From Pseudacidovorax sp. (lineage in GTDB: Bacteria > Pseudomonadota > Gammaproteobacteria > Burkholderiales > Burkholderiaceae_C): a stretch of DNA of 64,000 nucleotides. A program made the translations under genes and the position numbers. This document shows, in pieces, positions 1 through 64,000 of this stretch. Under the pieces are notes generated by a model that saw nothing but the letters and a program-made list of their open reading frames with translations, ran no database searches and was not told the DNA's origin. The stretch spans positions 1-64,000 of the forward strand of contig NZ_JAGOPN010000003.1 of assembly GCF_017991995.1 (NCBI RefSeq), in the 5' to 3' direction. How positions within the stretch are numbered: position 1 is the first letter of the stretch; each line of letters begins with the position of its first letter.

Positions 1-628
1 CTTATCGACGCTCGGCGCAGGGATGGGGTGATGACTCAGGGTGTCGGTCGGTAGGGTCTGAAGCTACCGCCGATGCCTGTCGATGTCCCTACATCCCGGC
101 TCCTCGCCCTTTCTTACGGTTTGGTTGGTGGAAACCAAACCATACAAGCCTGTCGAAGGGCAGAGCGGCGCGCGGCGCAAATGCCCGGCGGTGCTTGAGC
201 CGCCTGCGTGCTGCCTATAGGGGCGGGCTGCGACAGGCTCAGCCCGAACGGGTTGGGATTGACTGGCCGGCATTAGCTCCAGCGCCCGAAGGGCCCAGAG
301 CACCCGAAGACCCGACGACGCCGAAGACCCAACGGCGTCAAAGACCCAGGGTCCTAAAAACGGGAGGGCTCGCGCGCAGCGTCGAGGCGGAGGGTGCCGG
401 TGTGCGTGCGGAGGTGCCATTCGCGGCGCCGTGCAGTGCGGCAAGCACGTCGGTGGAAAGCGAGCACCTGTGTCGCGCAACAAGCCGGTCAGCGCGAGCG
501 TGCACCGGGAGCGCGCATGCCGGCGCCCTCTGCCGGGTTACCGCCCCGACGACCTGCGAACCCAGGCCTTCAGAGCGCCCCTACGACTGGCAACAGTACA
601 CCCTGACTGCCCCACCCACCCGACCGGC
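1..628. other. Left intergenic region with short repeats, no convincing gene
   Basis: Open frames exist on both strands here, but they overlap each other, are rich in Arg, Pro and Ala, and resemble no family I know. The region instead carries short repeats. There is a 9-bp inverted repeat at 118-126/133-141 (ggtttggtt/aaccaaacc). An inverted pair of the motif cctgtcgaagggc (about 147-159) and gcgacaggctcagcccgaac (about 229-248) resembles a dispersed intergenic repeat common in proteobacteria. Three imperfect 17-bp units lie at 306-356. The stretch also lies downstream of the MFS gene on the minus strand. A gene start further left, outside the window, cannot be excluded. Confidence 0.5.
306..356. 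repeat. Three imperfect 17-bp tandem units
   Basis: Units start at 306, 323 and 340. The first two read gaagacccgacgacgcc and gaagacccaacggcgtc. The third begins aaagacccagggtcc and decays. All share the core aagaccc with 17-bp spacing. They are non-coding as far as can be seen. Confidence 0.55.
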
Positions 629-2089
629 TCAAGACCCCCGCCGCGCCCCCTCCATCGGCGGCGCAATCTCCTCCAGCGTGCGCCGCTCCGCATCCACGCC
701 CCAGCGCAGCGCCGCCAGCCCCGCCGCGATGACAAGTGCCGCACCGATGCCGTAACCGATGGCCACCGCCCCGCGGCTGCCCGTCTCGATCAACGCCCCG
801 AAAAGCCAGGGCGCCACGAAGCCGCCCGCACCCGTGCCCAGCGCGTAGAACAGCGCAATCGCGATGGCCCGCATCTCCAGCGGAAACACCTCGCTCACCG
901 TCAGGTAGGCCGAACTGGCCGCCGCCGAGGCCAGGAAGAACACCGCCGACCAGGCCAGCGCCTGCGTCAAGGCATCCAGCCAGCCCGCCATGAAGGCCAC
1001 ACCCGTCAGCGCCAGGCCCACGCCCGCGCCCGCATAGGTGAGGGCGATCATCCGCCGCCGGCCCACGCTGTCGAACAGCGGCCCCAGCAGCAGCGGCCCC
1101 AGCACATTGCCCAGCGCGAAGGGAAAGATGTACAGCGCCACCCGCGACGCATCCACGCCGTGGAAGCGCGTCAGCACCAGCGCATAGGTGAAGAAGATCG
1201 CGTTGTAGAAGAAGGCCTGCGACAGCATCAGCCCCAGCGCGACCGCGCTGCGCTGGCGGTAGTGCACCAGCAGCACGCGCGCCACCTCGCGTAGGCTGGG
1301 GCTGGGCCGGTGGCCCACCGGCGCATGGACGACCGGCGGCGGCAGCGGCCCGTGCTCCCGCGCCACCTGGGCCTCGATGTCGGCCAGGATCCGCTCGGCC
1401 TCCGCCGCCCGCCCGTGCGCGGCCAGCCAGCGCGGACTCTCGGGCACATGGCGGCGGATCAGCACGATGGCCAGGGCCAGCAACGCACCCAGCCCGAAGC
1501 CCACCCGCCAGCCCCACACCGGGCCGAACACCCGCGGGTCGAGCACCACCAGCGCCAGCCCCGCGCCCAGCGCGGCGCCAAGCCAGAAGCTGCCGTTGAT
1601 CGCCAGGTTGACCCGGCCCCGCACCCGCGCCGGCACCAGCTCGTCGATGGCGGAGTTGATCGCCGCATATTCGCCGCCGATGCCCAGGCCGGTGAAGAAG
1701 CGGCAGACCGCGAAGATCGCGAAGGTGGGCGAGAAGGCGGTGGCGAAGGTCGCGGCCGCGTACACGGCCAAGGTGAGCATGAACAGCTTCTTGCGGCCGA
1801 GCCGGTCGGTCATGCGGCCGAAGACCAGCGCACCGGTCACCGCACCGGCCACGTAGAGCGAGCCGGCCAGGCCCACCTGCGCGGCCGTCAGGCCCAGGGT
1901 GTCGCCGCGCTCCAGCACGCCGCCGATGGAGCCGACCATCGTCACCTCCAGCCCGTCGAGCACCCAGGCGATGCCGAGCGCGATCACCACGCGCCAATGC
2001 CAGCGCGACCAGGGCAGTCGGTCCAGTCGTGCGGGGATGTCGGCGCCTGCAGGCGCCGACGGAGAGGAAGAAGTGGCAAGGGTCGTCAT
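629..2089 (-). CDS. MFS transporter, sugar/aromatic-acid porter type
   Basis: The product is 486 residues, close to the usual 400-500 for major facilitator carriers. It has about 12 hydrophobic segments and the loop 2-3 signature GRMTDRLGRKK, followed by a GxGxGGEYAAINSAIDE segment typical of the metabolite:H+ symporter/sugar porter groups. It sits in the inner membrane and should import an organic solute by proton symport; the substrate is unknown. A start 19 codons upstream is possible. I chose the ATG at 2089 because GGAG lies 5 to 6 bases before it and the longer N terminus is not conserved-looking. The gene stands alone and is divergent from the small gene at 2212. Confidence 0.88.
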   Translation of the reverse strand: MTTLATSSSPSAPAGADIPARLDRLPWSRWHWRVVIALGIAWVLDGLEVTMVGSIGGVLERGDTLGLTAAQVGLAGSLYVAGAVTGALVFGRMTDRLGRKKLFMLTLAVYAAATFATAFSPTFAIFAVCRFFTGLGIGGEYAAINSAIDELVPARVRGRVNLAINGSFWLGAALGAGLALVVLDPRVFGPVWGWRVGFGLGALLALAIVLIRRHVPESPRWLAAHGRAAEAERILADIEAQVAREHGPLPPPVVHAPVGHRPSPSLREVARVLLVHYRQRSAVALGLMLSQAFFYNAIFFTYALVLTRFHGVDASRVALYIFPFALGNVLGPLLLGPLFDSVGRRRMIALTYAGAGVGLALTGVAFMAGWLDALTQALAWSAVFFLASAAASSAYLTVSEVFPLEMRAIAIALFYALGTGAGGFVAPWLFGALIETGSRGAVAIGYGIGAALVIAAGLAALRWGVDAERRTLEEIAPPMEGARRGS

Positions 2090-2211
2090 GGCGCTCCGAT
2101 CTGCGGGCCACGCTAGCGCGGCCCGGGACGCGGAGGCGTCGGCCATGGCTGACAGGCGATGTGGCGAATGGACGTAGACGGACCCGGGCGCTGGGCCGCA
2201 GCGTCGCGGCG

Positions 2212-2448
2212 ATGACCCAATCCCAAGACCCCTCCCAGGACGTCGCCACGCAAGGCGCGACGCCCGCCTCGTCGCCGCAGCGCGAGACGCCCCGCCAGGA
2301 CAAGGCCTCGCCCGGCACGCATTACAAGGACGAGCCGGAAGTCACCCAGGAAGAGTCCGTGCCCCTCGACGGCAAGGACCCGGTGGGCGAGAAGATGATG
2401 GAAAAGCTGGGCGACGAACGTCGCCAGCAACAGGAGGATCGCCAATGA
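2212..2448 (+). CDS. Small hydrophilic hypothetical protein (78 aa)
   Basis: This frame encodes a very polar protein rich in Gln, Asp, Glu, Ser and Pro, with no hydrophobic segment and no recognisable domain. The sequence looks disordered, with a slightly more ordered C terminus (GEKMMEKLGDERRQQQ). I took the ATG at 2212; an open stretch extends further 5' but reads like a shadow of the MFS gene. Its stop overlaps the start of the next small gene by ATGA, which suggests translational coupling and supports both being real. I do not recognise a function. Confidence 0.55.
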   Translation: MTQSQDPSQDVATQGATPASSPQRETPRQDKASPGTHYKDEPEVTQEESVPLDGKDPVGEKMMEKLGDERRQQQEDRQ

Positions 2449-2618
2449 AGCGCGGGCACGACGCACTGCCAATGGGCGAGACGGTGCCCGTCATCGATCC
2501 GCCGCCGCCCACCCCGGTGCCGCCGTTGACCGAACCTTTCCCGCCCGGCACGGAACCCGCGCCGCCTGTGCCGCCGTCGCCCTCGCCGGAGCCGCTGCCC
2601 GCGCCGTTTCCTGCGTAG
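2445..2618 (+). CDS. Small proline-rich hypothetical protein (57 aa)
   Basis: The ATG at 2445 overlaps the preceding stop (ATGA), with AGGAGG 8 bases upstream, a strong ribosome-binding site. The 57-residue product begins MKRGHDALPMGETVPVIDPP and then is almost entirely Pro with Glu, Thr and Ala to a TAG at 2616-2618. There is no signal peptide or membrane segment. Such Pro-rich tails occur in small Burkholderiales proteins of unknown role. The coupling and the strong Shine-Dalgarno are the evidence; function is unknown. Confidence 0.5.
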   Translation: MKRGHDALPMGETVPVIDPPPPTPVPPLTEPFPPGTEPAPPVPPSPSPEPLPAPFPA

Positions 2619-2696
2619 CCTGCGAGACGGGCCGGAAGCCCCACGCCCGGCCCTGCGCCACGACCGATGCCGGGCCCATGCCGGCAATGCGCCGAT

Positions 2697-3527
2697 TCAG
2701 GTGGACCAGATGCGCGGCGGCGCCCCGTCCAGCCGCCACAGTTCGCGGCGCCAGTCGGTCCAGATGCCCCGCAGCAGTTGCATCGCCGGCTCGACCACCG
2801 GCGCGAGCACCCGCACGACGATCACCGAGGGCTGTGGGCTGGTGGCGCCGGCGGCCTCGCCCAGGGCGTGGCTGTCGATGCGGGTGCGGGCGATCTCCAG
2901 CAGGGCCTCGCGCCGTTCGCGAGGGATGGGCGTGCCGCTCACATGGAAGAGCGAGGCAATGCAGCGCCGACCGGCCAGGCCCAGCGCACCGTCGAGCAAT
3001 GGGGCATCGCCGGCCTCGATGCGTCCCCGCTCCAGCCAGACACCGGGCACCTCCAGGTGCTGCTGCAGGCTGCCCGCCACGAAGGGCTGGCCTGCATGGG
3101 GCAGGCCGAGGGCCGTCACGTCCCAGCCGATGAATTCGCCGCCCGGTTCCACATCCATGCGCAGGCGGTTGTGGGCCTGGCAGCCGCTGTAGCACAGGGC
3201 TTCCAGCGGCAGCCATTCCAGCCGCGCCCCGGCCTGCACCTGCAGGTGCGTCTGCTGCACCGCGGGTTCGCCTTCGCTGCGGTAGAAGCGGGATGCGCCC
3301 GGCGTGGTGACCAGGCCGTGGCTGCCGGCAGCGGCCGTCGCGTGGATGTCGAGCGTGTCGCCACCCACCAGGCCGCCGGGTGGGTGCACCAGCACGTTGT
3401 GGCAGATGGTGTCGCCTTCGGGGTAGAGGCTCTGCAGGATGCGCAGCGGACCGTCATGGCGGAAACGCGCCACGCTGCGGCCGTCGCGCGCGGCATAGTC
3501 GATGGAGAGTCGGGCGTGCCAGGGCAT
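2697..3527 (-). CDS. ureD: Urease accessory protein UreD (orphan)
   Basis: The product has 276 residues, the normal UreD size. It shows the family blocks LYPEGD, HPPGGLVGGDTL, GASRFYRS and LPLEALCYSGC. UreD (UreH) binds apo-urease and, with UreF and UreG, forms the complex that inserts nickel. In related bacteria ureD usually opens a ureDABCEFG operon. Here no urease structural or accessory gene follows: downstream lie two opposed small genes and a transporter. It is thus an orphan copy, with the rest of the urease system presumably elsewhere. The frame is intact, so it may still act in trans. Its neighbour upstream on the same strand is a nucleoside deaminase. Confidence 0.9.
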   Translation of the reverse strand: MPWHARLSIDYAARDGRSVARFRHDGPLRILQSLYPEGDTICHNVLVHPPGGLVGGDTLDIHATAAAGSHGLVTTPGASRFYRSEGEPAVQQTHLQVQAGARLEWLPLEALCYSGCQAHNRLRMDVEPGGEFIGWDVTALGLPHAGQPFVAGSLQQHLEVPGVWLERGRIEAGDAPLLDGALGLAGRRCIASLFHVSGTPIPRERREALLEIARTRIDSHALGEAAGATSPQPSVIVVRVLAPVVEPAMQLLRGIWTDWRRELWRLDGAPPRIWST

Positions 3528-3657
3528 CGGGGGAGTCTAAGCAGGCGGAAAGTGCGGTCTCGGCGGCGCAGGCTGCAGAGACGGCCTGCCGCCGACCGTT
3601 GCGGGGCGGCATCGCCGTGCGGCGGCCGGAGGCGCGTCCGGAATGAAGCCGCGCAGA

Positions 3658-4176
3658 CTACGCGGCCTTCCAGGCCCCGAAGTGCGCCGCACCGGCCTCG
3701 TCGATCAGGGCGGGGCCGAGGCAGTCGATGGCATGCGGCGAGGCGCGGAACACGTCGCGGCAGGAGAGCTCGGCATCGCGCTGGTCCGAGCGCTCGCCAC
3801 GGAACTCGCGCAGCCGCTCGGCATCGATGCCGAACACCACGCGGCCGATGCCCGACCAGAAGATCGCCCCCGCGCACATCACGCACGGCTCGGCCGAGGA
3901 ATAGATCGTGGCCTTGGCCAGCACCTCGCGGCCGAGGCCCAGGCCGGCGAGCTTGCGGATGGCATTGGCCTCGGCATGGCCGGTCACGTCGCCGGTCTCG
4001 CCGCTGTTGCAGTAATCCTCGGTCAGCACGCGGTTGTCCTCGGACACGATGACGGCGCCGAAAGGGCGGTTGCCGCGGCGGCGGCCGGCATGCGACCAGC
4101 CGATGGCCTTGCGCAGGTAGCGGCCGTCGCGTTCGTCGAGCGCGACTTCCGGGGGAAGCAGGGTGGAGAAAGACAT
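3658..4176 (-). CDS. Zinc-dependent nucleoside/nucleobase deaminase
   Basis: The 172-residue protein belongs to the cytidine/deoxycytidylate deaminase superfamily. The zinc site is complete: H67-A-E69 (GHAEAN) gives one ligand and the catalytic Glu, and P97-C98-V-M-C101 gives the other two ligands. The length and the GxxxFWSGIGRVVFG block resemble the guanine deaminase/tRNA adenosine deaminase-like branch acting on free bases, rather than cytidine deaminase proper. The substrate is not certain. It lies between ureD and a small gene, all on the minus strand, and near riboswitch-linked oxygenases, which would fit a purine role. The chosen ATG at 4176 has no strong Shine-Dalgarno. Confidence 0.82.
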   Translation of the reverse strand: MSFSTLLPPEVALDERDGRYLRKAIGWSHAGRRRGNRPFGAVIVSEDNRVLTEDYCNSGETGDVTGHAEANAIRKLAGLGLGREVLAKATIYSSAEPCVMCAGAIFWSGIGRVVFGIDAERLREFRGERSDQRDAELSCRDVFRASPHAIDCLGPALIDEAGAAHFGAWKAA

Positions 4177-4382
4177 GGAGCGGGCGGCGGGCAGGTGCCG
4201 CGGAACGAAGGGGGAAGAGGCAGAACGGCCGGGCGTCGCAGACTGCAGGAGGCATGCCAGCCGCGCCGGAAGGCGCGCGATGGGCACGGGACAGGGATTG
4301 AAATGCGCCAAGCCTGGCGAAGGTGGACGGCCTGCGATGAAGCCGGCAGGAAGGAAAGGAGGATCGGTGCGGGCTCGGGCGA

Positions 4383-4652
4383 TCAGACGTCGAAGTCCAG
4401 CGAACGCTCCTGCCGGTGCAGCGGTGCCTCGGGTGGCAGCGTCGACTGGCGAAGGGTGCGCAGGCCCAGCTCGGTGATGCCGAAGACGACCGCCTCGCGG
4501 GCGGAGCCCGGCCCGAAAGGCCCCACGGCCGGCACGCTGGCGGTGATCAGTTGGGCAGCCTTCAGCAGCAGCACGTGGTCCACCTCGGCCGTCTGTCGGA
4601 CGGCCAGCGGAAAGCGTTCCTTCTCGATGCGAGCCAGGTATTCGAGGGACAT
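4383..4652 (-). CDS. Small hypothetical protein (89 aa)
   Basis: The ATG at 4652 is preceded by AGGAGG at a good distance, which decides it over a GTG two codons upstream that would overlap the Shine-Dalgarno. The protein starts MSLEYLARIEKERFPLAVRQ and reads like a winged-helix fragment or small adaptor (VDHVLLLKAAQLITASV, FGITELGLRTL), but I cannot name a family. 'AVVFGITELGLRTL' resembles a wHTH end segment. A perfect TGTGA-N6-TCACA site lies about 28-43 bases upstream of the start. Function unknown. Confidence 0.65.
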   Translation of the reverse strand: MSLEYLARIEKERFPLAVRQTAEVDHVLLLKAAQLITASVPAVGPFGPGSAREAVVFGITELGLRTLRQSTLPPEAPLHRQERSLDFDV

Positions 4653-4679
4653 CGCCACCTCCTGTGCGAACCGCCATTC

Positions 4680-4695
4680 TGTGACTTAATTCACA
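4680..4695. promoter_or_regulatory. CRP/FNR-like palindrome TGTGA-N6-TCACA
   Basis: The sequence tgtgacttaattcaca matches the CRP consensus TGTGA-N6-TCACA exactly. It is centred about 35 bases upstream of the small gene that starts at 4652. A second inverted repeat, caaacaagt (4694-4702) and acttgtttg (4739-4747), overlaps its right side. CRP-family regulators bind such sites, but which protein acts here is unknown. Confidence 0.45.
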
Positions 4696-4792
4696 AACAA
4701 GTGTGACGCTGGATCAAGGCCTTGTGTCGACTGTGAGTACTTGTTTGCGACAGCGGCACGGGCCGGCGCGGGTAGCCCGGCGCGCCACCGCA

Positions 4793-5755
4793 TCAGGCCG
4801 CGGCGGCGATGCCGTAGGTGCGCCGGTACATCTCCACCAGGTGTTCGCCGGCCGTGCACGGCGCGAAGCGGGGCGTCTCGCCCGCTGCGACGGTGCCGGG
4901 CACGGCCTCGATGCGGGCCAGGTAGTCCGGCTCGTAGAAGAAGGGGATGGAATAGCGCGGCGCGCCGCCCGAATGCAGGTTGCGCACGCGGTGCGGGTTG
5001 GAGTGGTACAGGCCGTTGGTCCAGCGCGGAATCATGTCGCCCAGGTTGACCACGAAGCAGCCTGCGATGGGCGTGGCGGGCAGCCAGTCGCCACCGGGCA
5101 TCTGCACCTCCAGGCCGCCGTGGCCGTCCTGCGCCAGGATGGTGATGGCGCCCCAGTCGGTGTGCGCCCCGGCGCCGAACGTGCGCGCGTCGGCGCCTTC
5201 GGGGTGGGCGGGGTAGCGGATCATGCGCAGCGTGACCATGGGGCTGTCGCTGGTGGCGTCGAACCAGGTCTCGGGCAGGTCGAGCGAGAGGGCCATCAGC
5301 TGCATCAGCCGGCGCGACAGGGCCAGCATGGCCTGGATGTACGCCTCGCACTGCGCGGGCGCCTCGGGCACTTCGGCCGGCCACTGGTTGTGGCCGTAGG
5401 TCTGGTAGCCGGCGAGCACATAGGGATGGTCGGCCGGGTAGGCCATGCCGCAGTAGAAGCTTTCCTTGAGGTCGGGGCGGGCGGCGGCGTCGAGGGTCTG
5501 TGCACCCATCAGCTCGTAGCCGCGCATCGCGGGCGACTTGTGCATCTCCAGCGCCTCGCGCGTGGCCATCGGCACGTCGAGCAGCCGGCGGGCCAGCTCG
5601 AACTGGGCCTGCACCTGCGCGGCCGGCACGCCATGGTGGCGCACGTAGAAGAAGCCCGAGGCCATGGCGGCGGCGCGCATCTGCGCGGCCACCTCGGCGC
5701 TGCGCGGCCCGCCCAGGGCGAGCGCGCCGCCCAGGTCGATGACGGGGATGGTCAT
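4793..5755 (-). CDS. Fe(II)/2-oxoglutarate-type oxygenase, isopenicillin N synthase family
   Basis: The 320-residue protein has the N-terminal DIOX_N pattern (IPVIDLGG ... GFFYVRHHGV) and the double-stranded beta-helix core. Iron ligands are H198-T-D200 and H255 (NPHRVRN); R267-Y-S269 is the RxS motif that binds 2-oxoglutarate. It is cytosolic and should hydroxylate or oxidise a small molecule. The substrate is unknown. In eukaryotes the same family includes thymine 7-hydroxylase, so a nucleobase is possible. It follows the NMT1-type binding protein on the minus strand by 17 bases, so the two are probably one transcript under the riboswitch-like leader at 6867-6914. A paralogue lies at 7337. 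Confidence 0.85.
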   Translation of the reverse strand: MTIPVIDLGGALALGGPRSAEVAAQMRAAAMASGFFYVRHHGVPAAQVQAQFELARRLLDVPMATREALEMHKSPAMRGYELMGAQTLDAAARPDLKESFYCGMAYPADHPYVLAGYQTYGHNQWPAEVPEAPAQCEAYIQAMLALSRRLMQLMALSLDLPETWFDATSDSPMVTLRMIRYPAHPEGADARTFGAGAHTDWGAITILAQDGHGGLEVQMPGGDWLPATPIAGCFVVNLGDMIPRWTNGLYHSNPHRVRNLHSGGAPRYSIPFFYEPDYLARIEAVPGTVAAGETPRFAPCTAGEHLVEMYRRTYGIAAAA

Positions 5756-5772
5756 GGCGGCCTCGTACCTTG

Positions 5773-6801
5773 TCAGGCCTTGAGCTTGCGCTCGGCAGCC
5801 GTGGGCAGGAAGCGGTCGGTCCAGATGTCGCCCACGGTGGGCGAGCTCTTCAGGCCGAAGGCGGCGACGGTCTCGTCGATGGTGGCCTGCAGGCGGTCGG
5901 GCGTGGCGGCGCCCCAGCCGAGGGCCATCGTGCCCGGTGTCTTCATGCTGCCGTCGACGATCAGCTGCAGGCGCTCGTGCTCGATGGCCTCGTTGGCCAG
6001 CGGTTCGCGGGCCTTGATGGCGGCGGCGCCCGCCTTCGTGTCCGCCATGGCCTCGATCCAGCCGCGTGTGGTGGCCTTGACGAAGGCCTTCATGGCCTCG
6101 GCGTTCTCCATGCTCTTCGCATTGGCGACCAGACCGTTGCCGTACGACTTCATGCCGTAGTCCGAGAAGCGGAACGCCGTGATCTGCTCCGGGCCCATGC
6201 CGCGCAGCTTGAGGTTGAGCAGACCGGTGAAGTAGAAGTAGCCCGCGCCGTCGAAGTCGCCCTTGACGAAGCGGGTGTCGCCGATGTCGGGCGCCACGTT
6301 CTCCCACTTGACGCTGGCCGGGTCGAAGCCCTGGGCCTTGGCGAAGACGGGAAACAGCTTGCGCGAGGCATTGAAGGGCTGACCCAGCAGCGTCTTGCCC
6401 GCCAGGTCGGTGGGCTTCTTGATGGGGCCGTCCTTGCGCACCAGGATGGCGTTGGGGTTCAGGTCGTACTGGATGGCCACGGCCTTGAGGCCCGCCGTGG
6501 GGTTGTTGACGTCGAACTCGACCATGGTGGCCAGATCGGCCGAGGCGCAGTCGTAGGCGCCGCTGCCCACCAGGCTGATGGCGGCGGCCGAGCCGTTGCC
6601 GGTGTCGATGGCCACGTCGAGCCCGGCGTCCTTGTAGTAGCCGCGCTGCTGCGCCAGCAGGAAGCCGGCGGCCGTGGCCTCGACCTTCCAGCCCAGGTTG
6701 AACTTGAACTTCTGCAGGGAGCCCTGGGCACGCACGAAGGGCGTGGCGGCAAGCAGGGTGGCGGCGCCCGAGGCGGCCAGGAGGGAGCGGCGGTGCAGCA
6801 T
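5773..6801 (-). CDS. NMT1/THI5-like ABC transporter substrate-binding protein
   Basis: The 342-residue protein has a Tat/Sec-like leader (MLHRRSLLAASGAATLLAA ... AQG) and the SsuA/THI5 fold pattern: LGWKVEATAAGFLLAQQRGYYKDAGLDV, DTGNGSA, GSGAYDCASADLATMVEF. It is periplasmic and captures a small organic ligand. It closely parallels the protein at 20093-21124, which has its own permease and ATPase. This copy has no membrane partners beside it and may share theirs. It heads a two-gene unit with the oxygenase downstream. Its leader carries an NMT1-motif riboswitch candidate, the motif itself being named after this protein family. Confidence 0.88.
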   Translation of the reverse strand: MLHRRSLLAASGAATLLAATPFVRAQGSLQKFKFNLGWKVEATAAGFLLAQQRGYYKDAGLDVAIDTGNGSAAAISLVGSGAYDCASADLATMVEFDVNNPTAGLKAVAIQYDLNPNAILVRKDGPIKKPTDLAGKTLLGQPFNASRKLFPVFAKAQGFDPASVKWENVAPDIGDTRFVKGDFDGAGYFYFTGLLNLKLRGMGPEQITAFRFSDYGMKSYGNGLVANAKSMENAEAMKAFVKATTRGWIEAMADTKAGAAAIKAREPLANEAIEHERLQLIVDGSMKTPGTMALGWGAATPDRLQATIDETVAAFGLKSSPTVGDIWTDRFLPTAAERKLKA

Positions 6802-6866
6802 GGTGCGGTCTTCGAACAAATGCGTTGGAAAGCCCCGCGGGCGGTGGGCCGGGCGCGGGGATGCCA

Positions 6867-6914
6867 GAGCAATTTCCGGGCGGCTCCGGGTGGGGCCGCT
6901 GAACGCTTCTACTC
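6867..6914 (-). ncRNA. NMT1-motif (xanthine) riboswitch candidate, minus-strand copy
   Basis: Read on minus, the RNA begins gagtagaagcgttcagc and ends cccggaaattgctc. A GCGGC/GCCGC stem with a 10-base apical loop lies between, and GAG/CUC closes the base. The conserved purine-rich internal loops and short two-stem form agree with my memory of the NMT1 motif, an aptamer reported to bind xanthine and uric acid and found mainly in Burkholderiales. It lies 65 bases before the ATG of an NMT1-family binding protein, a typical regulated gene. I could not run a covariance search. Confidence 0.75.
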
Positions 6915-7101
6915 CTGCAAGGGTTTCAGCACGATCCATGCCGCGCGCGTTGCAATGCCTGCGCGCCCGCGCGGCCTGGGCTCGTGCACCACCAGCGCTC
7001 GCGTGTGGTGCGGCCATGGCGGCGCGCGCACCGCCCTGGTTGGTCACGCCCCGGCTTGGCGCAAGAGACCCTTGGTCGATCTCGGAAAGCGCACAAAACG
7101 C

Positions 7102-7132
7102 TTGCTGCGTCCCGGGGTGCGCCGCCCATAAT
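7102..7132 (+). promoter_or_regulatory. Candidate sigma-70 promoter of the second oxygenase
   Basis: TTGCTG (7102-7107) and CATAAT (7127-7132) are separated by 19 bases. Transcription would start near 7139, directly before the structured element at 7144. That position is what is expected for a 5' leader riboswitch. The spacing is longer than the optimum 17. Confidence 0.4.
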
Positions 7133-7143
7133 CGCGGCCCAGA

Positions 7144-7208
7144 GAGTAGAAGCGTTCAGCAACGCCCGCCTGCCGCCCCGGCAGGTGTCAGCGGCCCGGG
7201 AATTGCTC
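7144..7208 (+). ncRNA. NMT1-motif (xanthine) riboswitch candidate, plus-strand copy
   Basis: The 5' half gagtagaagcgttcagc (7144-7160) is identical to the minus copy. The 3' half cccgggaattgctc (7195-7208) differs at one base. Between them the arm is longer: CGCCTGCC (7167-7174) and GGCAGGTG (7180-7187) form an 8-bp stem (one G-U pair) over the loop gcccc. The basal stem GAG/CUC is extended by A-U and G-U pairs. It lies 128 bases before the ATG of the oxygenase at 7337. Conserved halves with a changed apical stem suggest selection on RNA structure rather than DNA binding. Confidence 0.7.
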
Positions 7209-7336
7209 TTGACGTCCTGCCCACGTGCACCGTGGCGCGGCGCGATCAGGATGCAGCAGCAGCCCCGAAGCCCGCCCTCCATGGTCTCCGACGGACGGAC
7301 AACTTCCTTCCACCCCACTCACCGGAGAGCCCCACC

Positions 7337-8341
7337 ATGACCGCCATCGCCACCACCGCCCCCGACTTCGCCCTTGCCGAGCTTGAAAAGGAATCGCGCA
7401 TGGGCGCGATGGGTTCGGAGACCACCACCCGCGAGGTGCGCCGCATCAGCCTGGCCGACTTCGACACCCGCCGCGCCGAGATCGCCGACCAGCTGTGGGA
7501 TGCCGCCGTCGACGTCGGCTTCTTCCAGCTGGTGGACCACGGCATCGACCTGGCCGACATCCGCGCCGCCTTCGCCGAGGCCGAGCGCTTCTTCGCGCTG
7601 CCCGATGCGGTGAAGGCCCAGTACCCGCTGGCCAACAACGCCGGCTGGGAGAGCAAGGCACAGGTGCGGCCCTCCACCGGCACCGCCGACCAGAAGGAGA
7701 GCTACCAGATCACGCTGCCGCTGATGGGCCCGCTCTTTCCGACCGAGGTGGAGCTGCCCGGCTTCAAGGCTGCCATGTTGGCCTTCGAGCAGAAGAGCTG
7801 GGAGATCGGCATGAAGGTGCTGTCCTGCTTTGCGCTCAAGCTCGGCTTCGACACCGAGTTCTTCACCCGCGCGCACGACAAGTCCAGCGCCGAGTACCAG
7901 AGCACGCTGCGTCTGCTGCACTACTACGCCATCCCGCCCGAGGCGCAGGCGAACCTGGACCTCTGGCGTGCCGGTGCGCACACCGATTTCGACTGCCTCA
8001 CGATCCTCTACCAGCGCCAGGGGCAGGGCGGCCTGCAGGTGTGCCCGGGCAAGGAATTCGAGAAGCAGGAATGGACCTCCATCCCGCCCGACGAGGACGT
8101 CATCACCTGCAACATCGGCGACATGCTCATGCGCTGGAGCGACGACCAGCTGCCCAGCAACTTCCACCGCGTGCGCAACCCGCTGCCGGGCGAGTACATG
8201 GGTCCGCGCTACAGCATCGCCTTCTTCTGCCAGGCCAACCGCGACGCGCTGATCGAATCGCCCTCGGGCAAGTACCCGTCCATCACGGCGGGCGACTACC
8301 TCAAGCAGCGGATTGCGGCGAATTTCGGCAAGAAGTATTGA
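7337..8341 (+). CDS. Fe(II)/2-oxoglutarate-type oxygenase, isopenicillin N synthase family
   Basis: The product is 334 residues. The DIOX_N region (ISLADFDTRRAEIADQLWDA, GFFQLVDHGI) precedes the core, with iron ligands H215-T-D217 and H277 (NFHRVRN) and the co-substrate motif R291-Y-S293. Compared with the paralogue at 4793 it has a longer N terminus and a different middle segment, so the two probably act on different substrates or successive steps. The ATG at 7337 has GGAG upstream. It is the only gene of its transcript, behind a riboswitch-like leader, and converges with the GntR gene. The reaction is likely oxidation of a nucleobase or related heterocycle; that is inference. Confidence 0.86.
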   Translation: MTAIATTAPDFALAELEKESRMGAMGSETTTREVRRISLADFDTRRAEIADQLWDAAVDVGFFQLVDHGIDLADIRAAFAEAERFFALPDAVKAQYPLANNAGWESKAQVRPSTGTADQKESYQITLPLMGPLFPTEVELPGFKAAMLAFEQKSWEIGMKVLSCFALKLGFDTEFFTRAHDKSSAEYQSTLRLLHYYAIPPEAQANLDLWRAGAHTDFDCLTILYQRQGQGGLQVCPGKEFEKQEWTSIPPDEDVITCNIGDMLMRWSDDQLPSNFHRVRNPLPGEYMGPRYSIAFFCQANRDALIESPSGKYPSITAGDYLKQRIAANFGKKY

Positions 8342-8374
8342 GCCTCGCCACGCAGGAGGCGGACCCGACCGTGC

Positions 8375-9064
8375 TCAGACGAGCACGTAGTCCGGATACT
8401 GCCGGCAGATCTCGTCCACTGCGCTGAGCGTGCCCGACAGGTGGGTGCGCAGCGCCTGCTGCGCGGCGGCCGGGTCGCCGGCCTCGATGGCGCGCACGAT
8501 GGCGCGGTGGTCGCGCAGGATCGACTCGGTCTTGCCGGCCGTCGGCAGGTGCAGCCGCCGCAGCCGGTCCACATGGCCCGAGGCCTTGTTGACGAGTGCC
8601 CACAGGCCGGGCACTTCGGCGGCCTCGTACATCAGGCGGTGGAAGTCGCGGTCGGCCTCCACGAAGTCGCCATAACGCTGGGCCTTGGCCAGCGCCGACT
8701 GCTGGGTCACCGTGGCCTTCAGCCGCGCCAGCAGCTCGGGCGGCGCGCTCGTCGCCAGCTGGTGGACCAGCTCCAGCTCCAGCGAGCGGCGCAGAAAGTG
8801 GGACTGTCGTGCCGCCGCGATGTCGATGCGGCTGACCAGCGTGGCGTGCTGCGGAAACACATCCACCAGCCCTTCCTCGGCCAAGCGCAGCAGGGCCTCG
8901 CGCACCGGCGTCTGGCTCACGCCGAAATGGTCGGCCAGCTCCTGGCGCGCGAGCACCGAGCCGGGGGGAAGGTCGAGCGCGAGGATCGCGCCGCGCAGCG
9001 TTTCGAGCACCTGCGGCGCGGCAAGGCGCGTGCGGTCGAGTCGGGTCTTGGACAAGGGAGCCAT
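8375..9064 (-). CDS. GntR-family transcriptional regulator, FCD domain
   Basis: The 229-residue protein has a GntR winged helix at about 16-80 (QVLETLRGAILALDLPPGSVL ... LADHFGVSQTPVREALLRLAEEGLV) and an FCD effector domain after that. The metal-binding pattern D..H (DRDFHRLMYE), then H (RDHRAIVRAIEAGD) and H (RTHLSG) is present. FCD regulators sense organic acids and usually repress the catabolic genes they face. It is divergent from the dehydratase at 9166, with a perfect 16-bp palindrome between. It most likely controls itself and the 9166-15751 cluster. The inducer is unknown, but a sugar acid is likely. Confidence 0.9.
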   Translation of the reverse strand: MAPLSKTRLDRTRLAAPQVLETLRGAILALDLPPGSVLARQELADHFGVSQTPVREALLRLAEEGLVDVFPQHATLVSRIDIAAARQSHFLRRSLELELVHQLATSAPPELLARLKATVTQQSALAKAQRYGDFVEADRDFHRLMYEAAEVPGLWALVNKASGHVDRLRRLHLPTAGKTESILRDHRAIVRAIEAGDPAAAQQALRTHLSGTLSAVDEICRQYPDYVLV

Positions 9065-9084
9065 CAGCGCCCGGATTCTGGCAT

Positions 9085-9113
9085 TTGACGCACTAATATA
9101 TTAGTGTTTCAAT
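9085..9113 (+). promoter_or_regulatory. Promoter of the sugar-acid cluster with operator palindrome in the spacer
   Basis: TTGACG (9085-9090) and TTCAAT (9108-9113) are 17 bases apart. The perfect 16-bp palindrome cactaatatattagtg (9091-9106) fills the spacer, an arrangement that lets a bound repressor block RNA polymerase. Its AT-rich make-up stands out in GC-rich DNA. It lies between the FCD regulator and its likely target. Transcription would start near 9120, which supports the ATG at 9166. Confidence 0.65.
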
Positions 9114-9165
9114 GCGCCTCGACCGCCGGACAGACGACCACCGGCGGCGCCGGAGACACGCTTTC

Positions 9166-10896
9166 ATGACCCGACGCACCCCCGAGAGCCTGCGCAGCGC
9201 GCGCTGGTTCGCCCCCGACGACTTCCGATCCTTCGGCCACCGCTCGCGCGTGCTGCAGATGGGTTACGGCTACGAGGACTGGATGGGCAAGCCCGTCATC
9301 GCCATCGTCAACACCTGGAGCGATGCCAACCAGTGCCACAGCCACTTCAAGCAGCGGGTGGAGGACGTCAAGCGCGGCATCCTGCAGGCCGGCGGCTGGC
9401 CGCTGGAGCTGCCGGCCATCTCGCTGTCGGAGAGCATGGTCAAGCCCACCTCCATGCTCTACCGCAACTTCCTGGCGATGGAGACGGAGGAGCTGCTGCG
9501 CAGCCATCCGGTGGACGGTGCCGTGCTCATGGGCGGCTGCGACAAGACCACGCCCGGCCTGGTGATGGGCGCCACCAGCATGGGCCTGCCCTTCATCTAC
9601 CTGCCCGCCGGCCCCATGCTGCGCGGCAACTGGAAGGGCCGCGTGCTGGGGTCGGGCTCCGACGCCTTCAAGTACTGGGACGAGCGGCGCGCCGGCCGAC
9701 TGGACGAGACCGCCTGGCGCGAGATGGAGGCCGGCATCGCCCGCAGCCACGGTACCTGCATGACCATGGGCACGGCCGCCACCATGATGGGCATCGCCGA
9801 GGCCGTGGGCCTGACGCTGCCGGGCGCCAGCAGCATTCCTGCCGCCGATGCCAACCACATCCGCATGAGTGCCGACTGCGGCCGCCGCATCGTCGAGATG
9901 GTGTGGGAAGACCTCACGCCCGCGCGGCTGCTCAGCCGCGCCAGCTTCGAGAACGGCATCGCCTGCGCCATGGCGATGGGCTGCTCGACCAACGCCATCA
10001 TCCATCTGATCGCGATGTCGCGCCGCGCCGGCCATCCGGTCAGCCTGGAGGACTTCGACGCCGCCAGCCGCCGCGTGCCCGTGATCGCCAACATCCGGCC
10101 CACTGGCGACGCCTACCTGATGGAGGACTTCTATTACGCCGGTGGCCTGCGCGCCCTGCTGGAGGCGATCCGCGGCCACCTGCACACCGAGGCGCTCACC
10201 GTCAACGGCTGCACGCTGGGCCAGAACATCGCCGGTGCAGAGGTGCACCACGCGGACGTGATCCGGCCGCTGGACAACCCCATCTATGCCGAGGGCGCGC
10301 TGGCCGTGCTGCGCGGCAACCTGGCGCCCGACGGCGTGGTCATCAAGCCCAGCGCCTGCGCGCCGCACCTGCTGCAGCACACCGGTCGTGCGCTGGTGTT
10401 CGACGACTATCCCTCGCTCAAGAAAGCCGTGGATGACCCGGCGCTCGACGTCACGGGCGAGGACATCCTGGTGCTGCGCAATGCCGGGCCGCGCGGCGCC
10501 GGCATGCCGGAGTGGGGCATGTTGCCCATCCCCACCAAGCTGCTGCGCCAGGGCGTGAGCGACATGCTGCGGCTGTCGGACGCGCGCATGAGCGGCACCA
10601 GCTACGGCGGCTGCCTGCTGCACTGCTCGCCCGAGGCGGCCGTCGGCGGCCCGCTGGCGCTGGTGCAGACGGGCGACCGCATCAGCGTGGACGTGCCGAC
10701 GCGGCGCATCCACCTGCATGTGGACGACGAGGAGCTCGCCCGCCGCCGCGCCGCCTGGAACCCCCCGCCGGCGCGCTACGAGCGCGGCTACGGCTGGATG
10801 TTCGGCCGCCACATCAAGCAGGCCCACGAGGGCTGCGACTTCGACTTCCTCGAAACCAGCTTCGGCCGGCCGGTGCCGGAGCCGGACATCTTCTGA
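9166..10896 (+). CDS. IlvD/Edd-family aldonate (L-arabinonate-type) dehydratase
   Basis: The 576-residue protein is the size of sugar-acid dehydratases. The [2Fe-2S] ligands are C57 (NQCHSH), C125 (GGCDKTTP) and C198 (GTCMTMGTA), with K127 as the expected carbamylated lysine. All are offset by two from the L-arabinonate dehydratase numbering I recall. It should dehydrate an aldonic acid to a 2-keto-3-deoxy acid; the exact sugar is unknown. An upstream ATG at 9112 falls in the -10 element, so I chose 9166, which has GGAG upstream. It is the first gene of a cluster with an RraA-like protein, Bug proteins and a hydroxyacid dehydrogenase. Confidence 0.88.
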   Translation: MTRRTPESLRSARWFAPDDFRSFGHRSRVLQMGYGYEDWMGKPVIAIVNTWSDANQCHSHFKQRVEDVKRGILQAGGWPLELPAISLSESMVKPTSMLYRNFLAMETEELLRSHPVDGAVLMGGCDKTTPGLVMGATSMGLPFIYLPAGPMLRGNWKGRVLGSGSDAFKYWDERRAGRLDETAWREMEAGIARSHGTCMTMGTAATMMGIAEAVGLTLPGASSIPAADANHIRMSADCGRRIVEMVWEDLTPARLLSRASFENGIACAMAMGCSTNAIIHLIAMSRRAGHPVSLEDFDAASRRVPVIANIRPTGDAYLMEDFYYAGGLRALLEAIRGHLHTEALTVNGCTLGQNIAGAEVHHADVIRPLDNPIYAEGALAVLRGNLAPDGVVIKPSACAPHLLQHTGRALVFDDYPSLKKAVDDPALDVTGEDILVLRNAGPRGAGMPEWGMLPIPTKLLRQGVSDMLRLSDARMSGTSYGGCLLHCSPEAAVGGPLALVQTGDRISVDVPTRRIHLHVDDEELARRRAAWNPPPARYERGYGWMFGRHIKQAHEGCDFDFLETSFGRPVPEPDIF

Positions 10897-10970
10897 CGCT
10901 GGCCGGGCGCGGATTGCAGCGCGCCCGTGCCTCCCGCACCGACTTTCTCTTCTTCCGACAGGAGCCCTTC

Positions 10971-11681
10971 GTGAAAGACCAGACCCGCGCGCTGCTGATG
11001 AAGGTCAGCACCGCCACGCTGTGCACCGCGCTGTTCAAGCGCGGATTGCGCCACCAGATGATCCAGGACGTGCGTCCGCTGAACCCCGGCCTGCCCAACA
11101 TGGTGGGCGAGGCCTTCACGCTGCGCTACATGCCGGCGCGCGAGGACCGCAACCGCATCGACGTCTTCCTCGACCGCAACCATCCGCAGCGCCAGGCGGT
11201 GGAGCAGTGCCCGCCCGGCGCCGTGCTGGTGATCGACAGCCGCAAGGACGCGCGGGCGGCCTCGGCCGGCGGCATCCTGGTTGCGCGGCTGATGAAGCGC
11301 GGCGTGGCCGGCGTGGTCACAGACGGCGGCTTTCGCGACAGCCCCGACATCGCGCGTTACGACATGCCGGCCTACCACCTGCGGCCCAGCGCCCCGACCA
11401 ACCTGACGCTGCACGAGGCCATCGAGATCAACGGCCCCATCGGCTGCGGCGATGCCCCGGTGTTTCCCGGCGACGTGGTGGTGGGCGATGCCGAAGGCGT
11501 GATCGTCATCCCCGCCCACCTGGCCGACGAGGTCGCGGCCGAGGCCACGGAGATGACGGCCTTCGAGGACTTCGTGCAGGAGAAGGTGATGGAGGGCCGA
11601 TCCATCCTCGGCCTCTATCCGCCCACCGAAGAGCAAAGCCGCAGCGACTTCGCCGCCTGGCGCGCCGAGCGCGGCCGCTGA
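10971..11681 (+). CDS. RraA-like / HMG-CHA class II aldolase family protein
   Basis: The 236-residue protein starts at GTG 10971, with AGGAG seven bases upstream. It carries the family block GGILVARLMKRGVAGVVTDG followed by FRD. R122 and D123 match the catalytic Arg and the metal-binding Asp of 4-hydroxy-4-methyl-2-oxoglutarate aldolases (R123/D124 in the enzyme I recall). RraA proper, the RNase E inhibitor, often lacks the full set. Annotation pipelines often call such genes ribonuclease activity regulator. With an aldonate dehydratase next to it, a retro-aldol cleavage of a 2-keto-3-deoxy acid to pyruvate and an aldehyde is more likely. Confidence 0.82.
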   Translation: MKDQTRALLMKVSTATLCTALFKRGLRHQMIQDVRPLNPGLPNMVGEAFTLRYMPAREDRNRIDVFLDRNHPQRQAVEQCPPGAVLVIDSRKDARAASAGGILVARLMKRGVAGVVTDGGFRDSPDIARYDMPAYHLRPSAPTNLTLHEAIEINGPIGCGDAPVFPGDVVVGDAEGVIVIPAHLADEVAAEATEMTAFEDFVQEKVMEGRSILGLYPPTEEQSRSDFAAWRAERGR

Positions 11682-11722
11682 GCCCGCAGGCCGACCCCTC
11701 GAACAACAACGGAGACGACACC

Positions 11723-12703
11723 ATGACCATCAACCGCCGCCAGGCCCTGCAGGCCGGCATTGCCCTGACCCTGCCCGGGCTGGCCCAGGCCCAGGCCGAG
11801 TGGCCCACCGCCAAGCCCATCACCTACGTGGTGCCCTTCACGCCGGGCGGCTCCACGGACATCGTTGGCCGCACCCTGGCCCAGAAGCTGGGCGAAAGCC
11901 TCAAGCAATCGGTGGTGGTGGACAACCGCCCCGGCCAGGCCGGCGGCATCGGTGCCGCATACGTGGCCAAGGCCGCGCCCGACGGTTACACCCTCTTCGG
12001 CGGCACCATCAGCACGCACGCCATCAACGCCAGTCTGTACCGCAAGCTGCCGTATGACCCGGTGAAGGACTTCGAACCCGTCTGCCTTACCGCCCGCCTG
12101 CCGAACGTACTGATCGTCAACACGCAGTTGGGCGTCAACTCTGTGGCAGAGCTGGTGACGCTGCTCAAGAAGGACCCGTCCAAGCGCAACTTCGCATCGT
12201 CGGGCGCGGGCACGTCCACGCACCTGGCCGGTGAAATGTTCGCCGACGCCATCGGCGTCAAGCTCACCCACGTGCCCTACAAAGGCACGCCGCCGGCCAT
12301 GACCGACGTGGCGGCGGGCCTCGTGCCCTTCATGTTCGACCAGGTGACGGCGGCGCTGCCGCTGGTGCAGAGCGGCAAGCTCAAGCTGCTGGCCGTGACC
12401 GCGGGCAAGCGCATCGCACTGCAGCCGCAGCTGCCCACCATGATCGAGGCCGGGCTGCCCGGCTTCGAGATGTCGTCCTGGCAGGCCGTGTATGCGCCCA
12501 AGGGCACGCCGAAGCCCATCGTGCAGCGCCTCAATGCCGAGATCGTCAAGGCACTGCGCCAGCCCGACGTCAAGGACAAGCTCGAAGGCCAGCTCGCGAT
12601 GGAGATCGTGGCGAGTTCGCCGGAAGAACTGCGCGACTTCATGGCGCAGGAGATCCCGCGTTGGGCCGAGCTGGTGAAGAAATCCGGCGCCACGGCCGAC
12701 TGA
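11723..12703 (+). CDS. Bug/TctC-family periplasmic binding protein
   Basis: The 326-residue protein starts at ATG 11723 behind GGAGACGACACC. It has a Tat-like leader (MTINRRQALQAGIALTLPGLAQAQ) and the family signature VVPFTPGGSTDIVGR, then VVDNRPGQAGGIGAAYVAKAAPDGYTL. TctC proteins bind carboxylates for TctAB secondary transporters. No tctA or tctB is in the window, as is usual for the large orphan Bug sets of Burkholderiales. It is the third gene of the GntR-controlled cluster and probably binds the sugar acid degraded there. Confidence 0.9.
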   Translation: MTINRRQALQAGIALTLPGLAQAQAEWPTAKPITYVVPFTPGGSTDIVGRTLAQKLGESLKQSVVVDNRPGQAGGIGAAYVAKAAPDGYTLFGGTISTHAINASLYRKLPYDPVKDFEPVCLTARLPNVLIVNTQLGVNSVAELVTLLKKDPSKRNFASSGAGTSTHLAGEMFADAIGVKLTHVPYKGTPPAMTDVAAGLVPFMFDQVTAALPLVQSGKLKLLAVTAGKRIALQPQLPTMIEAGLPGFEMSSWQAVYAPKGTPKPIVQRLNAEIVKALRQPDVKDKLEGQLAMEIVASSPEELRDFMAQEIPRWAELVKKSGATAD

Positions 12704-12715
12704 GGAGCGCGCATC

Positions 12716-13687
12716 ATGCAACGCAGACACCTGCTTGGCGCCCTGAGCGCCAGCGCCGCCGCCTGGGCCTTGCCGGCCGCGGCGCAGACCGCCTTTCCCA
12801 GCCGCTCGCTGACCATCGTGGTGCCCGCCTCGCCGGGCGGTGCCATCGACCTCGCCGCTCGCCTGATCGGCCAGAAGCTCAGCGAGGCCTGGAATCAACC
12901 GGTGGTGGTCGACAACCGTGCCGGTGCCACCGGCATCATCGGCACGGACTTCGTGGCCAAGAGCCCGCCCGATGACCACACGCTGGCGCTGGTGGCCAGC
13001 AGCCATGCCATCAATCCGAGCATGGTGCGCAAGCTGCCCTTCGACACGCTGCGCAGCTTCGAGCCCGTGGTGCTGACCCATGTGGTACCGCTGGTGCTGG
13101 TGGTGGCGCCCAGCCTGCCGGTGCGCAGCGTGCAGGAGCTGATCGCCTTTGCCAAGGCGCGGCCGGGCCAGCTGGCCTTCGCCTCCAGCGGCTCGGGTGG
13201 TGCGCCGCATTTCTCCGGCGAGCTGTTCAAGAGCATGGCGGGACTGGACCTCACGCACATTCCCTACAAGGGCAGCACGCTGGCGCATCCGGACCTGATG
13301 AGCGGGCGTGTGGCGCTGATGTTCGACACGCTGGCGGCGGTCAACGCGCAGGTGAAGGCCGGCAAGCTGCGCGCCCTGGCCGTGACCACGCCGCGGCGCG
13401 TGGCCATGCTGCCCGACGTGCCCACCATGGCCGAGGCGGGCCTGCCCGGCTACGAGACCAGCACCTGGGGCGGGCTGCTGGCACCGGCCGGCACGCCGGC
13501 GTCGGCCATTGGCCGCATCAATACCGAAGTCAACCGCATCCTGGCGCTGCCCGAGGTGCGCCAGCATTTCCAGAACGCCGGCATGGAGCCCGGCGGCAGC
13601 ACGCCGCAGCAGTTCGGCGCCTTCATCGCCAGCGAGATGGCCAAGTGGGCGCAGGTGGCCCGCCAGGCCGGCATCCAGCCCGAGTGA
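12716..13687 (+). CDS. Bug/TctC-family periplasmic binding protein
   Basis: The 323-residue product begins MQRRHLLGALSASAAAWALPAAAQ, an export signal, and continues with IVVPASPGGAIDLAARLIGQKL and VVVDNRAGATGIIGTDFVAKSPPDDHTL, the Bug signature. It starts 13 bases after the previous Bug gene. The two are clearly paralogues but divergent. Two to three binding proteins in one operon suggest a range of related carboxylates, or duplication with drift. No membrane subunits are encoded near. Confidence 0.9.
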   Translation: MQRRHLLGALSASAAAWALPAAAQTAFPSRSLTIVVPASPGGAIDLAARLIGQKLSEAWNQPVVVDNRAGATGIIGTDFVAKSPPDDHTLALVASSHAINPSMVRKLPFDTLRSFEPVVLTHVVPLVLVVAPSLPVRSVQELIAFAKARPGQLAFASSGSGGAPHFSGELFKSMAGLDLTHIPYKGSTLAHPDLMSGRVALMFDTLAAVNAQVKAGKLRALAVTTPRRVAMLPDVPTMAEAGLPGYETSTWGGLLAPAGTPASAIGRINTEVNRILALPEVRQHFQNAGMEPGGSTPQQFGAFIASEMAKWAQVARQAGIQPE

Positions 13688-13737
13688 GCACCGGCACGGC
13701 CCCTTTCGAACATCGCCCACGTGCGACCGTCCGTGCA

Positions 13738-14712
13738 ATGCCCGACAGAACCATGACCCTCGACACCCGACCCCGCATCCTCCAGAACGGCCCGCTGCTG
13801 CCGCAACTCGAACAGGCGTTGGCCGCCACCTATCGCCTCACCCTTCTGCAGGCGCAGCCGGACCCCGCGGCCTTCCTGGCGGCGGAGGGCGCGCAGTTCG
13901 ACGGCATCGCCTGCACGGCGCGCATCGGTGCGCCGCGCGCGCTGATCGATGCGCTGCCCTCGTTGCGCGTCATCTCCAACTTTGGCGTGGGCTTTGAGAC
14001 CATCGATGTCGAGCGCGCCCGGGAGCGAGGCATTGCCGTGGGCTACACGCCCGACGTGCTCAATGACTGCGTGGCCGACACCGCCTTCGGCCTGGTGATG
14101 GACGTGGCGCGCCGCTTCAGTGCAGCCGACCGCTTCACCCGCCGGGGGGACTGGCTGCGGGGACAGTTCCCGCTCAGCCACCGTGTGAGCGGCAAGAGCC
14201 TGGGCATCGTCGGGCTGGGCCGCATCGGCCGCGTCATTGCCCGGCGTGCCAGCGGTTTCGACATGGCGGTGCGCTACCACAACCGCCGGCCCGTGGACGA
14301 CGTGCCCTACGGCTACGAGCCCACGCTCGAGGGCCTCGCGCGCTGGGCCGACTTCCTGGTGGTGGCCAGCGCCGGTGGGCCGGCCACGCGCGGGCTGATC
14401 TCGGCCGCGGTGCTCGACGCGCTGGGGCCGCAGGGCTTCCTCGTCAATGTGTCGCGCGGCACCGTGGTCGACCAGGCGGCGCTGGTGCAGGCGCTGCAGC
14501 AGGGCCGCATCGCGGGCGCCGGGCTGGACGTCTTCGAGCAGGAGCCACAGGTGCCCGAGGCCCTGTTCGCGATGGACAACGTGGTGTTGCTGCCCCACGT
14601 GGCCAGCAACACGCACGAGACCCGGCAGGCCATGGCGGACCTCGTGATGGACAACCTGGCCAGCTATTTCGCGACCGGCCGGGTCCGCGTGCCGGTGCCG
14701 GGCTCGGCCTGA
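13738..14712 (+). CDS. D-2-hydroxyacid dehydrogenase (hydroxypyruvate/glyoxylate reductase-like)
   Basis: The protein is 324 residues from ATG 13738 (319 from 13753; neither has a clear Shine-Dalgarno). It has the NAD(P) Rossmann motif GLGRIGRVIARR, the catalytic Arg in NVSRGTVVDQ, the Glu in DVFEQEP and the His in LLPHVASNTHETR. It reversibly reduces a 2-keto acid such as glyoxylate, hydroxypyruvate or a keto-gluconate. It lies between two Bug genes of the sugar-acid cluster, and the glyoxylate module gcl-hyi-glxR is 9 kb away. It probably handles an aldolase product or a keto-aldonate; the precise substrate is unknown. Confidence 0.87.
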   Translation: MPDRTMTLDTRPRILQNGPLLPQLEQALAATYRLTLLQAQPDPAAFLAAEGAQFDGIACTARIGAPRALIDALPSLRVISNFGVGFETIDVERARERGIAVGYTPDVLNDCVADTAFGLVMDVARRFSAADRFTRRGDWLRGQFPLSHRVSGKSLGIVGLGRIGRVIARRASGFDMAVRYHNRRPVDDVPYGYEPTLEGLARWADFLVVASAGGPATRGLISAAVLDALGPQGFLVNVSRGTVVDQAALVQALQQGRIAGAGLDVFEQEPQVPEALFAMDNVVLLPHVASNTHETRQAMADLVMDNLASYFATGRVRVPVPGSA

Positions 14713-14761
14713 GGCGCGAGCGCCCTTCGACGATTTCACCGACCAACGAGGAGCAGATCCC

Positions 14762-15751
14762 ATGGAGACAAGACCCTTCCTTCGGCGCCGCGGTGCCCTT
14801 CTGGCACTGAGCGCGCTGGCCGGCCTGGCACCGCTGGGCACGCTGGCGCAGTCCGCCTATCCCGTGCGGCCGATCACGCTGATCGTGCCCTTCTCGCCGG
14901 GCGGCGGCACCGACATCGCGGCGCGCCTGCTGGCCACGCGCCTCAGTGCCAAGCTGGGCCAGTCGGTGGTGGTGGAGAACCGCGCCGGCGCTGGCGGCCT
15001 GGTGGGTGCCGACCTCGTCGCCAAGGCCAAGCCCGACGGTTACACGCTCTTCTTCGGCAACGTGGGCACGCAGTCCATCAATCCCTGGCTCTACAAGATG
15101 CCCTACGACCCGGACAAGGCCTTCGCGCCGGTGTCGCTGTTCGCCGAGCTGCCCTTCGCGTTTGTGGTCAACACCGCGCTGCCGGCGCGCACGCCCAAGG
15201 AGCTGGTCGCACTGGCCAAGGCCTCGCCTGGCAAGTACACCTTCGCCAGCTCAGGCAACGGCGGATCGCCGCACCTCACCGGCGAGATCTTCCAGCAGGC
15301 CACGGGCATCGAGCTGCGCCATGTGCCGTACAAAGGCGGCGGGCCCGCCATGGCCGACCTGATCGCCGGCCATGTGGACATGCTCTTCGCCTCGGTGCTG
15401 GAGACCTCCGGCTACGTCAAGGCCGGCAAGCTGCGCGCGCTCGCCGTGACCAGCGCTCAGCGCTCTCCCGCCATGCCCGATGTGCCCACGCTGGCCGAGT
15501 TGGGTGTGCCCAATGCGGAGTCGGGCTCATGGACGGCGGTGATGGCGCCGGCCGGCACGCCGCCCGCCATCGTCGAGCGGCTGTCGACTGCGGTGCAGGA
15601 GGTGGCTCGCATGCCCGAGGTCAAGGAGGCGCTGGTGGCCCAGGGTGCCACACCGCGGGGCACCACCGCGGCCGAGCTGCAGCAGGTGATCGATGCCGAC
15701 AAGGTGCGCTATGGACAGGTGATCAAGACGCGGGGCGTGCGCATCGACTGA
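14762..15751 (+). CDS. Bug/TctC-family periplasmic binding protein
   Basis: This third Bug protein has 329 residues. Its leader is METRPFLRRRGALLALSALAGL up to about residue 30. The signature is IVPFSPGGGTDIAARLLATRL and VVENRAGAGGLVGADLVAKAKPDGYTLFFGN. The ATG at 14762 has GGAG about 9 bases upstream. It ends the GntR-linked cluster and converges with the NlpC/P60 gene. Ligand unknown; carboxylate binding is inferred from the family. Confidence 0.9.
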   Translation: METRPFLRRRGALLALSALAGLAPLGTLAQSAYPVRPITLIVPFSPGGGTDIAARLLATRLSAKLGQSVVVENRAGAGGLVGADLVAKAKPDGYTLFFGNVGTQSINPWLYKMPYDPDKAFAPVSLFAELPFAFVVNTALPARTPKELVALAKASPGKYTFASSGNGGSPHLTGEIFQQATGIELRHVPYKGGGPAMADLIAGHVDMLFASVLETSGYVKAGKLRALAVTSAQRSPAMPDVPTLAELGVPNAESGSWTAVMAPAGTPPAIVERLSTAVQEVARMPEVKEALVAQGATPRGTTAAELQQVIDADKVRYGQVIKTRGVRID

Positions 15752-15807
15752 TGAAGTTGCCTGGCCCGGCGCCGCGCCTGTCCTTGCGCTGGATGCCGCG
15801 CAGTCGC

Positions 15808-16290
15808 TCAGGGCCGCCGGGCACTCACGGGCTGTTTCGACCAGTACACGCCGGCAAGCTGGTCCAGCCGCACGGTGCCGCCGGTCGACGGAGCATGCAC
15901 GAAACGTCCGTCGCCCACGTAGATGCCGGCATGGCTGGGCCGGCCACCACCGAAGAGCACGAGGTCGCCGGTGCGCAGCGCGTCCACGCGCACCGGTTCA
16001 CCGAACTCGTCGAGCTGCGCCACGGTGCGGGGCGGCACCAAGCCGGCGCGGGTGCGATAGACATAGCCGATGAGTCCGCTGCAGTCGAAGCCACCGTCGG
16101 GCGTGTTGCCGCCGTAGCGGTAGGGCGTGCCCACCAGGCCGAGGGCGTGGATCGCGATGTCGCTGGCCTGATCCGGCGTGAGGGGCGGGTAGCGGTAGCG
16201 GTCGGGCCGCGACGGTGCGCTGCCGCAGCCCGCCAGCAGCAGGCCCTGAAGCAGCATCGCTGAGAGGAAGAGTCGCTTGCCGGGCGTCAC
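15808..16290 (-). CDS. NlpC/P60 lipoprotein, murein endopeptidase-like
   Basis: The product is 160 residues from GTG 16290. This start gives a basic n-region (TPGKR), a hydrophobic stretch and the lipobox LLAGC with C22; an ATG at 16257 would give a shorter leader. The C-terminal NlpC/P60 domain has catalytic C70 (FDCSGLIGYVY), H120 (PSHAGIYVG) and a third polar residue at H132 (FVHAPS). Such enzymes cut D-Glu to diamino acid peptide bonds in cell-wall stem peptides at the outer membrane. The DUF2272 gene 56 bases upstream is on the same strand and may be co-transcribed. Confidence 0.88.
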   Translation of the reverse strand: MTPGKRLFLSAMLLQGLLLAGCGSAPSRPDRYRYPPLTPDQASDIAIHALGLVGTPYRYGGNTPDGGFDCSGLIGYVYRTRAGLVPPRTVAQLDEFGEPVRVDALRTGDLVLFGGGRPSHAGIYVGDGRFVHAPSTGGTVRLDQLAGVYWSKQPVSARRP

Positions 16291-16346
16291 GGGCGCGATT
16301 CTGGCGCAGGCCGCCGCCCGCGCACGCACCGCCGACCCTGCTGCCA

Positions 16347-17408
16347 TCAGCGCCATTGCAGCAGCAGCACCCAGGGTGCGGTGCTCATGTGCCGGTCGGT
16401 GCAGCCGCTGCAGCCGGGCTGGTAGCTGGCGTCCAGAAGACGGGCGCCCGGCGCAAAGGCCAGGCGCCGCCCGGTCACGCTGTCGAGCACGTTGCCGCCG
16501 ACGGTGTCGAAGCCACCGTCGTCCATCTGCACGACCACATCGCAATGCATGGGTAGGCCGCTGCCGGCCGTGCGGCGGAGCTCCAGCGCCTGGCCCAGTT
16601 CGTCCAGCGTCACGAGGTCGCGGCTGCCGGCGCGGGCATGGCACACCAGGTCGCCCACGCGGGGCGTGGTGGTGCGCAGGTCGCAGGCCCGCATCGCGCC
16701 CGTGGAAGGGGCGCCGGCGCCTTCCTGCATGCGGGTATGCCACGCATCGGCCGCATAGTCGGCATGCGCCTCGGAGAAGAGGAACTCGCCAGGCCGCAGG
16801 CCGGCCTCGCGCCCGACCCAGCTGATGAAGGCCGCCGACCAGGGCGTGTCGATGACGGCGACGCGCGCCAGCGCCACGGCGATGGCGCGGCGCTCGTCGC
16901 TTTGCAGGCCCAGTCCCTGGCCGACGCCCAGGCCCTGGAGCAGGTCGGCGGATGCCATCTGAAGCGCCTGTTCCAGCAGTTCGCGTTGCGCGGGACGCGC
17001 GGCGCCGAAGCGCACGGCCGAGGGCCAACGGGCCTGCTCGGCGTCGTCGACGGCGGACCAGTAGCGCAACACGCGCTGCCAGGGTGCGGGTCGGGCGAAG
17101 ACGCCGCTTTCTTCCGCCTCGGCGGCGCCGCTGCGGATCAGCCGACCTTCGGCGTCCAGCCGCGCGCCGCCCCAGGCGGCGTGCTCGGCCTGCGCGATGC
17201 GGGCCATGGCGAGCGCGCGCGGCGGCGAAGGCTGGTTGCTCGTGGCCGCGCAGCGTTCAGGCGAGGAAGGTGCCGCCGCCGGGTTGTCTGCGGCAGCGCA
17301 GCGCAGGCTGGCGATCAGCGCAAGGCACGCCGCGAGACAGGGCCGCAGCCAGGTGCGCAAACGGGGTCGCAGCGTGGCGAGAGCCGATGGAAACATGGCG
17401 AGGAGCAT
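16347..17408 (-). CDS. DUF2272-domain exported protein
   Basis: The 353-residue protein has a basic N terminus and a hydrophobic segment (about 20-38) ending near CAAADN, which suggests export. The C-terminal half has the DUF2272 hallmark WSAAFISWVGREAG. It is followed by a His-Asp containing segment (SEAHADYAADAW) and CDLRTTTPRVGDLVCHAR. DUF2272 resembles CHAP/NlpC-type cysteine hydrolases. Together with the adjacent NlpC/P60 lipoprotein it may be a cell-wall factor. The start could also be the ATG at 17396. Function is not established. Confidence 0.75.
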   Translation of the reverse strand: MLLAMFPSALATLRPRLRTWLRPCLAACLALIASLRCAAADNPAAAPSSPERCAATSNQPSPPRALAMARIAQAEHAAWGGARLDAEGRLIRSGAAEAEESGVFARPAPWQRVLRYWSAVDDAEQARWPSAVRFGAARPAQRELLEQALQMASADLLQGLGVGQGLGLQSDERRAIAVALARVAVIDTPWSAAFISWVGREAGLRPGEFLFSEAHADYAADAWHTRMQEGAGAPSTGAMRACDLRTTTPRVGDLVCHARAGSRDLVTLDELGQALELRRTAGSGLPMHCDVVVQMDDGGFDTVGGNVLDSVTGRRLAFAPGARLLDASYQPGCSGCTDRHMSTAPWVLLLQWR

Positions 17409-17622
17409 ACGCTGCGCGGATTGCCGGCGATGTGCGGATCGGCGTCTGGCGGAACAGGGGCGTCGTCCTCTTGTATCTTTCGTCCAAGACGTCAGCCGAC
17501 GCTTGACGGCGCGTTGTCCGTGTACACCGTGGCCCTGTTGTCGTTGGGCGGATTCCGCGGCGGCCCACGGCGCTTGGGCCGAGTCCTTCCTTTTTTCCTT
17601 CCTTCAAATCCAGGAGCCTCGA

Positions 17623-18036
17623 ATGACCGTCACCGTTCGCCGCAACGGCAGCAGCGGCACTGCCCACACGCTGCACATCCGCGGCCATGCCATCACCGTC
17701 GACGCTTCGATCGCAGGCGGCGGCACCGACGCCGGCCCCGACCCGCACGACCTGTACGACGCCGCGCTGGCCGCCTGCAAGGCGCTCACGATGCTGCTGT
17801 ACGCACAGCGGCGCGGCATCCCGGTCGAGGACATTCAGGTCGACGTCGACCGCGACGCCAGCCAGGAGCGGCAGGGCACCTACCGGCTGTCGGCCAGGCT
17901 GCAGGTCGGCGGCGCGCTCAGCGATGCCCAGCGCGACGAGCTGCTGCGCGTGGCCGGCAAGTGCCCGGTGCACAAGCTCATGACGGAGGTGAAGACCGAG
18001 ATCGAGACAGACTGGGCCGACGGCACGGTTGCCTAG
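17623..18036 (+). CDS. OsmC-family protein (peroxide-reactive thiol protein)
   Basis: The 137-residue protein starts at ATG 17623, with AGGAG seven bases before it. It carries the two family cysteines, C52 in AALAACKALTMLLYA and C114 in AGKCPVHK. OsmC/Ohr proteins are cytosolic dimers that reduce organic hydroperoxides through these residues. The short form without the Ohr-specific N terminus fits the general OsmC/YhfA branch. It is divergent from the DUF2272 gene, and a palindromic element follows it. Any link with the neighbours is unclear. Confidence 0.87.
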   Translation: MTVTVRRNGSSGTAHTLHIRGHAITVDASIAGGGTDAGPDPHDLYDAALAACKALTMLLYAQRRGIPVEDIQVDVDRDASQERQGTYRLSARLQVGGALSDAQRDELLRVAGKCPVHKLMTEVKTEIETDWADGTVA

Positions 18037-18039
18037 GGA

Positions 18040-18199
18040 TGCTCTTCACGAATGCGCGCGCCGTGGGCATCTGCGGACTCGGGCGATCTGCGTCGTTGCA
18101 AATGCTCGCAATAGCCGGGCTATTGCTATTGCTGCGCTTTGCGCCTCGCAGCTCATCCCGATCCGCAGCGCCCACTTGCCGCTCGATTCGTGAAGAGCA
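18040..18199. repeat. 160-bp imperfect palindrome with 14-bp perfect terminal inverted repeats (MITE-like)
   Basis: Terminal arms tgctcttcacgaat (18040-18053) and attcgtgaagagca (18186-18199) are perfect inverted repeats. Inside, gtgggc/gcccac and tgcgga/tccgca are again paired. At the centre gcaatagcc (18108-18116) and ggctattgc (18118-18126) form a perfect hairpin around 18117. The symmetry centre of the arms (18119.5) nearly coincides with that hairpin, so the whole element is one long palindrome. It lies between two convergent genes. No direct target duplication is obvious, and no other copy is visible in the window. Confidence 0.7.
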
Positions 18200-18378
18200 C
18201 CCCTGGGGCCGGCTCACGCTGCGCGAAGGGCCGCTTCCTTTGGGTGGCCCCGCGACTTGCGCAAGCCCTTTCGCGAAGTGGCCAGTTGCCGTCCCCACCG
18301 CGATGCGCCCGCGCTCGCGCGCTTAATGCGCAAGGCTTGGCAGGGCACGGTGATCCGCGCGAACGGGGTGCGCAGCGC
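18200..18378. other. Rest of the osmC-permease convergent gap
   Basis: With the palindromic element this makes a 342-bp gap between convergent genes. I see no T-tailed terminator, ORF with a Shine-Dalgarno, or RNA gene in these bases. Confidence 0.4.
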
Positions 18379-19146
18379 TCAGCCGCCCTGCGTGCCCCGA
18401 TGCGCCCAGGCGGTGGTGTGCTTCTCCAGCGCGCTGAAGAGCTCGTACATCACCATGGCCATGGCGCCCACGACCATCAGGCCGGCGAAGGCCAGGCCCA
18501 TCTGCATGGCCGAGCCGGCACTGATGAGCAGGTAGCCGATGCCCTCGTTGGCGGCGGTCATCTCCGACACCGTCGTGCCCACGAAGGCCAGCGTGATCGC
18601 CACCTTGAGCGAGGCATAGAAGTAGGGCATGGAGCGCGGCAGGCCGATCTTCATCAGCACGTCCCAGCGCTTGGCGCCCAGCACCCGCAGCACATCCTCC
18701 AGCTCCGGCTCCAGCGTGGCCAGCCCGGTGGCGATGTTGACCATGATCGGGAAGAAGCTGATCAGGAAGGCCGTGAGGATGGCCGGCCCGACGCCGATGC
18801 CGAACCACACCACCAGGATGGGCACGAAGGCCGCCTTGGGCAGCGCGTTGAAGGCCGTCATCAGCGGGTACATGGCCGCATAGGCCAGGCGCGAGCTGCC
18901 GATCACGAAGCCCAGCAGCACGCCCACCACGATGGCCAGGCCGAAGCCGGCCATCGTCACCCAGAAGGTGCGCCAGGCATGGCCGGCGATGATGGTCTTG
19001 AACTCCCAGAATTGCGTCCAGATGCGCCAGGGGCTGGGGAAGATGAATTCCGAGACGGAGAAGGCCGAGCAGATGATCTGCCACAGCAGGATCACGGCCA
19101 CCAGCAGCAGCCACGGCGACCAGCGTTCGAGCAACTTGTTGTTCAT
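18379..19146 (-). CDS. ABC transporter permease, SsuC/TauC type
   Basis: The 255-residue protein has six predicted membrane helices and the BPD_transp_1 EAA-like loop (FNALPKAAFVPILVVWFGIG ... and PELEDVLRVLGAKRWDVLMKIGLPRSMPYF). It is the inner-membrane channel of a nitrate/sulfonate/taurine-type importer. It is the last gene of a three-gene minus-strand operon, 24 bases after the ATPase. The ligand is set by the NMT1-type binding protein at 20093, so pyrimidine or purine-like compounds are as likely as sulfonates. Confidence 0.9.
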   Translation of the reverse strand: MNNKLLERWSPWLLLVAVILLWQIICSAFSVSEFIFPSPWRIWTQFWEFKTIIAGHAWRTFWVTMAGFGLAIVVGVLLGFVIGSSRLAYAAMYPLMTAFNALPKAAFVPILVVWFGIGVGPAILTAFLISFFPIMVNIATGLATLEPELEDVLRVLGAKRWDVLMKIGLPRSMPYFYASLKVAITLAFVGTTVSEMTAANEGIGYLLISAGSAMQMGLAFAGLMVVGAMAMVMYELFSALEKHTTAWAHRGTQGG

Positions 19147-19170
19147 ATGCAGACGGTTCCCTGAGCGTTC

Positions 19171-20013
19171 TTACTGCGGCAGCGGCGCGGCGGGTGCGCC
19201 GGCACCGCCCTGGCGGATGGCCCCGATGTGGCCGCGCAGCTCGTGCACGATGTCGCTGAATTCCTTGGTGTAGGTCACCTCGAGTTCGCGCGGTCGGGGC
19301 AGCTCGATCTCGCGCTTGACCACGAAGCGGCCGGGCGACTTGCTCATCACGTACACCGTGTCGGCCAGGAAGACCGATTCGCGCAGGTCGTGCGTCACCA
19401 GGATCACGTTGAAGCGCTGCTCGGTCCACAGGTCGCGCAGGATGCACCACAGCTCCTCGCGGGTGAAGGCGTCCAGCGCGCCGAAGGGCTCGTCCAGCAG
19501 CAGCATCTTGGGCTCGTGGATCAGTGCGCGGCAGATGCTGGCGCGCTGCTGCATGCCGCCCGACAGCTGCCAGGGGAACTTGTCCTCGTAGCCGGCCAGG
19601 CCCACCTTCTGCAGCAGGCGGCGGGCGCGCTCTTCGTACTCTTTCTTCTTCGACTTGAAGGTGGAGCGGTAGGGCTCGACGATCTCCAGCGGCAGCAGCA
19701 CGTTGTCGACCGTGGTGCGCCAGGGCAGCAGCGAGGGCGCCTGGAAGGCCATGCCCGAGATCTTGAGCGGGCCGGTCACCGGCTGGCCGTCGATGCGGAT
19801 CCTGCCCATCGACGGCATCTTCAGGCCGGTGGTGAGCTTCATGAAGGTGGACTTGCCGCAGCCCGAAGGCCCGACGATGGCGATGAACTCGCCCTTCTTC
19901 ACCTTGAGGTCGATGGCCTCGACGGCGAAGTGGTTCTCGCGCAGCAACTGCTCGTTGTAGGCGAGCCAGACGTCCTGGAAGTCGACGAAGGGCGTGGTGT
20001 TTTGCGTGTCCAT
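19171..20013 (-). CDS. ABC transporter ATP-binding protein, SsuB/TauB type
   Basis: The 280-residue ATPase has Walker A GPSGCGKST at 48-56, the Q-loop Q91, the signature LSGGMQQ at 150-156, Walker B LLLDEP at 171-176, the D-loop GALD and switch His208. It powers import through the permease encoded next. The C-terminal extension after about 250 is Gly/Ala rich and not diagnostic. Operon order is binding protein, ATPase, permease. A strong hairpin in the 79-base gap before it may lower its expression relative to the binding protein. Confidence 0.93.
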   Translation of the reverse strand: MDTQNTTPFVDFQDVWLAYNEQLLRENHFAVEAIDLKVKKGEFIAIVGPSGCGKSTFMKLTTGLKMPSMGRIRIDGQPVTGPLKISGMAFQAPSLLPWRTTVDNVLLPLEIVEPYRSTFKSKKKEYEERARRLLQKVGLAGYEDKFPWQLSGGMQQRASICRALIHEPKMLLLDEPFGALDAFTREELWCILRDLWTEQRFNVILVTHDLRESVFLADTVYVMSKSPGRFVVKREIELPRPRELEVTYTKEFSDIVHELRGHIGAIRQGGAGAPAAPLPQ

Positions 20014-20032
20014 GGGCGGTGCACAAGAAACC

Positions 20033-20067
20033 GGCCTGCGCCGGCCGCCGGGGGCCGGCCGCAGGCC
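20033..20067 (-). other. Intercistronic hairpin between binding protein and ATPase
   Basis: ggcctgcgccggcc (20033-20046) pairs with ggccggccgcaggcc (20053-20067) with one bulge around a 6-base loop. On the transcribed strand it is followed by a weak T run (ggtttcttg). Such hairpins commonly stabilise the upstream binding-protein mRNA or partly terminate. Confidence 0.5.
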
Positions 20068-20092
20068 GAGGAAAAGAAGGCGCGGGCGCCGC

Positions 20093-21124
20093 TTACTTCT
20101 TGAGGATGGCCAGCTCGGCGGCCGGCGGCAGCACGCTGCCGTTCCAGATGGCCTCGGGCTTGACGCGGGTCTTGGTGCCGTAGGCGTCGGACACCTGCGA
20201 GGCCATCAGCGCCAGGCGCGCCGGCACCACGTTGCCGAAGCCTTCGGCGCGGGCGTCGGGGCTGTTGATGACGGTGTCGATGGCCAACTGCAGGCGGCGC
20301 GTCTCCAGCTTGGTATCGATGATGCCGTCGCGGGCCTTGACCGATTCGATGGCCACGGCCGGGTTGGCGATCACTTCCTTGGCGCCCTTGGTGAAGGCCG
20401 ACAGGAAGGCCTTGACCACCTGCGGCTTCTCGGCCAGCAGCTTGGGCGACACGATGATGGCGTTGCCGTACAGCTTCACGCCGTAGTCGGGGTAGGGCAG
20501 CACGACCACGTCGCTGGCCTTGGCGCCGCGCGCTTCCAGGTTGAGCAGCGAGGTGAAGGTGAAGCCGGTGATGGCGTCGATGTCGCCGCGCATCAGCATG
20601 GTCTCGCGCAGCGTCGGGTCCATCGCCGTCCAGGTGACGTTGGTGATGTTGTTGGCCTTGGCGAAGATGGGGAAGGCGCGGCGGCCGGCGTCGAACACCG
20701 GGGCGCCCAGCTTCTTGCCCGACAGGTCGGCCGGCTTGGTGATGCCGCTCTTCTTGAGCGCCATGGCCGAAGCCGGCGTATTGTTGTAGACCATCATGAC
20801 CGCGACCGGCTTGTTGGGGCTGTCGGGGTTGTTGGCGTGGAACTCCATCAGCGCCGCCAGGTCGGCGAAGCCCATGTCGTAGGCGCCCGAGGCCACGCGG
20901 GTGACGGTGCCGCCCGAGCCGTTGCCGGCGTCGATGGTCACGTCGATGCCGGCCTGCTTGAAGTAGCCCTTGGCGGCCGGATGCAGGAACAGGGCGGCGG
21001 GCCCCTCGAAGCGCCAGTCCAGCTGGAACTTGATCGGCGTGGTGGCCTGGGCATGGGCCGCGCCCAGGCCGAAGGCGAAGGCCGAGGCGGCCAGGAAGGA
21101 CTGCAGGACTTGTCGCTTGTTCAT
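20093..21124 (-). CDS. NMT1/THI5-like ABC transporter substrate-binding protein
   Basis: The 343-residue protein has a Sec leader (MNKRQVLQSFLAASAFAFGLGAAHAQ). Mature-part blocks are IKFQLDWRFEGPAALFLHPAAKGYFKQAGIDV, DAGNGSG and ASGAYDMGFADLAALMEF. They match the protein at 5773-6801 closely enough to call the two paralogues in one subfamily. It binds a small nutrient in the periplasm. This copy leads a complete ABC operon. Its leader has hairpins but not the NMT1-motif core seen at the other locus. The ligand is unknown; nucleobase-like compounds are suggested by the paralogue. Confidence 0.9.
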   Translation of the reverse strand: MNKRQVLQSFLAASAFAFGLGAAHAQATTPIKFQLDWRFEGPAALFLHPAAKGYFKQAGIDVTIDAGNGSGGTVTRVASGAYDMGFADLAALMEFHANNPDSPNKPVAVMMVYNNTPASAMALKKSGITKPADLSGKKLGAPVFDAGRRAFPIFAKANNITNVTWTAMDPTLRETMLMRGDIDAITGFTFTSLLNLEARGAKASDVVVLPYPDYGVKLYGNAIIVSPKLLAEKPQVVKAFLSAFTKGAKEVIANPAVAIESVKARDGIIDTKLETRRLQLAIDTVINSPDARAEGFGNVVPARLALMASQVSDAYGTKTRVKPEAIWNGSVLPPAAELAILKK

Positions 21125-21239
21125 GAAGACTCTCGCTGAGGGATGTGGCAGGAAAAAGCAATAACGGTGCCTGCACCGTTGGGGTGCGATCCTCAGCCTT
21201 GCGCCAAAGCGGTGCACCCGGGTCATCCCGGAGCGGACA

Positions 21240-21275
21240 GCAAAACGCCCCACGGCGTGCACGCACGTGGGGCGT
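21240..21275 (-). terminator. Rho-independent terminator after maeB
   Basis: Arms acgccccac (21245-21253) and gtggggcgt (21267-21275) pair perfectly. Read on minus the stem is followed by TTTTGCTG. It lies 37 bases after the maeB stop and before the ABC operon start, so it separates the two transcripts. Confidence 0.75.
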
Positions 21276-21312
21276 CGATGCGCCAAGTTGGCGCGTCTTC
21301 AGCGGCGGGAAC

Positions 21313-23613
21313 TCAGCGCGTGGTGTTGGCGTTGGCCACGGCCAGGGCCGTCATGTTGAGCACGCGACGCACCGTGGCGTTGGCAGTGAGCACATGGGCG
21401 GGCTTGGCGGAGCCGAGCAGGATCGGGCCCACTGTCACGCCGTTGGCGCCGGTCATCTTCAGCACGTTGAAGAGGATGTTGGCCGAGTCCAGGTTCGGGC
21501 AGATCAGCAGGTTGGCCTCGCCGGTCAGCGAGGAGCCGGGCAGCGATTCGCGCCGCACCGATTCCGACAGCGCGGCGTCGCCGTGCATCTCGCCGTCGCA
21601 TTCGATGTCGGGCGCCATCTGCGCGAACAGGTCGCGGGCGATGCGCATCTTGCGGGCCGAGGCGCGCTCGGAGGTGCCGAAGTTGGAATGCGACAGGAAG
21701 GCCACCTTGGGCGGCAGGCCGAAGCGGCGCACCTCGTCGGCGGCCATCAGCGCGATCTGCGCCAGTTGCTCGGCCGTCGGGTCCTCGTGCACGTTGGTGT
21801 CGGCGATGAACAGCGTGTACTTGTCCAGCATCAGCGCGTTCAGCGTGGCGAAGTCCGGCACGCCGCGCTGGGTACCCAGCAACTGGCCCAGGATCTTGAG
21901 GTGGCTGTCGAAGCGCCCGACCAGGCCGCACAGCATGGCGTCGGCGTCGCCCAGGTGCACCATCAGCGCGGCGATGGTGGTGTTGGAGCGGCGCACCATC
22001 GCCTTGGAGGCTTCCGGATTGATGCCGTGGCGGCCCATGAGCCGGTGGTAGGCCTCCCAGTACTGGCGGAAGCGCGGATCGTTCTCGGGATCCACCACCT
22101 CGGCGTCGACGCCGGGGCGCAGGTTCAGGCCCGCCTTCTTGATGCGCATGGCGATGATGTCGGGCCGGCCGATCAGGATCGGACGCGCGATGCCTTCGTC
22201 CACCGCCAGCTGGGCGGCGCGCAGGGCGCGCTCGTCCTCGCCCTCGGCATAGGCCACGCGCTTCTTCTCGGCCATCTTGGCGGCGGCGAAGACCGGGCGC
22301 ATGAACATGCCGGTCTGGTAGACGAAGCGCGACAGCTGCTGGCGGTAGGCCTCCAGGTCCTCGATGGGGCGGGTGGCGACGCCGGATGCGGCGGCAGCCT
22401 TGGCCACGGCCGGGGCGATGCGCAGGATCAGGCGCGAGTCGAAGGGCTTCGGGATCAGATAGTCGGGCCCGAAGGACAGCTCCTCGCCCGCATAGGCGTT
22501 GGCCACTTCCTCGCTGATGTCGGCCTTGGTCAGGTCGGCGATCTCGCGCACGCAGGCGAGCTTCATCTCTTCCGTGATCTTGGTCGCGCCGCAGTCCAGC
22601 GCGCCGCGGAAGATGTAGGGGAAGCACAGGACGTTGTTGACCTGGTTCGGGTAGTCGCTGCGACCGGTGGCGATGATGCAGTCGGGGCGCACGGCCTTGG
22701 CCAGCTCGGGGCGGATCTCGGGCTCGGGGTTGGCCAGCGCCAGGATGATGGGCTTGTCCGCCATGGTCTTGACCATGTCGGCCGTCAGCACGCCCGGGGC
22801 CGAGCAGCCGAGGAAGACGTCGGCCTGCTGAACCACGTCGGCCAAGGTGCGCGCGCCCGTGTCGGGCTGGGCGAAGCGAGCCTTGGACTCATCGAAGCCG
22901 CCGGCCCGGCCCGAGTAGATCAGGCCCTTGGAGTCGCAGGCGAAGATGTTGGCCGTCTTGGCGCCCAAGCCCACCATCACGTCCAGGCAGGCGATGGCGG
23001 CGGCGCCGGCGCCCGAGACGGCGATCTTCACGTCGCCGATCTTCTTGCCCACCAGCTCCAGGCCGTTGAGCAGGGCGGCGGCCGAAATGATGGCCGTGCC
23101 GTGCTGGTCGTCGTGGAAGACGGGGATGTTCATGCGCTCGCGCAGCTTCTTCTCGATGTAGAAGCACTCGGGCGCCTTGATGTCCTCGAGGTTGACGCCG
23201 CCCAGCGTGGGCTCCAGCGCCGCGATGATGTCCACCAGCTTGTCGGGGTCGCGCTCGGCCAGCTCGATGTCGAACACGTCGATGCCGGCGAACTTCTTGA
23301 ACAGGCAGCCCTTGCCTTCCATCACCGGCTTGCCGGCCAGCGGGCCGATGTCGCCCAGCCCCAGCACCGCGGTGCCGTTGGTGACCACGCCCACCAGGTT
23401 GCCGCGGGCGGTGTATTCGGCCGCCTTGGAGGGATCGGCCTGGATGTCCAGGCAGGGATAGGCCACACCCGGCGAATAGGCCAGCGACAGGTCGCGCTGG
23501 TTGACCAGCGGCTTGGTGGGCGTGACCGAAATCTTGCCGCGCACACCGGCGCGGTGGTATTCACGGGCAGCGTCGCGCAGGGCTTCTTCTGCGGGGGACA
23601 GCGGCTTGGACAT
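21313..23613 (-). CDS. maeB: NADP-dependent malic enzyme with phosphotransacetylase-like domain
   Basis: The protein is 766 residues, the length of the MaeB type. The N-terminal malic domain has [36 protein letters not shown] and [20 protein letters not shown]. The NAD(P) domain has [13 protein letters not shown]. From about residue 430 a phosphate acetyltransferase-like domain follows ([27 protein letters not shown]), which is regulatory in this class. It decarboxylates malate to pyruvate, giving NADPH. AAGGAG precedes the ATG. It lies between the ABC operon and glxR and has its own terminator, linking C4 acids to the C2/C3 modules beside it. Confidence 0.95.
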
Positions 23614-23722
23614 GCAATCTCCTTGGGGGCGGGAAACGGTCGGAATCGTTGGAAAGGGGGCCGAGGCTAACGCAAAGGGCGGGCCCGGAAGAGGCCGGGA
23701 GCGACAGCGCCATCAGCCGTCT

Positions 23723-23739
23723 CATGCCGATACGGCATG
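23723..23739. promoter_or_regulatory. 17-bp palindrome upstream of maeB
   Basis: catgccg-ata-cggcatg is a perfect palindrome about 110 bases before the maeB start. It could be an operator, but no regulator is assigned. Confidence 0.35.
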
Positions 23740-23785
23740 GGCTCATGCAGTCGGCGGGATCGCGCGTGGCGGATGCCGAATGCAA

Positions 23786-23816
23786 TGCGCCGCGCGTCCC
23801 GGTGGGGGACGCGCGG
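23786..23816 (-). terminator. Strong GC hairpin after glxR, probable transcript end
   Basis: A 13-bp perfect stem, cgccgcgcgtccc (23786-23798) with gggacgcgcggcg (23804-23816), closes a 5-base loop. It lies 85 bases past the glxR stop. There is no T run, so termination is less certain than a 3' stabilising role. Confidence 0.45.
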
Positions 23817-23900
23817 CGTCGGACATTCTCGTGCTGGTGCGGCGATGCGTCGCGGCTGCGACGCCTAACGAAAGGCGATCCGTTCGGACCTTTCCCTTGT

Positions 23901-24875
23901 TCAGCCACCGTCTGGTGTCACCGGATGCCCCGCAGTGGCCTCGAGTGCCAGCACCAGGGCGGAATGGTCCGACTGGCCATGACCGAGCGCCGCACAGGCA
24001 TTCATCAGCTGCGCCGCACCCGCCGTCTGCGGCAGGGCAACGCCCAGGCTGCGGGCGCTTTGCATCGCGAGGTTCAGGTCCTTCTGATGCAGGGCGATGC
24101 GAAAGCCGGGGGCGAAGCTGCGGTTGATCATGCGATCGCCATGCACCTCCAGGATGCGGCTGGCCGCGAAGCCACCCATCAGCGCCTGCCGCACCTTGGC
24201 CGGATCGGCGCCGGCCTTGCTGGCGAAGACCAGGGCTTCGGCCACGGCAGCGATGTTGAGCGCCACGATGATCTGGTTGGCCACCTTGGTGATCTGGCCG
24301 GCGCCCACCTCGCCCACACGCGTCACGTTCCTGCCCATGGTGTGCAGTAAGGGCCGCACGTCCTCGAACACCGCCTCGTCCCCGCCGCACATGATGGTGA
24401 GGCTGGCGGCCTTGGCACCGACCTCACCGCCGGAGACGGGCGCGTCGACATAGCCGGCACCCAGGGCCGCGATGCGGCGGGCGAAGTCCTGCGTGGCGAT
24501 GGGGTCGATGGAGCTGCAGTCGACCACCGTCTTGCCTGCGCCGCCACTGCAGTCGCGGGTTGCGTCGGCCAGGCCCTCGGCCACGCCGTGTTCGCCGAAC
24601 AGCACCTTCTCCACGTCGGGCGTGTCCGGCACCATGAGGAAGATCACTTCGGCTTGGCGCGCCACCTCGGCGGCGCTGGCGAAGGCCTCGGCCCGGCCGG
24701 CAAGGGCGGCCGGCACCTGGCCGCGGGTGTGGACGAAGAGCGTGTGGCCGGCAGCGGCGAGGTGGCCAGCCATGGGCGCTCCCATGATGCCGAGGCCGAT
24801 GAAGCCGATGCGGCGCGGTGCGGTGGGGGCGTTGCGGGCGCCGGTGCTGGTGTCGGTCGAGGTATGGGCGTTCAT
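23901..24875 (-). CDS. glxR: Tartronate semialdehyde reductase (2-hydroxy-3-oxopropionate reductase)
   Basis: The 324-residue protein is a 3-hydroxyisobutyrate dehydrogenase-family enzyme. It has GFIGLGIMGAPMAGHLAAAGH for NAD(P) binding, DAPVSGGEVGAKAASLTIM for substrate binding, and the catalytic Lys in GAGQITKVANQIIV. It reduces tartronate semialdehyde, made by Gcl, to glycerate. It starts at ATG 24875 with GGAG upstream. A short Thr/Ser-rich N-terminal extension of about 20 residues precedes the Rossmann fold. It is the last gene of gcl-hyi-glxR. Confidence 0.92.
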   Translation of the reverse strand: MNAHTSTDTSTGARNAPTAPRRIGFIGLGIMGAPMAGHLAAAGHTLFVHTRGQVPAALAGRAEAFASAAEVARQAEVIFLMVPDTPDVEKVLFGEHGVAEGLADATRDCSGGAGKTVVDCSSIDPIATQDFARRIAALGAGYVDAPVSGGEVGAKAASLTIMCGGDEAVFEDVRPLLHTMGRNVTRVGEVGAGQITKVANQIIVALNIAAVAEALVFASKAGADPAKVRQALMGGFAASRILEVHGDRMINRSFAPGFRIALHQKDLNLAMQSARSLGVALPQTAGAAQLMNACAALGHGQSDHSALVLALEATAGHPVTPDGG

Positions 24876-24916
24876 GAGGGTCGTCTCCGTCGAAGTGCTT
24901 GCGCGATCCGTGCGGC

Positions 24917-25696
24917 TCAGGCGGTCAGTGCGCTGATCCAGTCCAGCCCTTCCTGCGTGCTGGCGCGGGGCTTGTATTCGCAGCCGATCCAGCCTCCATA
25001 GCCCAGCGCGTCGATGTGCTGGAACAGCCATTGGTAGTTGATCTCGCCCGTGCCGGGCTCGCCGCGGCCCGGGTTGTCGGCCACCTGGATGTGGCCGATG
25101 CGGTCCAGGTGCCGGCCGAGGGTGTTGGTCAGCTCGCCTTCCATGCGCTGGGCGTGATAGACGTCGTACTGGATGCGTAGGTTGGGCTCCCCCACCTGGT
25201 CGAGCAGGGCCAGCGCCTGATCGGTCCGGGTAAGGGCGAAGCCGGGAATGTCGAAGTGGTTGATGGGCTCGACCAGCAGCCGCAGCCCGGCGGTGTCGAG
25301 TGCGCGGACGGCGAAGCGAAGGTTGTCAACCAGCACGGGCTGCCCGTCGGCAAGCGTCGCTCCTTCGGGCAGCTTGCCCACCAAGCAGTTCAGCTGCGGG
25401 CAGCCCAACGTCTTGGCATAGCCGATGGCGCGGCCGACGCCGTCGCGGAACTCGGCCACACGGTCCGGGTGGCAGGCGATGCCGCGCTCGCCCGCCGCCC
25501 AGTCGCCGGCCGGCAGGTTGTGCAGCACCTGCACGAGCCCGTGGGCGCGCAGGGCCTCGGCCAGTTCGCGGGCCTCGAAGTCGTAGGGGAAGAGGTATTC
25601 CACCCCTTCGAAGCCGGCGCGGGCGGCGGCCTCGAAGCGCTGCAGGAAGGGCAACTCGGTGAACAGCATGGTGAGGTTGGCGGCGAAGCGGGGCAT
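24917..25696 (-). CDS. hyi: Hydroxypyruvate isomerase
   Basis: The 259-residue TIM-barrel protein shows MPRFAANLTMLFTELPFLQRF, GFEGVEYLFPYDF, LLVEPINHFDIPGF and IGHIQVADNPGRGEPGTGEINY, which are hallmarks of Hyi. It interconverts hydroxypyruvate and tartronate semialdehyde in the cytosol. The E in VEPIN and the D/H/E set form the metal and catalytic centre expected of the family. I chose ATG 25696 because the 24 upstream codons look non-native. It follows gcl by 93 bases and precedes glxR by 41, so they are one operon. Confidence 0.93.
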   Translation of the reverse strand: MPRFAANLTMLFTELPFLQRFEAAARAGFEGVEYLFPYDFEARELAEALRAHGLVQVLHNLPAGDWAAGERGIACHPDRVAEFRDGVGRAIGYAKTLGCPQLNCLVGKLPEGATLADGQPVLVDNLRFAVRALDTAGLRLLVEPINHFDIPGFALTRTDQALALLDQVGEPNLRIQYDVYHAQRMEGELTNTLGRHLDRIGHIQVADNPGRGEPGTGEINYQWLFQHIDALGYGGWIGCEYKPRASTQEGLDWISALTA

Positions 25697-25789
25697 GGCG
25701 GTCTCTTGTTTTCGGAATGGGACGGTGCTCAGCAGGCGTGAATGAATCCGGCATGGCCGAGCGGCCATGGCGAGTTCGCTCGCACCTTC

Positions 25790-27583
25790 TCAATCGAGCA
25801 TGGCGACGGCAAGTGCCGTGGGTGCGTCGGCCAGGCCCTCGGCCAGCGGTTCGAACTCGCGGATGGCGTCGATCTCGGTGCCCATGGCGATGTTGGTCAC
25901 GCGCTCCAGCATCACCTCGATCACCACCGGCACGCGGTGCTCGGCCATCAACGCTTCGGCCTGGTCGAACGCGGGCTGCATCTCCTCGGGCCGCTGCACG
26001 CGGATGGCCTTGCAGCCCAGGCCTTCGACCACCTTCTTGTGGTCCACGCCGTAGTGCCGCTCGATGCCGGCATCGGGCGCGGCATTGATGTTCTCGAAGC
26101 CCAGCTGCACGCAGTAGTCCATGTCGAAGCCGCGCTGCGCCTGCCGGATCAGGCCCAGGTAGCTGTTGTTGACCACGATGTGGAGGTAGGGCAGCTTGAA
26201 CTGCGCGCCCACCGCCAGTTCCTCGACCATGAACTGGAAGTCGTAGTCGCCCGACAGCGCCACCACGCGGCGCGACGGATCGGCGGCGCGCACGCCCAGT
26301 GCGGCCGGCACCGTCCAGCCCAGCGGGCCGGCCTGGCCGCAGTTGATCCAGTGCCGCGGCTGGTAGACATGCAGGAACTGCGCGGCCGCGATCTGCGACA
26401 GGCCGATGGTGCTGACGTAGCAGGTCTCGCGGTCGAAGTGCCGGTTCATGCACTGGTAGACGCGCTGCGGCTTCATCGGCACCTCGGCGAAGTCGGTCTT
26501 GCGCAGCATCGTGCGCTTGCGCTCGCGGCATTCGGCGGCCCAGGCACCGCGGTCGGGCAGGCGGCCCTCGGCCTTCATGGCCTCGGCCACCTCGACGAAC
26601 AGGGCCAGTGCGGCGCCGGCGTCCGAGACGATGCCGAAGTCGGGCATGAACACGCGGCCGATCTGCGTGGGCTCGATGTCCACATGCACGAAGGTGCGGC
26701 CGTGGGTGTAGACGTCCACCGAGCCGGTGTGCCGGTTGGCCCAGCGGTTGCCGATGCCCAGCACGAAGTCGCTGGCCAGCAGGGTGGCGTTGCCGTAACG
26801 GTGGCTGGTCTGCAGGCCGCACATGCCGGCCATCAGCGGATGGTCGTCGGGAATGGCGCCCCAGCCCATGAGCGTGGGAATGACCGGCACGCCGGTCAGC
26901 TCCGCCAGGCGCACCAGCAGCGCGCTGGCATCGGCGTTGACGACGCCGCCGCCGGCCACGATCAGCGGCCGCTCGGCCGCGTTGAGCATGGCCAGGGCCT
27001 TCTCGATCTGGGCCCGCGTGGCGGCCGGCTTGTAGGGCGGCAGCGGCGCGTAGGTGTCGATGTCGAATTCGATCTCGGCCATCTGCACATCGAAGGGCAG
27101 GTCGATCAACACGGGGCCGGGCCGGCCCGAGCGCATCAGGTGGAAGGCCTGCTGGAAGACCTGCGGCACCTGGGCCGGCTCGCGCACGGTGACGGACCAC
27201 TTGGTCACCGGCTTGGCGATGGACTCGATGTCCACCGCCTGGAAATCCTCCTTGTACAGGCGGGCACGCGGCGCCTGGCCGGTGATGCACAGGATCGGGA
27301 TGGAATCGGCCCATGCCGAATAGAGCCCCGTGATCATGTCGGTGCCCGCCGGTCCCGAGGTGCCGATGCACACGCCGATGTTGCCGGCCACCGCGCGGGT
27401 GTAGCCCTCGGCCATGTGCGAGGCGCCTTCCACATGCCGCGCCAGGATGTGGCCGATGCCGCCATGGGCGCGCAGCGCGGCATACAGCGGATTGATGGCG
27501 GCGCCGGGCACACCGAAGGCCTGCACGATGCCCTCGCGCTCCATCACCAGCACGGCGGCCTGGGCCGCGGTCATTCTTGCCAT
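25790..27583 (-). CDS. gcl: Glyoxylate carboligase (tartronate-semialdehyde synthase)
   Basis: The 597-residue ThDP enzyme condenses two glyoxylate molecules to tartronate semialdehyde and CO2. It follows E. coli Gcl almost block for block. It keeps the hallmark V51 ([17 protein letters not shown]) where other ThDP enzymes have the catalytic Glu. The ThDP-binding [18 protein letters not shown] motif and the FAD-binding middle domain are present. AGGAG lies before the ATG at 27583. First gene of the glyoxylate operon. Glyoxylate could come from purine or allantoin breakdown or from glycolate; a phosphoglycolate phosphatase is encoded at 39665. Confidence 0.96.
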
Positions 27584-27694
27584 GAGTGGTCTCCTCGTTC
27601 GATGGACCGCACTCTAGGAAGGGCAGGGCGAACGCAGAAGACGCCGGCCGGCGATAAGCGCTATTCCGCCAGCGAATGGCGTGGCAGGCGCGGG

Positions 27695-27731
27695 CGAAGA
27701 AAAGCCGCGCAGGCGCAGGGCCGGCGCGGCT
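27695..27731 (-). terminator. Rho-independent terminator of ppc
   Basis: Stem agccgcgc (27703-27710) with gcgcggct (27724-27731). On minus it is followed by TTTTCTTC. It lies just past the ppc stop and ahead of the gcl leader. Confidence 0.7.
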
Positions 27732-27757
27732 GTGGAAGGGCGCGGCGCGCCGGAGTG

Positions 27758-30619
27758 TCAGCCCGTGTTGCGCAGCCCCGCTGCCACCCCGTTGATCGAC
27801 AGGTGAATGCCGCGCTGCAGCCGCTCGCTGCCGTCGCCGCCGCGAAAGCGCCGCATCAGCTCGACCTGCAGGTGGTGCAGCGGGTCGATGTAGGGGAAGC
27901 GGTGGCGCACCGAGCGCTGCAGCTCGGCATTGCCCTCCAGCCGCTGCTTCGCGCCGGTGATGAGCGTGAGCGCATCGGAGGTGCGGCGCCATTCGGCCTC
28001 GATCATCGAGAACACCTTCTGGCGCAGCTTGCGCTCGCCCACCAGCTCGGCATAGCGCGCGGCCAGCTGCAGGTCGCTCTTGGCCAGCACCATGTCCATG
28101 TTGGACAGCAGCGTGCGGAAGAAGGGCCACTGGGCATACATCTTCTGCAGCAGCGCCTCACGCTCCTTGCGCCCAGCCACGTCCTTGGCTTCGCCCAGGA
28201 ATGCCTGGATCGCGCTGCCGAAGCCGTACCAGCCGTTGATGGTCAGGCGGCACTGGCCCCAGCTGAAGCTCCAGGGCACGGCGCGCAGGTCCTCGATGTT
28301 GCGTTTGGGATTGCGCGAGGCCGGACGCGAGCCGATGTTGAGTTCGGCGATCTCGCGGATCGGCGTGGAGCCGAAGAAGTAGTCGACGAAGCCGGGCGTC
28401 TCGTAGACCAGCGCGCGGTAGGCGTCCATGCTGGCCTGCGAGATGGTCGACGCGGCATTGATGAAGGCCGTGGGCGCGGACTTGGTGGAGCCGAGGAAGG
28501 TGGCCTCCAGCGTGGCCGCGACCAGCGTCTCCAGGTTGCGCCGCCCGATCTCGCGGTTGGCGTACTTGGAGCCGATCACCTCGCCCTGCTCGGTGAGCCG
28601 CAACTGACCGCGCACGGTGCCGGGCGGCTGCGCCAGGATGGCCTGGTAGCTGGGGCCGCCGCCGCGGCCGACGGTGCCGCCGCGGCCGTGGAACATGCGC
28701 AGGCGGATGCCGTCCTTCTGGCCCTCGTTCATCTCGTCGAACAGCTTCACCAGCGCCATGCCGGCGCGGTAGAGCTCCCAGTTGCTGGTGAAGATGCCAC
28801 CGTCCTTGTTGCTGTCGCTGTAGCCCAGCATGATGTCCTGCTCGCCACCTGAGCGCTGGATCATGGCGCGCACGCCGGGCAGCTCGTAGACGGCGCGCAC
28901 GATGGGCGCCGCATTGCGCAGGTCGGCGATGGTCTCGAACAGCGGCACGACGATCAGGTCGCACACCGCGTCCTCCTGCAGCGTGCCGCGCAGCAGGCCC
29001 ACTTCCTTCTGCAGCACCATGGCCTCGAGCAGGTCGCTCACCGTCTCGGTGTGGCTGATGATGTAGTGGCGGATGGCGGCGCGGCCGTAGCGGCGGTGCG
29101 ACTCCAGCGCCTGCTGGAAGATCGCCACCTCGCTCACCGTGAGCGGCTGGTAGCTGGCGCCGGGCACGCGCAGCGGGCGCGCGTCGTTGAGCAGCCTGAG
29201 CAGCAGCGTCTGTTTGTCCTCTTCGGCCAGCTCGGCATAGGCGGGCTCGAGGCGGGCCACCTTGAGCAGGTCGGCGATCACGGCCTCGTGCTTGTCGGAA
29301 CTCTGGCGCAGGTCCACCGTGGCCAGGTGGAAGCCGAAGACCTCCACCGCGCGCATCAGTGGGCGCAGGCGCTGGTCGAGCAGCACGCTGCCGTGCTTGT
29401 CGATCAGCGATTCCTCGATGGTGCGCAGGTCGGCCAGGAACTCCTCGGCCGACTTGTAGGGGTTCTGCGGCGCCACGGCATGGCGCGCGGCGACACCGCC
29501 GGTCAGGTCGCGCAGTGTGGCGGCCAGGCGGGCATAGATGCCGGTCAGCGCGCGGCGGTAGGGCTCGTCGTGGCGGTGCTCGTTGGGGTCGGGCGAGGCC
29601 TCGGCCAGGGCCTGCATCTCCACCGTCACATCGACCAGCGTGGCGGACATCGACAGCTCGCCGCCCAGGTAATGCACCTCGGTCAGGTAGTGGCGCAGGA
29701 CCAGCTCGCACTGGCGGCGCAGGGCGTATTCGAGCGTCTCGGCCGTGACGTTGGGGTTGCCGTCGCGGTCGCCGCCGATCCACTGGCCCATGCGGAAGAA
29801 GGAGGCGATGTGCTCCGCGCCCAGGGCCTTTTCCAGCGTCGCATAGACCTTGGGGATCTCGCGCAGAAAGGTGGCTTCATAGTAAGAGAGCGCGTTCTCG
29901 ATCTCGTCGGCCACGGTGAGCTTGGTGAAGCGCAGCAGCCGCGTCTGCCACAGCTGCACGACGCGGGTGCGCAGCAGGGCCTCGTTCTCTTCGAGCTCGC
30001 GCGGCGTGAGCGTGTCCTTCTGGCCGGCGAACAGGACCTGGCGCTGCCGGATCTCGTCGCGGGCCGTCAGCAGCTGGGCGATGCCGCGCTCGGCATCGAG
30101 GATGGACTTGCGCTGCACCTCGGTCGGGTGGGCGGTGAGCACCGGCGACAGGTAGCTGTGCGCCAGCGTGCCCACCACCTCGTCCGCCGAGACGCCGGCC
30201 TTGCGGATGCGGGCCAGGGCCACGTCCAGGCTGCCGTCGATGGCTTCGCCGGCGCGCTCGGCCTCGGTCCGCCGACGGATCAGGTGGCGGTCCTCGGCCA
30301 GGTTGGCCAGGTGGCTGAAGTAGGTGAAGGCGCGGATCACCTGCACGGTCTGCGCCGCCGACAGGCCCTTGAGCAACTGCTTGAGCGCCCGGTCGGCCGA
30401 GTGGTCCGCGTCGCGGCGGAAGGCCACCGACAGCGTGCGCACCTTCTCGACCAGATCGAAACTGTCCTTGCCCTCCTGCTCGCGGATGACGTCGCCCAGG
30501 ATGCGGCCCAGCAGCCGGATGTCTTCGATCAGGGGGGCATCGTCGGGGCCCTTGCGCAAGGGCGGGGCGATGGTGTCGCCGGGCTTCTTCGTGCTCTTCG
30601 TCCGGTTGGCGGGCGGCAT
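27758..30619 (-). CDS. ppc: Phosphoenolpyruvate carboxylase
   Basis: The 953-residue protein adds bicarbonate to PEP to make oxaloacetate, refilling the TCA cycle. Catalytic and binding blocks are intact: [13 protein letters not shown] with the active His, [55 protein letters not shown], and the C-terminal end [11 protein letters not shown]. The length is slightly above the E. coli enzyme owing to an N-terminal extension of about 30 basic residues. It stands alone, divergent from hemC, with its own terminator. Confidence 0.97.
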
Positions 30620-30723
30620 GCAGGACTCTCCTCTTCGCAGTGGTTGTGGTGTGCGCCATCAGTCGTTGCTGCGGCGCAACATGCTAGCATCCGCGACCCA
30701 GCAAACCACGCGGAGACCGCTCT

Positions 30724-31635
30724 GTGAGCCACATCGTGATCGCCACCCGCGAAAGCCGCCTTGCCCTGTGGCAGGCCGAGCATGTGCGGGACCTGCTGCA
30801 AGAACAGGGCCACACGGTCGAACTGCTGGGCATGACCACCCGCGGCGACCAGATCCTGGACCGCACGCTCAGCAAGGTCGGCGGCAAGGGCCTGTTCGTC
30901 AAGGAACTCGAGCTCGCGCTGGAAGAAGGCCGCGCCGACATCGCCGTCCATTCGCTCAAGGACGTGCCGATGGAACTGCCCGAAGGCTTCGAACTCGCGG
31001 CCGTTCTCGAACGCGAGGATGCGCGCGATGCCTTCGTCTCTCCCACGTACGCCCGGCTGGACGACCTGCCCGAGGGGGCCGTCATCGGCACCTCCAGCCT
31101 GCGGCGCACCGTGCTGCTGCGCGCACTGCGGCCCGACCTGCGCATCGAGCCGCTGCGCGGCAACCTCGACACCCGGCTGCGCAAACTGGATGAAGGGCAC
31201 TATGCCGCGATCGTGCTGGCCGCTGCCGGTCTGATGCGCCTGGGCCTGGCCTCGCGCATCCGCACTGTCTTCGAGCCCGAACAGATGCTGCCGGCCGCTG
31301 GACAGGGAGCGCTGGGCATCGAGATCCGTGCCGACCGGCCCGACCTTCGCGACGCCCTGGCTCCGCTGGTGGACATGACGACCTGGCGCCGTGTGGCGGC
31401 CGAGCGCGCGGTGAGCCGGGCGATGGGCGGCAGCTGCTCCATGCCGCTGGCCGCCTTCGTGCAGGACCTCGGCGACGGGCGGCTGCATGTGCGTGCCGCC
31501 TGGGGCGATGCGGAGCAGCCAGGTGCGCTGGTGCGGGCCGAGCTGACCGATGTCGCCACCGACCTCGCTGCGGCCGAGGCCCTGGGCACCGAGGCGGCAC
31601 GGCGTCTGCAGGCCGGCGGTGCCCGGCTCGGCTGA
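30724..31635 (+). CDS. hemC: Hydroxymethylbilane synthase (porphobilinogen deaminase)
   Basis: The 303-residue enzyme polymerises four porphobilinogen units. It starts at GTG 30724, with GGAG eight bases upstream. C238 in [13 protein letters not shown] is the residue that carries the dipyrromethane cofactor. D80 in HSLKDVP is the expected catalytic Asp. Arg-rich substrate-binding blocks ([17 protein letters not shown]) are present. It opens the hemC-hemD-hemX-hemY run, divergent from ppc. Confidence 0.97.
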
Positions 31636-31677
31636 GCGGCACTGGCGCCCGCGGCCCGAGCGCTGTCCTGCCCTGCC

Positions 31678-32436
31678 ATGACTGCGGCGCCGTCGCTGAT
31701 CGTCACGAGGCCTGAGCCCGAGGCCACGCGCTGGACCGAGGCGCTGCGCGCGCGGGGCATCGATGCACACGCCTTGCCGCTGATCGAGATCGCGCCGCTC
31801 GCCGGTGCCATCGCCTGGCCTGTGGGCACGCCGCCGCAGGCCTTGATGTTCGTGAGCGCCGCCGCCGTGCGGCACTTCTACACCGCCCGGCCGCCCGAGG
31901 CCGTCGCCACCTGCCGTTGCTGGGCCACCGGCCCCGGCACGGCCCGCGCGCTGGCCGAAGCCGGTGTGGATGCGACCCGCATCGACCAGCCGCCCGCCGA
32001 AGGTCCCTTCGACTCGGAATCGCTGTGGGCCCGCGTCCATGACCAGGTCGGGCCGGGCGCCTGCGTCTGGTTGGTGCGCGGTGCCGATGCCCAGGGCCGC
32101 GCCGCGGGCCGCGACTGGCTCTCGCGCCAGATCGAGGCCACAGGGGGCGTGGCCGTGCAACTGCCCGTCTACCGTCGGCTGGCGCCCGTGCTCGGCGACG
32201 CGGGTGCCCGGATCGTGCAGGCCGGCATTGAGGGCGGGGCGACCTGGCTGTTCAGCAGCTCGGAGGCCGTGGGCAACCTGCGTGGCCTGGTGCCCCAGGC
32301 CGACTGGTCGCGCGCCGCAGCCCTGGCCACGCACGAGCGCATCGCCCAGGCCGCGCGCGATGCCGGCTTCGGCCTTGTCCGCGTGGTGCCGCCCGATCTG
32401 GACGCCGTGGCCGCGTCGATAGAATTCCCGCGATGA
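31678..32436 (+). CDS. hemD: Uroporphyrinogen-III synthase
   Basis: The 252-residue protein closes hydroxymethylbilane to uroporphyrinogen III. HemD is poorly conserved in sequence. Here the assignment rests on the start LIVTRPEPEATRWTEALRARGIDAHALPLIEI, the central WLVRGADAQGRAAGRDWL block, and the place directly after hemC. Its stop overlaps the next start (ATGA). Confidence 0.9.
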   Translation: MTAAPSLIVTRPEPEATRWTEALRARGIDAHALPLIEIAPLAGAIAWPVGTPPQALMFVSAAAVRHFYTARPPEAVATCRCWATGPGTARALAEAGVDATRIDQPPAEGPFDSESLWARVHDQVGPGACVWLVRGADAQGRAAGRDWLSRQIEATGGVAVQLPVYRRLAPVLGDAGARIVQAGIEGGATWLFSSSEAVGNLRGLVPQADWSRAAALATHERIAQAARDAGFGLVRVVPPDLDAVAASIEFPR

Positions 32437-33518
32437 GCGCACCCCCCGCGACCGACGACACCGTCACCGATCCCGTCGCGCGACCCCTGGCCCCCGTTCC
32501 CCCATCTCCCGTGCCCGCCCCCGGCGCCGTGCTGGTGGTGCGGCTGGCCTTTGGCGCCATTACCCTCGCGGCGCTGGTCGCCATCGTCATGGCCGCCATG
32601 CTGTGGCAGAAGGTGGGCGGCATGCAGGAGCAACTGGCGCGCCAGAGCGCCGACGCCACGCGCCAGGCCACCGAGGCCCGTACCCTGGCCCGCGAAGCGC
32701 AGGAGACGGTGCGCGCCGCCGATGCCCGCGTGGCGCTGCTCGAAACCCGCCTGGCCGAGGTCAGCCTTCAGCGCGCGCAGGTCGAAGAGGCGCTGCAGAG
32801 CCTGTCGCGCTCGCGCGACGAAAGCCTGCTGGTGGACATCGACGCCGCCCTGCGGCTGGCACTGGAACAGGCCCAGGCCACCGGCAACGTGCAGCCGCTG
32901 CTGGCCGCCTTGAAGGCCAGCGACCAGCGCATCGTGCGCGCCAGCCAGCCCCGGCTGCAGCCCGTGCAGCGTGCCATCCAGCGCGATGCCGACCGCATCC
33001 GCGCCACGGCTAGTGGCGACGGCGGCGAGGCCCTGTCGCGGCTCGACGACCTGCTCAAGGGCGTGGACGAACTGCCCGTCATGAACGCGCTGGCGCCGCG
33101 CGGCAACCGCGCCGCGAGCGACGGCTGGGCCAACGAGGCCGTGCCGGCCGACGCGCCCTGGTGGCAGCGCATCCTGCTGGGCGTGCGCAACGAGGTGCGC
33201 TCGCTGATCCGCGTTTCGCGCATCGACCGGCCCGAATCGGTGCTGCTCGCTCCCGACCAGACCTACTTCCTGCGCGAGAACCTCAAGCTCAAGCTGCTGA
33301 GCGCCCGGCTGGCCCTGCTGGCCGGCCAGGTGGCGCCGGCACGGGCCGAGCTGGCTGGCGTGACGGCCTCGCTCAACCGCTACTTCGACCCCGCCTCGCG
33401 CCGCGTGCAGGCCGCGGCCACGCAGCTGCAGCAGGTGCAGGCGCTGGTGCGCGCCGCCGAGCCGCCGCGCATCGACGACACCCTCACGGCCCTGGCCGCC
33501 GTGTCCGCGGGGCGCTGA
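32433..33518 (+). CDS. hemX: HemX-like membrane protein (annotated uroporphyrinogen-III C-methyltransferase)
   Basis: The 361-residue protein has a Pro/Ala-rich cytosolic start, one membrane helix at about 33-56 and a long Ala/Gln/Arg-rich periplasmic coil. It belongs to the HemX family found after hemD; despite the database name it has no methyltransferase motif. It is thought to act with HemY at the membrane in tetrapyrrole flow, but the role is not settled. Overlapping start with hemD and four bases to hemY mark a coupled operon. Confidence 0.88.
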   Translation: MSAPPATDDTVTDPVARPLAPVPPSPVPAPGAVLVVRLAFGAITLAALVAIVMAAMLWQKVGGMQEQLARQSADATRQATEARTLAREAQETVRAADARVALLETRLAEVSLQRAQVEEALQSLSRSRDESLLVDIDAALRLALEQAQATGNVQPLLAALKASDQRIVRASQPRLQPVQRAIQRDADRIRATASGDGGEALSRLDDLLKGVDELPVMNALAPRGNRAASDGWANEAVPADAPWWQRILLGVRNEVRSLIRVSRIDRPESVLLAPDQTYFLRENLKLKLLSARLALLAGQVAPARAELAGVTASLNRYFDPASRRVQAAATQLQQVQALVRAAEPPRIDDTLTALAAVSAGR

Positions 33519-33522
33519 GGTC

Positions 33523-34797
33523 ATGCGCGCGGCCGTCTGGCTCCTGGTGCTCTTCGCGGTCGCGGCCGCGGTGGCGCTGTTCGCGGGCAACAACCAGGGC
33601 ATCGTCACCGTCTTCTGGCCGCCCACGCGGGTGGACCTGTCGCTCAACTTCGCGCTGCTGTTGCTGATCCTCGTGTTCATGCTGCTGTATGGCGCGTTGC
33701 GCGCGCTGCAGGCGCTGTTCTCGTTGCCCGTGCAGGCGCGCCAGTGGCGGTTGCAGCAGAAAGAGCGCAATCTGCACGCGGCCCTGCTGGACTCTGTGGT
33801 GCAGCTGCTGGCCGGCCGCTTCACCCGCGCGCGCAAGTCGGCGCTGGCGGCGCTGGCGCAGGAGCATGTGCTGGCCGGGCTGGACGCCCGGCTGCCCCAG
33901 TCGCAGCAGGTGCGGGTGTTGGCCCACCTGATGGCCGCCGAGAGTGCCCAGGCGCTGCAGGACCGCGCGGCGCGCGACGCCCATCTGCAGCATGCCCTGA
34001 ACGAGGGCCGCGACCGCGGCGGCATGTCCGCCGAGACACGCGACGGCGTGCAGCTGCGCTCGGCCCGCTGGGCCCTGGAAGATCGCAATGCCGTGGCCGC
34101 GCTGGACCGCCTGGCCGAATTGCCGCAGGGCGTGCAGCGTCGCACGCTGGCACTGCGCCTGCGGCTGAAGGCCACGCGCCTGTCGGGCCGCACGCAGGAT
34201 GCGCTCGACACTGCGCGTCTGCTGGCCAAGCACCGTGCCTTCTCGGAAGACGGTGCGCGCAGCATCGTGCGTGGCCTGGCGCTGGAACTGGTTGGCCAGG
34301 CGCACGACCCGGCCCAGTTGATGCGTGCCTGGAGCGAACTGGACCCGGCCGAGCGCGCCATCCCCGAGGTGGCCATCCAGGCGGCCCAGCGCATGGTGGT
34401 GCTGCGCGGCGACCTTGCGATGGCGCGGGCCTGGCTGCTGCCGGTGTGGGAGCGCTCGCTGGCCCAGCCCGACGCGCTCAGCGACAGTCAGCGTGCCAAG
34501 CTCGTGCGTGCGCTGGAGGCGGGGCTCGACACGGTCGATCCCGAATGGCTGGCCCGCATCGAAGGCGCCCAGCGCGCCCAGCCGCGCGATGCGCACTTGC
34601 AGTACCTGGCCGGCATGGCCTGCATGAAGCGGCAGCTCTGGGGCAAGGCGCAGCAATTGCTGACCCAGGCCGGCTTGGGCCAGCAGGACGCGGAACTGCA
34701 TCGCCGTGCCTGGGTGGCCGTTGCCCAGCTCGCCGAGCAGCGCGAGGATGCCGAGCAGGCCCTGATGGCCTGGAAGCGGGCCGCGCAGGGCGGCTGA
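33523..34797 (+). CDS. hemY: HemY-family TPR membrane protein
   Basis: The 424-residue protein has two N-terminal membrane helices (about 3-20 and 42-60) and a helical, TPR-like cytosolic or periplasmic body rich in Ala, Leu and Arg. The region LPVQARQWRLQQKERNLHAALLDSVVQLLAGRFTRARK is typical of proteobacterial HemY. It should not be confused with protoporphyrinogen oxidase HemY of Bacillus. It is the last gene of the hem run, followed by a bidirectional terminator. Confidence 0.9.
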   Translation: MRAAVWLLVLFAVAAAVALFAGNNQGIVTVFWPPTRVDLSLNFALLLLILVFMLLYGALRALQALFSLPVQARQWRLQQKERNLHAALLDSVVQLLAGRFTRARKSALAALAQEHVLAGLDARLPQSQQVRVLAHLMAAESAQALQDRAARDAHLQHALNEGRDRGGMSAETRDGVQLRSARWALEDRNAVAALDRLAELPQGVQRRTLALRLRLKATRLSGRTQDALDTARLLAKHRAFSEDGARSIVRGLALELVGQAHDPAQLMRAWSELDPAERAIPEVAIQAAQRMVVLRGDLAMARAWLLPVWERSLAQPDALSDSQRAKLVRALEAGLDTVDPEWLARIEGAQRAQPRDAHLQYLAGMACMKRQLWGKAQQLLTQAGLGQQDAELHRRAWVAVAQLAEQREDAEQALMAWKRAAQGG

Positions 34798-34899
34798 AAA
34801 GGCCAGGGCGCGTTCGAGGACAGCCGGTGTCTTCGGCCCCCGGGCGGTGTCGTTCGGGCTCGGGTCCGGCATCTCCCGATGACCGGCCGACTCCCATGC

Positions 34900-34936
34900 A
34901 AAAGGCCCGTGGTTTGCGCCACGGGCCTTTTGCTTT
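34900..34936. terminator. Bidirectional terminator between hemY and rne
   Basis: aaaaggcccgtgg (34900-34912) and ccacgggcctttt (34919-34931) form a perfect 13-bp stem with a 6-base loop. T-rich bases follow on plus (gcttt), and the A run gives T's on minus. It serves both convergent genes. Confidence 0.85.
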
Positions 34937-35007
34937 GACGCAACCTGCAAGACAGGTCGGGCCTGGGCTGCCGGCCCGCCGCAGCGGGTCCGGCATGTTC
35001 CTTTCGA

Positions 35008-38000
35008 TCAGGACACGGTTGCTGCCGGCTGGCTGCCGAGATCGGCCGCCTTCTCGAAGGGCAGCGTGATGGCGCCCAGGTCGCGACGGGTCTCGACCAG
35101 CACCAGCGGGCCTTCGTCCAGCACCACCACCGGCGGCCGCTCGCGCGGCACGTGGACCGGCTTGGGTTCGGCCGCGATGGCCGCCCGCACTTCGGCGATG
35201 CGGTCGGGATTGGAGTTCACCCATTCGAGGCCGGCACCCTGGGCCACGGCGGCCAGTTCGTCGGCCGGCAGGGCGAAGGCGGTCACACGGGGCAGTGCGC
35301 CGCGGCCCGGTGCGGCCGCAGCAGGGGCCGGTGCCGGCACGGGCGCGATGGGCACGGGTGCAGCGGCGACGGCCGGCTCGGTCGCCGGTTCGGCGTTCGG
35401 CGCGGCAGCGGTCAGGCCCGGCTCGACGGCGGATGCCAGCGGCGCGTCGGCCTCGTCGCGGACCGCCTCGCCGGCCTCACGCTCGCGCGAGGCGCGGTCG
35501 CGGCGATCACGGCCATAGCGGTCGCGGGAGCGGCGGCGCTCCTCGCCTTCGCGGCGCGGCGCCTGGTCGTCGCCCACCGCGGCGTCGGCCGCTTCGGCAA
35601 CGGCGGCCGCCTCGGCCGGCGTCTGGTGCAGGGCTTCGGCCTCGGTCACTGCGGCTGGCAGGGCGTCGACCGGGCGCCGCTCGCGGCGGCCTTCACGCGG
35701 CGCCGGATCGCCGCCACGCGGTGCGTCCTCGCCCTCGGCAGCGGCGCCTTCGCGCGCCATGCCGTCGTCGCGGCGGCGTTCGCCGCGCTCGCCGCGTTCA
35801 CGACGTTCGCCCTGGCGGCCGTTGCGCTCGCCACGCTCCCCACGCTCGCCGCGTTCACGGCGCTCTGCGGGCGCATCGCTGCCCTCGACCGTGCCGTCGA
35901 CCGGCGCCTGCAGGGCTTCGACCGGCGCGGCATCGCGACGCTCGCCACGGCCATTGCGGCGTTCGCGTTCACCGCCTTCGCGCGGTGCGCGGCTTTCGCG
36001 TCCCGCGGTGTCGCCGTTGCGGGCTTCACGCGGCTCGCGGCCCTCGCGGGCGTCACGGCCTTCGCGCGGCTCGCGCCGGCCTTCGCCGTTAAGTGCCTCG
36101 CGGCGTTCACCACGCTCGCCTCGGTCGGCACGGCCTTCGCGGTTGCCACGGCCTTCACCGCGACCTTCGCCACCACGGCCTTCACCGCGGCCGTTGCGAC
36201 CTCCGCGTTCGCCGCGGCGATTGCCGCCGCCTGGGCGTGCCGTTTCTTCCGCTGCCGGTGCCGGTGCAGGAGTCGGGGCGGCGATGGGCGCTGGCGCTGG
36301 CGTGGCGCCGAACAGGCCCTTGAGCCAGCCGAAGAAGCCGCGTTCGGCCGGTGCGGGCGCTGCCGGCGCCGGTGCTACCACGGGTGCGGCGGCAACGGGC
36401 GCCGGCGCCGCGGGCTTTTCCTCGCGCGCGGGCACGACAGGCGCCGGCGCATCCGGCAGCACACCCTTGATGACGGGGCTCTGGCGGTTGGTCGGCTCCT
36501 GCGAGCGGCGCGTGATGCGCGTCGGGTCCTCGACCTCGTCGGCCATGGTGTAGCTGGCACGCAGCTGATCCAGGCGCGGGTCGTCGTGCTTCATCCGCTC
36601 CAGCTTGTAGTTGGGCGTCTCCAGCGTCTTGTTCGGGATCATCAGCACGTTCACGCGCTGCTTGAGCTCGATCTTGGCGATCTCGGTGCGCTTCTCGTTC
36701 AGCAGGAAGGAGGCGACCTCCACCGGCACCTGCACGTGCACGGCGGCGGTGTTGTCCTTCATGGACTCTTCCTGAATGATGCGCAGGATCTGCAGCGCGC
36801 TCGACTCGGTGTCGCGGATGTGGCCGGAGCCGCCGCAGCGCGGGCAGGGGATCGACGAGCCTTCGGACAGCGCCGGCTTCAGGCGCTGGCGGCTCATTTC
36901 CATCAGGCCGAATTTGCTGATGGTGCCGAACTGTACGCGGGCGCGGTCCTGGCGCAGCGCGTCGCGCAGGCGGTTTTCGACCTCGCGGCGGTTCTTCGAC
37001 TCGTCCATGTCGATGAAGTCGATGACGATCAGGCCGCCCAGGTCGCGCAGGCGCATCTGGCGGGCCACTTCGTCGGCGGCTTCGAGGTTGGTGCGGGTGG
37101 CCGTCTCCTCGATGTCGCCGCCCTTGATGGCGCGGGCCGAGTTGACGTCGATGGACACCAGCGCCTCGGTGTGGTCGATCACGATGGCGCCGCCGGACGG
37201 CAGCTGCACCGTTCGCGCGTAGGCCGACTCGATCTGGTGCTCGATCTGGAAGCGGCTGAACAGCGCGGCATCGTCGCGGTAGCGCTTCACGCGGGCGGCA
37301 TGCTCGGGCATGACGTGCGCCATGAACTGCTGCGCCTGCTCGTAGATGTCGTCGGTGTCGATGAGGATGTCGCCGATGTCGTGATTGAAGTAGTCACGGA
37401 TGGCGCGGATGACGAGCGACGATTCCTGGTAGATCAGGAAGGCGCCCTTGCCGCCCTTGGCGGCGCCGTCGATGGCGGTCCACAGCTTGAGCAGGTAGTT
37501 CAGGTCCCACTGGAGCTCGGGCGCGGTGCGGCCGATGCCGGCGGTGCGCGCGATGATGGACATGCCCTTGGGGTACTCGAGCTGGTCCATCGCCTCCTTG
37601 AGCTCGGCGCGGTCCTCGCCCTCGATGCGCCGGCTGACGCCGCCGCCGCGCGGGTTGTTGGGCATCAGCACCACGTAGCGGCCGGCCAGGCTGACGAAGG
37701 TGGTGAGGGCGGCGCCCTTGTTGCCGCGCTCTTCCTTCTCGACCTGGACCAGCAGTTCCTGGCCCTCGCGGATCGCATCCTGGATGCGCGCCTGGCTGGC
37801 GGAGACGCCTTCGGCGAAGTACTGCTTGGAGATTTCCTTGAAGGGCAGGAAGCCGTGGCGGTCTTCCCCGTAGTCGACGAAGCAGGCCTCCAGGCTGGGC
37901 TCGACGCGGGTGACGACGGCCTTGTAGATGTTGCCCTTGCGCTGCTCGCGCCCTTCGATCTCGATTTCGTAGTCGAGCAGCTTCTGCCCGTCCACGATCG

Positions 38001-38049
38001 CCAGGCGGCGTTCTTCGGCCTGCGTGGCGTTGATCAGCATCCGTTTCAT
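35008..38049 (-). CDS. rne: Ribonuclease E
   Basis: The 1013-residue endonuclease is the core of RNA decay and rRNA/tRNA processing. The catalytic half has the S1 domain (about 38-120), D301 (VSIDVNSA) and D344 (IVIDFIDM) for Mg2+, and the zinc-link C402-P-R-C405. After about 515 comes a disordered half with Pro/Ala linkers, [11 protein letters not shown] at 571-581 (probably a protein or membrane docking motif), an Arg/Glu/Gly tract at about 606-795, and a conserved C-terminal tail. It is divergent from rluC with a 570-bp leader, probably for autoregulation. Confidence 0.96.
35665..36234 (-). repeat. Low-complexity Arg/Glu/Gly-rich repeat coding tract in rne
   Basis: This part encodes about residues 606-795, dominated by short RGE, GER, REGR and GERGERR repeats. 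It is the RNA-binding, disordered region of the RNase E C-terminal half. The base composition makes all other frames open, hence large false frames on the plus strand. Confidence 0.7.
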
Positions 38050-38619
38050 GGGAGTGCGTGTCCTTGTTCGTGTGTGTCTTCACTGGCCCGGAAGGGGCCC
38101 ACGATGCGCGGACGACGCGGCGAAACGACGGGACAGCGCCGTTCTCCTTTCCGCAGGTGTGCAGGCGGCACGCAGCCACCGGCCGGGCATCAGCCCGCAG
38201 GACGCAGCAGGGGAGGGGGCGCGAGGATGGGCGCGAGACCGATCTGCCGCCGGCCGGACATCTTGGGGACGTAGGGCGGCTGGGCAGGCACCGAAGTGGC
38301 GGGCGCTGGATGCATGGGCGCTGCCACCGGCATCAGCCAGCGCAGACACATACGGAGCAGCCACATCAGCAGCACAAGGGGGTCTCGCATCGATCCGCCG
38401 TCCGGCGCCCGTCTCTGGAAGAACAGGCCGCCGGCCGGCAAGGGGGGAATCCGTCTCGGGGTTTCGTCGGCGTCGGCTCGCCTTGCGCATCCGGCGCCGC
38501 CCGTGGCCTGGTGGGCGCGGGGCCGGCGATGGTGGACCACGCAAGTGGCATCGACCTCCAGCGCTTCCGGCGGGTGCTCTAAACTTCTCGTTCGAATAAG
38601 CACTGACCGAGCCGCGCTG
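38050..38619. other. 570-bp rne leader and rluC upstream region
   Basis: No gene fits. A perfect TATAAT (minus) at 38629-38634 would start rne RNA near 38622 and give a leader of about 570 bases. RNase E in E. coli binds its own long leader to control its level, so a similar function is plausible. Any rluC promoter must lie inside this stretch, so the two leaders may overlap as antisense RNAs. Confidence 0.5.
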
Positions 38620-39678
38620 GTGACAAATATTATAGGTCTTAAGCCCGGCCCCAAAGAGCGTCCGGCGCGGGCGCCGGCCCCCGAAGTCCGGTTGGTGACG
38701 GTGGACGCCGAGTCCGCCGGCCAGCGCCTGGACAACTTTCTTTTCCGTCACCTCAAAGGCGTGCCCAAGACGCATGTCTACCGCATCATCCGTTCGGGTG
38801 AGGTGCGGGTGAACAAGGGCCGCGTGCAGGCCGACTCCCGGGTGGAAGAGGGCGACGTGGTGCGCCTGCCGCCGGTCCGGGTGACGGCGGCCCCAGCGCC
38901 TTACGCACCGACCGCGCCGGCCCGCGACTTCGATCTGCTGATGGAGGACGAGGTGCTGCTGGCCGTCAACAAGCCTGCCGGCACGGCCGTGCACGGGGGC
39001 AGCGGCGTGAGCTTCGGCGTGATCGAACAACTGCGCGCCGCCCGGCCGACGGCGCGCTTCCTCGAGCTCGTGCACCGGCTGGACCGCGAGACATCCGGCA
39101 TCCTGCTGGTTGCCAAGCGGCGCAGCGCGCTCACGGCGCTGCAGGCGCAGTTCCGCACCCGCGAGACGGGAAAGACCTACTTGGCCCTGGTGGACGGCGA
39201 CTGGCCGGCCCGCCGCAAGGTGCTCGACGCTCCGCTCGCCCGCTACCTGCTGCCGCCCAAGGACGGCGCCGCCGAGGGCGAACGCCGCGTGAAGGTGGTG
39301 GACAAGGACCATCCCGACGCCATGCGCGCCCTCACGCTGGTGCGCGTGCTGGCCCGCGTGCAGCTGCCCGGCGACGACGCGCCGATGAGCCTGCTGGCCG
39401 TGACCATCAAGACCGGCCGCACCCACCAGATCCGCGTGCACCTGGCGCACGAGGGCCATCCCATTGCCGGTGACGACAAGTACGGCGACTTCGAGCGTCG
39501 CCGTACGCTGGCGCGGCTGGGCCTGCGCCGCATGTTCCTGCATGCCTGGCGGCTGCGCTTCCAGCATCCCGTCTCCGAGGCGCCCGTGGCGCTGCAGGCG
39601 GCGCTTCCCGACGAACTGGCGCAGCTGCTGCCGCCGCAGGCGCTCGTCGCCCTGACCGATCCCCATGACGAACACTGA
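38620..39678 (+). CDS. rluC: 23S rRNA pseudouridine synthase RluC
   Basis: From GTG 38620 the protein has 352 residues. The S4 domain is at about 30-80 (QRLDNFLFRHLKGVPKTHVYRIIRSGEVRVNKGR). The RluA-type catalytic motif is ELVHRLDRETSGILLVAK, with the active Asp in HRLD. TGRTHQIRVHLAHEGHPIAGDDKYGD follows. RluC makes pseudouridines at 955, 2504 and 2580 of 23S rRNA. The exact start is uncertain, as no Shine-Dalgarno is seen. It pairs divergently with rne, a common betaproteobacterial order, and overlaps the next gene. Confidence 0.92.
   Translation: MTNIIGLKPGPKERPARAPAPEVRLVTVDAESAGQRLDNFLFRHLKGVPKTHVYRIIRSGEVRVNKGRVQADSRVEEGDVVRLPPVRVTAAPAPYAPTAPARDFDLLMEDEVLLAVNKPAGTAVHGGSGVSFGVIEQLRAARPTARFLELVHRLDRETSGILLVAKRRSALTALQAQFRTRETGKTYLALVDGDWPARRKVLDAPLARYLLPPKDGAAEGERRVKVVDKDHPDAMRALTLVRVLARVQLPGDDAPMSLLAVTIKTGRTHQIRVHLAHEGHPIAGDDKYGDFERRRTLARLGLRRMFLHAWRLRFQHPVSEAPVALQAALPDELAQLLPPQALVALTDPHDEH
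38629..38634 (-). promoter_or_regulatory. Candidate -10 element of rne
   Basis: The minus strand reads TATAAT here, a perfect -10 in an unusually AT-rich patch. The -35 17 bases upstream (TCTTTG) is weak. The element is inside the first codons of rluC as called. Confidence 0.45.
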
Positions 39679-40345
39679 CACGCCCGCGGCCAGCCGCCGC
39701 TTCGACCTGATCGCCTTCGACTGGGACGGCACGCTGTACGACTCCACCGCGGTCATCGTGCGTTGCATCCAGGAGGCGGTGGTCGACGTCGGCGGCCGCC
39801 GGCCCAGCGATCAGGACGCGGCCTGGGTCATCGGCCTGGGCCTGGCCGAGGCGCTGGCCCGCGCCGCGCCAGACGTGCCGCCCGAGAAGTACCGCGAGTT
39901 GGGCGAGCGCTACCGCTTCCACTATTTGCGCCACCAGGACGACCTCGTGCTCTTCGATGGGGTGCTCCCGTTGCTCGACGCGCTGGCCGCGCGCGGCCAC
40001 AAGCTGGCGGTGGCCACCGGCAAGTCGCGCCGGGGACTGGACCAGGCGCTTCATACCGTCGCGCTGCGCCATCGCTTCGATGCCTCGCGCACGGCCGACG
40101 AGACCTTCGGCAAGCCGCATCCGCGCATGCTGCTCGAACTGATGGACGAACTGGACGTGACGTCCGAGCGCACGCTGATGATCGGCGACACGGTGCACGA
40201 CCTGCAGTTGGCACGCAATGCCGGCTGCGCCAGCGTGGGCGTGGGCTATGGCGCCCATTCGACCGAGGGCTTCGAGGCGCTGGGGCCGTTGCATGTGGCC
40301 CATTCCGTGGCGGAGCTGACCGACTGGCTTCTGCGGCACGGCTGA
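39665..40345 (+). CDS. HAD-family phosphatase, phosphoglycolate phosphatase-like
   Basis: The 226-residue protein has HAD motif I FDWDGTLYD (D19, D21), motif II around VATGKSRRG, motif III Lys in FGKPHPRML and motif IV MIGDTVHDLQLA. The cap domain is the small alpha type of Gph/PGP enzymes. It would dephosphorylate 2-phosphoglycolate or a similar small phosphate. Glycolate made here could feed the glyoxylate genes. It overlaps rluC by 14 bases, so the two are coupled. Confidence 0.88.
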   Translation: MTNTDTPAASRRFDLIAFDWDGTLYDSTAVIVRCIQEAVVDVGGRRPSDQDAAWVIGLGLAEALARAAPDVPPEKYRELGERYRFHYLRHQDDLVLFDGVLPLLDALAARGHKLAVATGKSRRGLDQALHTVALRHRFDASRTADETFGKPHPRMLLELMDELDVTSERTLMIGDTVHDLQLARNAGCASVGVGYGAHSTEGFEALGPLHVAHSVAELTDWLLRHG

Positions 40346-40463
40346 GGCCGCCCAGCCCCTGGCCGCGCCGGGGGCACTTGCCGGCGCCGCCGGGCGGTGG
40401 CCGGTGTGGCGCCGCGGCAACCCCCGATACGGCATCCGGGGCGTTCTTTGGTACGCTGCCCAA

Positions 40464-40835
40464 GTGGCCGACGACGCCCCCATTCCCTTGTGCCGCAGCG
40501 CCGACCTGACCGATGGTGGGCTAGCGGTGTCATTCGACGTCATCTATGGCGGCCAGACCTGCCGGGCCTTCGCCATCCGCTGGCAAGGTCGGCCGCATGC
40601 CTACCTGAACCGTTGCACCCATGTCGCCATGGAAATGGACTATCAGGAGGGACGCTTCTTCGATGACACCGGCCGCTGGCTGCTGTGCGCCACCCATGGC
40701 GCGGCCTATTCCCCCGACACCGGCGCCTGCGCCGGCGGGCCCTGCCGCGGCGGGCTGGTGCGCATCGAGCTCAGCGAAATCGAGGGCGTGGTGCACTGGC
40801 ATACTGCCTGGAACCTGCGCCCGTTCACCTTCTGA
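40464..40835 (+). CDS. Rieske [2Fe-2S] domain protein
   Basis: From GTG 40464 the protein has 123 residues, with the ligands C51-T-H53 and C75-A-T-H78 (CTHVAMEMD, CATHGAAY). The single domain is the small ferredoxin type that passes electrons to oxygenases or reductases. It is cytosolic, with no leader. It follows the phosphatase by about 120 bases and precedes the S49 peptidase, a group often seen together in Burkholderiales. The GTG is my best guess; an upstream ATG at 40404 is less likely. Confidence 0.87.
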   Translation: MADDAPIPLCRSADLTDGGLAVSFDVIYGGQTCRAFAIRWQGRPHAYLNRCTHVAMEMDYQEGRFFDDTGRWLLCATHGAAYSPDTGACAGGPCRGGLVRIELSEIEGVVHWHTAWNLRPFTF

Positions 40836-40880
40836 ACCCGAGCCTGCATTGATCATCACGGCTCGACGGCCTTCCGCATC

Positions 40881-41930
40881 ATGAGTCCTCCCGACCGCCT
40901 GGAACCCTCCGGCTTCGAGCCTTTCGAGCCCAAGCCCGCGCCCCTGAACGAATCCGCAGCCCCTGCACCCACTTCCGTGAAAAACGATCCGACCTCCGCG
41001 CCCGGTTGGGAGCGCGCCACCTTGGAAAAACTCGCCTTCGCCTCGTTGAAGGAGCAGCGCGCCGCACGCCGCTGGAAGACCTTCGTCCGCCTGGCCTGGC
41101 TGGTGTTCTTCATTGCGCTGGCCTGGATGGCCCTGAGCCGCGCAGCGCCCAGCACAGCCACCACCACCGCCCACACCGCCGTGGTGAGCATCCGCGGGGA
41201 GATCGCCGACGGCGCAGACGCCAGTGCCGAATTCATCATCGCCTCGCTCAAGAGCGCCCTCGAGGATCCGGGTTCCAAGGGCGTCGTGCTGCTGATCAAC
41301 TCGCCCGGCGGCAGCCCGGTGCAGGCCGGCATCATCCATGACGAGATCAAGCGCCTGCGCGCCAAATACGGCAAGCCGATCTACGCCGTGGTCGAGGAAA
41401 GCTGTGCCTCGGCGGCTTATTACATCGCCGCCGCCGCCGACAAGATCTATGTGGACAAGGCCAGCCTCGTCGGCAGCATCGGCGTGCTGATGGACGGGTT
41501 CGGCTTCACCGGCACGATGGAGAAGCTGGGCGTCGAGCGCCGGCTGCTTACCGCTGGCGAGAACAAGGGGTTCCTCGATCCGTTCAGCCCCATGAGCGAT
41601 GCCCAGCGCGCCCACGCCCAGCGCATGCTCGACCAGATCCATGCGCAGTTCATCGATGTGGTCAAGAAGGGCCGGGGCGACCGACTCAAGCTCGACACGC
41701 CCGGCCTGTTCAGCGGCCTGTTCTGGACCGGCCAGGAGGCCGTGGACCTGGGCTTGGCCGACCAGCTTGGCAGCATCGACTACGTGGCGCGCGACGTGAT
41801 CCAGGCCGAGGACGTGGTCGACTACACCCGCCGCGACAACGTGGCCGAGCGCCTGGCCAAGAAGTTCGGTGCGGCCTTTGCCGATGTGGCGGTGCACGCC
41901 ACCCTGCGCGCCGCGCCTTCGGTGCGCTGA
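40881..41930 (+). CDS. S49-family peptidase (SppA/SohB-type signal peptide peptidase)
   Basis: The 349-residue protein has a Pro/Glu-rich cytosolic start, one membrane helix at about 69-86 and the S49 fold. The nucleophile is S177 (SCASAAYYIAA), with the general base K229 in ENKGFLDPFSP. Such enzymes degrade leftover signal peptides in the inner membrane. The length fits the short SohB/SppA36A type. It is the last gene of the plus-strand run from rluC. Confidence 0.9.
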   Translation: MSPPDRLEPSGFEPFEPKPAPLNESAAPAPTSVKNDPTSAPGWERATLEKLAFASLKEQRAARRWKTFVRLAWLVFFIALAWMALSRAAPSTATTTAHTAVVSIRGEIADGADASAEFIIASLKSALEDPGSKGVVLLINSPGGSPVQAGIIHDEIKRLRAKYGKPIYAVVEESCASAAYYIAAAADKIYVDKASLVGSIGVLMDGFGFTGTMEKLGVERRLLTAGENKGFLDPFSPMSDAQRAHAQRMLDQIHAQFIDVVKKGRGDRLKLDTPGLFSGLFWTGQEAVDLGLADQLGSIDYVARDVIQAEDVVDYTRRDNVAERLAKKFGAAFADVAVHATLRAAPSVR

Positions 41931-41956
41931 GCCGGCGCAGCGGCGATGCCGCTTCT

Positions 41957-43135
41957 TCAGCGGGCGGTGCCGCGTGCCGCGAGCGGCGCCGAAACCGCCA
42001 GTGCCAGCGCGAACAGCACCACCACCGAGAGGGCGTGGGTCAGCGAACTGGCGCCGGCGATGAGGCCGATGACGGGTGGTCCCGCCATGAATCCCAGGTA
42101 GGCGGCCGCAGAGACGGCCGCGATCCCCCGCGCGGGCTCCACGCCCGGGACGCGGGCTGCGGCTGCAAAAAGCAGCGGCACCACATTCGCGAAGCCCAGT
42201 CCGACGCCTGCGAAGGCGGCCAGCGCCACCCAGGGCGAATGCGTGAGCAGGCCGACCGTCATGGAGGCGGCGGCCAGCAGGGCGCTTCCTGCCAGCAGCC
42301 GCGTCGACGGGACGCGGGCCCGCAAGGCATCGCCGCCAAAGCGCGCCGCGGCCATGGCCGCCGAGAAGCTGGCGTAGGCGAGGGCGGCCTGCTGCTGCGG
42401 GCTGCCGAGTTCCTGCTGCAGGTACAGCACGCTCCAGTCGTACATCGCGCCTTCGGCCACCAGGCCCAGGGCCGCCAGCAGGCCAAGGACGAGCAGCGGG
42501 CCGCCCGCATCGCGCAGGCCACCGCCTTCATCTGCGCTGGCGGAGGCCGTGTGCGAGGCGGGGAGCATGCGCGTCGCTGCCACGCCGATGGCGAGCGCCA
42601 TCGCCCCGGCGACGACCGCCAGGTGGGTGACGGGCGGCCAGCCGGCCGCGAGCAGCGCGGCGCCGCTGCTGGCGCCCGCCATGCCGCCCAGGCTGAACAT
42701 GCCATGCATGCCGCTCATGCGTGGCACGCCTTCGGCCAGTTCGATGGCGGCGGCCTCGGTGTTGATCGCGACGTCGAACACGCTGGTGAGCAGGCCGAAC
42801 ACGGCCAGCAGCGCGAGCAGGGCGGCATAGCCTGGCATGGCCAGCAGCAGGGCGAGCAGCAGCGCATAGCAGCAGCCGGCTGCGCCGGCGATGCGATTGG
42901 CGCCGTGGCGGCCGATCCAGCGGCCGGCGCGCGCAAGGCCGAGCAGCGCCCCCGCGCCAGCGGCCAGCATCGCGAGGCCCAGCGCTGCCTCGTCGATGCC
43001 GTAGTGCGCCTTGACGGTGGGAATGTGCACGCCCCAGGTGGCGAAGATGAAGCCGGAGCAGAAGAACTGCGTGCGCGCCGCCCAGCGGGCGGCGGGCAGG
43101 CGGGCTGCCGGTTGAATCAGCGGTGGCGCACTCAT
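41957..43135 (-). CDS. MFS transporter, YbjJ/fucose-permease-like
   Basis: The 392-residue carrier has about 12 helices. The start is WAARTQFFCSGFIFATWGVHIPTVKAHYGIDEAALGLAMLAAGAGAL, the pattern of the YbjJ/FucP-like inner-membrane MFS group. The substrate is unknown. Its start overlaps the stop of the upstream methyltransferase gene (ATGA). It converges with the S49 gene. Confidence 0.87.
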   Translation of the reverse strand: MSAPPLIQPAARLPAARWAARTQFFCSGFIFATWGVHIPTVKAHYGIDEAALGLAMLAAGAGALLGLARAGRWIGRHGANRIAGAAGCCYALLLALLLAMPGYAALLALLAVFGLLTSVFDVAINTEAAAIELAEGVPRMSGMHGMFSLGGMAGASSGAALLAAGWPPVTHLAVVAGAMALAIGVAATRMLPASHTASASADEGGGLRDAGGPLLVLGLLAALGLVAEGAMYDWSVLYLQQELGSPQQQAALAYASFSAAMAAARFGGDALRARVPSTRLLAGSALLAAASMTVGLLTHSPWVALAAFAGVGLGFANVVPLLFAAAARVPGVEPARGIAAVSAAAYLGFMAGPPVIGLIAGASSLTHALSVVVLFALALAVSAPLAARGTAR

Positions 43136-43938
43136 CGGCCGAACGCGAAGACCGCCGGCAGCTTGCCCAGGGCGCGCTCGGGCAGGGCTCGCCAGGCCTT
43201 CACGCTGCGGCTGCTGATCTGCGCCTGCGGCAGGGTGAGTCCCGAGGCCACGGCCAGGCGCGTGTTCGGCTGTAGCGTCTGCACCAGGGCCTGGAGCACG
43301 GCCTCGTTGCGGTAGGGCGTCTCGATGACGATCTGCGTCTGGCCGCGCTTGAGGGCCAGGCCCTCCAGGTCGCGGATGCGCTGGCGCCGGGCCTCGGCGT
43401 CCTGCGGGAGGTAGCCGGTGAAGGCGAAGTCCTGGCCGCCCAGCCCGCTCGCGGACAGAGCCAGCAGCAGGGACACGGGCCCGACCAGCGGCACCACCGG
43501 CGCGCCCAGGTCGTGGGCCGCGCGCACCACGGACGAACCGGGATCGGCCACGGCCGGCATGCCGGCCTCGCTCAGCAGCCCGACGTCGTGGCCGGCCTGC
43601 AGGTCGACCAGCAGGTCACGGGCGTCGAAGCCGCCGCCGTGATCGCCCTTCTTGTGCACTTCGCGGGGCAGCTCCCGGATCGACATCTGCTGGATCGGCA
43701 CGGTGAGCGGCGCCACGCTGTCGATGCGCTTGAGCAGGGCTCGGGCGCTCTTGGCGTTCTCGCAGACCCAGTGGCCGAGGCCGGCGGCCGCGCGCAGGGT
43801 GGCGGCGGGCAGGCCGTCCTCGACCGGCACCTGGGTCTCGCAGCCGAAGTCCAGGGGGGCGGGCACCAGATAGAGCGTGCCGGGGCGCGGGTGTCCGTCG
43901 GGTGGAAGGGCGTGGGCTGGCGTGGAGGATTCGCTCAC
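43132..43938 (-). CDS. SAM-dependent methyltransferase, tetrapyrrole methylase fold (RsmI-related)
   Basis: The 268-residue protein has the class III methyltransferase pattern: GTLYLVPAPLDFG, VCENAKSARALLKRI, DVGLLSEAGMPAVADPGSSVVRAAHDLG, and a proline/glycine loop PLVGPVSLLLALSASGLGGQDFAFTGYLP. This is the RsmI/YraL-like family, whose best-known member methylates the ribose of C1402 in 16S rRNA. This branch is divergent and the target is uncertain. It overlaps the maf stop by four bases and the next MFS start. Confidence 0.87.
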   Translation of the reverse strand: MSESSTPAHALPPDGHPRPGTLYLVPAPLDFGCETQVPVEDGLPAATLRAAAGLGHWVCENAKSARALLKRIDSVAPLTVPIQQMSIRELPREVHKKGDHGGGFDARDLLVDLQAGHDVGLLSEAGMPAVADPGSSVVRAAHDLGAPVVPLVGPVSLLLALSASGLGGQDFAFTGYLPQDAEARRQRIRDLEGLALKRGQTQIVIETPYRNEAVLQALVQTLQPNTRLAVASGLTLPQAQISSRSVKAWRALPERALGKLPAVFAFGR

Positions 43939-44516
43939 AGCAGTTCCACTCCCGCGGCACGCAGCATGCGGCAGGTGCGGATCAGCGGCAGGCCCACCAG
44001 CGCCGTCGGATCGTCGTTGTCGATGGCGTCGAGCAGCGCGATGCCCAGGCCCTCGCTCTTGGCGCTGCCGGCGCAGTCGTAGGGCTGCTCGGCACGCAGG
44101 TAGTGTTCGATGGCGGCGTCGCTGAGCGTGCGGAAGGTGACGCGCACGGGCGCCAGGTCCTGCTGCACGAAGCCCGTGCGCCGGCAGACCACGGCCAGCG
44201 CGGTCTGGAAGACCAGGGTGCGGCCGCTCATCCGGCGCAGTTGGGCGGTGGCGCGCTCGTGGTCGCCGGGCTTGCCCAGCGGCTCCCCGTCGAGGTCCGC
44301 GACCTGGTCGGAGCCGATCACGATGGCCTCGGGAAATCGCTCGGCCACCGCGCGGGCCTTGGCCAGCGCCAGGCGGGCGGCGAGTGCGGCGGGCGCCTCG
44401 CCGGGGTGGGGTGTTTCATCCACCTCGGGCGGCTGGACATCGAAGGGCAGGCGAAGCCGCGACAGCATTTCGCGGCGGTAGCGGGACGTGGACCCGAGGA
44501 TGACGGTGCGTTGCAT
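43935..44516 (-). CDS. maf: Maf-family nucleotide pyrophosphatase
   Basis: The 193-residue protein has the Maf start ILGSTSRYRREMLSRLRLPFDV, the EVDE and GSDQVADLDGEPLGKP blocks with the catalytic Asp, and YDCAGSAKSEGLGIALLDAIDNDDPTALVGLPL at the end. It hydrolyses non-canonical or methylated NTPs in the cytosol. It matches the YceF (m7GTP-type) subfamily, which in many proteobacteria lies beside yceD-rpmF as here. It is divergent from yceD. Confidence 0.92.
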   Translation of the reverse strand: MQRTVILGSTSRYRREMLSRLRLPFDVQPPEVDETPHPGEAPAALAARLALAKARAVAERFPEAIVIGSDQVADLDGEPLGKPGDHERATAQLRRMSGRTLVFQTALAVVCRRTGFVQQDLAPVRVTFRTLSDAAIEHYLRAEQPYDCAGSAKSEGLGIALLDAIDNDDPTALVGLPLIRTCRMLRAAGVELL

Positions 44517-44597
44517 GCGCGGATTCTCTGCGAGCCTTCGGGGGTGGCGGGTCGGCCGCGATGCCGTGCGGCCAGGGGGGGACGTAGACTGCGCCCC

Positions 44598-45164
44598 ATG
44601 AAGACGGAATTCGATGCGGCCCGCCTGGACGTGAAGGCCTTTGCCCAGGCCGGTGCCACCCTGGCCGAAACCAGCCCGCTCGCGCAATGGACGCGCCTGA
44701 CCGAGGAGGCGGCGCAGGCCACCGGTGATGCAGGACCTGTGGAAGTCGCCTGGAGCACGCACGGTGAAATGCGCGGCAGCGCCACCGGCCCCGGCGTGCC
44801 CTGGCTCCATGTCGAGGCCGAGGTGCAACTGCCGCTGGTATGCCAACGCTGCCTGGGCCCTGTGCAGACTGTGCTGTCGGTGGACCGGTGGTTCCGCTTC
44901 GTCGCCGACGAGGCCACTGCCGCGGCCGAGGACGAAGAAGCCGACGAGGACGTGCTGGCCCTGTCGGCCGACTTCGACCTGCGCGCACTGGTCGAGGACG
45001 AGCTGCTGATGGATATTCCCGTGGCGCCGCGCCACGAGGTCTGCCCCGAGCAGCCGCGCTTTTCGGCGGCGGACGAGGATTTCGACGCGGCCGGCAGCGA
45101 CAAGCCCAACCCCTTCGCGGTGCTCGAAGGCCTGCGCAAGCCCAAGTCCGAATCGAACGATTGA
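44598..45164 (+). CDS. yceD: YceD/DUF177 family protein
   Basis: The 188-residue protein has the YceD zinc-like LVCQRCLGPV motif, an acidic middle (DEATAAAEDEEADED) and the ending NPFAVLEGLRK. DUF177 proteins lie upstream of rpmF and are linked to 23S rRNA accumulation and ribosome assembly. It starts at ATG 44598 and is followed by a 275-bp leader of rpmF. Confidence 0.92.
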   Translation: MKTEFDAARLDVKAFAQAGATLAETSPLAQWTRLTEEAAQATGDAGPVEVAWSTHGEMRGSATGPGVPWLHVEAEVQLPLVCQRCLGPVQTVLSVDRWFRFVADEATAAAEDEEADEDVLALSADFDLRALVEDELLMDIPVAPRHEVCPEQPRFSAADEDFDAAGSDKPNPFAVLEGLRKPKSESND

Positions 45165-45207
45165 CGCCCGAGGCGGCTGGCTCTGGCGCTGACCTTGCCG
45201 GCTGGGT

Positions 45208-45213
45208 TATACT
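45208..45213 (+). promoter_or_regulatory. Candidate -10 of the rpmF-plsX-fab transcript
   Basis: TATACT within gggttatactcattggc is a good -10 box. No clear -35 is seen at 17 bases. Transcription from here would give rpmF a leader of about 220 bases with no ORF of its own. Confidence 0.4.
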
Positions 45214-45439
45214 CATTGGCTTCGCGCGCATGCCGCAGGCCCTGTCAGACGATGCACGAATGCTTCGTGCATGTCCGGGCCGCCCCCGGTGCTCCGCTCT
45301 TTGGTCGGCATTGCTGACTGATTGTTGGCTGGGCACTCGCGGGTTGCAGCGCGGTTAGCCAGGCCGGTTCGACCGCTGGCGCCGCTGCCTCAGGGTCTCG
45401 CGCCTTTCCGCCACCCCAACAGATTCGCAGGAGCCAACC

Positions 45440-45622
45440 ATGGCCGTTCAGCAAAACAAGAAGTCGCCTTCCAAGCGCGGCATGCACCGTTCGCACAACG
45501 CGCTGGGCGTGCCCGGCATTGCCGTCGAGCCCACCACGGGCGAGACGCATCTGCGTCACCACATCAGCCCCAACGGCTTCTACCGTGGCCGCAAGGTGCT
45601 GAAGACCAAGAACGAAGCCTGA
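45440..45622 (+). CDS. rpmF: 50S ribosomal protein L32
   Basis: The 60-residue protein [20 protein letters not shown] is a standard L32, basic and short. The C/C zinc pair of some L32 forms is missing, as usual in proteobacteria. CAGGAG lies before the ATG. It is followed by a hairpin and plsX, the classic coupling of ribosome and lipid synthesis. Confidence 0.98.
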
Positions 45623-45638
45623 TTGCCCCTTCAAGGCC

Positions 45639-45681
45639 AAGGCCCGAGGCTACTGAACCCGTAGCGTCGGGCCTTTGTTTT
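45639..45681 (+). terminator. Terminator-like hairpin between rpmF and plsX
   Basis: aaggcccga (45639-45647) pairs with tcgggcctt (45667-45675), with an inner gctac/gtagc stem, followed by tgtttt. The T run ends one base before the plsX ATG. It may terminate part of the rpmF RNA and leaves plsX with no separate Shine-Dalgarno. Confidence 0.65.
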
Positions 45682-45682
45682 G

Positions 45683-46774
45683 ATGTCCAGCACCGATCTG
45701 CACGCTCCGGCTGCCACGGCGATCACCCTCGCGGTCGATTGCATGGGCGGCGACCATGGCGCCCGCGTCACGCTCGCGGCCTGCCGCCGTTTTCTCGACA
45801 ACCATCCTGATGCCCACCTGGTGCTGGTCGGCGTCGAGTCGGCCGTGGCTGGCTTCAGCCACGAGCGGGCGCGGCATGTGGTCGCCACCGAAGTGGTGGG
45901 CATGGACGACCCTGTCGAGGTGGCGCTGCGCCGCAAGAAGGACTCGTCCATGCGCGTGGCCATCCAGCAGGTCAAGGACGGCGCCGCGCATGCGGCCGTC
46001 TCCGCCGGCAACACCGGTGCGCTGATGGCCATCGCCCGCTATGTGCTCAAGACGCTGGACGGCATCGACCGGCCGGCCATCGCCACCCAGTTGCCCAACA
46101 TGAAGGGGGGCGCCACCACGGTGCTCGACCTGGGGGCGAACGTGGACTGCGATGCCGAGACGCTGCTGCAGTTCGCGGTGCTTGGCTCGGCGCTGGTGTC
46201 GTCGATGAGCGGCGACGATTCGCCCACGGTCGGCCTGCTCAATGTCGGCGAAGAGGTCATCAAGGGCAGCGAGGTCATCAAGCGCGCCAGCGTGCTGCTG
46301 CGCCAGGCGGCCGAGTCGCGCGACCTCAACTTCCACGGCAACGTCGAAGGCAACGACATCTTCAAGGGCACCACTGACATCGTGGTGTGCGATGGCTTCG
46401 TCGGCAACGTCGCGCTCAAGGCCACCGAGGGCGTGGCCTCGATGATCGTGGACTTCCTCAAGCAGGAGTACTCGCGCGGCCTGATGAGCAAGGTCGCGGC
46501 GCTGGTCTCCTACCCGGTGCTCAAGGCCCTCAAGAAGCGGCTGGACCACCGTCGCTACAACGGTGCAGCGCTGCTGGGCTTGCGCGGCTTGGTGTTCAAG
46601 AGCCACGGCTCGGCCGACGAGCTGGCCTTCGGGCATGCTCTGGATCGCGCTTATGATGCCGCCCGCAACAACCTGCTCGACCGCGTCCGCGCCCGCATCG
46701 CCCATGCCGCCCCACTGCTGGCGCGGCCTGAGGTGACGGCGCCCACCGACAACGCGGCACTCCAAGCTTCATGA
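45683..46774 (+). CDS. plsX: Phosphate acyltransferase PlsX
   Basis: The 363-residue enzyme makes acyl-phosphate from acyl-ACP for phospholipid synthesis. It has [51 protein letters not shown] and [31 protein letters not shown]. The ATG at 45683 follows a terminator-like hairpin directly. A TTG one codon earlier is less likely. It overlaps fabH by four bases. Confidence 0.96.
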
Positions 46775-47748
46775 CGCTCTATTCCCGCATCACCGGCACC
46801 GGCAGCTATCTGCCGCCGCGCCGGGTCAGCAACGACGAACTGGCGCAGGAACTGGCTGGTCGCGGCATCGAGACCTCCAACGAATGGATCGTCGAGCGCA
46901 CCGGCATCCATGCCCGCCATTTCGCGGCAGACGGTGTCAACAGCAGCGATCTGGCGCTGGAAGCCTGCCGCCATGCCCTGGAGGCCGCCGGCCGCAGCGC
47001 AGCCGAGGTGGACCTGATCATCGTGGCCACGTCCACGCCCGACATGGTGTTCCCCTCGTCGGCCGCCATCCTCCAGCACAAGCTCGGCATCGCCGGCTGC
47101 CCCGCCTTCGACGTGCAGGCCGTGTGCAGCGGCTTCGTCTATGCGCTGACGGTGGCCGATGCCATGGTGCGCACAGGCGCGGCCAAATGCGCGCTGGTCG
47201 TCGGCGCCGAAGTGTTCTCGCGCATCCTCGACTTCAACGACCGCACCACCTGCGTGCTGTTCGGCGATGGCGCCGGCGCCGTGGTGCTGGAGGCCAGCGA
47301 CACCCCTGGCATCCTGGCCAGCGACCTGCATGCCGACGGCTCGCACGTGGGCATCCTGTGCGTGCCCGGCCATGTGTCGGGCGGCCAGGTGCTGGGCACG
47401 CCGCTGTTGCACATGGACGGCCAAGCTGTCTTCAAGCTGGCCGTGCGGGTGCTCGAAGAGGCCGCGCGTGCCACGCTGGCCAAGGCCGGCAAGACCGAGG
47501 CCGACATCGACTGGTTGATCCCGCATCAGGCCAACATCCGCATCATGCAGGGCACGGCCAAGAAGCTGAAGCTGGGCCTCGACAAGGTGGTCGTGACCGT
47601 GCATGAGCACGGCAACACCTCGGCCGCGTCGATCCCGCTGGCGCTGGATGCCGCGGTGCGTGGCGGGCAGGTGCGCACCGGAGACACGGTCATGCTCGAA
47701 GGCGTGGGCGGCGGCTTCACCTGGGGCGCCGTGCTGCTGAACCTGTAA
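46771..47748 (+). CDS. fabH: 3-oxoacyl-ACP synthase III (FabH)
   Basis: The 325-residue condensing enzyme starts fatty-acid chains from acetyl-CoA and malonyl-ACP. The active Cys is C119 ([12 protein letters not shown]); His in [12 protein letters not shown] and Asn in [11 protein letters not shown] complete the triad. It is the coupled partner of plsX (ATGA overlap). Confidence 0.97.
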
Positions 47749-47820
47749 GGCGCTTCCGTCACCGGGATCGCTGGGCGTCGCGTCCATCACAGGATGCGCG
47801 CCGATGGAGACTCAATCACC

Positions 47821-48768
47821 ATGAAGAACTTCGCATTCGTCTTCCCGGGCCAGGGCTCGCAGTCCGTGGGCATGCTCGACGCCTGGGGCGACCATCCGGC
47901 CGTGCGCGAGACCCTCGCCGAGGCGTCCGAGGCGCTGGGCCAGGACGTGGGCCTGTTGATCAAGGAAGGCCCGAAGGAAATCCTGGCCCTCACCACCAAC
48001 ACCCAGCCGGTGATGCTGGTGGCCGGCATCGCCGCTTGGCGCGCCTGGCTGGCCGAAGGCGGCGCTCAACCGTCGGTGGTGGCCGGTCACTCGCTCGGCG
48101 AGTATTCCGCGCTGGTCGCTGCCGGCGTGCTGACGCTGGCGCAGGCGGCGCCGCTGGTCCGCTTCCGTGCCCAGGCGATGCAGGAGGCCGTGCCGGTCGG
48201 TACGGGCGCCATGGCCGCCGTCCTGGGGATGGCGGCCGAGCAGGTAAAGGCCGGCTGTGCTGAGGCCACGGCCGCCATGGGCGCCCCAGGTGAAGTGGTC
48301 GAAGCCGTCAATTTCAACGACCCGATGCAGACCGTGATCGCCGGCAGCAAGGCGGCCGTCGAGCGCGCCTGCGAACTGCTCAAGAGCCAGGGCGCCAAGC
48401 GCGCACTGCCGCTGCCGGTGTCGGCGCCCTTCCATTCCAGCCTGATGAAGCCGGCGGCCGAGGCCCTGGCGCGCCGCCTCGCGGAGGTCGAACTGAAGGC
48501 GCCGCAGATTCCCGTGCTCAACAACATCGACGTGGCGATCGAAACCGATCCGGCCCGAATCCGCGAGGCGCTGGTGCGCCAGGCGGCAGGTCCGGTGCGC
48601 TGGGTCGAGAGCGTGCAGGCGCTGCAGGCCCGGGGCGTCGAGGCCGTCGTCGAATGCGGTCCGGGCAAGGTGCTGTCGGGCATGGTCAAGCGCATCGCGC
48701 CCGGTTTGGCCAGCGGCTTCATCCAGGATCCGGCCTCGCTGGGCGAAGCGCGGCAACTGGTCGCCTGA
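47821..48768 (+). CDS. fabD: Malonyl-CoA:ACP transacylase
   Basis: The 315-residue enzyme loads malonyl onto ACP. It has FPGQGSQSVGM, the nucleophile S91 in AGHSLGEYSAL and the His in SAPFHSSLMKPA. The start at ATG 47821 has GGAG 10 bases upstream. It is in order between fabH and fabG. Confidence 0.97.
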   Translation: MKNFAFVFPGQGSQSVGMLDAWGDHPAVRETLAEASEALGQDVGLLIKEGPKEILALTTNTQPVMLVAGIAAWRAWLAEGGAQPSVVAGHSLGEYSALVAAGVLTLAQAAPLVRFRAQAMQEAVPVGTGAMAAVLGMAAEQVKAGCAEATAAMGAPGEVVEAVNFNDPMQTVIAGSKAAVERACELLKSQGAKRALPLPVSAPFHSSLMKPAAEALARRLAEVELKAPQIPVLNNIDVAIETDPARIREALVRQAAGPVRWVESVQALQARGVEAVVECGPGKVLSGMVKRIAPGLASGFIQDPASLGEARQLVA

Positions 48769-48798
48769 CGCCGTCTCTCCCTTTTTCTGGAAACACGC

Positions 48799-49542
48799 AT
48801 GAACACTCCCGCGATCCAGGGCCAGGTGGCCCTTGTCACCGGCGCCACGCGCGGCATCGGCGCAGCCATCGCGCTGGAACTCGCCCAGCGCGGCTACAAG
48901 GTCATCGGCACGGGCACGAGCGCCGACGGCGCCGCCAAGATCGGCGCAGCGCTGTCGCCCCACGGTGGTGAAGGCCAAGTGCTGAATGTCACCGACGGCC
49001 CGGCCGTGGAGGCCATGATCGACGCCATCGTGAAGGCCCACGGGGGCCTGCATGTGCTCGTCAACAACGCCGGCATCACCCGCGACATGCTCGCCATGCG
49101 GCTGAAGGACGAGGACTGGGATGCCGTCATCGACACCAACCTGAAGGCTGTCTTCCGCCTCTCGCGGGCGGTGATCCGGCCGATGATGAAGCAGCGCTAT
49201 GGCCGCATCATCAGCATCACCAGCGTGGTGGGCGCCTCTGGCAATCCGGGGCAGGTCAACTACGCCGCTGCCAAAGCGGGCGTGGCCGGCATGACCCGTG
49301 CCTTGGCGCGCGAGCTGGGCAGCCGTGCAATCACGGTGAACTGCGTGGCGCCTGGCTTCATCGAGACCGACATGACCGCAAGCCTGCCCGAGGCGCAGCA
49401 GCAGGCGCTGCTGTCGCAGATCCCGCTGGGCCACCTGGGCAAGCCAGCCGACGTGGCCCATGCCGTGGCCTATCTCGCATCGCCGCAAGCGGGCTATGTG
49501 ACCGGGCAGGAACTGCACGTCAACGGCGGCATGTACATGTGA
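48799..49542 (+). CDS. fabG: 3-oxoacyl-ACP reductase
   Basis: The 247-residue short-chain dehydrogenase reduces 3-oxoacyl-ACP with NADPH. It has TGATRGIGAAIALELA, NNAGITRDMLAMR and the S142-Y155-K159 catalytic set (SVVGASGNPGQVNYAAAKAG). A Shine-Dalgarno GGAAA precedes the ATG. The length is typical. Confidence 0.97.
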   Translation: MNTPAIQGQVALVTGATRGIGAAIALELAQRGYKVIGTGTSADGAAKIGAALSPHGGEGQVLNVTDGPAVEAMIDAIVKAHGGLHVLVNNAGITRDMLAMRLKDEDWDAVIDTNLKAVFRLSRAVIRPMMKQRYGRIISITSVVGASGNPGQVNYAAAKAGVAGMTRALARELGSRAITVNCVAPGFIETDMTASLPEAQQQALLSQIPLGHLGKPADVAHAVAYLASPQAGYVTGQELHVNGGMYM

Positions 49543-49654
49543 ACGCCGCCAGCCGCCGCGCGCGTCCGTCGGACGAATCTGCGCAGGGGGCTGGACAGTG
49601 GCTTCTCCGAGCGGCCGTAGGCCCTTGCCGGGACTTCGCCCGGAGCGGCCCGGC

Positions 49655-49660
49655 TAAAAT
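49655..49660 (+). promoter_or_regulatory. Candidate -10 of acpP
   Basis: TAAAAT lies in the AT-rich stretch before acpP, about 35 bases upstream of the start. The -35 is poor. acpP is often transcribed separately at a high level. Confidence 0.35.
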
Positions 49661-49694
49661 CCTTGATTCTTTACCACCCTCAGAGGGAACCTAA

Positions 49695-49934
<240 letters not shown>

Positions 49935-50115
49935 TCGGCCAAGCCCCAAGCCGTTTGCCCGCTGCGCTGCACGACCGGCGCTTTGCGAGGCTCCCTCCTC
50001 TCCCGTTTCGCGGGCCTTCGGCTTCACTTCCTCCCGGAACCGTCCTTTCAATGACGTTTCAGGCGCACGGCGCCCCAGGTCTGGGAGACCCACCATTGCA
50101 GAAAGGTTCGCCGGC

Positions 50116-51360
50116 ATGACTCAACGCCGCGTCGTCGTCACCGGGCTCGGTTGCATCTCCCCCGTCGGAAACACTGTGGCCGAGAGCTGGGCCAATCTCG
50201 TGGCGGGCCAGTCGGGCATCAGCACCGTCACCAGCTTCGATGCCAGCAACCTGGCTTGCCGCTTTGCGGGCCAGGTCAAGGGTTTCGACATCACCCAATA
50301 CATCTCCGAGAAGGAGGCGCGCCACATGGACCGCTTCATCCATCTCGGACTCGCCGCCTCGATCCAGGCGGTGCAGGACAGCGGTCTGCCCACCGGCGAG
50401 GCGCTGTCGCCCGAGCTGGCTGAGCGCATCGGCTGCAACATCGGCTCGGGCATCGGTGGCCTGCCGATGATCGAAGAGACGCATGCCGAGCTGACCAACC
50501 GCGGCCCGCGCCGCATCTCGCCCTTCTTCGTGCCGGCTTCGATCATCAACATGATCTCGGGCCACCTGTCGATCAAGTACGGCTTCACCGGCCCGAACAT
50601 CGCGGTGGTCACGGCCTGCACCACCGGTCTGCATGCCATCGGCCTGTCGGCGCGCCTGATCCAGGCCGGCGACGCGGACGTGATGGTGGCCGGCGGCGCC
50701 GAATCGACCGTCTCGCCGCTGGGCATCGGCGGCTTCGCGGCCGCCCGTGCGCTGTCCACGCGAAACGACGATCCGGCCACGGCCTCCCGCCCGTGGGACA
50801 AGGACCGCGACGGCTTCGTGCTGGGCGAGGGCGCTGGGGTCGTGGTGCTCGAGGAATACGAGCATGCCAAGGCCCGTGGCGCCAAGATCTATGCCGAGCT
50901 CGTGGGCTTCGGCATGAGCGCCGACGCGTACCACATGACTGCGCCCAGCGTGGACGGTCCGCGCCGCAGCATGCAGGCCGCCCTGCGCAACGCCGGCATC
51001 AACGCCGACCAGGTCGATTACCTGAATGCGCATGGCACGTCCACGCCGCTGGGCGACCTGAACGAAACCAACGCCATCAAACTGGCCTTCGGCGACCACG
51101 CCCGGAACATGGTGGTGAACTCCACCAAGTCCATGACGGGCCACCTGCTGGGCGGCGCCGGGGGCATCGAATCGGTGTTCACGGTGCTGGCGGTGCACGA
51201 GCAGAAAAGTCCGCCGACCATCAACATCTTCAACCAGGATCCCGAATGCGACCTGGACTACTGCGCCAACACTGCGCGCGACATGAAGATCGACGTGGCG
51301 GTGAAGAACAACTTCGGCTTCGGCGGCACCAACGGCACGCTGGTGTTCAAGCGGGTCTGA
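50116..51360 (+). CDS. fabF: 3-oxoacyl-ACP synthase II (FabF)
   Basis: The 414-residue elongating condensing enzyme has the catalytic set C168 ([12 protein letters not shown]), H306 ([12 protein letters not shown]) and H343 ([12 protein letters not shown]). AGAAAGG lies 10 bases before the ATG at 50116. It ends the fatty-acid cluster and leads into the sigma-E operon. Confidence 0.97.
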
Positions 51361-51410
51361 CGCGTTCCCTTGGCGTTCCTCCCGTCGCTTTTCGCCCCTC
51401 TGAATTTCCC

Positions 51411-51872
51411 ATGCACCACGCCCCGGCGGTGAGTTTTCCGGTCGGGGCCTCCCGCCGCGCGGTAGCCCTGCATGGGGCCGTCGCGGGCATCGGAGGCCTC
51501 TGCGCCTTGGGTTGGGGCTTCCATTTCGCCGCCTTCGATGCGGCGACTGTCGCGATGATCCTGGCTGCAGTGGCGGGCGTGGTACTGGCGTGGGATGCGC
51601 GCCGGACCGCTGGCCGGGGCGTGTTGCATTGGACCGGTGGCGAATGGTCGATGACCGACCTTCGCGGCCTGAACCCGCAGGCGGGCGGCGCGCTGGCCGT
51701 GCTCATGGACCTCGGCACGCTGATGCTGGTGCGGTGCGTGATGACCGACGGCCGCACCCACTGGATGTGGCTGGACCGGGACGCCGATCCCCTGCGGTGG
51801 CGGGCCCTGCGCCGGGCTGCTTTCGATGGTGTGCCCGCCGAAGGGCGCCGTTCCCAGGGGGCGTCGGCATGA
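51411..51872 (+). CDS. Small membrane hypothetical protein (153 aa)
   Basis: The 153-residue protein has two hydrophobic segments (about 17-38 and 42-62), then WTGGEWSMTDLRGLNPQ and a basic, Trp-containing tail. The layout recalls YgfX/toxin CptA-like two-helix proteins that lie near rpoE, but the match is weak. Its stop overlaps the rpoE start (ATGA), so it should be co-translated with it. Confidence 0.7.
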   Translation: MHHAPAVSFPVGASRRAVALHGAVAGIGGLCALGWGFHFAAFDAATVAMILAAVAGVVLAWDARRTAGRGVLHWTGGEWSMTDLRGLNPQAGGALAVLMDLGTLMLVRCVMTDGRTHWMWLDRDADPLRWRALRRAAFDGVPAEGRRSQGASA

Positions 51873-52507
51873 CGAGCGCTCCGCCGCCGCCACCGCCTGC
51901 CAATCCGGGCGAAGCCGATCTTCTGCTGGTCCAGCGCACCCTGGCCGGCGACGCCAAGGCCTTCGAACTCCTGGTGATCAAGTACCAGCGAAGGATCGAG
52001 CGCCTCATCGGCCGGATGGTGCGCGATGTGGACCTGATCGAAGACATCGCGCAGGAAACCTTCATCCGGGCCTATCGTGCGCTGCACCAGTTCCGTGGCG
52101 ACGCGCAGTTCTACACCTGGCTGTACCGGATTGCGGTGAACACCGCCAAGAAGGCGCTGGTGGACATGAAACGCGACCCGACGGTGTCCGAAGCGGCGCT
52201 GCGCAGCAGTGACGACGACGATGAAACTTACCGCGGCGGAAACGAACCAATCAGCGACGAAACCCCTGAATCCGTGCTCGCGGCCAATGAAGTGGCTGCG
52301 GCGGTGAATGCCGCCATGGAGGCGCTGCCGGCCGAATTGCGCCAGGCCGTGACCTTGCGTGAGATCGAGGGGTTGAGCTACGAGGAAATCGCCGAAGCGA
52401 TGAATTGCCCGATCGGTACCGTCCGTTCGCGCATCTTCCGGGCCCGCGAGGCGATTTCTGCGCGAGTGAAACCCCTGCTGGAGAACCAGTCGGGCAAACG
52501 TTGGTGA
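51869..52507 (+). CDS. rpoE: RNA polymerase sigma factor RpoE (sigma-E/AlgU)
   Basis: The 212-residue ECF sigma has region 2 (IKYQRRIERLIGRMVRDVDLIEDIAQETFIRAYRAL) and region 4 (ALPAELRQAVTLREIEGLSYEEIAEAMNCPIGTVRSRIFRAREAI). A short Pro-rich N terminus precedes. It directs the envelope stress response and is held by RseA, encoded next. No clear sigma-E promoter (GGAACTT-type) is visible before it. Confidence 0.96.
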   Translation: MTSAPPPPPPANPGEADLLLVQRTLAGDAKAFELLVIKYQRRIERLIGRMVRDVDLIEDIAQETFIRAYRALHQFRGDAQFYTWLYRIAVNTAKKALVDMKRDPTVSEAALRSSDDDDETYRGGNEPISDETPESVLAANEVAAAVNAAMEALPAELRQAVTLREIEGLSYEEIAEAMNCPIGTVRSRIFRAREAISARVKPLLENQSGKRW

Positions 52508-52520
52508 TCAGGTGAACCCC

Positions 52521-53147
52521 ATGAACGAGCTTAGGACCCAGACCCTCGAACGGGTATCGGCGCTGATGGACGGCGAGATGCCGGCGGACGAAATGGCGCA
52601 GGCCGTGCAACAGGTGGCCGGCGACGGCGCACTGCGTGACTCCTGGCAGATGTACCACCTCGTGGGCGAGGCGCTGCGCACCGGACGGCACACCGCCTGC
52701 ACCGACAGCGATGCCTTCCTCGACAAGCTGCGTCAGCGCATGGCCCAGGAGCCGCCGGTGCTGCGGCCCATCGAAGTGGTGCAACCCCCGTTCGAATGGA
52801 GCCGTCGCGCGGAGGCGGCCAACGAACCAGTGTTCCGGTGGCGCATCGTGGCCGGTGTGGCCTCGGTGGCCGTGGCGGCGGCGGTCGGCTGGAGCTTCGT
52901 GTCGGGTGGCGGCACCTCCGGCGGCGCCCAGATGGCGAGGCAGGATGTCGGCGCGCCGACGCTGGCGTCCGTCAGTCCGGCGCCCGCGCAGCAGCAGAGC
53001 CTCGTCCAGGTGGGCAACCGCCCCGAGGTGATGCTGCGCGACCCGCGGCTCGACGAGTTGCTCGAAGCCCACCAGGAGGCCGGCGGCGCCTCCCAGATGC
53101 CATCAGGCTTCCTGCGCAACGCCACCTTCGAAGCCCCTTCCCGCTGA
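52521..53147 (+). CDS. rseA: Anti-sigma-E factor RseA/MucA
   Basis: The 208-residue protein has a cytosolic sigma-binding domain (LERVSALMDGEMPADEMAQAVQQVAGD ... SWQMYHLVGEALR), a membrane helix near 105-127 and a periplasmic part. DegS/RseP-type cleavage releases sigma-E. I took ATG 52521, with AGGTGA in front, rather than the GTG at 52512. Confidence 0.93.
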   Translation: MNELRTQTLERVSALMDGEMPADEMAQAVQQVAGDGALRDSWQMYHLVGEALRTGRHTACTDSDAFLDKLRQRMAQEPPVLRPIEVVQPPFEWSRRAEAANEPVFRWRIVAGVASVAVAAAVGWSFVSGGGTSGGAQMARQDVGAPTLASVSPAPAQQQSLVQVGNRPEVMLRDPRLDELLEAHQEAGGASQMPSGFLRNATFEAPSR

Positions 53148-53173
53148 CCGACCGGATCGCCATTCCACTGCCG

Positions 53174-54256
53174 ATGCCCGTTTCTCCCGCCTCGCGCCGC
53201 CGACTGGTCGCGACCGTTCCCGCTGCCTTGCTGGTATTGGCTGCTGCGCCAGCAGGCGTGCAGGCGGCGCCGCCTCCGGGCAGTGCCTCGCCTTCGACGA
53301 CCACCTTGCCGCCTGTCCAGGCGCCGACCGGCTCAGGTGCGATCGACTGGCTGCGCCGCATGCACGAGGCGGCGCGCACCACCGAATACGTGGGCACCTT
53401 CGTGGTCTCGACCGGCGCCGGCGCGTTGTCGAGTGCGCGCATCTGGCACGCCTGCGACGGCCCGGTGTGCATCGAGCGTGTGGAGACGCTGTCGGGGCCT
53501 CAGCGGTCCACCTTCCGCCGCAACGAGCTGGTGCGTACCTTCCTGCCGGACCAGCGGCTGGTCAAGACCGAGCAGCGCGAGAACCTCGACGTCTTCCCCA
53601 ATCTCCTGGGGGCGACCGAGGGCTCCATTACCGAGTTCTACGACGCCCGTCCGCTCGGGCGGGGCCGCGTGGCCGGCATCGAGGCCGACGTGGTCCAGAT
53701 CGTCGCCCGCGACGCGATGCGCTTCGGCTACCGCGTGTGGTGCGAGCGACGCTCGGGCCTGGTGCTGAAGCTGCAGACCCTCGATGCGCGCGGCGCCGTG
53801 GTGGAGCAGTCGGCCTTCTCCGAACTCCAGTTCGAGGAGCCCATGCCCGTTCCGGCGCTGGCCGAGATGATGGACAACACCCAGGGCTGGAAGACCGAGC
53901 GCTCCAGGCTCGAGTCCGTCAATGTCGACGCCGAGGGCTGGACGCTGTCGCAGCCCGTCCCCGGTTTCAAGCCGGTCAGCAGCTACCTGCGTCCCATCGG
54001 CGAGCCGCGCTTCTTCTTTGGGCCGCGCAAGCGCATCCTGCAGTGGACCTTCTCCGACGGGCTGGCCACGGTGTCGCTGTTCCTGGAGCCCTACGGCGAC
54101 CAGCCGCGCCAGGAGGGGGCCCAGGCCCAGGGCGCCACCTACACCCTCTCGCGCAAGCTCCCCGACGCTGCGGGCGACTGGTGGCTCACTGCCGTGGGCG
54201 AGGTGCCGATGCGCACCCTGGACGCCTTCGCCCGCGCGCTCGCGCGCACCCGCTGA
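53174..54256 (+). CDS. rseB: Sigma-E regulatory protein RseB/MucB
   Basis: The 360-residue periplasmic protein has an export signal up to about residue 33. It has the MucB/RseB fold: WLRRMHEAARTTEYVGTFVVSTG, ERVETLSGPQRSTFRRN and the C-terminal YTLSRKLPDAAGDWWLTAVGEVP. It binds the periplasmic part of RseA and senses misplaced lipoproteins or LPS. It is in the standard order rpoE-rseA-rseB-mucD. Confidence 0.94.
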   Translation: MPVSPASRRRLVATVPAALLVLAAAPAGVQAAPPPGSASPSTTTLPPVQAPTGSGAIDWLRRMHEAARTTEYVGTFVVSTGAGALSSARIWHACDGPVCIERVETLSGPQRSTFRRNELVRTFLPDQRLVKTEQRENLDVFPNLLGATEGSITEFYDARPLGRGRVAGIEADVVQIVARDAMRFGYRVWCERRSGLVLKLQTLDARGAVVEQSAFSELQFEEPMPVPALAEMMDNTQGWKTERSRLESVNVDAEGWTLSQPVPGFKPVSSYLRPIGEPRFFFGPRKRILQWTFSDGLATVSLFLEPYGDQPRQEGAQAQGATYTLSRKLPDAAGDWWLTAVGEVPMRTLDAFARALARTR

Positions 54257-54364
54257 ACCTTTCGCCGCCTGGGCCTTCTCAAGGGCATCTCCCGAGAGGG
54301 GCGGCCCAGCGGCTATCGTGGTGCCCGCTCCTTTGCTCTCCCTGTTGTTGAAAGAAGTCCGAGG

Positions 54365-55855
54365 ATGACGAACAGAGACCGTTTCATGTCTTCTTCCGCC
54401 CTGGTCCGCCGCGTTCCGGCGCTGGCCTTCGCCGCCCTGTCCGGATTGACGCTGCTGGTGCCGATGCAGCCGGCCGTGGCCCAGGCGGCTCAGGCGACCC
54501 GCACACTGCCCGACTTCACCGACCTGGTCGATCAGGTCGGCCCGTCGGTGGTCAACATCCGCACGGTGGAGCGGGTCACGCGCCGCGGTTCGGGGGAGAT
54601 GGACGAGGAGATGCAGGAATTCTTCCGCCGTTTCTTCGGCCAGCCGCTGCCTAACGTCCCGCGGCAGAACCGGCCCCAGCAGCAACCGCAAGAGGAAGAG
54701 CGGCCCCGTGGCGTCGGCTCAGGCTTCATCCTCACCGCGGACGGCTATGTGATGACCAACGCCCACGTCGTCGAGGACGCATCGGAGGTGATCGTCACGC
54801 TCACCGACAAGCGTGAGTTCAAGGCCCGCATCGTCGGCGCCGACAAGCGAACCGATGTGGCCGTGGTCAAGATCGACGCCACCGGCCTGCCGGCGGTGAA
54901 GGTGGGCGACATCTCCCGCCTGCGCGTGGGCGAATGGGTGATGGCCATCGGCTCTCCCTTCGGTCTGGAGAACACCGTGACGGCGGGCATCGTGAGCGCC
55001 AAGCAGCGCGACACGGGCGAATACCTGCCCTTCATCCAGACCGACGTGGCCATCAACCCGGGCAACTCGGGCGGGCCGTTGATCAACATGCGCGGCGAGG
55101 TCGTGGGCATCAACAGCCAGATCTATTCGCGGTCGGGCGGCTTCATGGGCATTTCCTTCTCGATCCCGATCGATGAGGCCATCCGTGTCAGCGACCAGTT
55201 GCGTGCGACGGGCCGCGTGTCCCGCGGGCGCATCGGCGTGCAGATCGACCAGGTCAGCAAGGATGTGGCGGAATCCATCGGCCTGCCGAAGGCGCAGGGC
55301 GCGTTGGTTCGCGGTGTCGAAAGCGGCTCCCCGGGCGACAAGGCTGGCATCGAGCCCGGCGACGTCATCCTGAAGTACGACGGCCGCGACATCGAGCGGC
55401 CGAGCGACCTGCCGCGCATGGTCGGCAACACCAAGCCAGGGACCAAGACCACGGTGACCGTGTTCCGCCGGGGCGGGACGCGTGACCTCTCGATCACGGT
55501 GGCCGAGCTGGAGGCCGACCAGCCGACGCGCCGGCCGGCCGCCGGCAAGGAAGAGCCCAAGCCTTCCGTTTCGGCGGCCGCGAAGTCGTTGGGGCTGGCG
55601 TTGGCCGAGCTCACCGAGGCCCAGCGGCGCGATCTCAAGCTGCGCGGCGGTGTCCGGGTCGAATCCGCCACCGACGCGGCGGCCCGCGCCGGCCTGCGCG
55701 AGGGCGACATCATCCTGTCGGTGGGCAATGTGGAAGTGGCCAGCCTCAAGGAATTCGACGCCGCACTGGCCAAGATGGACCGGAACAAGGCCGTCAGCGT
55801 GCTTTTCCGGCGTGGGGATTGGGCCCAGTACGCGTTGATCCGCCCCACCCGCTGA
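54365..55855 (+). CDS. mucD: Periplasmic serine protease DegP/MucD
   Basis: The 496-residue HtrA protease/chaperone has a leader to about residue 43. The triad is H134 (TNAHVV), D164 (RTDVAVV) and S235 (NPGNSGGP), with two PDZ domains from about 275 and 395. It degrades misfolded envelope proteins and is a typical sigma-E target. The start may also be the ATG at 54386; the first ATG has GAGG too close for ideal spacing. Confidence 0.95.
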   Translation: MTNRDRFMSSSALVRRVPALAFAALSGLTLLVPMQPAVAQAAQATRTLPDFTDLVDQVGPSVVNIRTVERVTRRGSGEMDEEMQEFFRRFFGQPLPNVPRQNRPQQQPQEEERPRGVGSGFILTADGYVMTNAHVVEDASEVIVTLTDKREFKARIVGADKRTDVAVVKIDATGLPAVKVGDISRLRVGEWVMAIGSPFGLENTVTAGIVSAKQRDTGEYLPFIQTDVAINPGNSGGPLINMRGEVVGINSQIYSRSGGFMGISFSIPIDEAIRVSDQLRATGRVSRGRIGVQIDQVSKDVAESIGLPKAQGALVRGVESGSPGDKAGIEPGDVILKYDGRDIERPSDLPRMVGNTKPGTKTTVTVFRRGGTRDLSITVAELEADQPTRRPAAGKEEPKPSVSAAAKSLGLALAELTEAQRRDLKLRGGVRVESATDAAARAGLREGDIILSVGNVEVASLKEFDAALAKMDRNKAVSVLFRRGDWAQYALIRPTR

Positions 55856-56292
55856 GCGCTGCGGACGGTGTCGGGGCCCGTCAGGAGTGCGGCGGGCGGA
55901 TTCTGAGTGGCCCCATCCATGACTTGGTTTTTGAGGCCATTCGGGCTTCGTGGGGCGGCCTTGACGGCGCCTCTCGGATAAAAATTTGCGAACGACCGGT
56001 GGAGGTTGATAGGACGCATCGCCTCGGCGGGATCTCAGGCGCTAACAACCATTTCGGTAGAATGAGGCCGCCTCAGTGCGGTTTTGCTTCATAAGCACCC
56101 ATCGCTTGTTCACGATGCGGGATTCAAGGTCGCGATGCACCGTCGGTCCACAGATCGCCCACAAGTTGTCCAGAAAACAACCCACACAGCCTGTGAATAA
56201 GGTGTTGATAAATTCCTGTTGCTGACCTGCAACGAGGCTTCCCCGGCGTCCGCCGGCCTGTACGCGCCCCCCGTTTTGCCTACAATGAAGTT

Positions 56293-56357
56293 CCAACTAC
56301 TGCAGTTGCCATTGCTTGTTGGTTCAGGGCGCGTCTGCCGAGGACGCGCCCTTTTTT
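56293..56357 (+). ncRNA. Candidate small RNA upstream of lepA
   Basis: TACAAT (56281-56286) is a good -10 box, though the -35 is weak. About 65 bases from the expected start, a strong terminator ends the unit. There is no ORF. It may be an independent sRNA or only the 3' end of the mucD transcript. Confidence 0.35.
56327..56357 (+). terminator. Rho-independent terminator before lepA
   Basis: gggcgcgtc (56327-56335) and gacgcgccc (56343-56351) form a 9-bp perfect stem around a 7-base loop, followed by six T's. Confidence 0.85.
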
Positions 56358-56392
56358 CTTGTGCGCTTCGCCCTGCTGCACCAGCAAATTCA

Positions 56393-56406
56393 AAGACTTA
56401 AGTCTT
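56393..56406. promoter_or_regulatory. Palindrome at the lepA ribosome-binding region
   Basis: aagacttaagtctt is a perfect 14-bp palindrome ending seven bases before the lepA ATG, where a Shine-Dalgarno would be expected. No Shine-Dalgarno is seen. It could be an operator or an RNA duplex site. Confidence 0.35.
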
Positions 56407-56413
56407 CTCGTTG

Positions 56414-58225
56414 ATGAACCACATCAGAAACTTCTCGATCATTGCGCACATCGATCACGGCAAGTCCACGCTGGCGGACCGCCTGATCCAGCGTTGCGGC
56501 GGCCTGGCCGAGCGCGAGATGGAAGCGCAGGTGCTCGACTCCATGGACATCGAGAAGGAGCGTGGGATAACCATCAAGGCGCAGACCGCTGCGCTGCACT
56601 ACAAGGCCAAGGACGGGCAGGTCTACAACCTCAACCTCATCGACACGCCGGGCCACGTCGACTTCTCGTATGAGGTCTCGCGTTCGCTGTCCGCCTGCGA
56701 AGGCGCGCTGCTCGTGGTCGATGCTTCGCAAGGTGTGGAAGCGCAGACGGTGGCCAACTGCTACACGGCGCTGGACCTCGGTGTCGAAGTGCTGCCGGTG
56801 CTCAACAAGATGGATCTGCCCCAGGCCGATCCGGACCGCGCGAAGGAAGAGATCGAGGATGTGATCGGCATCGATGCCGGTGACGCCATCCCCTGCTCGG
56901 CAAAGACCGGCATGGGCGTGGACGAGATCCTGGAGGCTGTCGTTGCCAAGATCCCTGCGCCGCGCGGCAATCCGGATGGCGCGCTGCGCGCCATGATCAT
57001 CGACAGCTGGTTCGACGCCTACGTGGGCGTGGTCATGCTGGTGCGCGTGGTCGATGGCCGGCTGGCCAAGGGCGAGCGCATCAAGCTGATGGCCACGGGC
57101 GCCACCTACAACGCCGACAACCTGGGCGTGTTCACCCCGGCCAACGAGCCGCGCAACAGCCTGGAGGCGGGCGAGGTGGGCTACATCATCGCCGGCATCA
57201 AGGAACTGCAGGCCGCCAAGGTGGGCGACACGGTCACGCTGATCAAGCAGGGCTCCGGTGGCGCCGCCTTCACGGCCACCGAGCCGCTGCCGGGCTTCAA
57301 GGAGATCCAGCCGCAGGTCTTCGCGGGCCTGTACCCGACCGAGGCCAGCGAATACGACCAGCTGCGCGACGCGCTGGAGAAGCTCAAGCTCAACGACGCC
57401 TCGCTGCATTTCGAGCCGGAGGTGTCGCAGGCGCTGGGCTTCGGCTTCCGCTGCGGCTTCCTGGGCCTGCTGCACATGGAGATCGTGCAGGAGCGCCTGG
57501 AGCGCGAGTTCGACCAGGACCTGATCACCACCGCGCCGAGCGTCGTGTACGAGGTACTCAAGAGCGACGGCGAGGTCATCATGGTGGAGAACCCCTCCAA
57601 GATGCCCGACATCGGCCGCATGGCCGAGATCCGCGAGCCCATCGTGACGGTGCACCTGTACATGCCGCAGGAGTACGTGGGCCCGGTGATGACGCTGGCC
57701 AACCAGAAGCGCGGCGTGCAGATCAACATGGCCTACCACGGTCGGCAGGTCATGCTCACCTACGAGATGCCGCTGGGCGAGATCGTGCTGGACTTCTTCG
57801 ACAAGCTGAAGTCGGTGAGCCGCGGCTATGCCTCCATGGACTACGAGTTCAAGGAGTACCGCGCCTCCGACGTGGTCAAGGTCGACATCCTGCTCAATGG
57901 CGACAAGGTGGACGCGCTGTCCATCATCGTCCACCGCAGCCAGTCGCAGTACCGCGGTCGCGCCGTGGTGGCCAAGATGCGCGAGATCATCAGCCGCCAG
58001 ATGTTCGACGTGGCCATCCAGGCCGCCATCGGCGCCAACATCATCGCCCGTGAGACCGTCAAGGCGATGCGCAAGAACGTGCTGGCAAAATGTTACGGGG
58101 GTGACATCACCCGCAAGCGCAAGCTGCTCGAGAAGCAGAAGGCCGGCAAGAAGCGCATGAAGCAGATCGGCTCGGTCGAGGTGCCGCAGGAAGCCTTCCT
58201 CGCCATCCTGCAGGTCGAGGACTGA
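56414..58225 (+). CDS. lepA: Translation factor LepA (EF4)
   Basis: The 603-residue GTPase has G1 AHIDHGKST, the GITIKAQTA switch, DTPGHVDF and NKMD. The LepA-specific C-terminal domain includes [33 protein letters not shown]. It acts on stalled or early ribosomes. The ATG at 56414 is preferred to the TTG one codon earlier. It is first in the lepA-lepB-rnc-era-recO operon. Confidence 0.97.
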
Positions 58226-58277
58226 GCGGATCTGCCGGTCCGCCGCCACTCAGCTTCCCCCAGAACAATTCCAAGCG

Positions 58278-59252
58278 ATGCCCATCCTCACCTCCCTGAT
58301 CCTCGCCGCGTTCGCCGGCTACATCGGCGCCTGGTATGTCGGCGCGGTGGAGGGCAACTTTGCCCTGCTGCTCTTTCTGGCGACCGTGGTCACGGGCCTT
58401 TACTGGCTGGCCGAGCGGCTGGTCTTCCTGCCGCGGCGCCGCCAGGCGGCCCAGGCCTTCGAGGCCACGCAGGCGCAGCGCCGCGAAGAACTCAAGCGCC
58501 AGGGCATCGACCGGCTCGACACCGACGACGGCGGCAAGACGCGCGAGCGGTTGCTGGCACAACCCTGGTGGCTCGACTGGACGGCGGGCCTCTTCCCCGT
58601 GATCCTGGTCGTCTTCCTCCTGCGCTCCTTCGTGGCCGAGCCCTTCAAGATCCCCTCCGGCTCGATGATGCCGACGCTGCTGACCGGCGACCTCATCCTG
58701 GTCAACAAGTTCACCTACGGTCTGCGCCTGCCGGTGCTGGGCACCAAGATCACCGAGGGCACGCCGCTGGCCCGCGGCGACGTGGTCGTGTTCCGCTATC
58801 CGCCACAGCCGTCGATGGACTACATCAAGCGCGTCGTCGGCGTGCCGGGCGACGAGGTGTCCTACCAGAACAAGCGGCTGACCATCAACGGTCAGCCCGT
58901 GAGCAAGGACCCGCTGCCCGACTACTTCGACGAAGACACGATGCGCTATTCGAAGCAGTACTCCGAGAAGCTGGGCGCCGTCGAGCACCGGATCCTCAAC
59001 GACGACAGCCGCCGCGCAGGCCTGTCGGACGCCGAGATCATGGCCTTCCCCAATCGTGAAAATTGTCGTTACAGTGTTGAAGGGTTTGTTTGCAAGGTGC
59101 CGACCGGTCAGTACTTCATGATGGGCGACAACCGCGACAACTCCCTCGATTCGCGTTACTGGGGTTTCGTGCCGGACCAGAACGTCGTGGGCCGTGCCTT
59201 CTTCGTCTGGATGAACTTCGGCAACCTCAAGCGGATCGGGCCATTCCACTGA
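58278..59252 (+). CDS. lepB: Signal peptidase I
   Basis: The 324-residue membrane protease cleaves Sec and Tat signal peptides. It has two N-terminal helices and one at about 102-118. The catalytic Ser is S129 (IPSGSMMPTL) and the Lys is K184 (DYIKRVVGVPGDEV); box E GDNRDNSLDSRYWGFVP follows. It is 52 bases after lepA, the usual pair. Confidence 0.96.
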   Translation: MPILTSLILAAFAGYIGAWYVGAVEGNFALLLFLATVVTGLYWLAERLVFLPRRRQAAQAFEATQAQRREELKRQGIDRLDTDDGGKTRERLLAQPWWLDWTAGLFPVILVVFLLRSFVAEPFKIPSGSMMPTLLTGDLILVNKFTYGLRLPVLGTKITEGTPLARGDVVVFRYPPQPSMDYIKRVVGVPGDEVSYQNKRLTINGQPVSKDPLPDYFDEDTMRYSKQYSEKLGAVEHRILNDDSRRAGLSDAEIMAFPNRENCRYSVEGFVCKVPTGQYFMMGDNRDNSLDSRYWGFVPDQNVVGRAFFVWMNFGNLKRIGPFH

Positions 59253-59315
59253 TCAGGCGCCGCAGCGTGGCGGCGGGCAACGAGGGCGGGTCATCCCGGC
59301 GAAGGAGTGAAGTTC

Positions 59316-59672
59316 ATGAGGGCAGGCGAAGGCAGAACCCGTCAGCGGGGCATTTCGTTCATCGGGCTGTTGTTCGTCGTGGTCGTGCTGGGCTGTGTCG
59401 GCGTGGTCGCCGCACAACTGGTGCCCACCTTGATCGAGTACCAGGCCATCATGAAGGCGGCGGAGCGGGCCAAGGCCGGCACCACCGTGCCCGAGGTCCG
59501 CTCGCTGTTCGACCGGGGCCAGGCCATCGACGACTTCACCGCCATCTCGGGCAAGGACCTCGATGTGCAGAAGGTGGGCGACAAGGTGGTGGTCTCCTTT
59601 GCCTACGAGAAGCAGATCCATCTGGTCGGACCGGCCTGGCTGCTGATGAAATACTCCGGCCGCACCGACTGA
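59316..59672 (+). CDS. DUF4845 membrane protein
   Basis: The 118-residue protein has one helix at about 12-34 ([31 protein letters not shown]), with a start like that of type IV pilin-like proteins. The remainder is a small periplasmic domain. DUF4845 genes lie between lepB and rnc in many betaproteobacteria, but the function is unknown. GGAG eight bases before ATG 59316 decides the start over the GTG at 59307. Confidence 0.88.
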
Positions 59673-59727
59673 GAGCCGCCTCGGCTTCCAGCAGGCTGCG
59701 GCACCACCACAACAGGGAAGTCTTCAC

Positions 59728-60417
59728 GTGAATCTGAGCAGCAGCCTGGCGGCGCTCCAGGTGCGCCTGGGGCATGCCTTCTCCGACGAGCGCCTGCTGC
59801 AGCGGGCCCTCACGCACCGCAGCTATTCGGCCGAGCACAACGAGCGCCTGGAATTCCTGGGTGATTCGGTCCTGGGCCTGGCCATTTCGCATCTGCTCTA
59901 CACCCGGTTGGCCCGTCAGGCGGAGGGCGACCTGTCGCGCGTGCGCGCCAACCTCGTGAAGCAGGACACGCTCCACGGTATCGCGCAGCGCTTGGAGCTG
60001 GCCGGCCTGCTGCGGCTCGGCGAGGGCGAGGCCCGTTCGGGCGGCGCGGCCCGCCCCTCGATCCTGGCCGATGCGGTCGAGGCGCTGATCGGCGCCGTCT
60101 ACCTGGACGCCGGCTTCGGCCCGGCGCAGGCGCTGGTCCAGCGACTCTATGCCGGGATCGAGATCGATCCGCAGATGAGCGCCGCGTCCAAGGACCCGAA
60201 GACCGAGCTGCAGGAATGGCTGCAGGGCCACAAAATGAAACTGCCGACCTACCGCGTCGTCGGTACCCTGGGTGCCGCGCACAAGCAGACCTTCGAGGTC
60301 GAGTGCGAGGTGCCGGAACTGAGCCTGGTCGAGCGGGGCAGCGGCGGCTCGCGACGGGCTGGCGAGCAGGCGGCGGCCGCCACCATGCTGCAGCGCCTGA
60401 AGACCCGCGGCCGCTGA
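59728..60417 (+). CDS. rnc: Ribonuclease III
   Basis: The 229-residue enzyme cuts double-stranded RNA in rRNA processing and decay. The signature is [14 protein letters not shown], with E42 and D46; the second acidic pair is in [14 protein letters not shown]. The dsRNA-binding domain is at about 155-225. The start is GTG 59728. Confidence 0.96.
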
Positions 60418-60434
60418 ATCTCCCTCTTGCTGTC

Positions 60435-61484
60435 ATGAACGAGCACAACGACCTTCCCGACGTCCCTTCCGCGCCCGACCACGATCCGGTGCCCGACATG
60501 CCCCCCATGCCGCCGCTGCCCGCGGGCGTTCAGGCCGAGCCCATCCCGGGCCAGCGTTGCGGGCTGGTGGCCATCGTCGGCAAGCCCAACGTGGGCAAGT
60601 CCACGCTGATGAACGCGCTGGTGGGCCAGAAGATCAGCATCACCTCGCGCAAGGCCCAGACCACGCGCCACCGCATCACCGGCATCCGCACCGTGGCCGA
60701 CGCCGAGGGCCCCGGTGGCACGCAGTTCGTGTTCGTCGACACGCCCGGCTTCCAGACGCGGCATGCCAATGCGCTCAACCGCTCGCTCAACAAGACGGTG
60801 CTGGGCGCGGTGGCCGACGTCGACCTGATCCTCTTCGTGGTCGAGGCTGGCCGCTTCACGTCGGCGGATGCCAAGGTGCTGGGCCTGCTCGACCGCAACA
60901 TTCCAGTGCTGCTGATCGCCAACAAGCTCGACACCGTGCTGCGTCGCGCCGACCTGGCCCCGTGGCTGCAGCAGATGCAGCGCGAGCACGGCGGCGAGGC
61001 GCAGGACCGCTTCGCCGAGTTCGTGCCCATGTCGGCCAAGAACGCCAAGGACATCGAGCGCCTGTTCGCGATCTGCGCCAAATACCTGCCCGAGCAGAAC
61101 TGGTGGTATGACGCCGAGGAGCTGACCGACCGCAGCGAGAAGTTCCTGGCCGGCGAGACGGTGCGCGAGAAGCTGTTCCGCCTGACCGGCGACGAACTGC
61201 CCTACACCTCCACGGTGGTGGTCGACAAGTTCGAGGAAGAGCCGCCGCAGAAGAAGGGCCACAAGCGCCTGGTCAAGATCGCCGCCACCATCGTGGTCGA
61301 GCGCGACGGCCACAAGGCCATGGTGATCGGCGACAAGGGCGAGCGCATCAAGCGCATCGGCATGGAGACGCGCCAGGAACTGGAGAAGCTGATGGACGCC
61401 AAGGTGTTCATCGAGCTGTGGGTGAAGGTGCGTTCCGGCTGGGCCGACGACGAAGCCCGCGTCAAGAGCTTCGGCTACGAGTAA
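60435..61484 (+). CDS. era: GTPase Era
   Basis: The 349-residue GTPase helps assemble the 30S subunit. It has G1 GKPNVGKST, the [16 protein letters not shown] switch, DTPGF and NKLD, then a KH domain with [24 protein letters not shown]. It is about 45 residues longer than usual, owing to an acidic Pro-rich N-terminal extension ([20 protein letters not shown]). It is 17 bases after rnc. Confidence 0.96.
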
Positions 61485-61705
61485 TGCTCCCCCCCGTTGC
61501 TTGCTCACTTCGTGTAGCCGCCTCCCTCCTCAAGGGGGCCGAGCCCGTACAGCCGAGATCCTGTGAATCTCGGCTGACTGGCGAGGGGTCGCGCCGGAGG
61601 GGCGGCGCGGTCTGCAAGACCTCGCTGGCGGCCCGGCTAAGCCGGTTCCGCGGGCGCTCACGCATGGCCTGCTCCGCGGCCATTCGACCGGGGCTGGGGA
61701 ACTGA
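61485..61705 (+). repeat. era-recO spacer with repeat-like sequence and hairpin
   Basis: The spacer breaks a normally tight operon. It contains agccgagat/atctcggct (61551-61559/61567-61575), a perfect hairpin. It also contains a stretch resembling the gene-end repeats dispersed in Comamonadaceae (cttgctcacttcgtgtagcc, caagggggccgag). The open frame through it has no support. Its copy number elsewhere cannot be seen here. Confidence 0.5.
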
Positions 61706-62488
61706 GTGGCCGGGGCGGCGCGCCGGGTCGCGCATGAACCCGCCTTCGTGCTGCACCGCTACGACTGGAGCGAGTCCAGCCTGATCCTGGAGGTGTTCAC
61801 CCGCCACCACGGGCGCATCGCGCTGGTGGCCAAGGGGGCGAAGCGGCCGAGTTCCAACTTCCGGCCGGTGCTGCTGCCGTTACAGCCGCTGCAACTGGCC
61901 TTCGGCGGCGATGCCGAGGTGCGCACCCTCAAGTCCGCCGAATGGATGGGCGGCCACGTCATGCCGACCGGCGACGCGCTGATGTCGGGCTACTACCTCA
62001 ACGAGCTGCTGCTGCGCCTGCTGGCGCGCGAGGATGCGCACCCGACGCTGTTCGACGCCTATGCGGCCGTCGTGCAGGTGCTGGGCACGCCGCACGATCC
62101 GGCCTCGCAGCAGGCGGTGCAGGCCTCGGCCCTGCGGGCCTTCGAGCTGCTGCTGCTGCGCGAGACCGGCTTCCTGCCCGACCTGGATGTCCAGACCCTC
62201 ACGCTGAGCCCGCTCACGCCGGGCGGCCGCTACCTGCTGGTGCCCGAGGCCGGGCTGCGCGAGGCCGGCGAGGACGAGCCCGCGTCCATCGGTGCCGAAG
62301 GCTGGCAGTCGCTGCAGCGCGCACTCGCCGACCATGCCCCCTTCACCCGCACGCTGCGCACCGTGGCCGAGCTGTCGCCCGGCGCCAGTGGCGCGCTGCG
62401 CAGCCAGCTGCGCCAGCTGCTCCACTACCATTGCGGCGTCGCCCAGCTGCGCACCCGGCAGATGATGCGCGACCTGCAGGATCTGTGA
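61706..62488 (+). CDS. recO: DNA repair protein RecO
   Basis: The 260-residue protein has the OB-fold start [41 protein letters not shown] and a helical RecO_C part. It loads RecA with RecF/R in gap repair. The start GTG 61706 is the first plausible one; no Shine-Dalgarno is clear. Confidence 0.93.
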
Positions 62489-62546
62489 GGCGCGTCCGAC
62501 CACCGGTCGCAACGTTCGCCATCCAGGCCAAGCCGAAGGTCCATCC

Positions 62547-63311
62547 GTGAACACCGCCACTTCCTCCCGCACGGCACTGTCCGTCAACGTCAACAAGGTC
62601 GCGCTGCTGCGCAACACCCGCCACCTGGGCATTCCGAGCGTCGCCCGTGCGGCCACGCTGTGCCTGCAGGCCGGGGCGCACGGCATCACCGTGCATCCGC
62701 GGCCGGACGCCCGCCACATCCGCGCGGGCGACGTGCACGAACTGCACGCGCTGCTGAAGCAGGACTGGCCGGGCGTCGAGTTCAACATCGAAGGCAACCC
62801 CTTCCACAACCTGATGGACTTCGTTCGCGAACTGCGCCCGCATCAGGCCACGTTCGTGCCGGACAGCGAAGACCAGTTCACCAGCGACCATGGCTGGACC
62901 TTCCCGCAGGACGCCGAGCGCCTGCGCCCGCTGATCGCCGAGGCGAAGGCCCTCGGCGTGCGCGTGAGCCTGTTCATGGATCCTGTGCCCGAGATGATGG
63001 CCGCGGCCCGCGCCGTGGGAGCCGACCGTGTCGAGCTCTACACCGAAGGCTATGCGGCCTCCCGCGGCCGGTCCGACGCCGATGCCGTGCTGGCCCGCTA
63101 CGCCGCCGCTGCCCGGGCCGCGCAGGCGGTCGGCCTCGAAGTGAACGCCGGCCATGACCTGAGCCAGGACAACCTCACGGACTTCCTGCGCGCCGTGCCG
63201 CAGGTCAAGGAGGTGTCCATCGGACATGCCTTCGTCGCCGACGCGCTCGAAGCCGGTTACGACGCCACCACGCGCGCCTACCTGGGCTGCATCGACGCGG
63301 CTGCCTCGTGA
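62547..63311 (+). CDS. pdxJ: Pyridoxine 5'-phosphate synthase
   Basis: The 254-residue TIM barrel makes pyridoxine phosphate from deoxyxylulose 5-phosphate and aminoacetone phosphate. It has [50 protein letters not shown] and [12 protein letters not shown]. The start is GTG 62547. Its end overlaps acpS by four bases. Confidence 0.96.
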
Positions 63312-63703
63312 TCCACGGCATCGGCACCGACCTGTGCGACATCCGTCGCATCGAAGCCACCGTCGGCCGGCAGGGCGACCGCTTCGCCGAGCGCGTGCTG
63401 GGCGATGCCGAGCTCGCGATCTGGCGCCAGCGCAGCAGCCGCTGGCCGGCGCGCGGCATGCGCTACCTCGCCACCCGCTTCTCGGCCAAGGAGGCCTTCA
63501 GCAAGGCCATCGGGCTGGGCATGCGCATGCCCATGAGCTGGCGCCTGTGCGAGATCCTCAACGACCGCAGCGGCAAGCCCTACATCGCGCTGCACGATCC
63601 GCTCAAGAGCTGGTTCGAGGCGCAGGGTCTGTCGGCCCATGTGACCGTCACCGACGAGGCCGACTATGCGGCCAGCTTCGTGGTGGTCGAGAAGCGCGAC
63701 TGA
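63308..63703 (+). CDS. acpS: Holo-ACP synthase
   Basis: The 131-residue phosphopantetheinyl transferase arms AcpP. Metal ligands are in [13 protein letters not shown] (Asp) and [12 protein letters not shown] (Glu). The start is GTG 63308, coupled to pdxJ as in E. coli. Confidence 0.95.
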
Positions 63704-63808
63704 GGAGGTGCCGCTCGTTCCTTTGATCGGCGCCCGCCCGGCAGTCTCACAGCGCTTGCCGGTCGCCCCGCCGTCTGTTCTCCGGGCCTCGCGCCGTACC
63801 TTGACCCC

Positions 63809-64000
63809 ATGACCGATTCCCCGCTCATCATCGACGTCGCCGGCACCGCCCTCACGGCCGACGACCGGCGCCGGCTGCAGCATCCGCTTGTCGGCGGCTG
63901 CATCTACTTCAGCCGCAACTTCGAGAGCCGGGCGCAGATCACGGCGCTCTCGGCCGAGATCCAGGCGCTGCGCCCCGACCTGCTGATCGCGGTGGACCAT
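63809..64000 (+). CDS. nagZ: Beta-N-acetylhexosaminidase NagZ (5' part)
   Basis: The first 64 residues are present and run off the window end. The start [37 protein letters not shown] ... LLIAVDH is characteristic of GH3 NagZ. It removes GlcNAc from anhydromuropeptides in cell-wall recycling. It follows acpS by about 100 bases. Confidence 0.93.

Follow-up and report, generated by a model that had tools for sequence, protein, structure and literature searches.

The window analysed here, the whole 64 kb stretch of Pseudacidovorax DNA, carries two xanthine riboswitch aptamers placed back to back between divergent genes, and in the relatives of this bacterium a -24/-12-like motif lies at a nearly fixed distance upstream of most such aptamers. 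We hold with fairly high confidence the joint reading that the two riboswitches govern divergent purine-scavenging units, in which sigma-54-dependent (nitrogen-responsive) transcription would be combined with translation repressed by xanthine. The divergent layout as such is not new; the upstream sigma-54-like promoter was not found in the literature within our reach, and the proposed sigma-54 coupling, which as a sequence pattern is strongly supported, is what this analysis adds.

Two xanthine riboswitch aptamers and their genes

When all 4227 Rfam families were compared with the window, only two matches exceeded the gathering score, both to RF03054 (xanthine/NMT1; gathering score 36 bits), with E-values of 3.6e-8 and 1.1e-5. 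The aptamer of the NMT1 arm lies on the minus strand at 6862..6919 (50.2 bits) and that of the oxygenase arm, which has an extended P2b hairpin, on the plus strand at 7139..7213 (41.2 bits), each covering model positions 1-56 of 56. The initial annotation had proposed the xanthine riboswitch from a 17-mer that is perfect at 7144-7160 on the plus strand and inverted at 6898-6914, with CCCGGRAATTGCTC after each copy and a G+C stem in between. These positions and features were verified, and the covariance search on both strands bears the proposal out: by the covariance model, both elements are xanthine riboswitch aptamers. The inversion of the 17-mers within one intergenic region could also be expected of an operator that acts as DNA, or of a repeat that arose by chance, with no role in RNA. 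This reading is hardly credible, given that each 17-mer is part of a covariance match that spans the whole model and has stems of its own, and that 24 of the 75 family genomes with the aptamer have a single copy without a partner. The identity of the two 17-mers is no sign of recent duplication either, because the family core gives the same: the exact 17-mer is found in 68 of the 128 RF03054 matches of the family, and the oxygenases encoded on the two sides, OxyA and OxyB, are 31% identical over 318 aligned columns, making recent duplication or conversion of the copies unnecessary. A third RF03054 match above the cut-off is absent from the genome itself, the next-best reaching 17.1 bits, far under it.

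The P1 and P2a pairs, as enforced in folding, are all standard pairs in both aptamers. In a by-eye comparison with the crystal sequence, the conserved J1, J2 and P2a nucleotides around the ligand are all equal in the minus copy, and the plus copy has a single core change, A37 to G, which retains the pair with U14 as U-G (the U14-A37 pairing being our own reading of the numbering in the crystal paper). The lower score of the plus copy and its core change may suggest that one copy, or each of them, has decayed and lost the binding of its ligand; we consider this very unlikely, since the U-G pair is retained and both cores are invariant across six closely related Pseudacidovorax sequences. It should be added that invariance among these six sequences is modest evidence, here and below, because they are close to one another (mean column identity 93%).

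Both aptamers lie in 5' leaders, as had been proposed, one before an NMT1-type binding-protein gene and one before a 2OG-Fe(II) oxygenase gene. On the minus strand, the NMT1/THI5-like gene (5773..6801, ATG at 6801) matches PF09084 with an E-value of 2.3e-34 and has weak matches to SsuA/TauA models, below the cut-offs of those models. It is followed by the 2OG-Fe(II) oxygenase-like gene oxyA (4793..5755), an order kept in several relatives; an NCBIfam search with OxyA gave no match. A TadA-like deaminase gene (3658..4176) lies 617 bases beyond OxyA on the same strand (NF008113, 68.2 bits, under the cut-off of 150). Beyond the deaminase gene there is a UreD gene at 2697-3527, relatives of which also lie within the cluster of a number of other genomes, and the strong urease alpha match of the genome is on the same contig, at a distance of about 204 kb. 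On the plus strand, OxyB (7337..8341, ATG at 7337; PF03171 E 1e-21, PF14226 E 3e-16) is 99% identical to its counterpart in P. intermedius DSM 21352 (Comamonadaceae). Its best solved relative is the thymine dioxygenase 5c3p (E 9e-29), a kinship that fits a nucleobase substrate, and OxyB is likely a purine oxygenase. The genes in the window are of the kinds usually described with the class, namely NMT1, 2OG (pcbC-type) oxygenases and TadA-like deaminase (context in PMC7373994). When plasmid relatives of 4700-9100 were sought, partial matches were found in four records, none covering 80%.

The divergent layout across the family

Among 399 genomes drawn from the family of the window, RF03054 was found at an E-value of 0.001 or less in 75, in 74 of them above the cut-off, with 128 matches in total. 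A divergent pair is present in 44 of the 75 genomes, a count in which split contigs can hide pairs, with the two aptamers 59-305 bp apart (median 159). The rest comprise the 24 genomes with a single match, one with two matches on different contigs and six with other arrangements. The back-to-back arrangement to which the initial annotation drew attention is therefore real and is the commonest layout in the family; it is also already in print, since adjacent copies in opposing orientations are described for Hydrogenophaga intermedia S1 in the legend of Fig. 5A of PMC7373994. The same annotation placed the class in Burkholderiales, where it does occur, although it is not confined to them, being known from alpha-, beta- and gammaproteobacteria according to Yu and Breaker (2020, PMC7373994).

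Genes were recognised by five query proteins, and the first recognised gene is not necessarily the nearest gene. Counted in this way, the 88 paired arms lead to the NMT1 type in 43 cases, to OxyB in 36 and to the deaminase in one, with no match in eight. The NMT1-type proteins of the family form two groups, 74-100% and 24-39% identical to that of the window, and the transporter protein therefore differs under the same switch. At four loci (L039, L045, L063 and L091) the cluster contains one more RF03054 match, at a distance of 2.5-3.9 kb, which in three of the four is below the cut-off.

A sigma-54-like element at the edge of the aptamer

In the columns upstream of the 128 aptamers, counted from the core GTAG, position -30 is G in 66%, and positions -21 and -20 are T in 47 and 49%, respectively. 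The pattern TGGC-N8-TGC has 80 matches in the 110 bases upstream of these aptamers, 77 of which start at -30 to -34, and a model-free search for spaced triplets ranks GGC-N8-TGC first, with occurrences in 105 of the 128 upstream regions, the highest count among 20 shuffled sets being 23. The family element thus resembles sigma-54 (RpoN) promoters in its GG-N10-GC spacing and its TGGC/TTGC-type boxes, the consensus given in PMC12316311 being TGGCACN5-7TTGCT. With a fixed-weight sigma-54 score, a threshold of 12.5 of 15.5 and the -24 G allowed anywhere from -36 to -25 relative to the core GTAG, the element is scored for 112 of the 128 family aptamers, compared with a mean of 1.5 and a maximum of 6 in 200 dinucleotide shuffles, and 73 of the 75 genomes have at least one aptamer with the element. 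In 111 of the 112 positive aptamers the -24 G lies at -27 to -32, and from this near-fixed position the start is predicted to fall shortly before P1, by arithmetic at a distance of 2-4 bases in most cases. According to the first recognised gene, the element is present in 63/64 NMT1, 32/41 OxyB and 2/4 deaminase cases, and in 15/19 cases with no recognised gene. Both arms have it in 36 of the 44 divergent pairs and one arm in the other eight: these are the window and its sister genome G177; G071, G255, G378 and G347, in which the oxygenase arm is clearly without it; and G230 and G132, in which the score falls just under the threshold, at 12.0.

The family counts are inflated by relatedness, and since the shuffles do not take out shared ancestry they overstate the number of independent cases; recurrence of the element in other families and on both arms is the better argument. 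In a near set of 24 aptamers from other Burkholderiales, same-class genomes (which may be beta- or gammaproteobacteria) and two named Betaproteobacteria, Duganella and Craterilacuibacter, the element is present in 14 (shuffles: mean 0.2, maximum 2). The five aptamers of this set that do not reach the Rfam cut-off are all without the element, which therefore occurs in 14/19 of the sound ones. In a more distant set, outside the beta group, it is found in four of 35 aptamers (Acinetobacter 3/3, Marinomonas 1/15; shuffles: mean 0.1, maximum 3). None of the seven aptamers from Chelativorans, Roseomonas, Jiella, Ensifer, Phycocomes and Pseudovibrio, which we take to be alphaproteobacteria, has it. 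Acinetobacter and Duganella aptamers (L145, L149, L156 and L158) show a core variant, with GTATAAGC in place of the GTAGAAGC of the other aptamers analysed, and two Acinetobacter loci (L145 and L149) have a tmRNA gene no more than about 2 kb from the riboswitch.

In the window itself, the NMT1 arm has a sigma-54-like -24/-12 element, CGGCATGGATCGTGCT, at 6928..6943 on the minus strand, with a start predicted near 6917; the initial annotation had overlooked it. Its GG and GC are ten bases apart, at the distance typical of the family, and it departs from the usual boxes in beginning with CGG and having GTGC at the -12 box. Its score of 12.5/15.5 just reaches the threshold, and sites of at least 12.5 number 92 on both strands of the 64 kb (0.9% per 12 positions). 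The stretch is invariant in all six close Pseudacidovorax sequences, and the bases further upstream are variable. Another of the 92 sites, TGGCATGCCTCCTGCA at 4244..4259 on the minus strand (score 13.5), may tentatively be assigned to the deaminase gene that follows; a motif of this type precedes the deaminase gene in three of five Pseudacidovorax loci. On the oxygenase arm, no -24/-12 element is present at the expected place, where the best score is 9.0 of 15.5. GCTTGC and CATAAT are retained there in all six Pseudacidovorax sequences, and CATAAT, at 7127..7132 on the plus strand, is a weak candidate for a -10 box, with a start predicted near 7139. A sigma-70-like promoter on this arm is a guess, because a strict sigma-70 scan of 6790-7345 does not report a promoter.

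The conserved CATAAT on an arm that lacks the -24/-12 element, together with the 31 of 35 aptamers of the more distant set that are without it (including 14 of the 15 from Marinomonas), could indicate that the aptamers are real, but that the element binds another regulator and transcription starts from ordinary sigma-70 promoters. We regard this as improbable. The motif fits the sigma-54 consensus (as given in PMC12316311) and has the GG-N10-GC spacing, the predicted start falls at the aptamer edge, and the full sigma-54 score is reached by one family member and by three matches outside the family. Moreover, a -10 box does not qualify as the general promoter, since a match of at least 5/6 to TATAAT is found in six of the 128 upstream regions, no more than the mean of 6.8 in single-base shuffles.

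If the element is a sigma-54 promoter, the likeliest activator would be NtrC. The genome encodes one RpoN and also an NtrC above the cut-off. NtrC-like dyads of at least 9/10 occur in 15 of the 44 spacers and are absent from the other 29 (shuffles: mean 1.3, maximum 5 in 100); when 200 bases of flank are added, they occur in 22 of the 44 (shuffles: mean 3.8, maximum 11). The best in the window spacer is 8/10. In 14 of the 36 pairs with both elements, the two -24 boxes are separated by 16-47 bp, which is too short for an activator site in between. The idea that in close pairs the P2b stem DNA also serves as the NtrC site of the facing arm was considered and rejected (no enrichment, p = 0.93). 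A spacer block of the window at 7048-7072, GCCCCGGCTTGGCGCAAGAGACCCT, is invariant save for one base in the six Pseudacidovorax sequences.

Proposed two-layer control and comparison with known systems

Ligand binding by the xanthine riboswitch is reported to be repressive (PMC7373994). No intrinsic terminator was found in 6790-7345, and neither leader gave a convincing folding switch. The ribosome site of the plus leader is paired with or without the aptamer enforced, and enforcing the aptamer shifts the minus leader modestly towards a masked ribosome site; the predicted folds of both leaders are not much better than those of shuffled sequences (z -1.4 and -1.1). The oxygenase leader past the aptamer (7214-7339) is largely invariant in the six Pseudacidovorax sequences, and in its predicted fold the ribosome site and start codon are paired with an upstream CAUGG-UCUCCG stretch. 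A leader peptide with its stop overlapping the oxygenase ATG was rejected, its frame being retained in only two of five Pseudacidovorax relatives. In four loci with short leaders (L102, L090, L096 and L072), the ribosome site TTCAGGAG lies a few bases downstream of the aptamer 3' end, CTCTTGAA, and could pair with it if G-U pairs are allowed; this complementarity, seen by eye, is a possible direct expression platform.

In the mechanism that we propose, the minus unit would provide the NMT1-type uptake protein, OxyA and perhaps the deaminase, and the plus unit OxyB, with the transcript of each arm beginning within a few nucleotides of its own aptamer. Back-to-back sigma-54 promoters on both arms, under nitrogen control probably exerted via NtrC, would be the commonest and probably ancestral state, and binding of xanthine or urate would repress translation, giving a gate of the form 'nitrogen short AND NOT oxidised purine sufficient'. 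The NMT1 arm of Pseudacidovorax would have retained the sigma-54 element, and its oxygenase arm would have acquired a sigma-70-like promoter that leaves the start almost where it was. More generally, we think it likely that Burkholderiales, other Betaproteobacteria and some Gammaproteobacteria share a two-layer nitrogen device, in which a sigma-54 promoter, probably NtrC-activated, is placed so that the RNA begins at the first stem of the aptamer, and that on single arms a sigma-70-like promoter can take its place, with the riboswitch and the start position kept.

In the account of Yu and Breaker (PMC7373994), no gene for the degradation of oxidised purines was placed under a xanthine riboswitch and the physiological purpose of the switch was left unclear. 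Their reporter was driven by the E. coli thiC promoter, and a keyword search of the main text yielded no native promoter. Among the papers covered by our literature search, to which neither the motif description of 2017 nor Riva et al. (2008) belonged, there was likewise no link between sigma-54/RpoN and the xanthine riboswitch. The sigma-54-like element in the relatives suggests that the genes are turned on under nitrogen shortage and off again as xanthine accumulates. The sigma-54-like promoter before most family copies thus offers a testable answer to the purpose of the switch, namely the control of nitrogen-scavenging genes, which a lack of nitrogen would switch on and which their own product would then hold in check. 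Nitrogen shortage would then be the condition for testing the native switch, which the thiC-driven reporter (PMC7373994) could not reveal.

Compared with the Ideonella crystal aptamer as given in PMC8266621, the minus copy has the same first 22 bases, from GGAGUAG to GGCC, and the same 3' side over 18 bases, GCCGCCCGGAAAUUGCUC; it differs in the longer natural P2b loop, one base of the P2b stem and the last base of P1, and the plus copy differs in its G for A37 and its extended P2b. Klebsiella hpxDE (Riva et al. 2008, as cited in PMC7373994) likewise comprises oxygenases placed in purine oxidation, a likeness to OxyA and OxyB in proposed role. In core, stems, gene context and opposed adjacent copies, the riboswitch pair of the window is like the class described by Yu and Breaker (RF03054, PMC7373994), of which it is an ordinary member.
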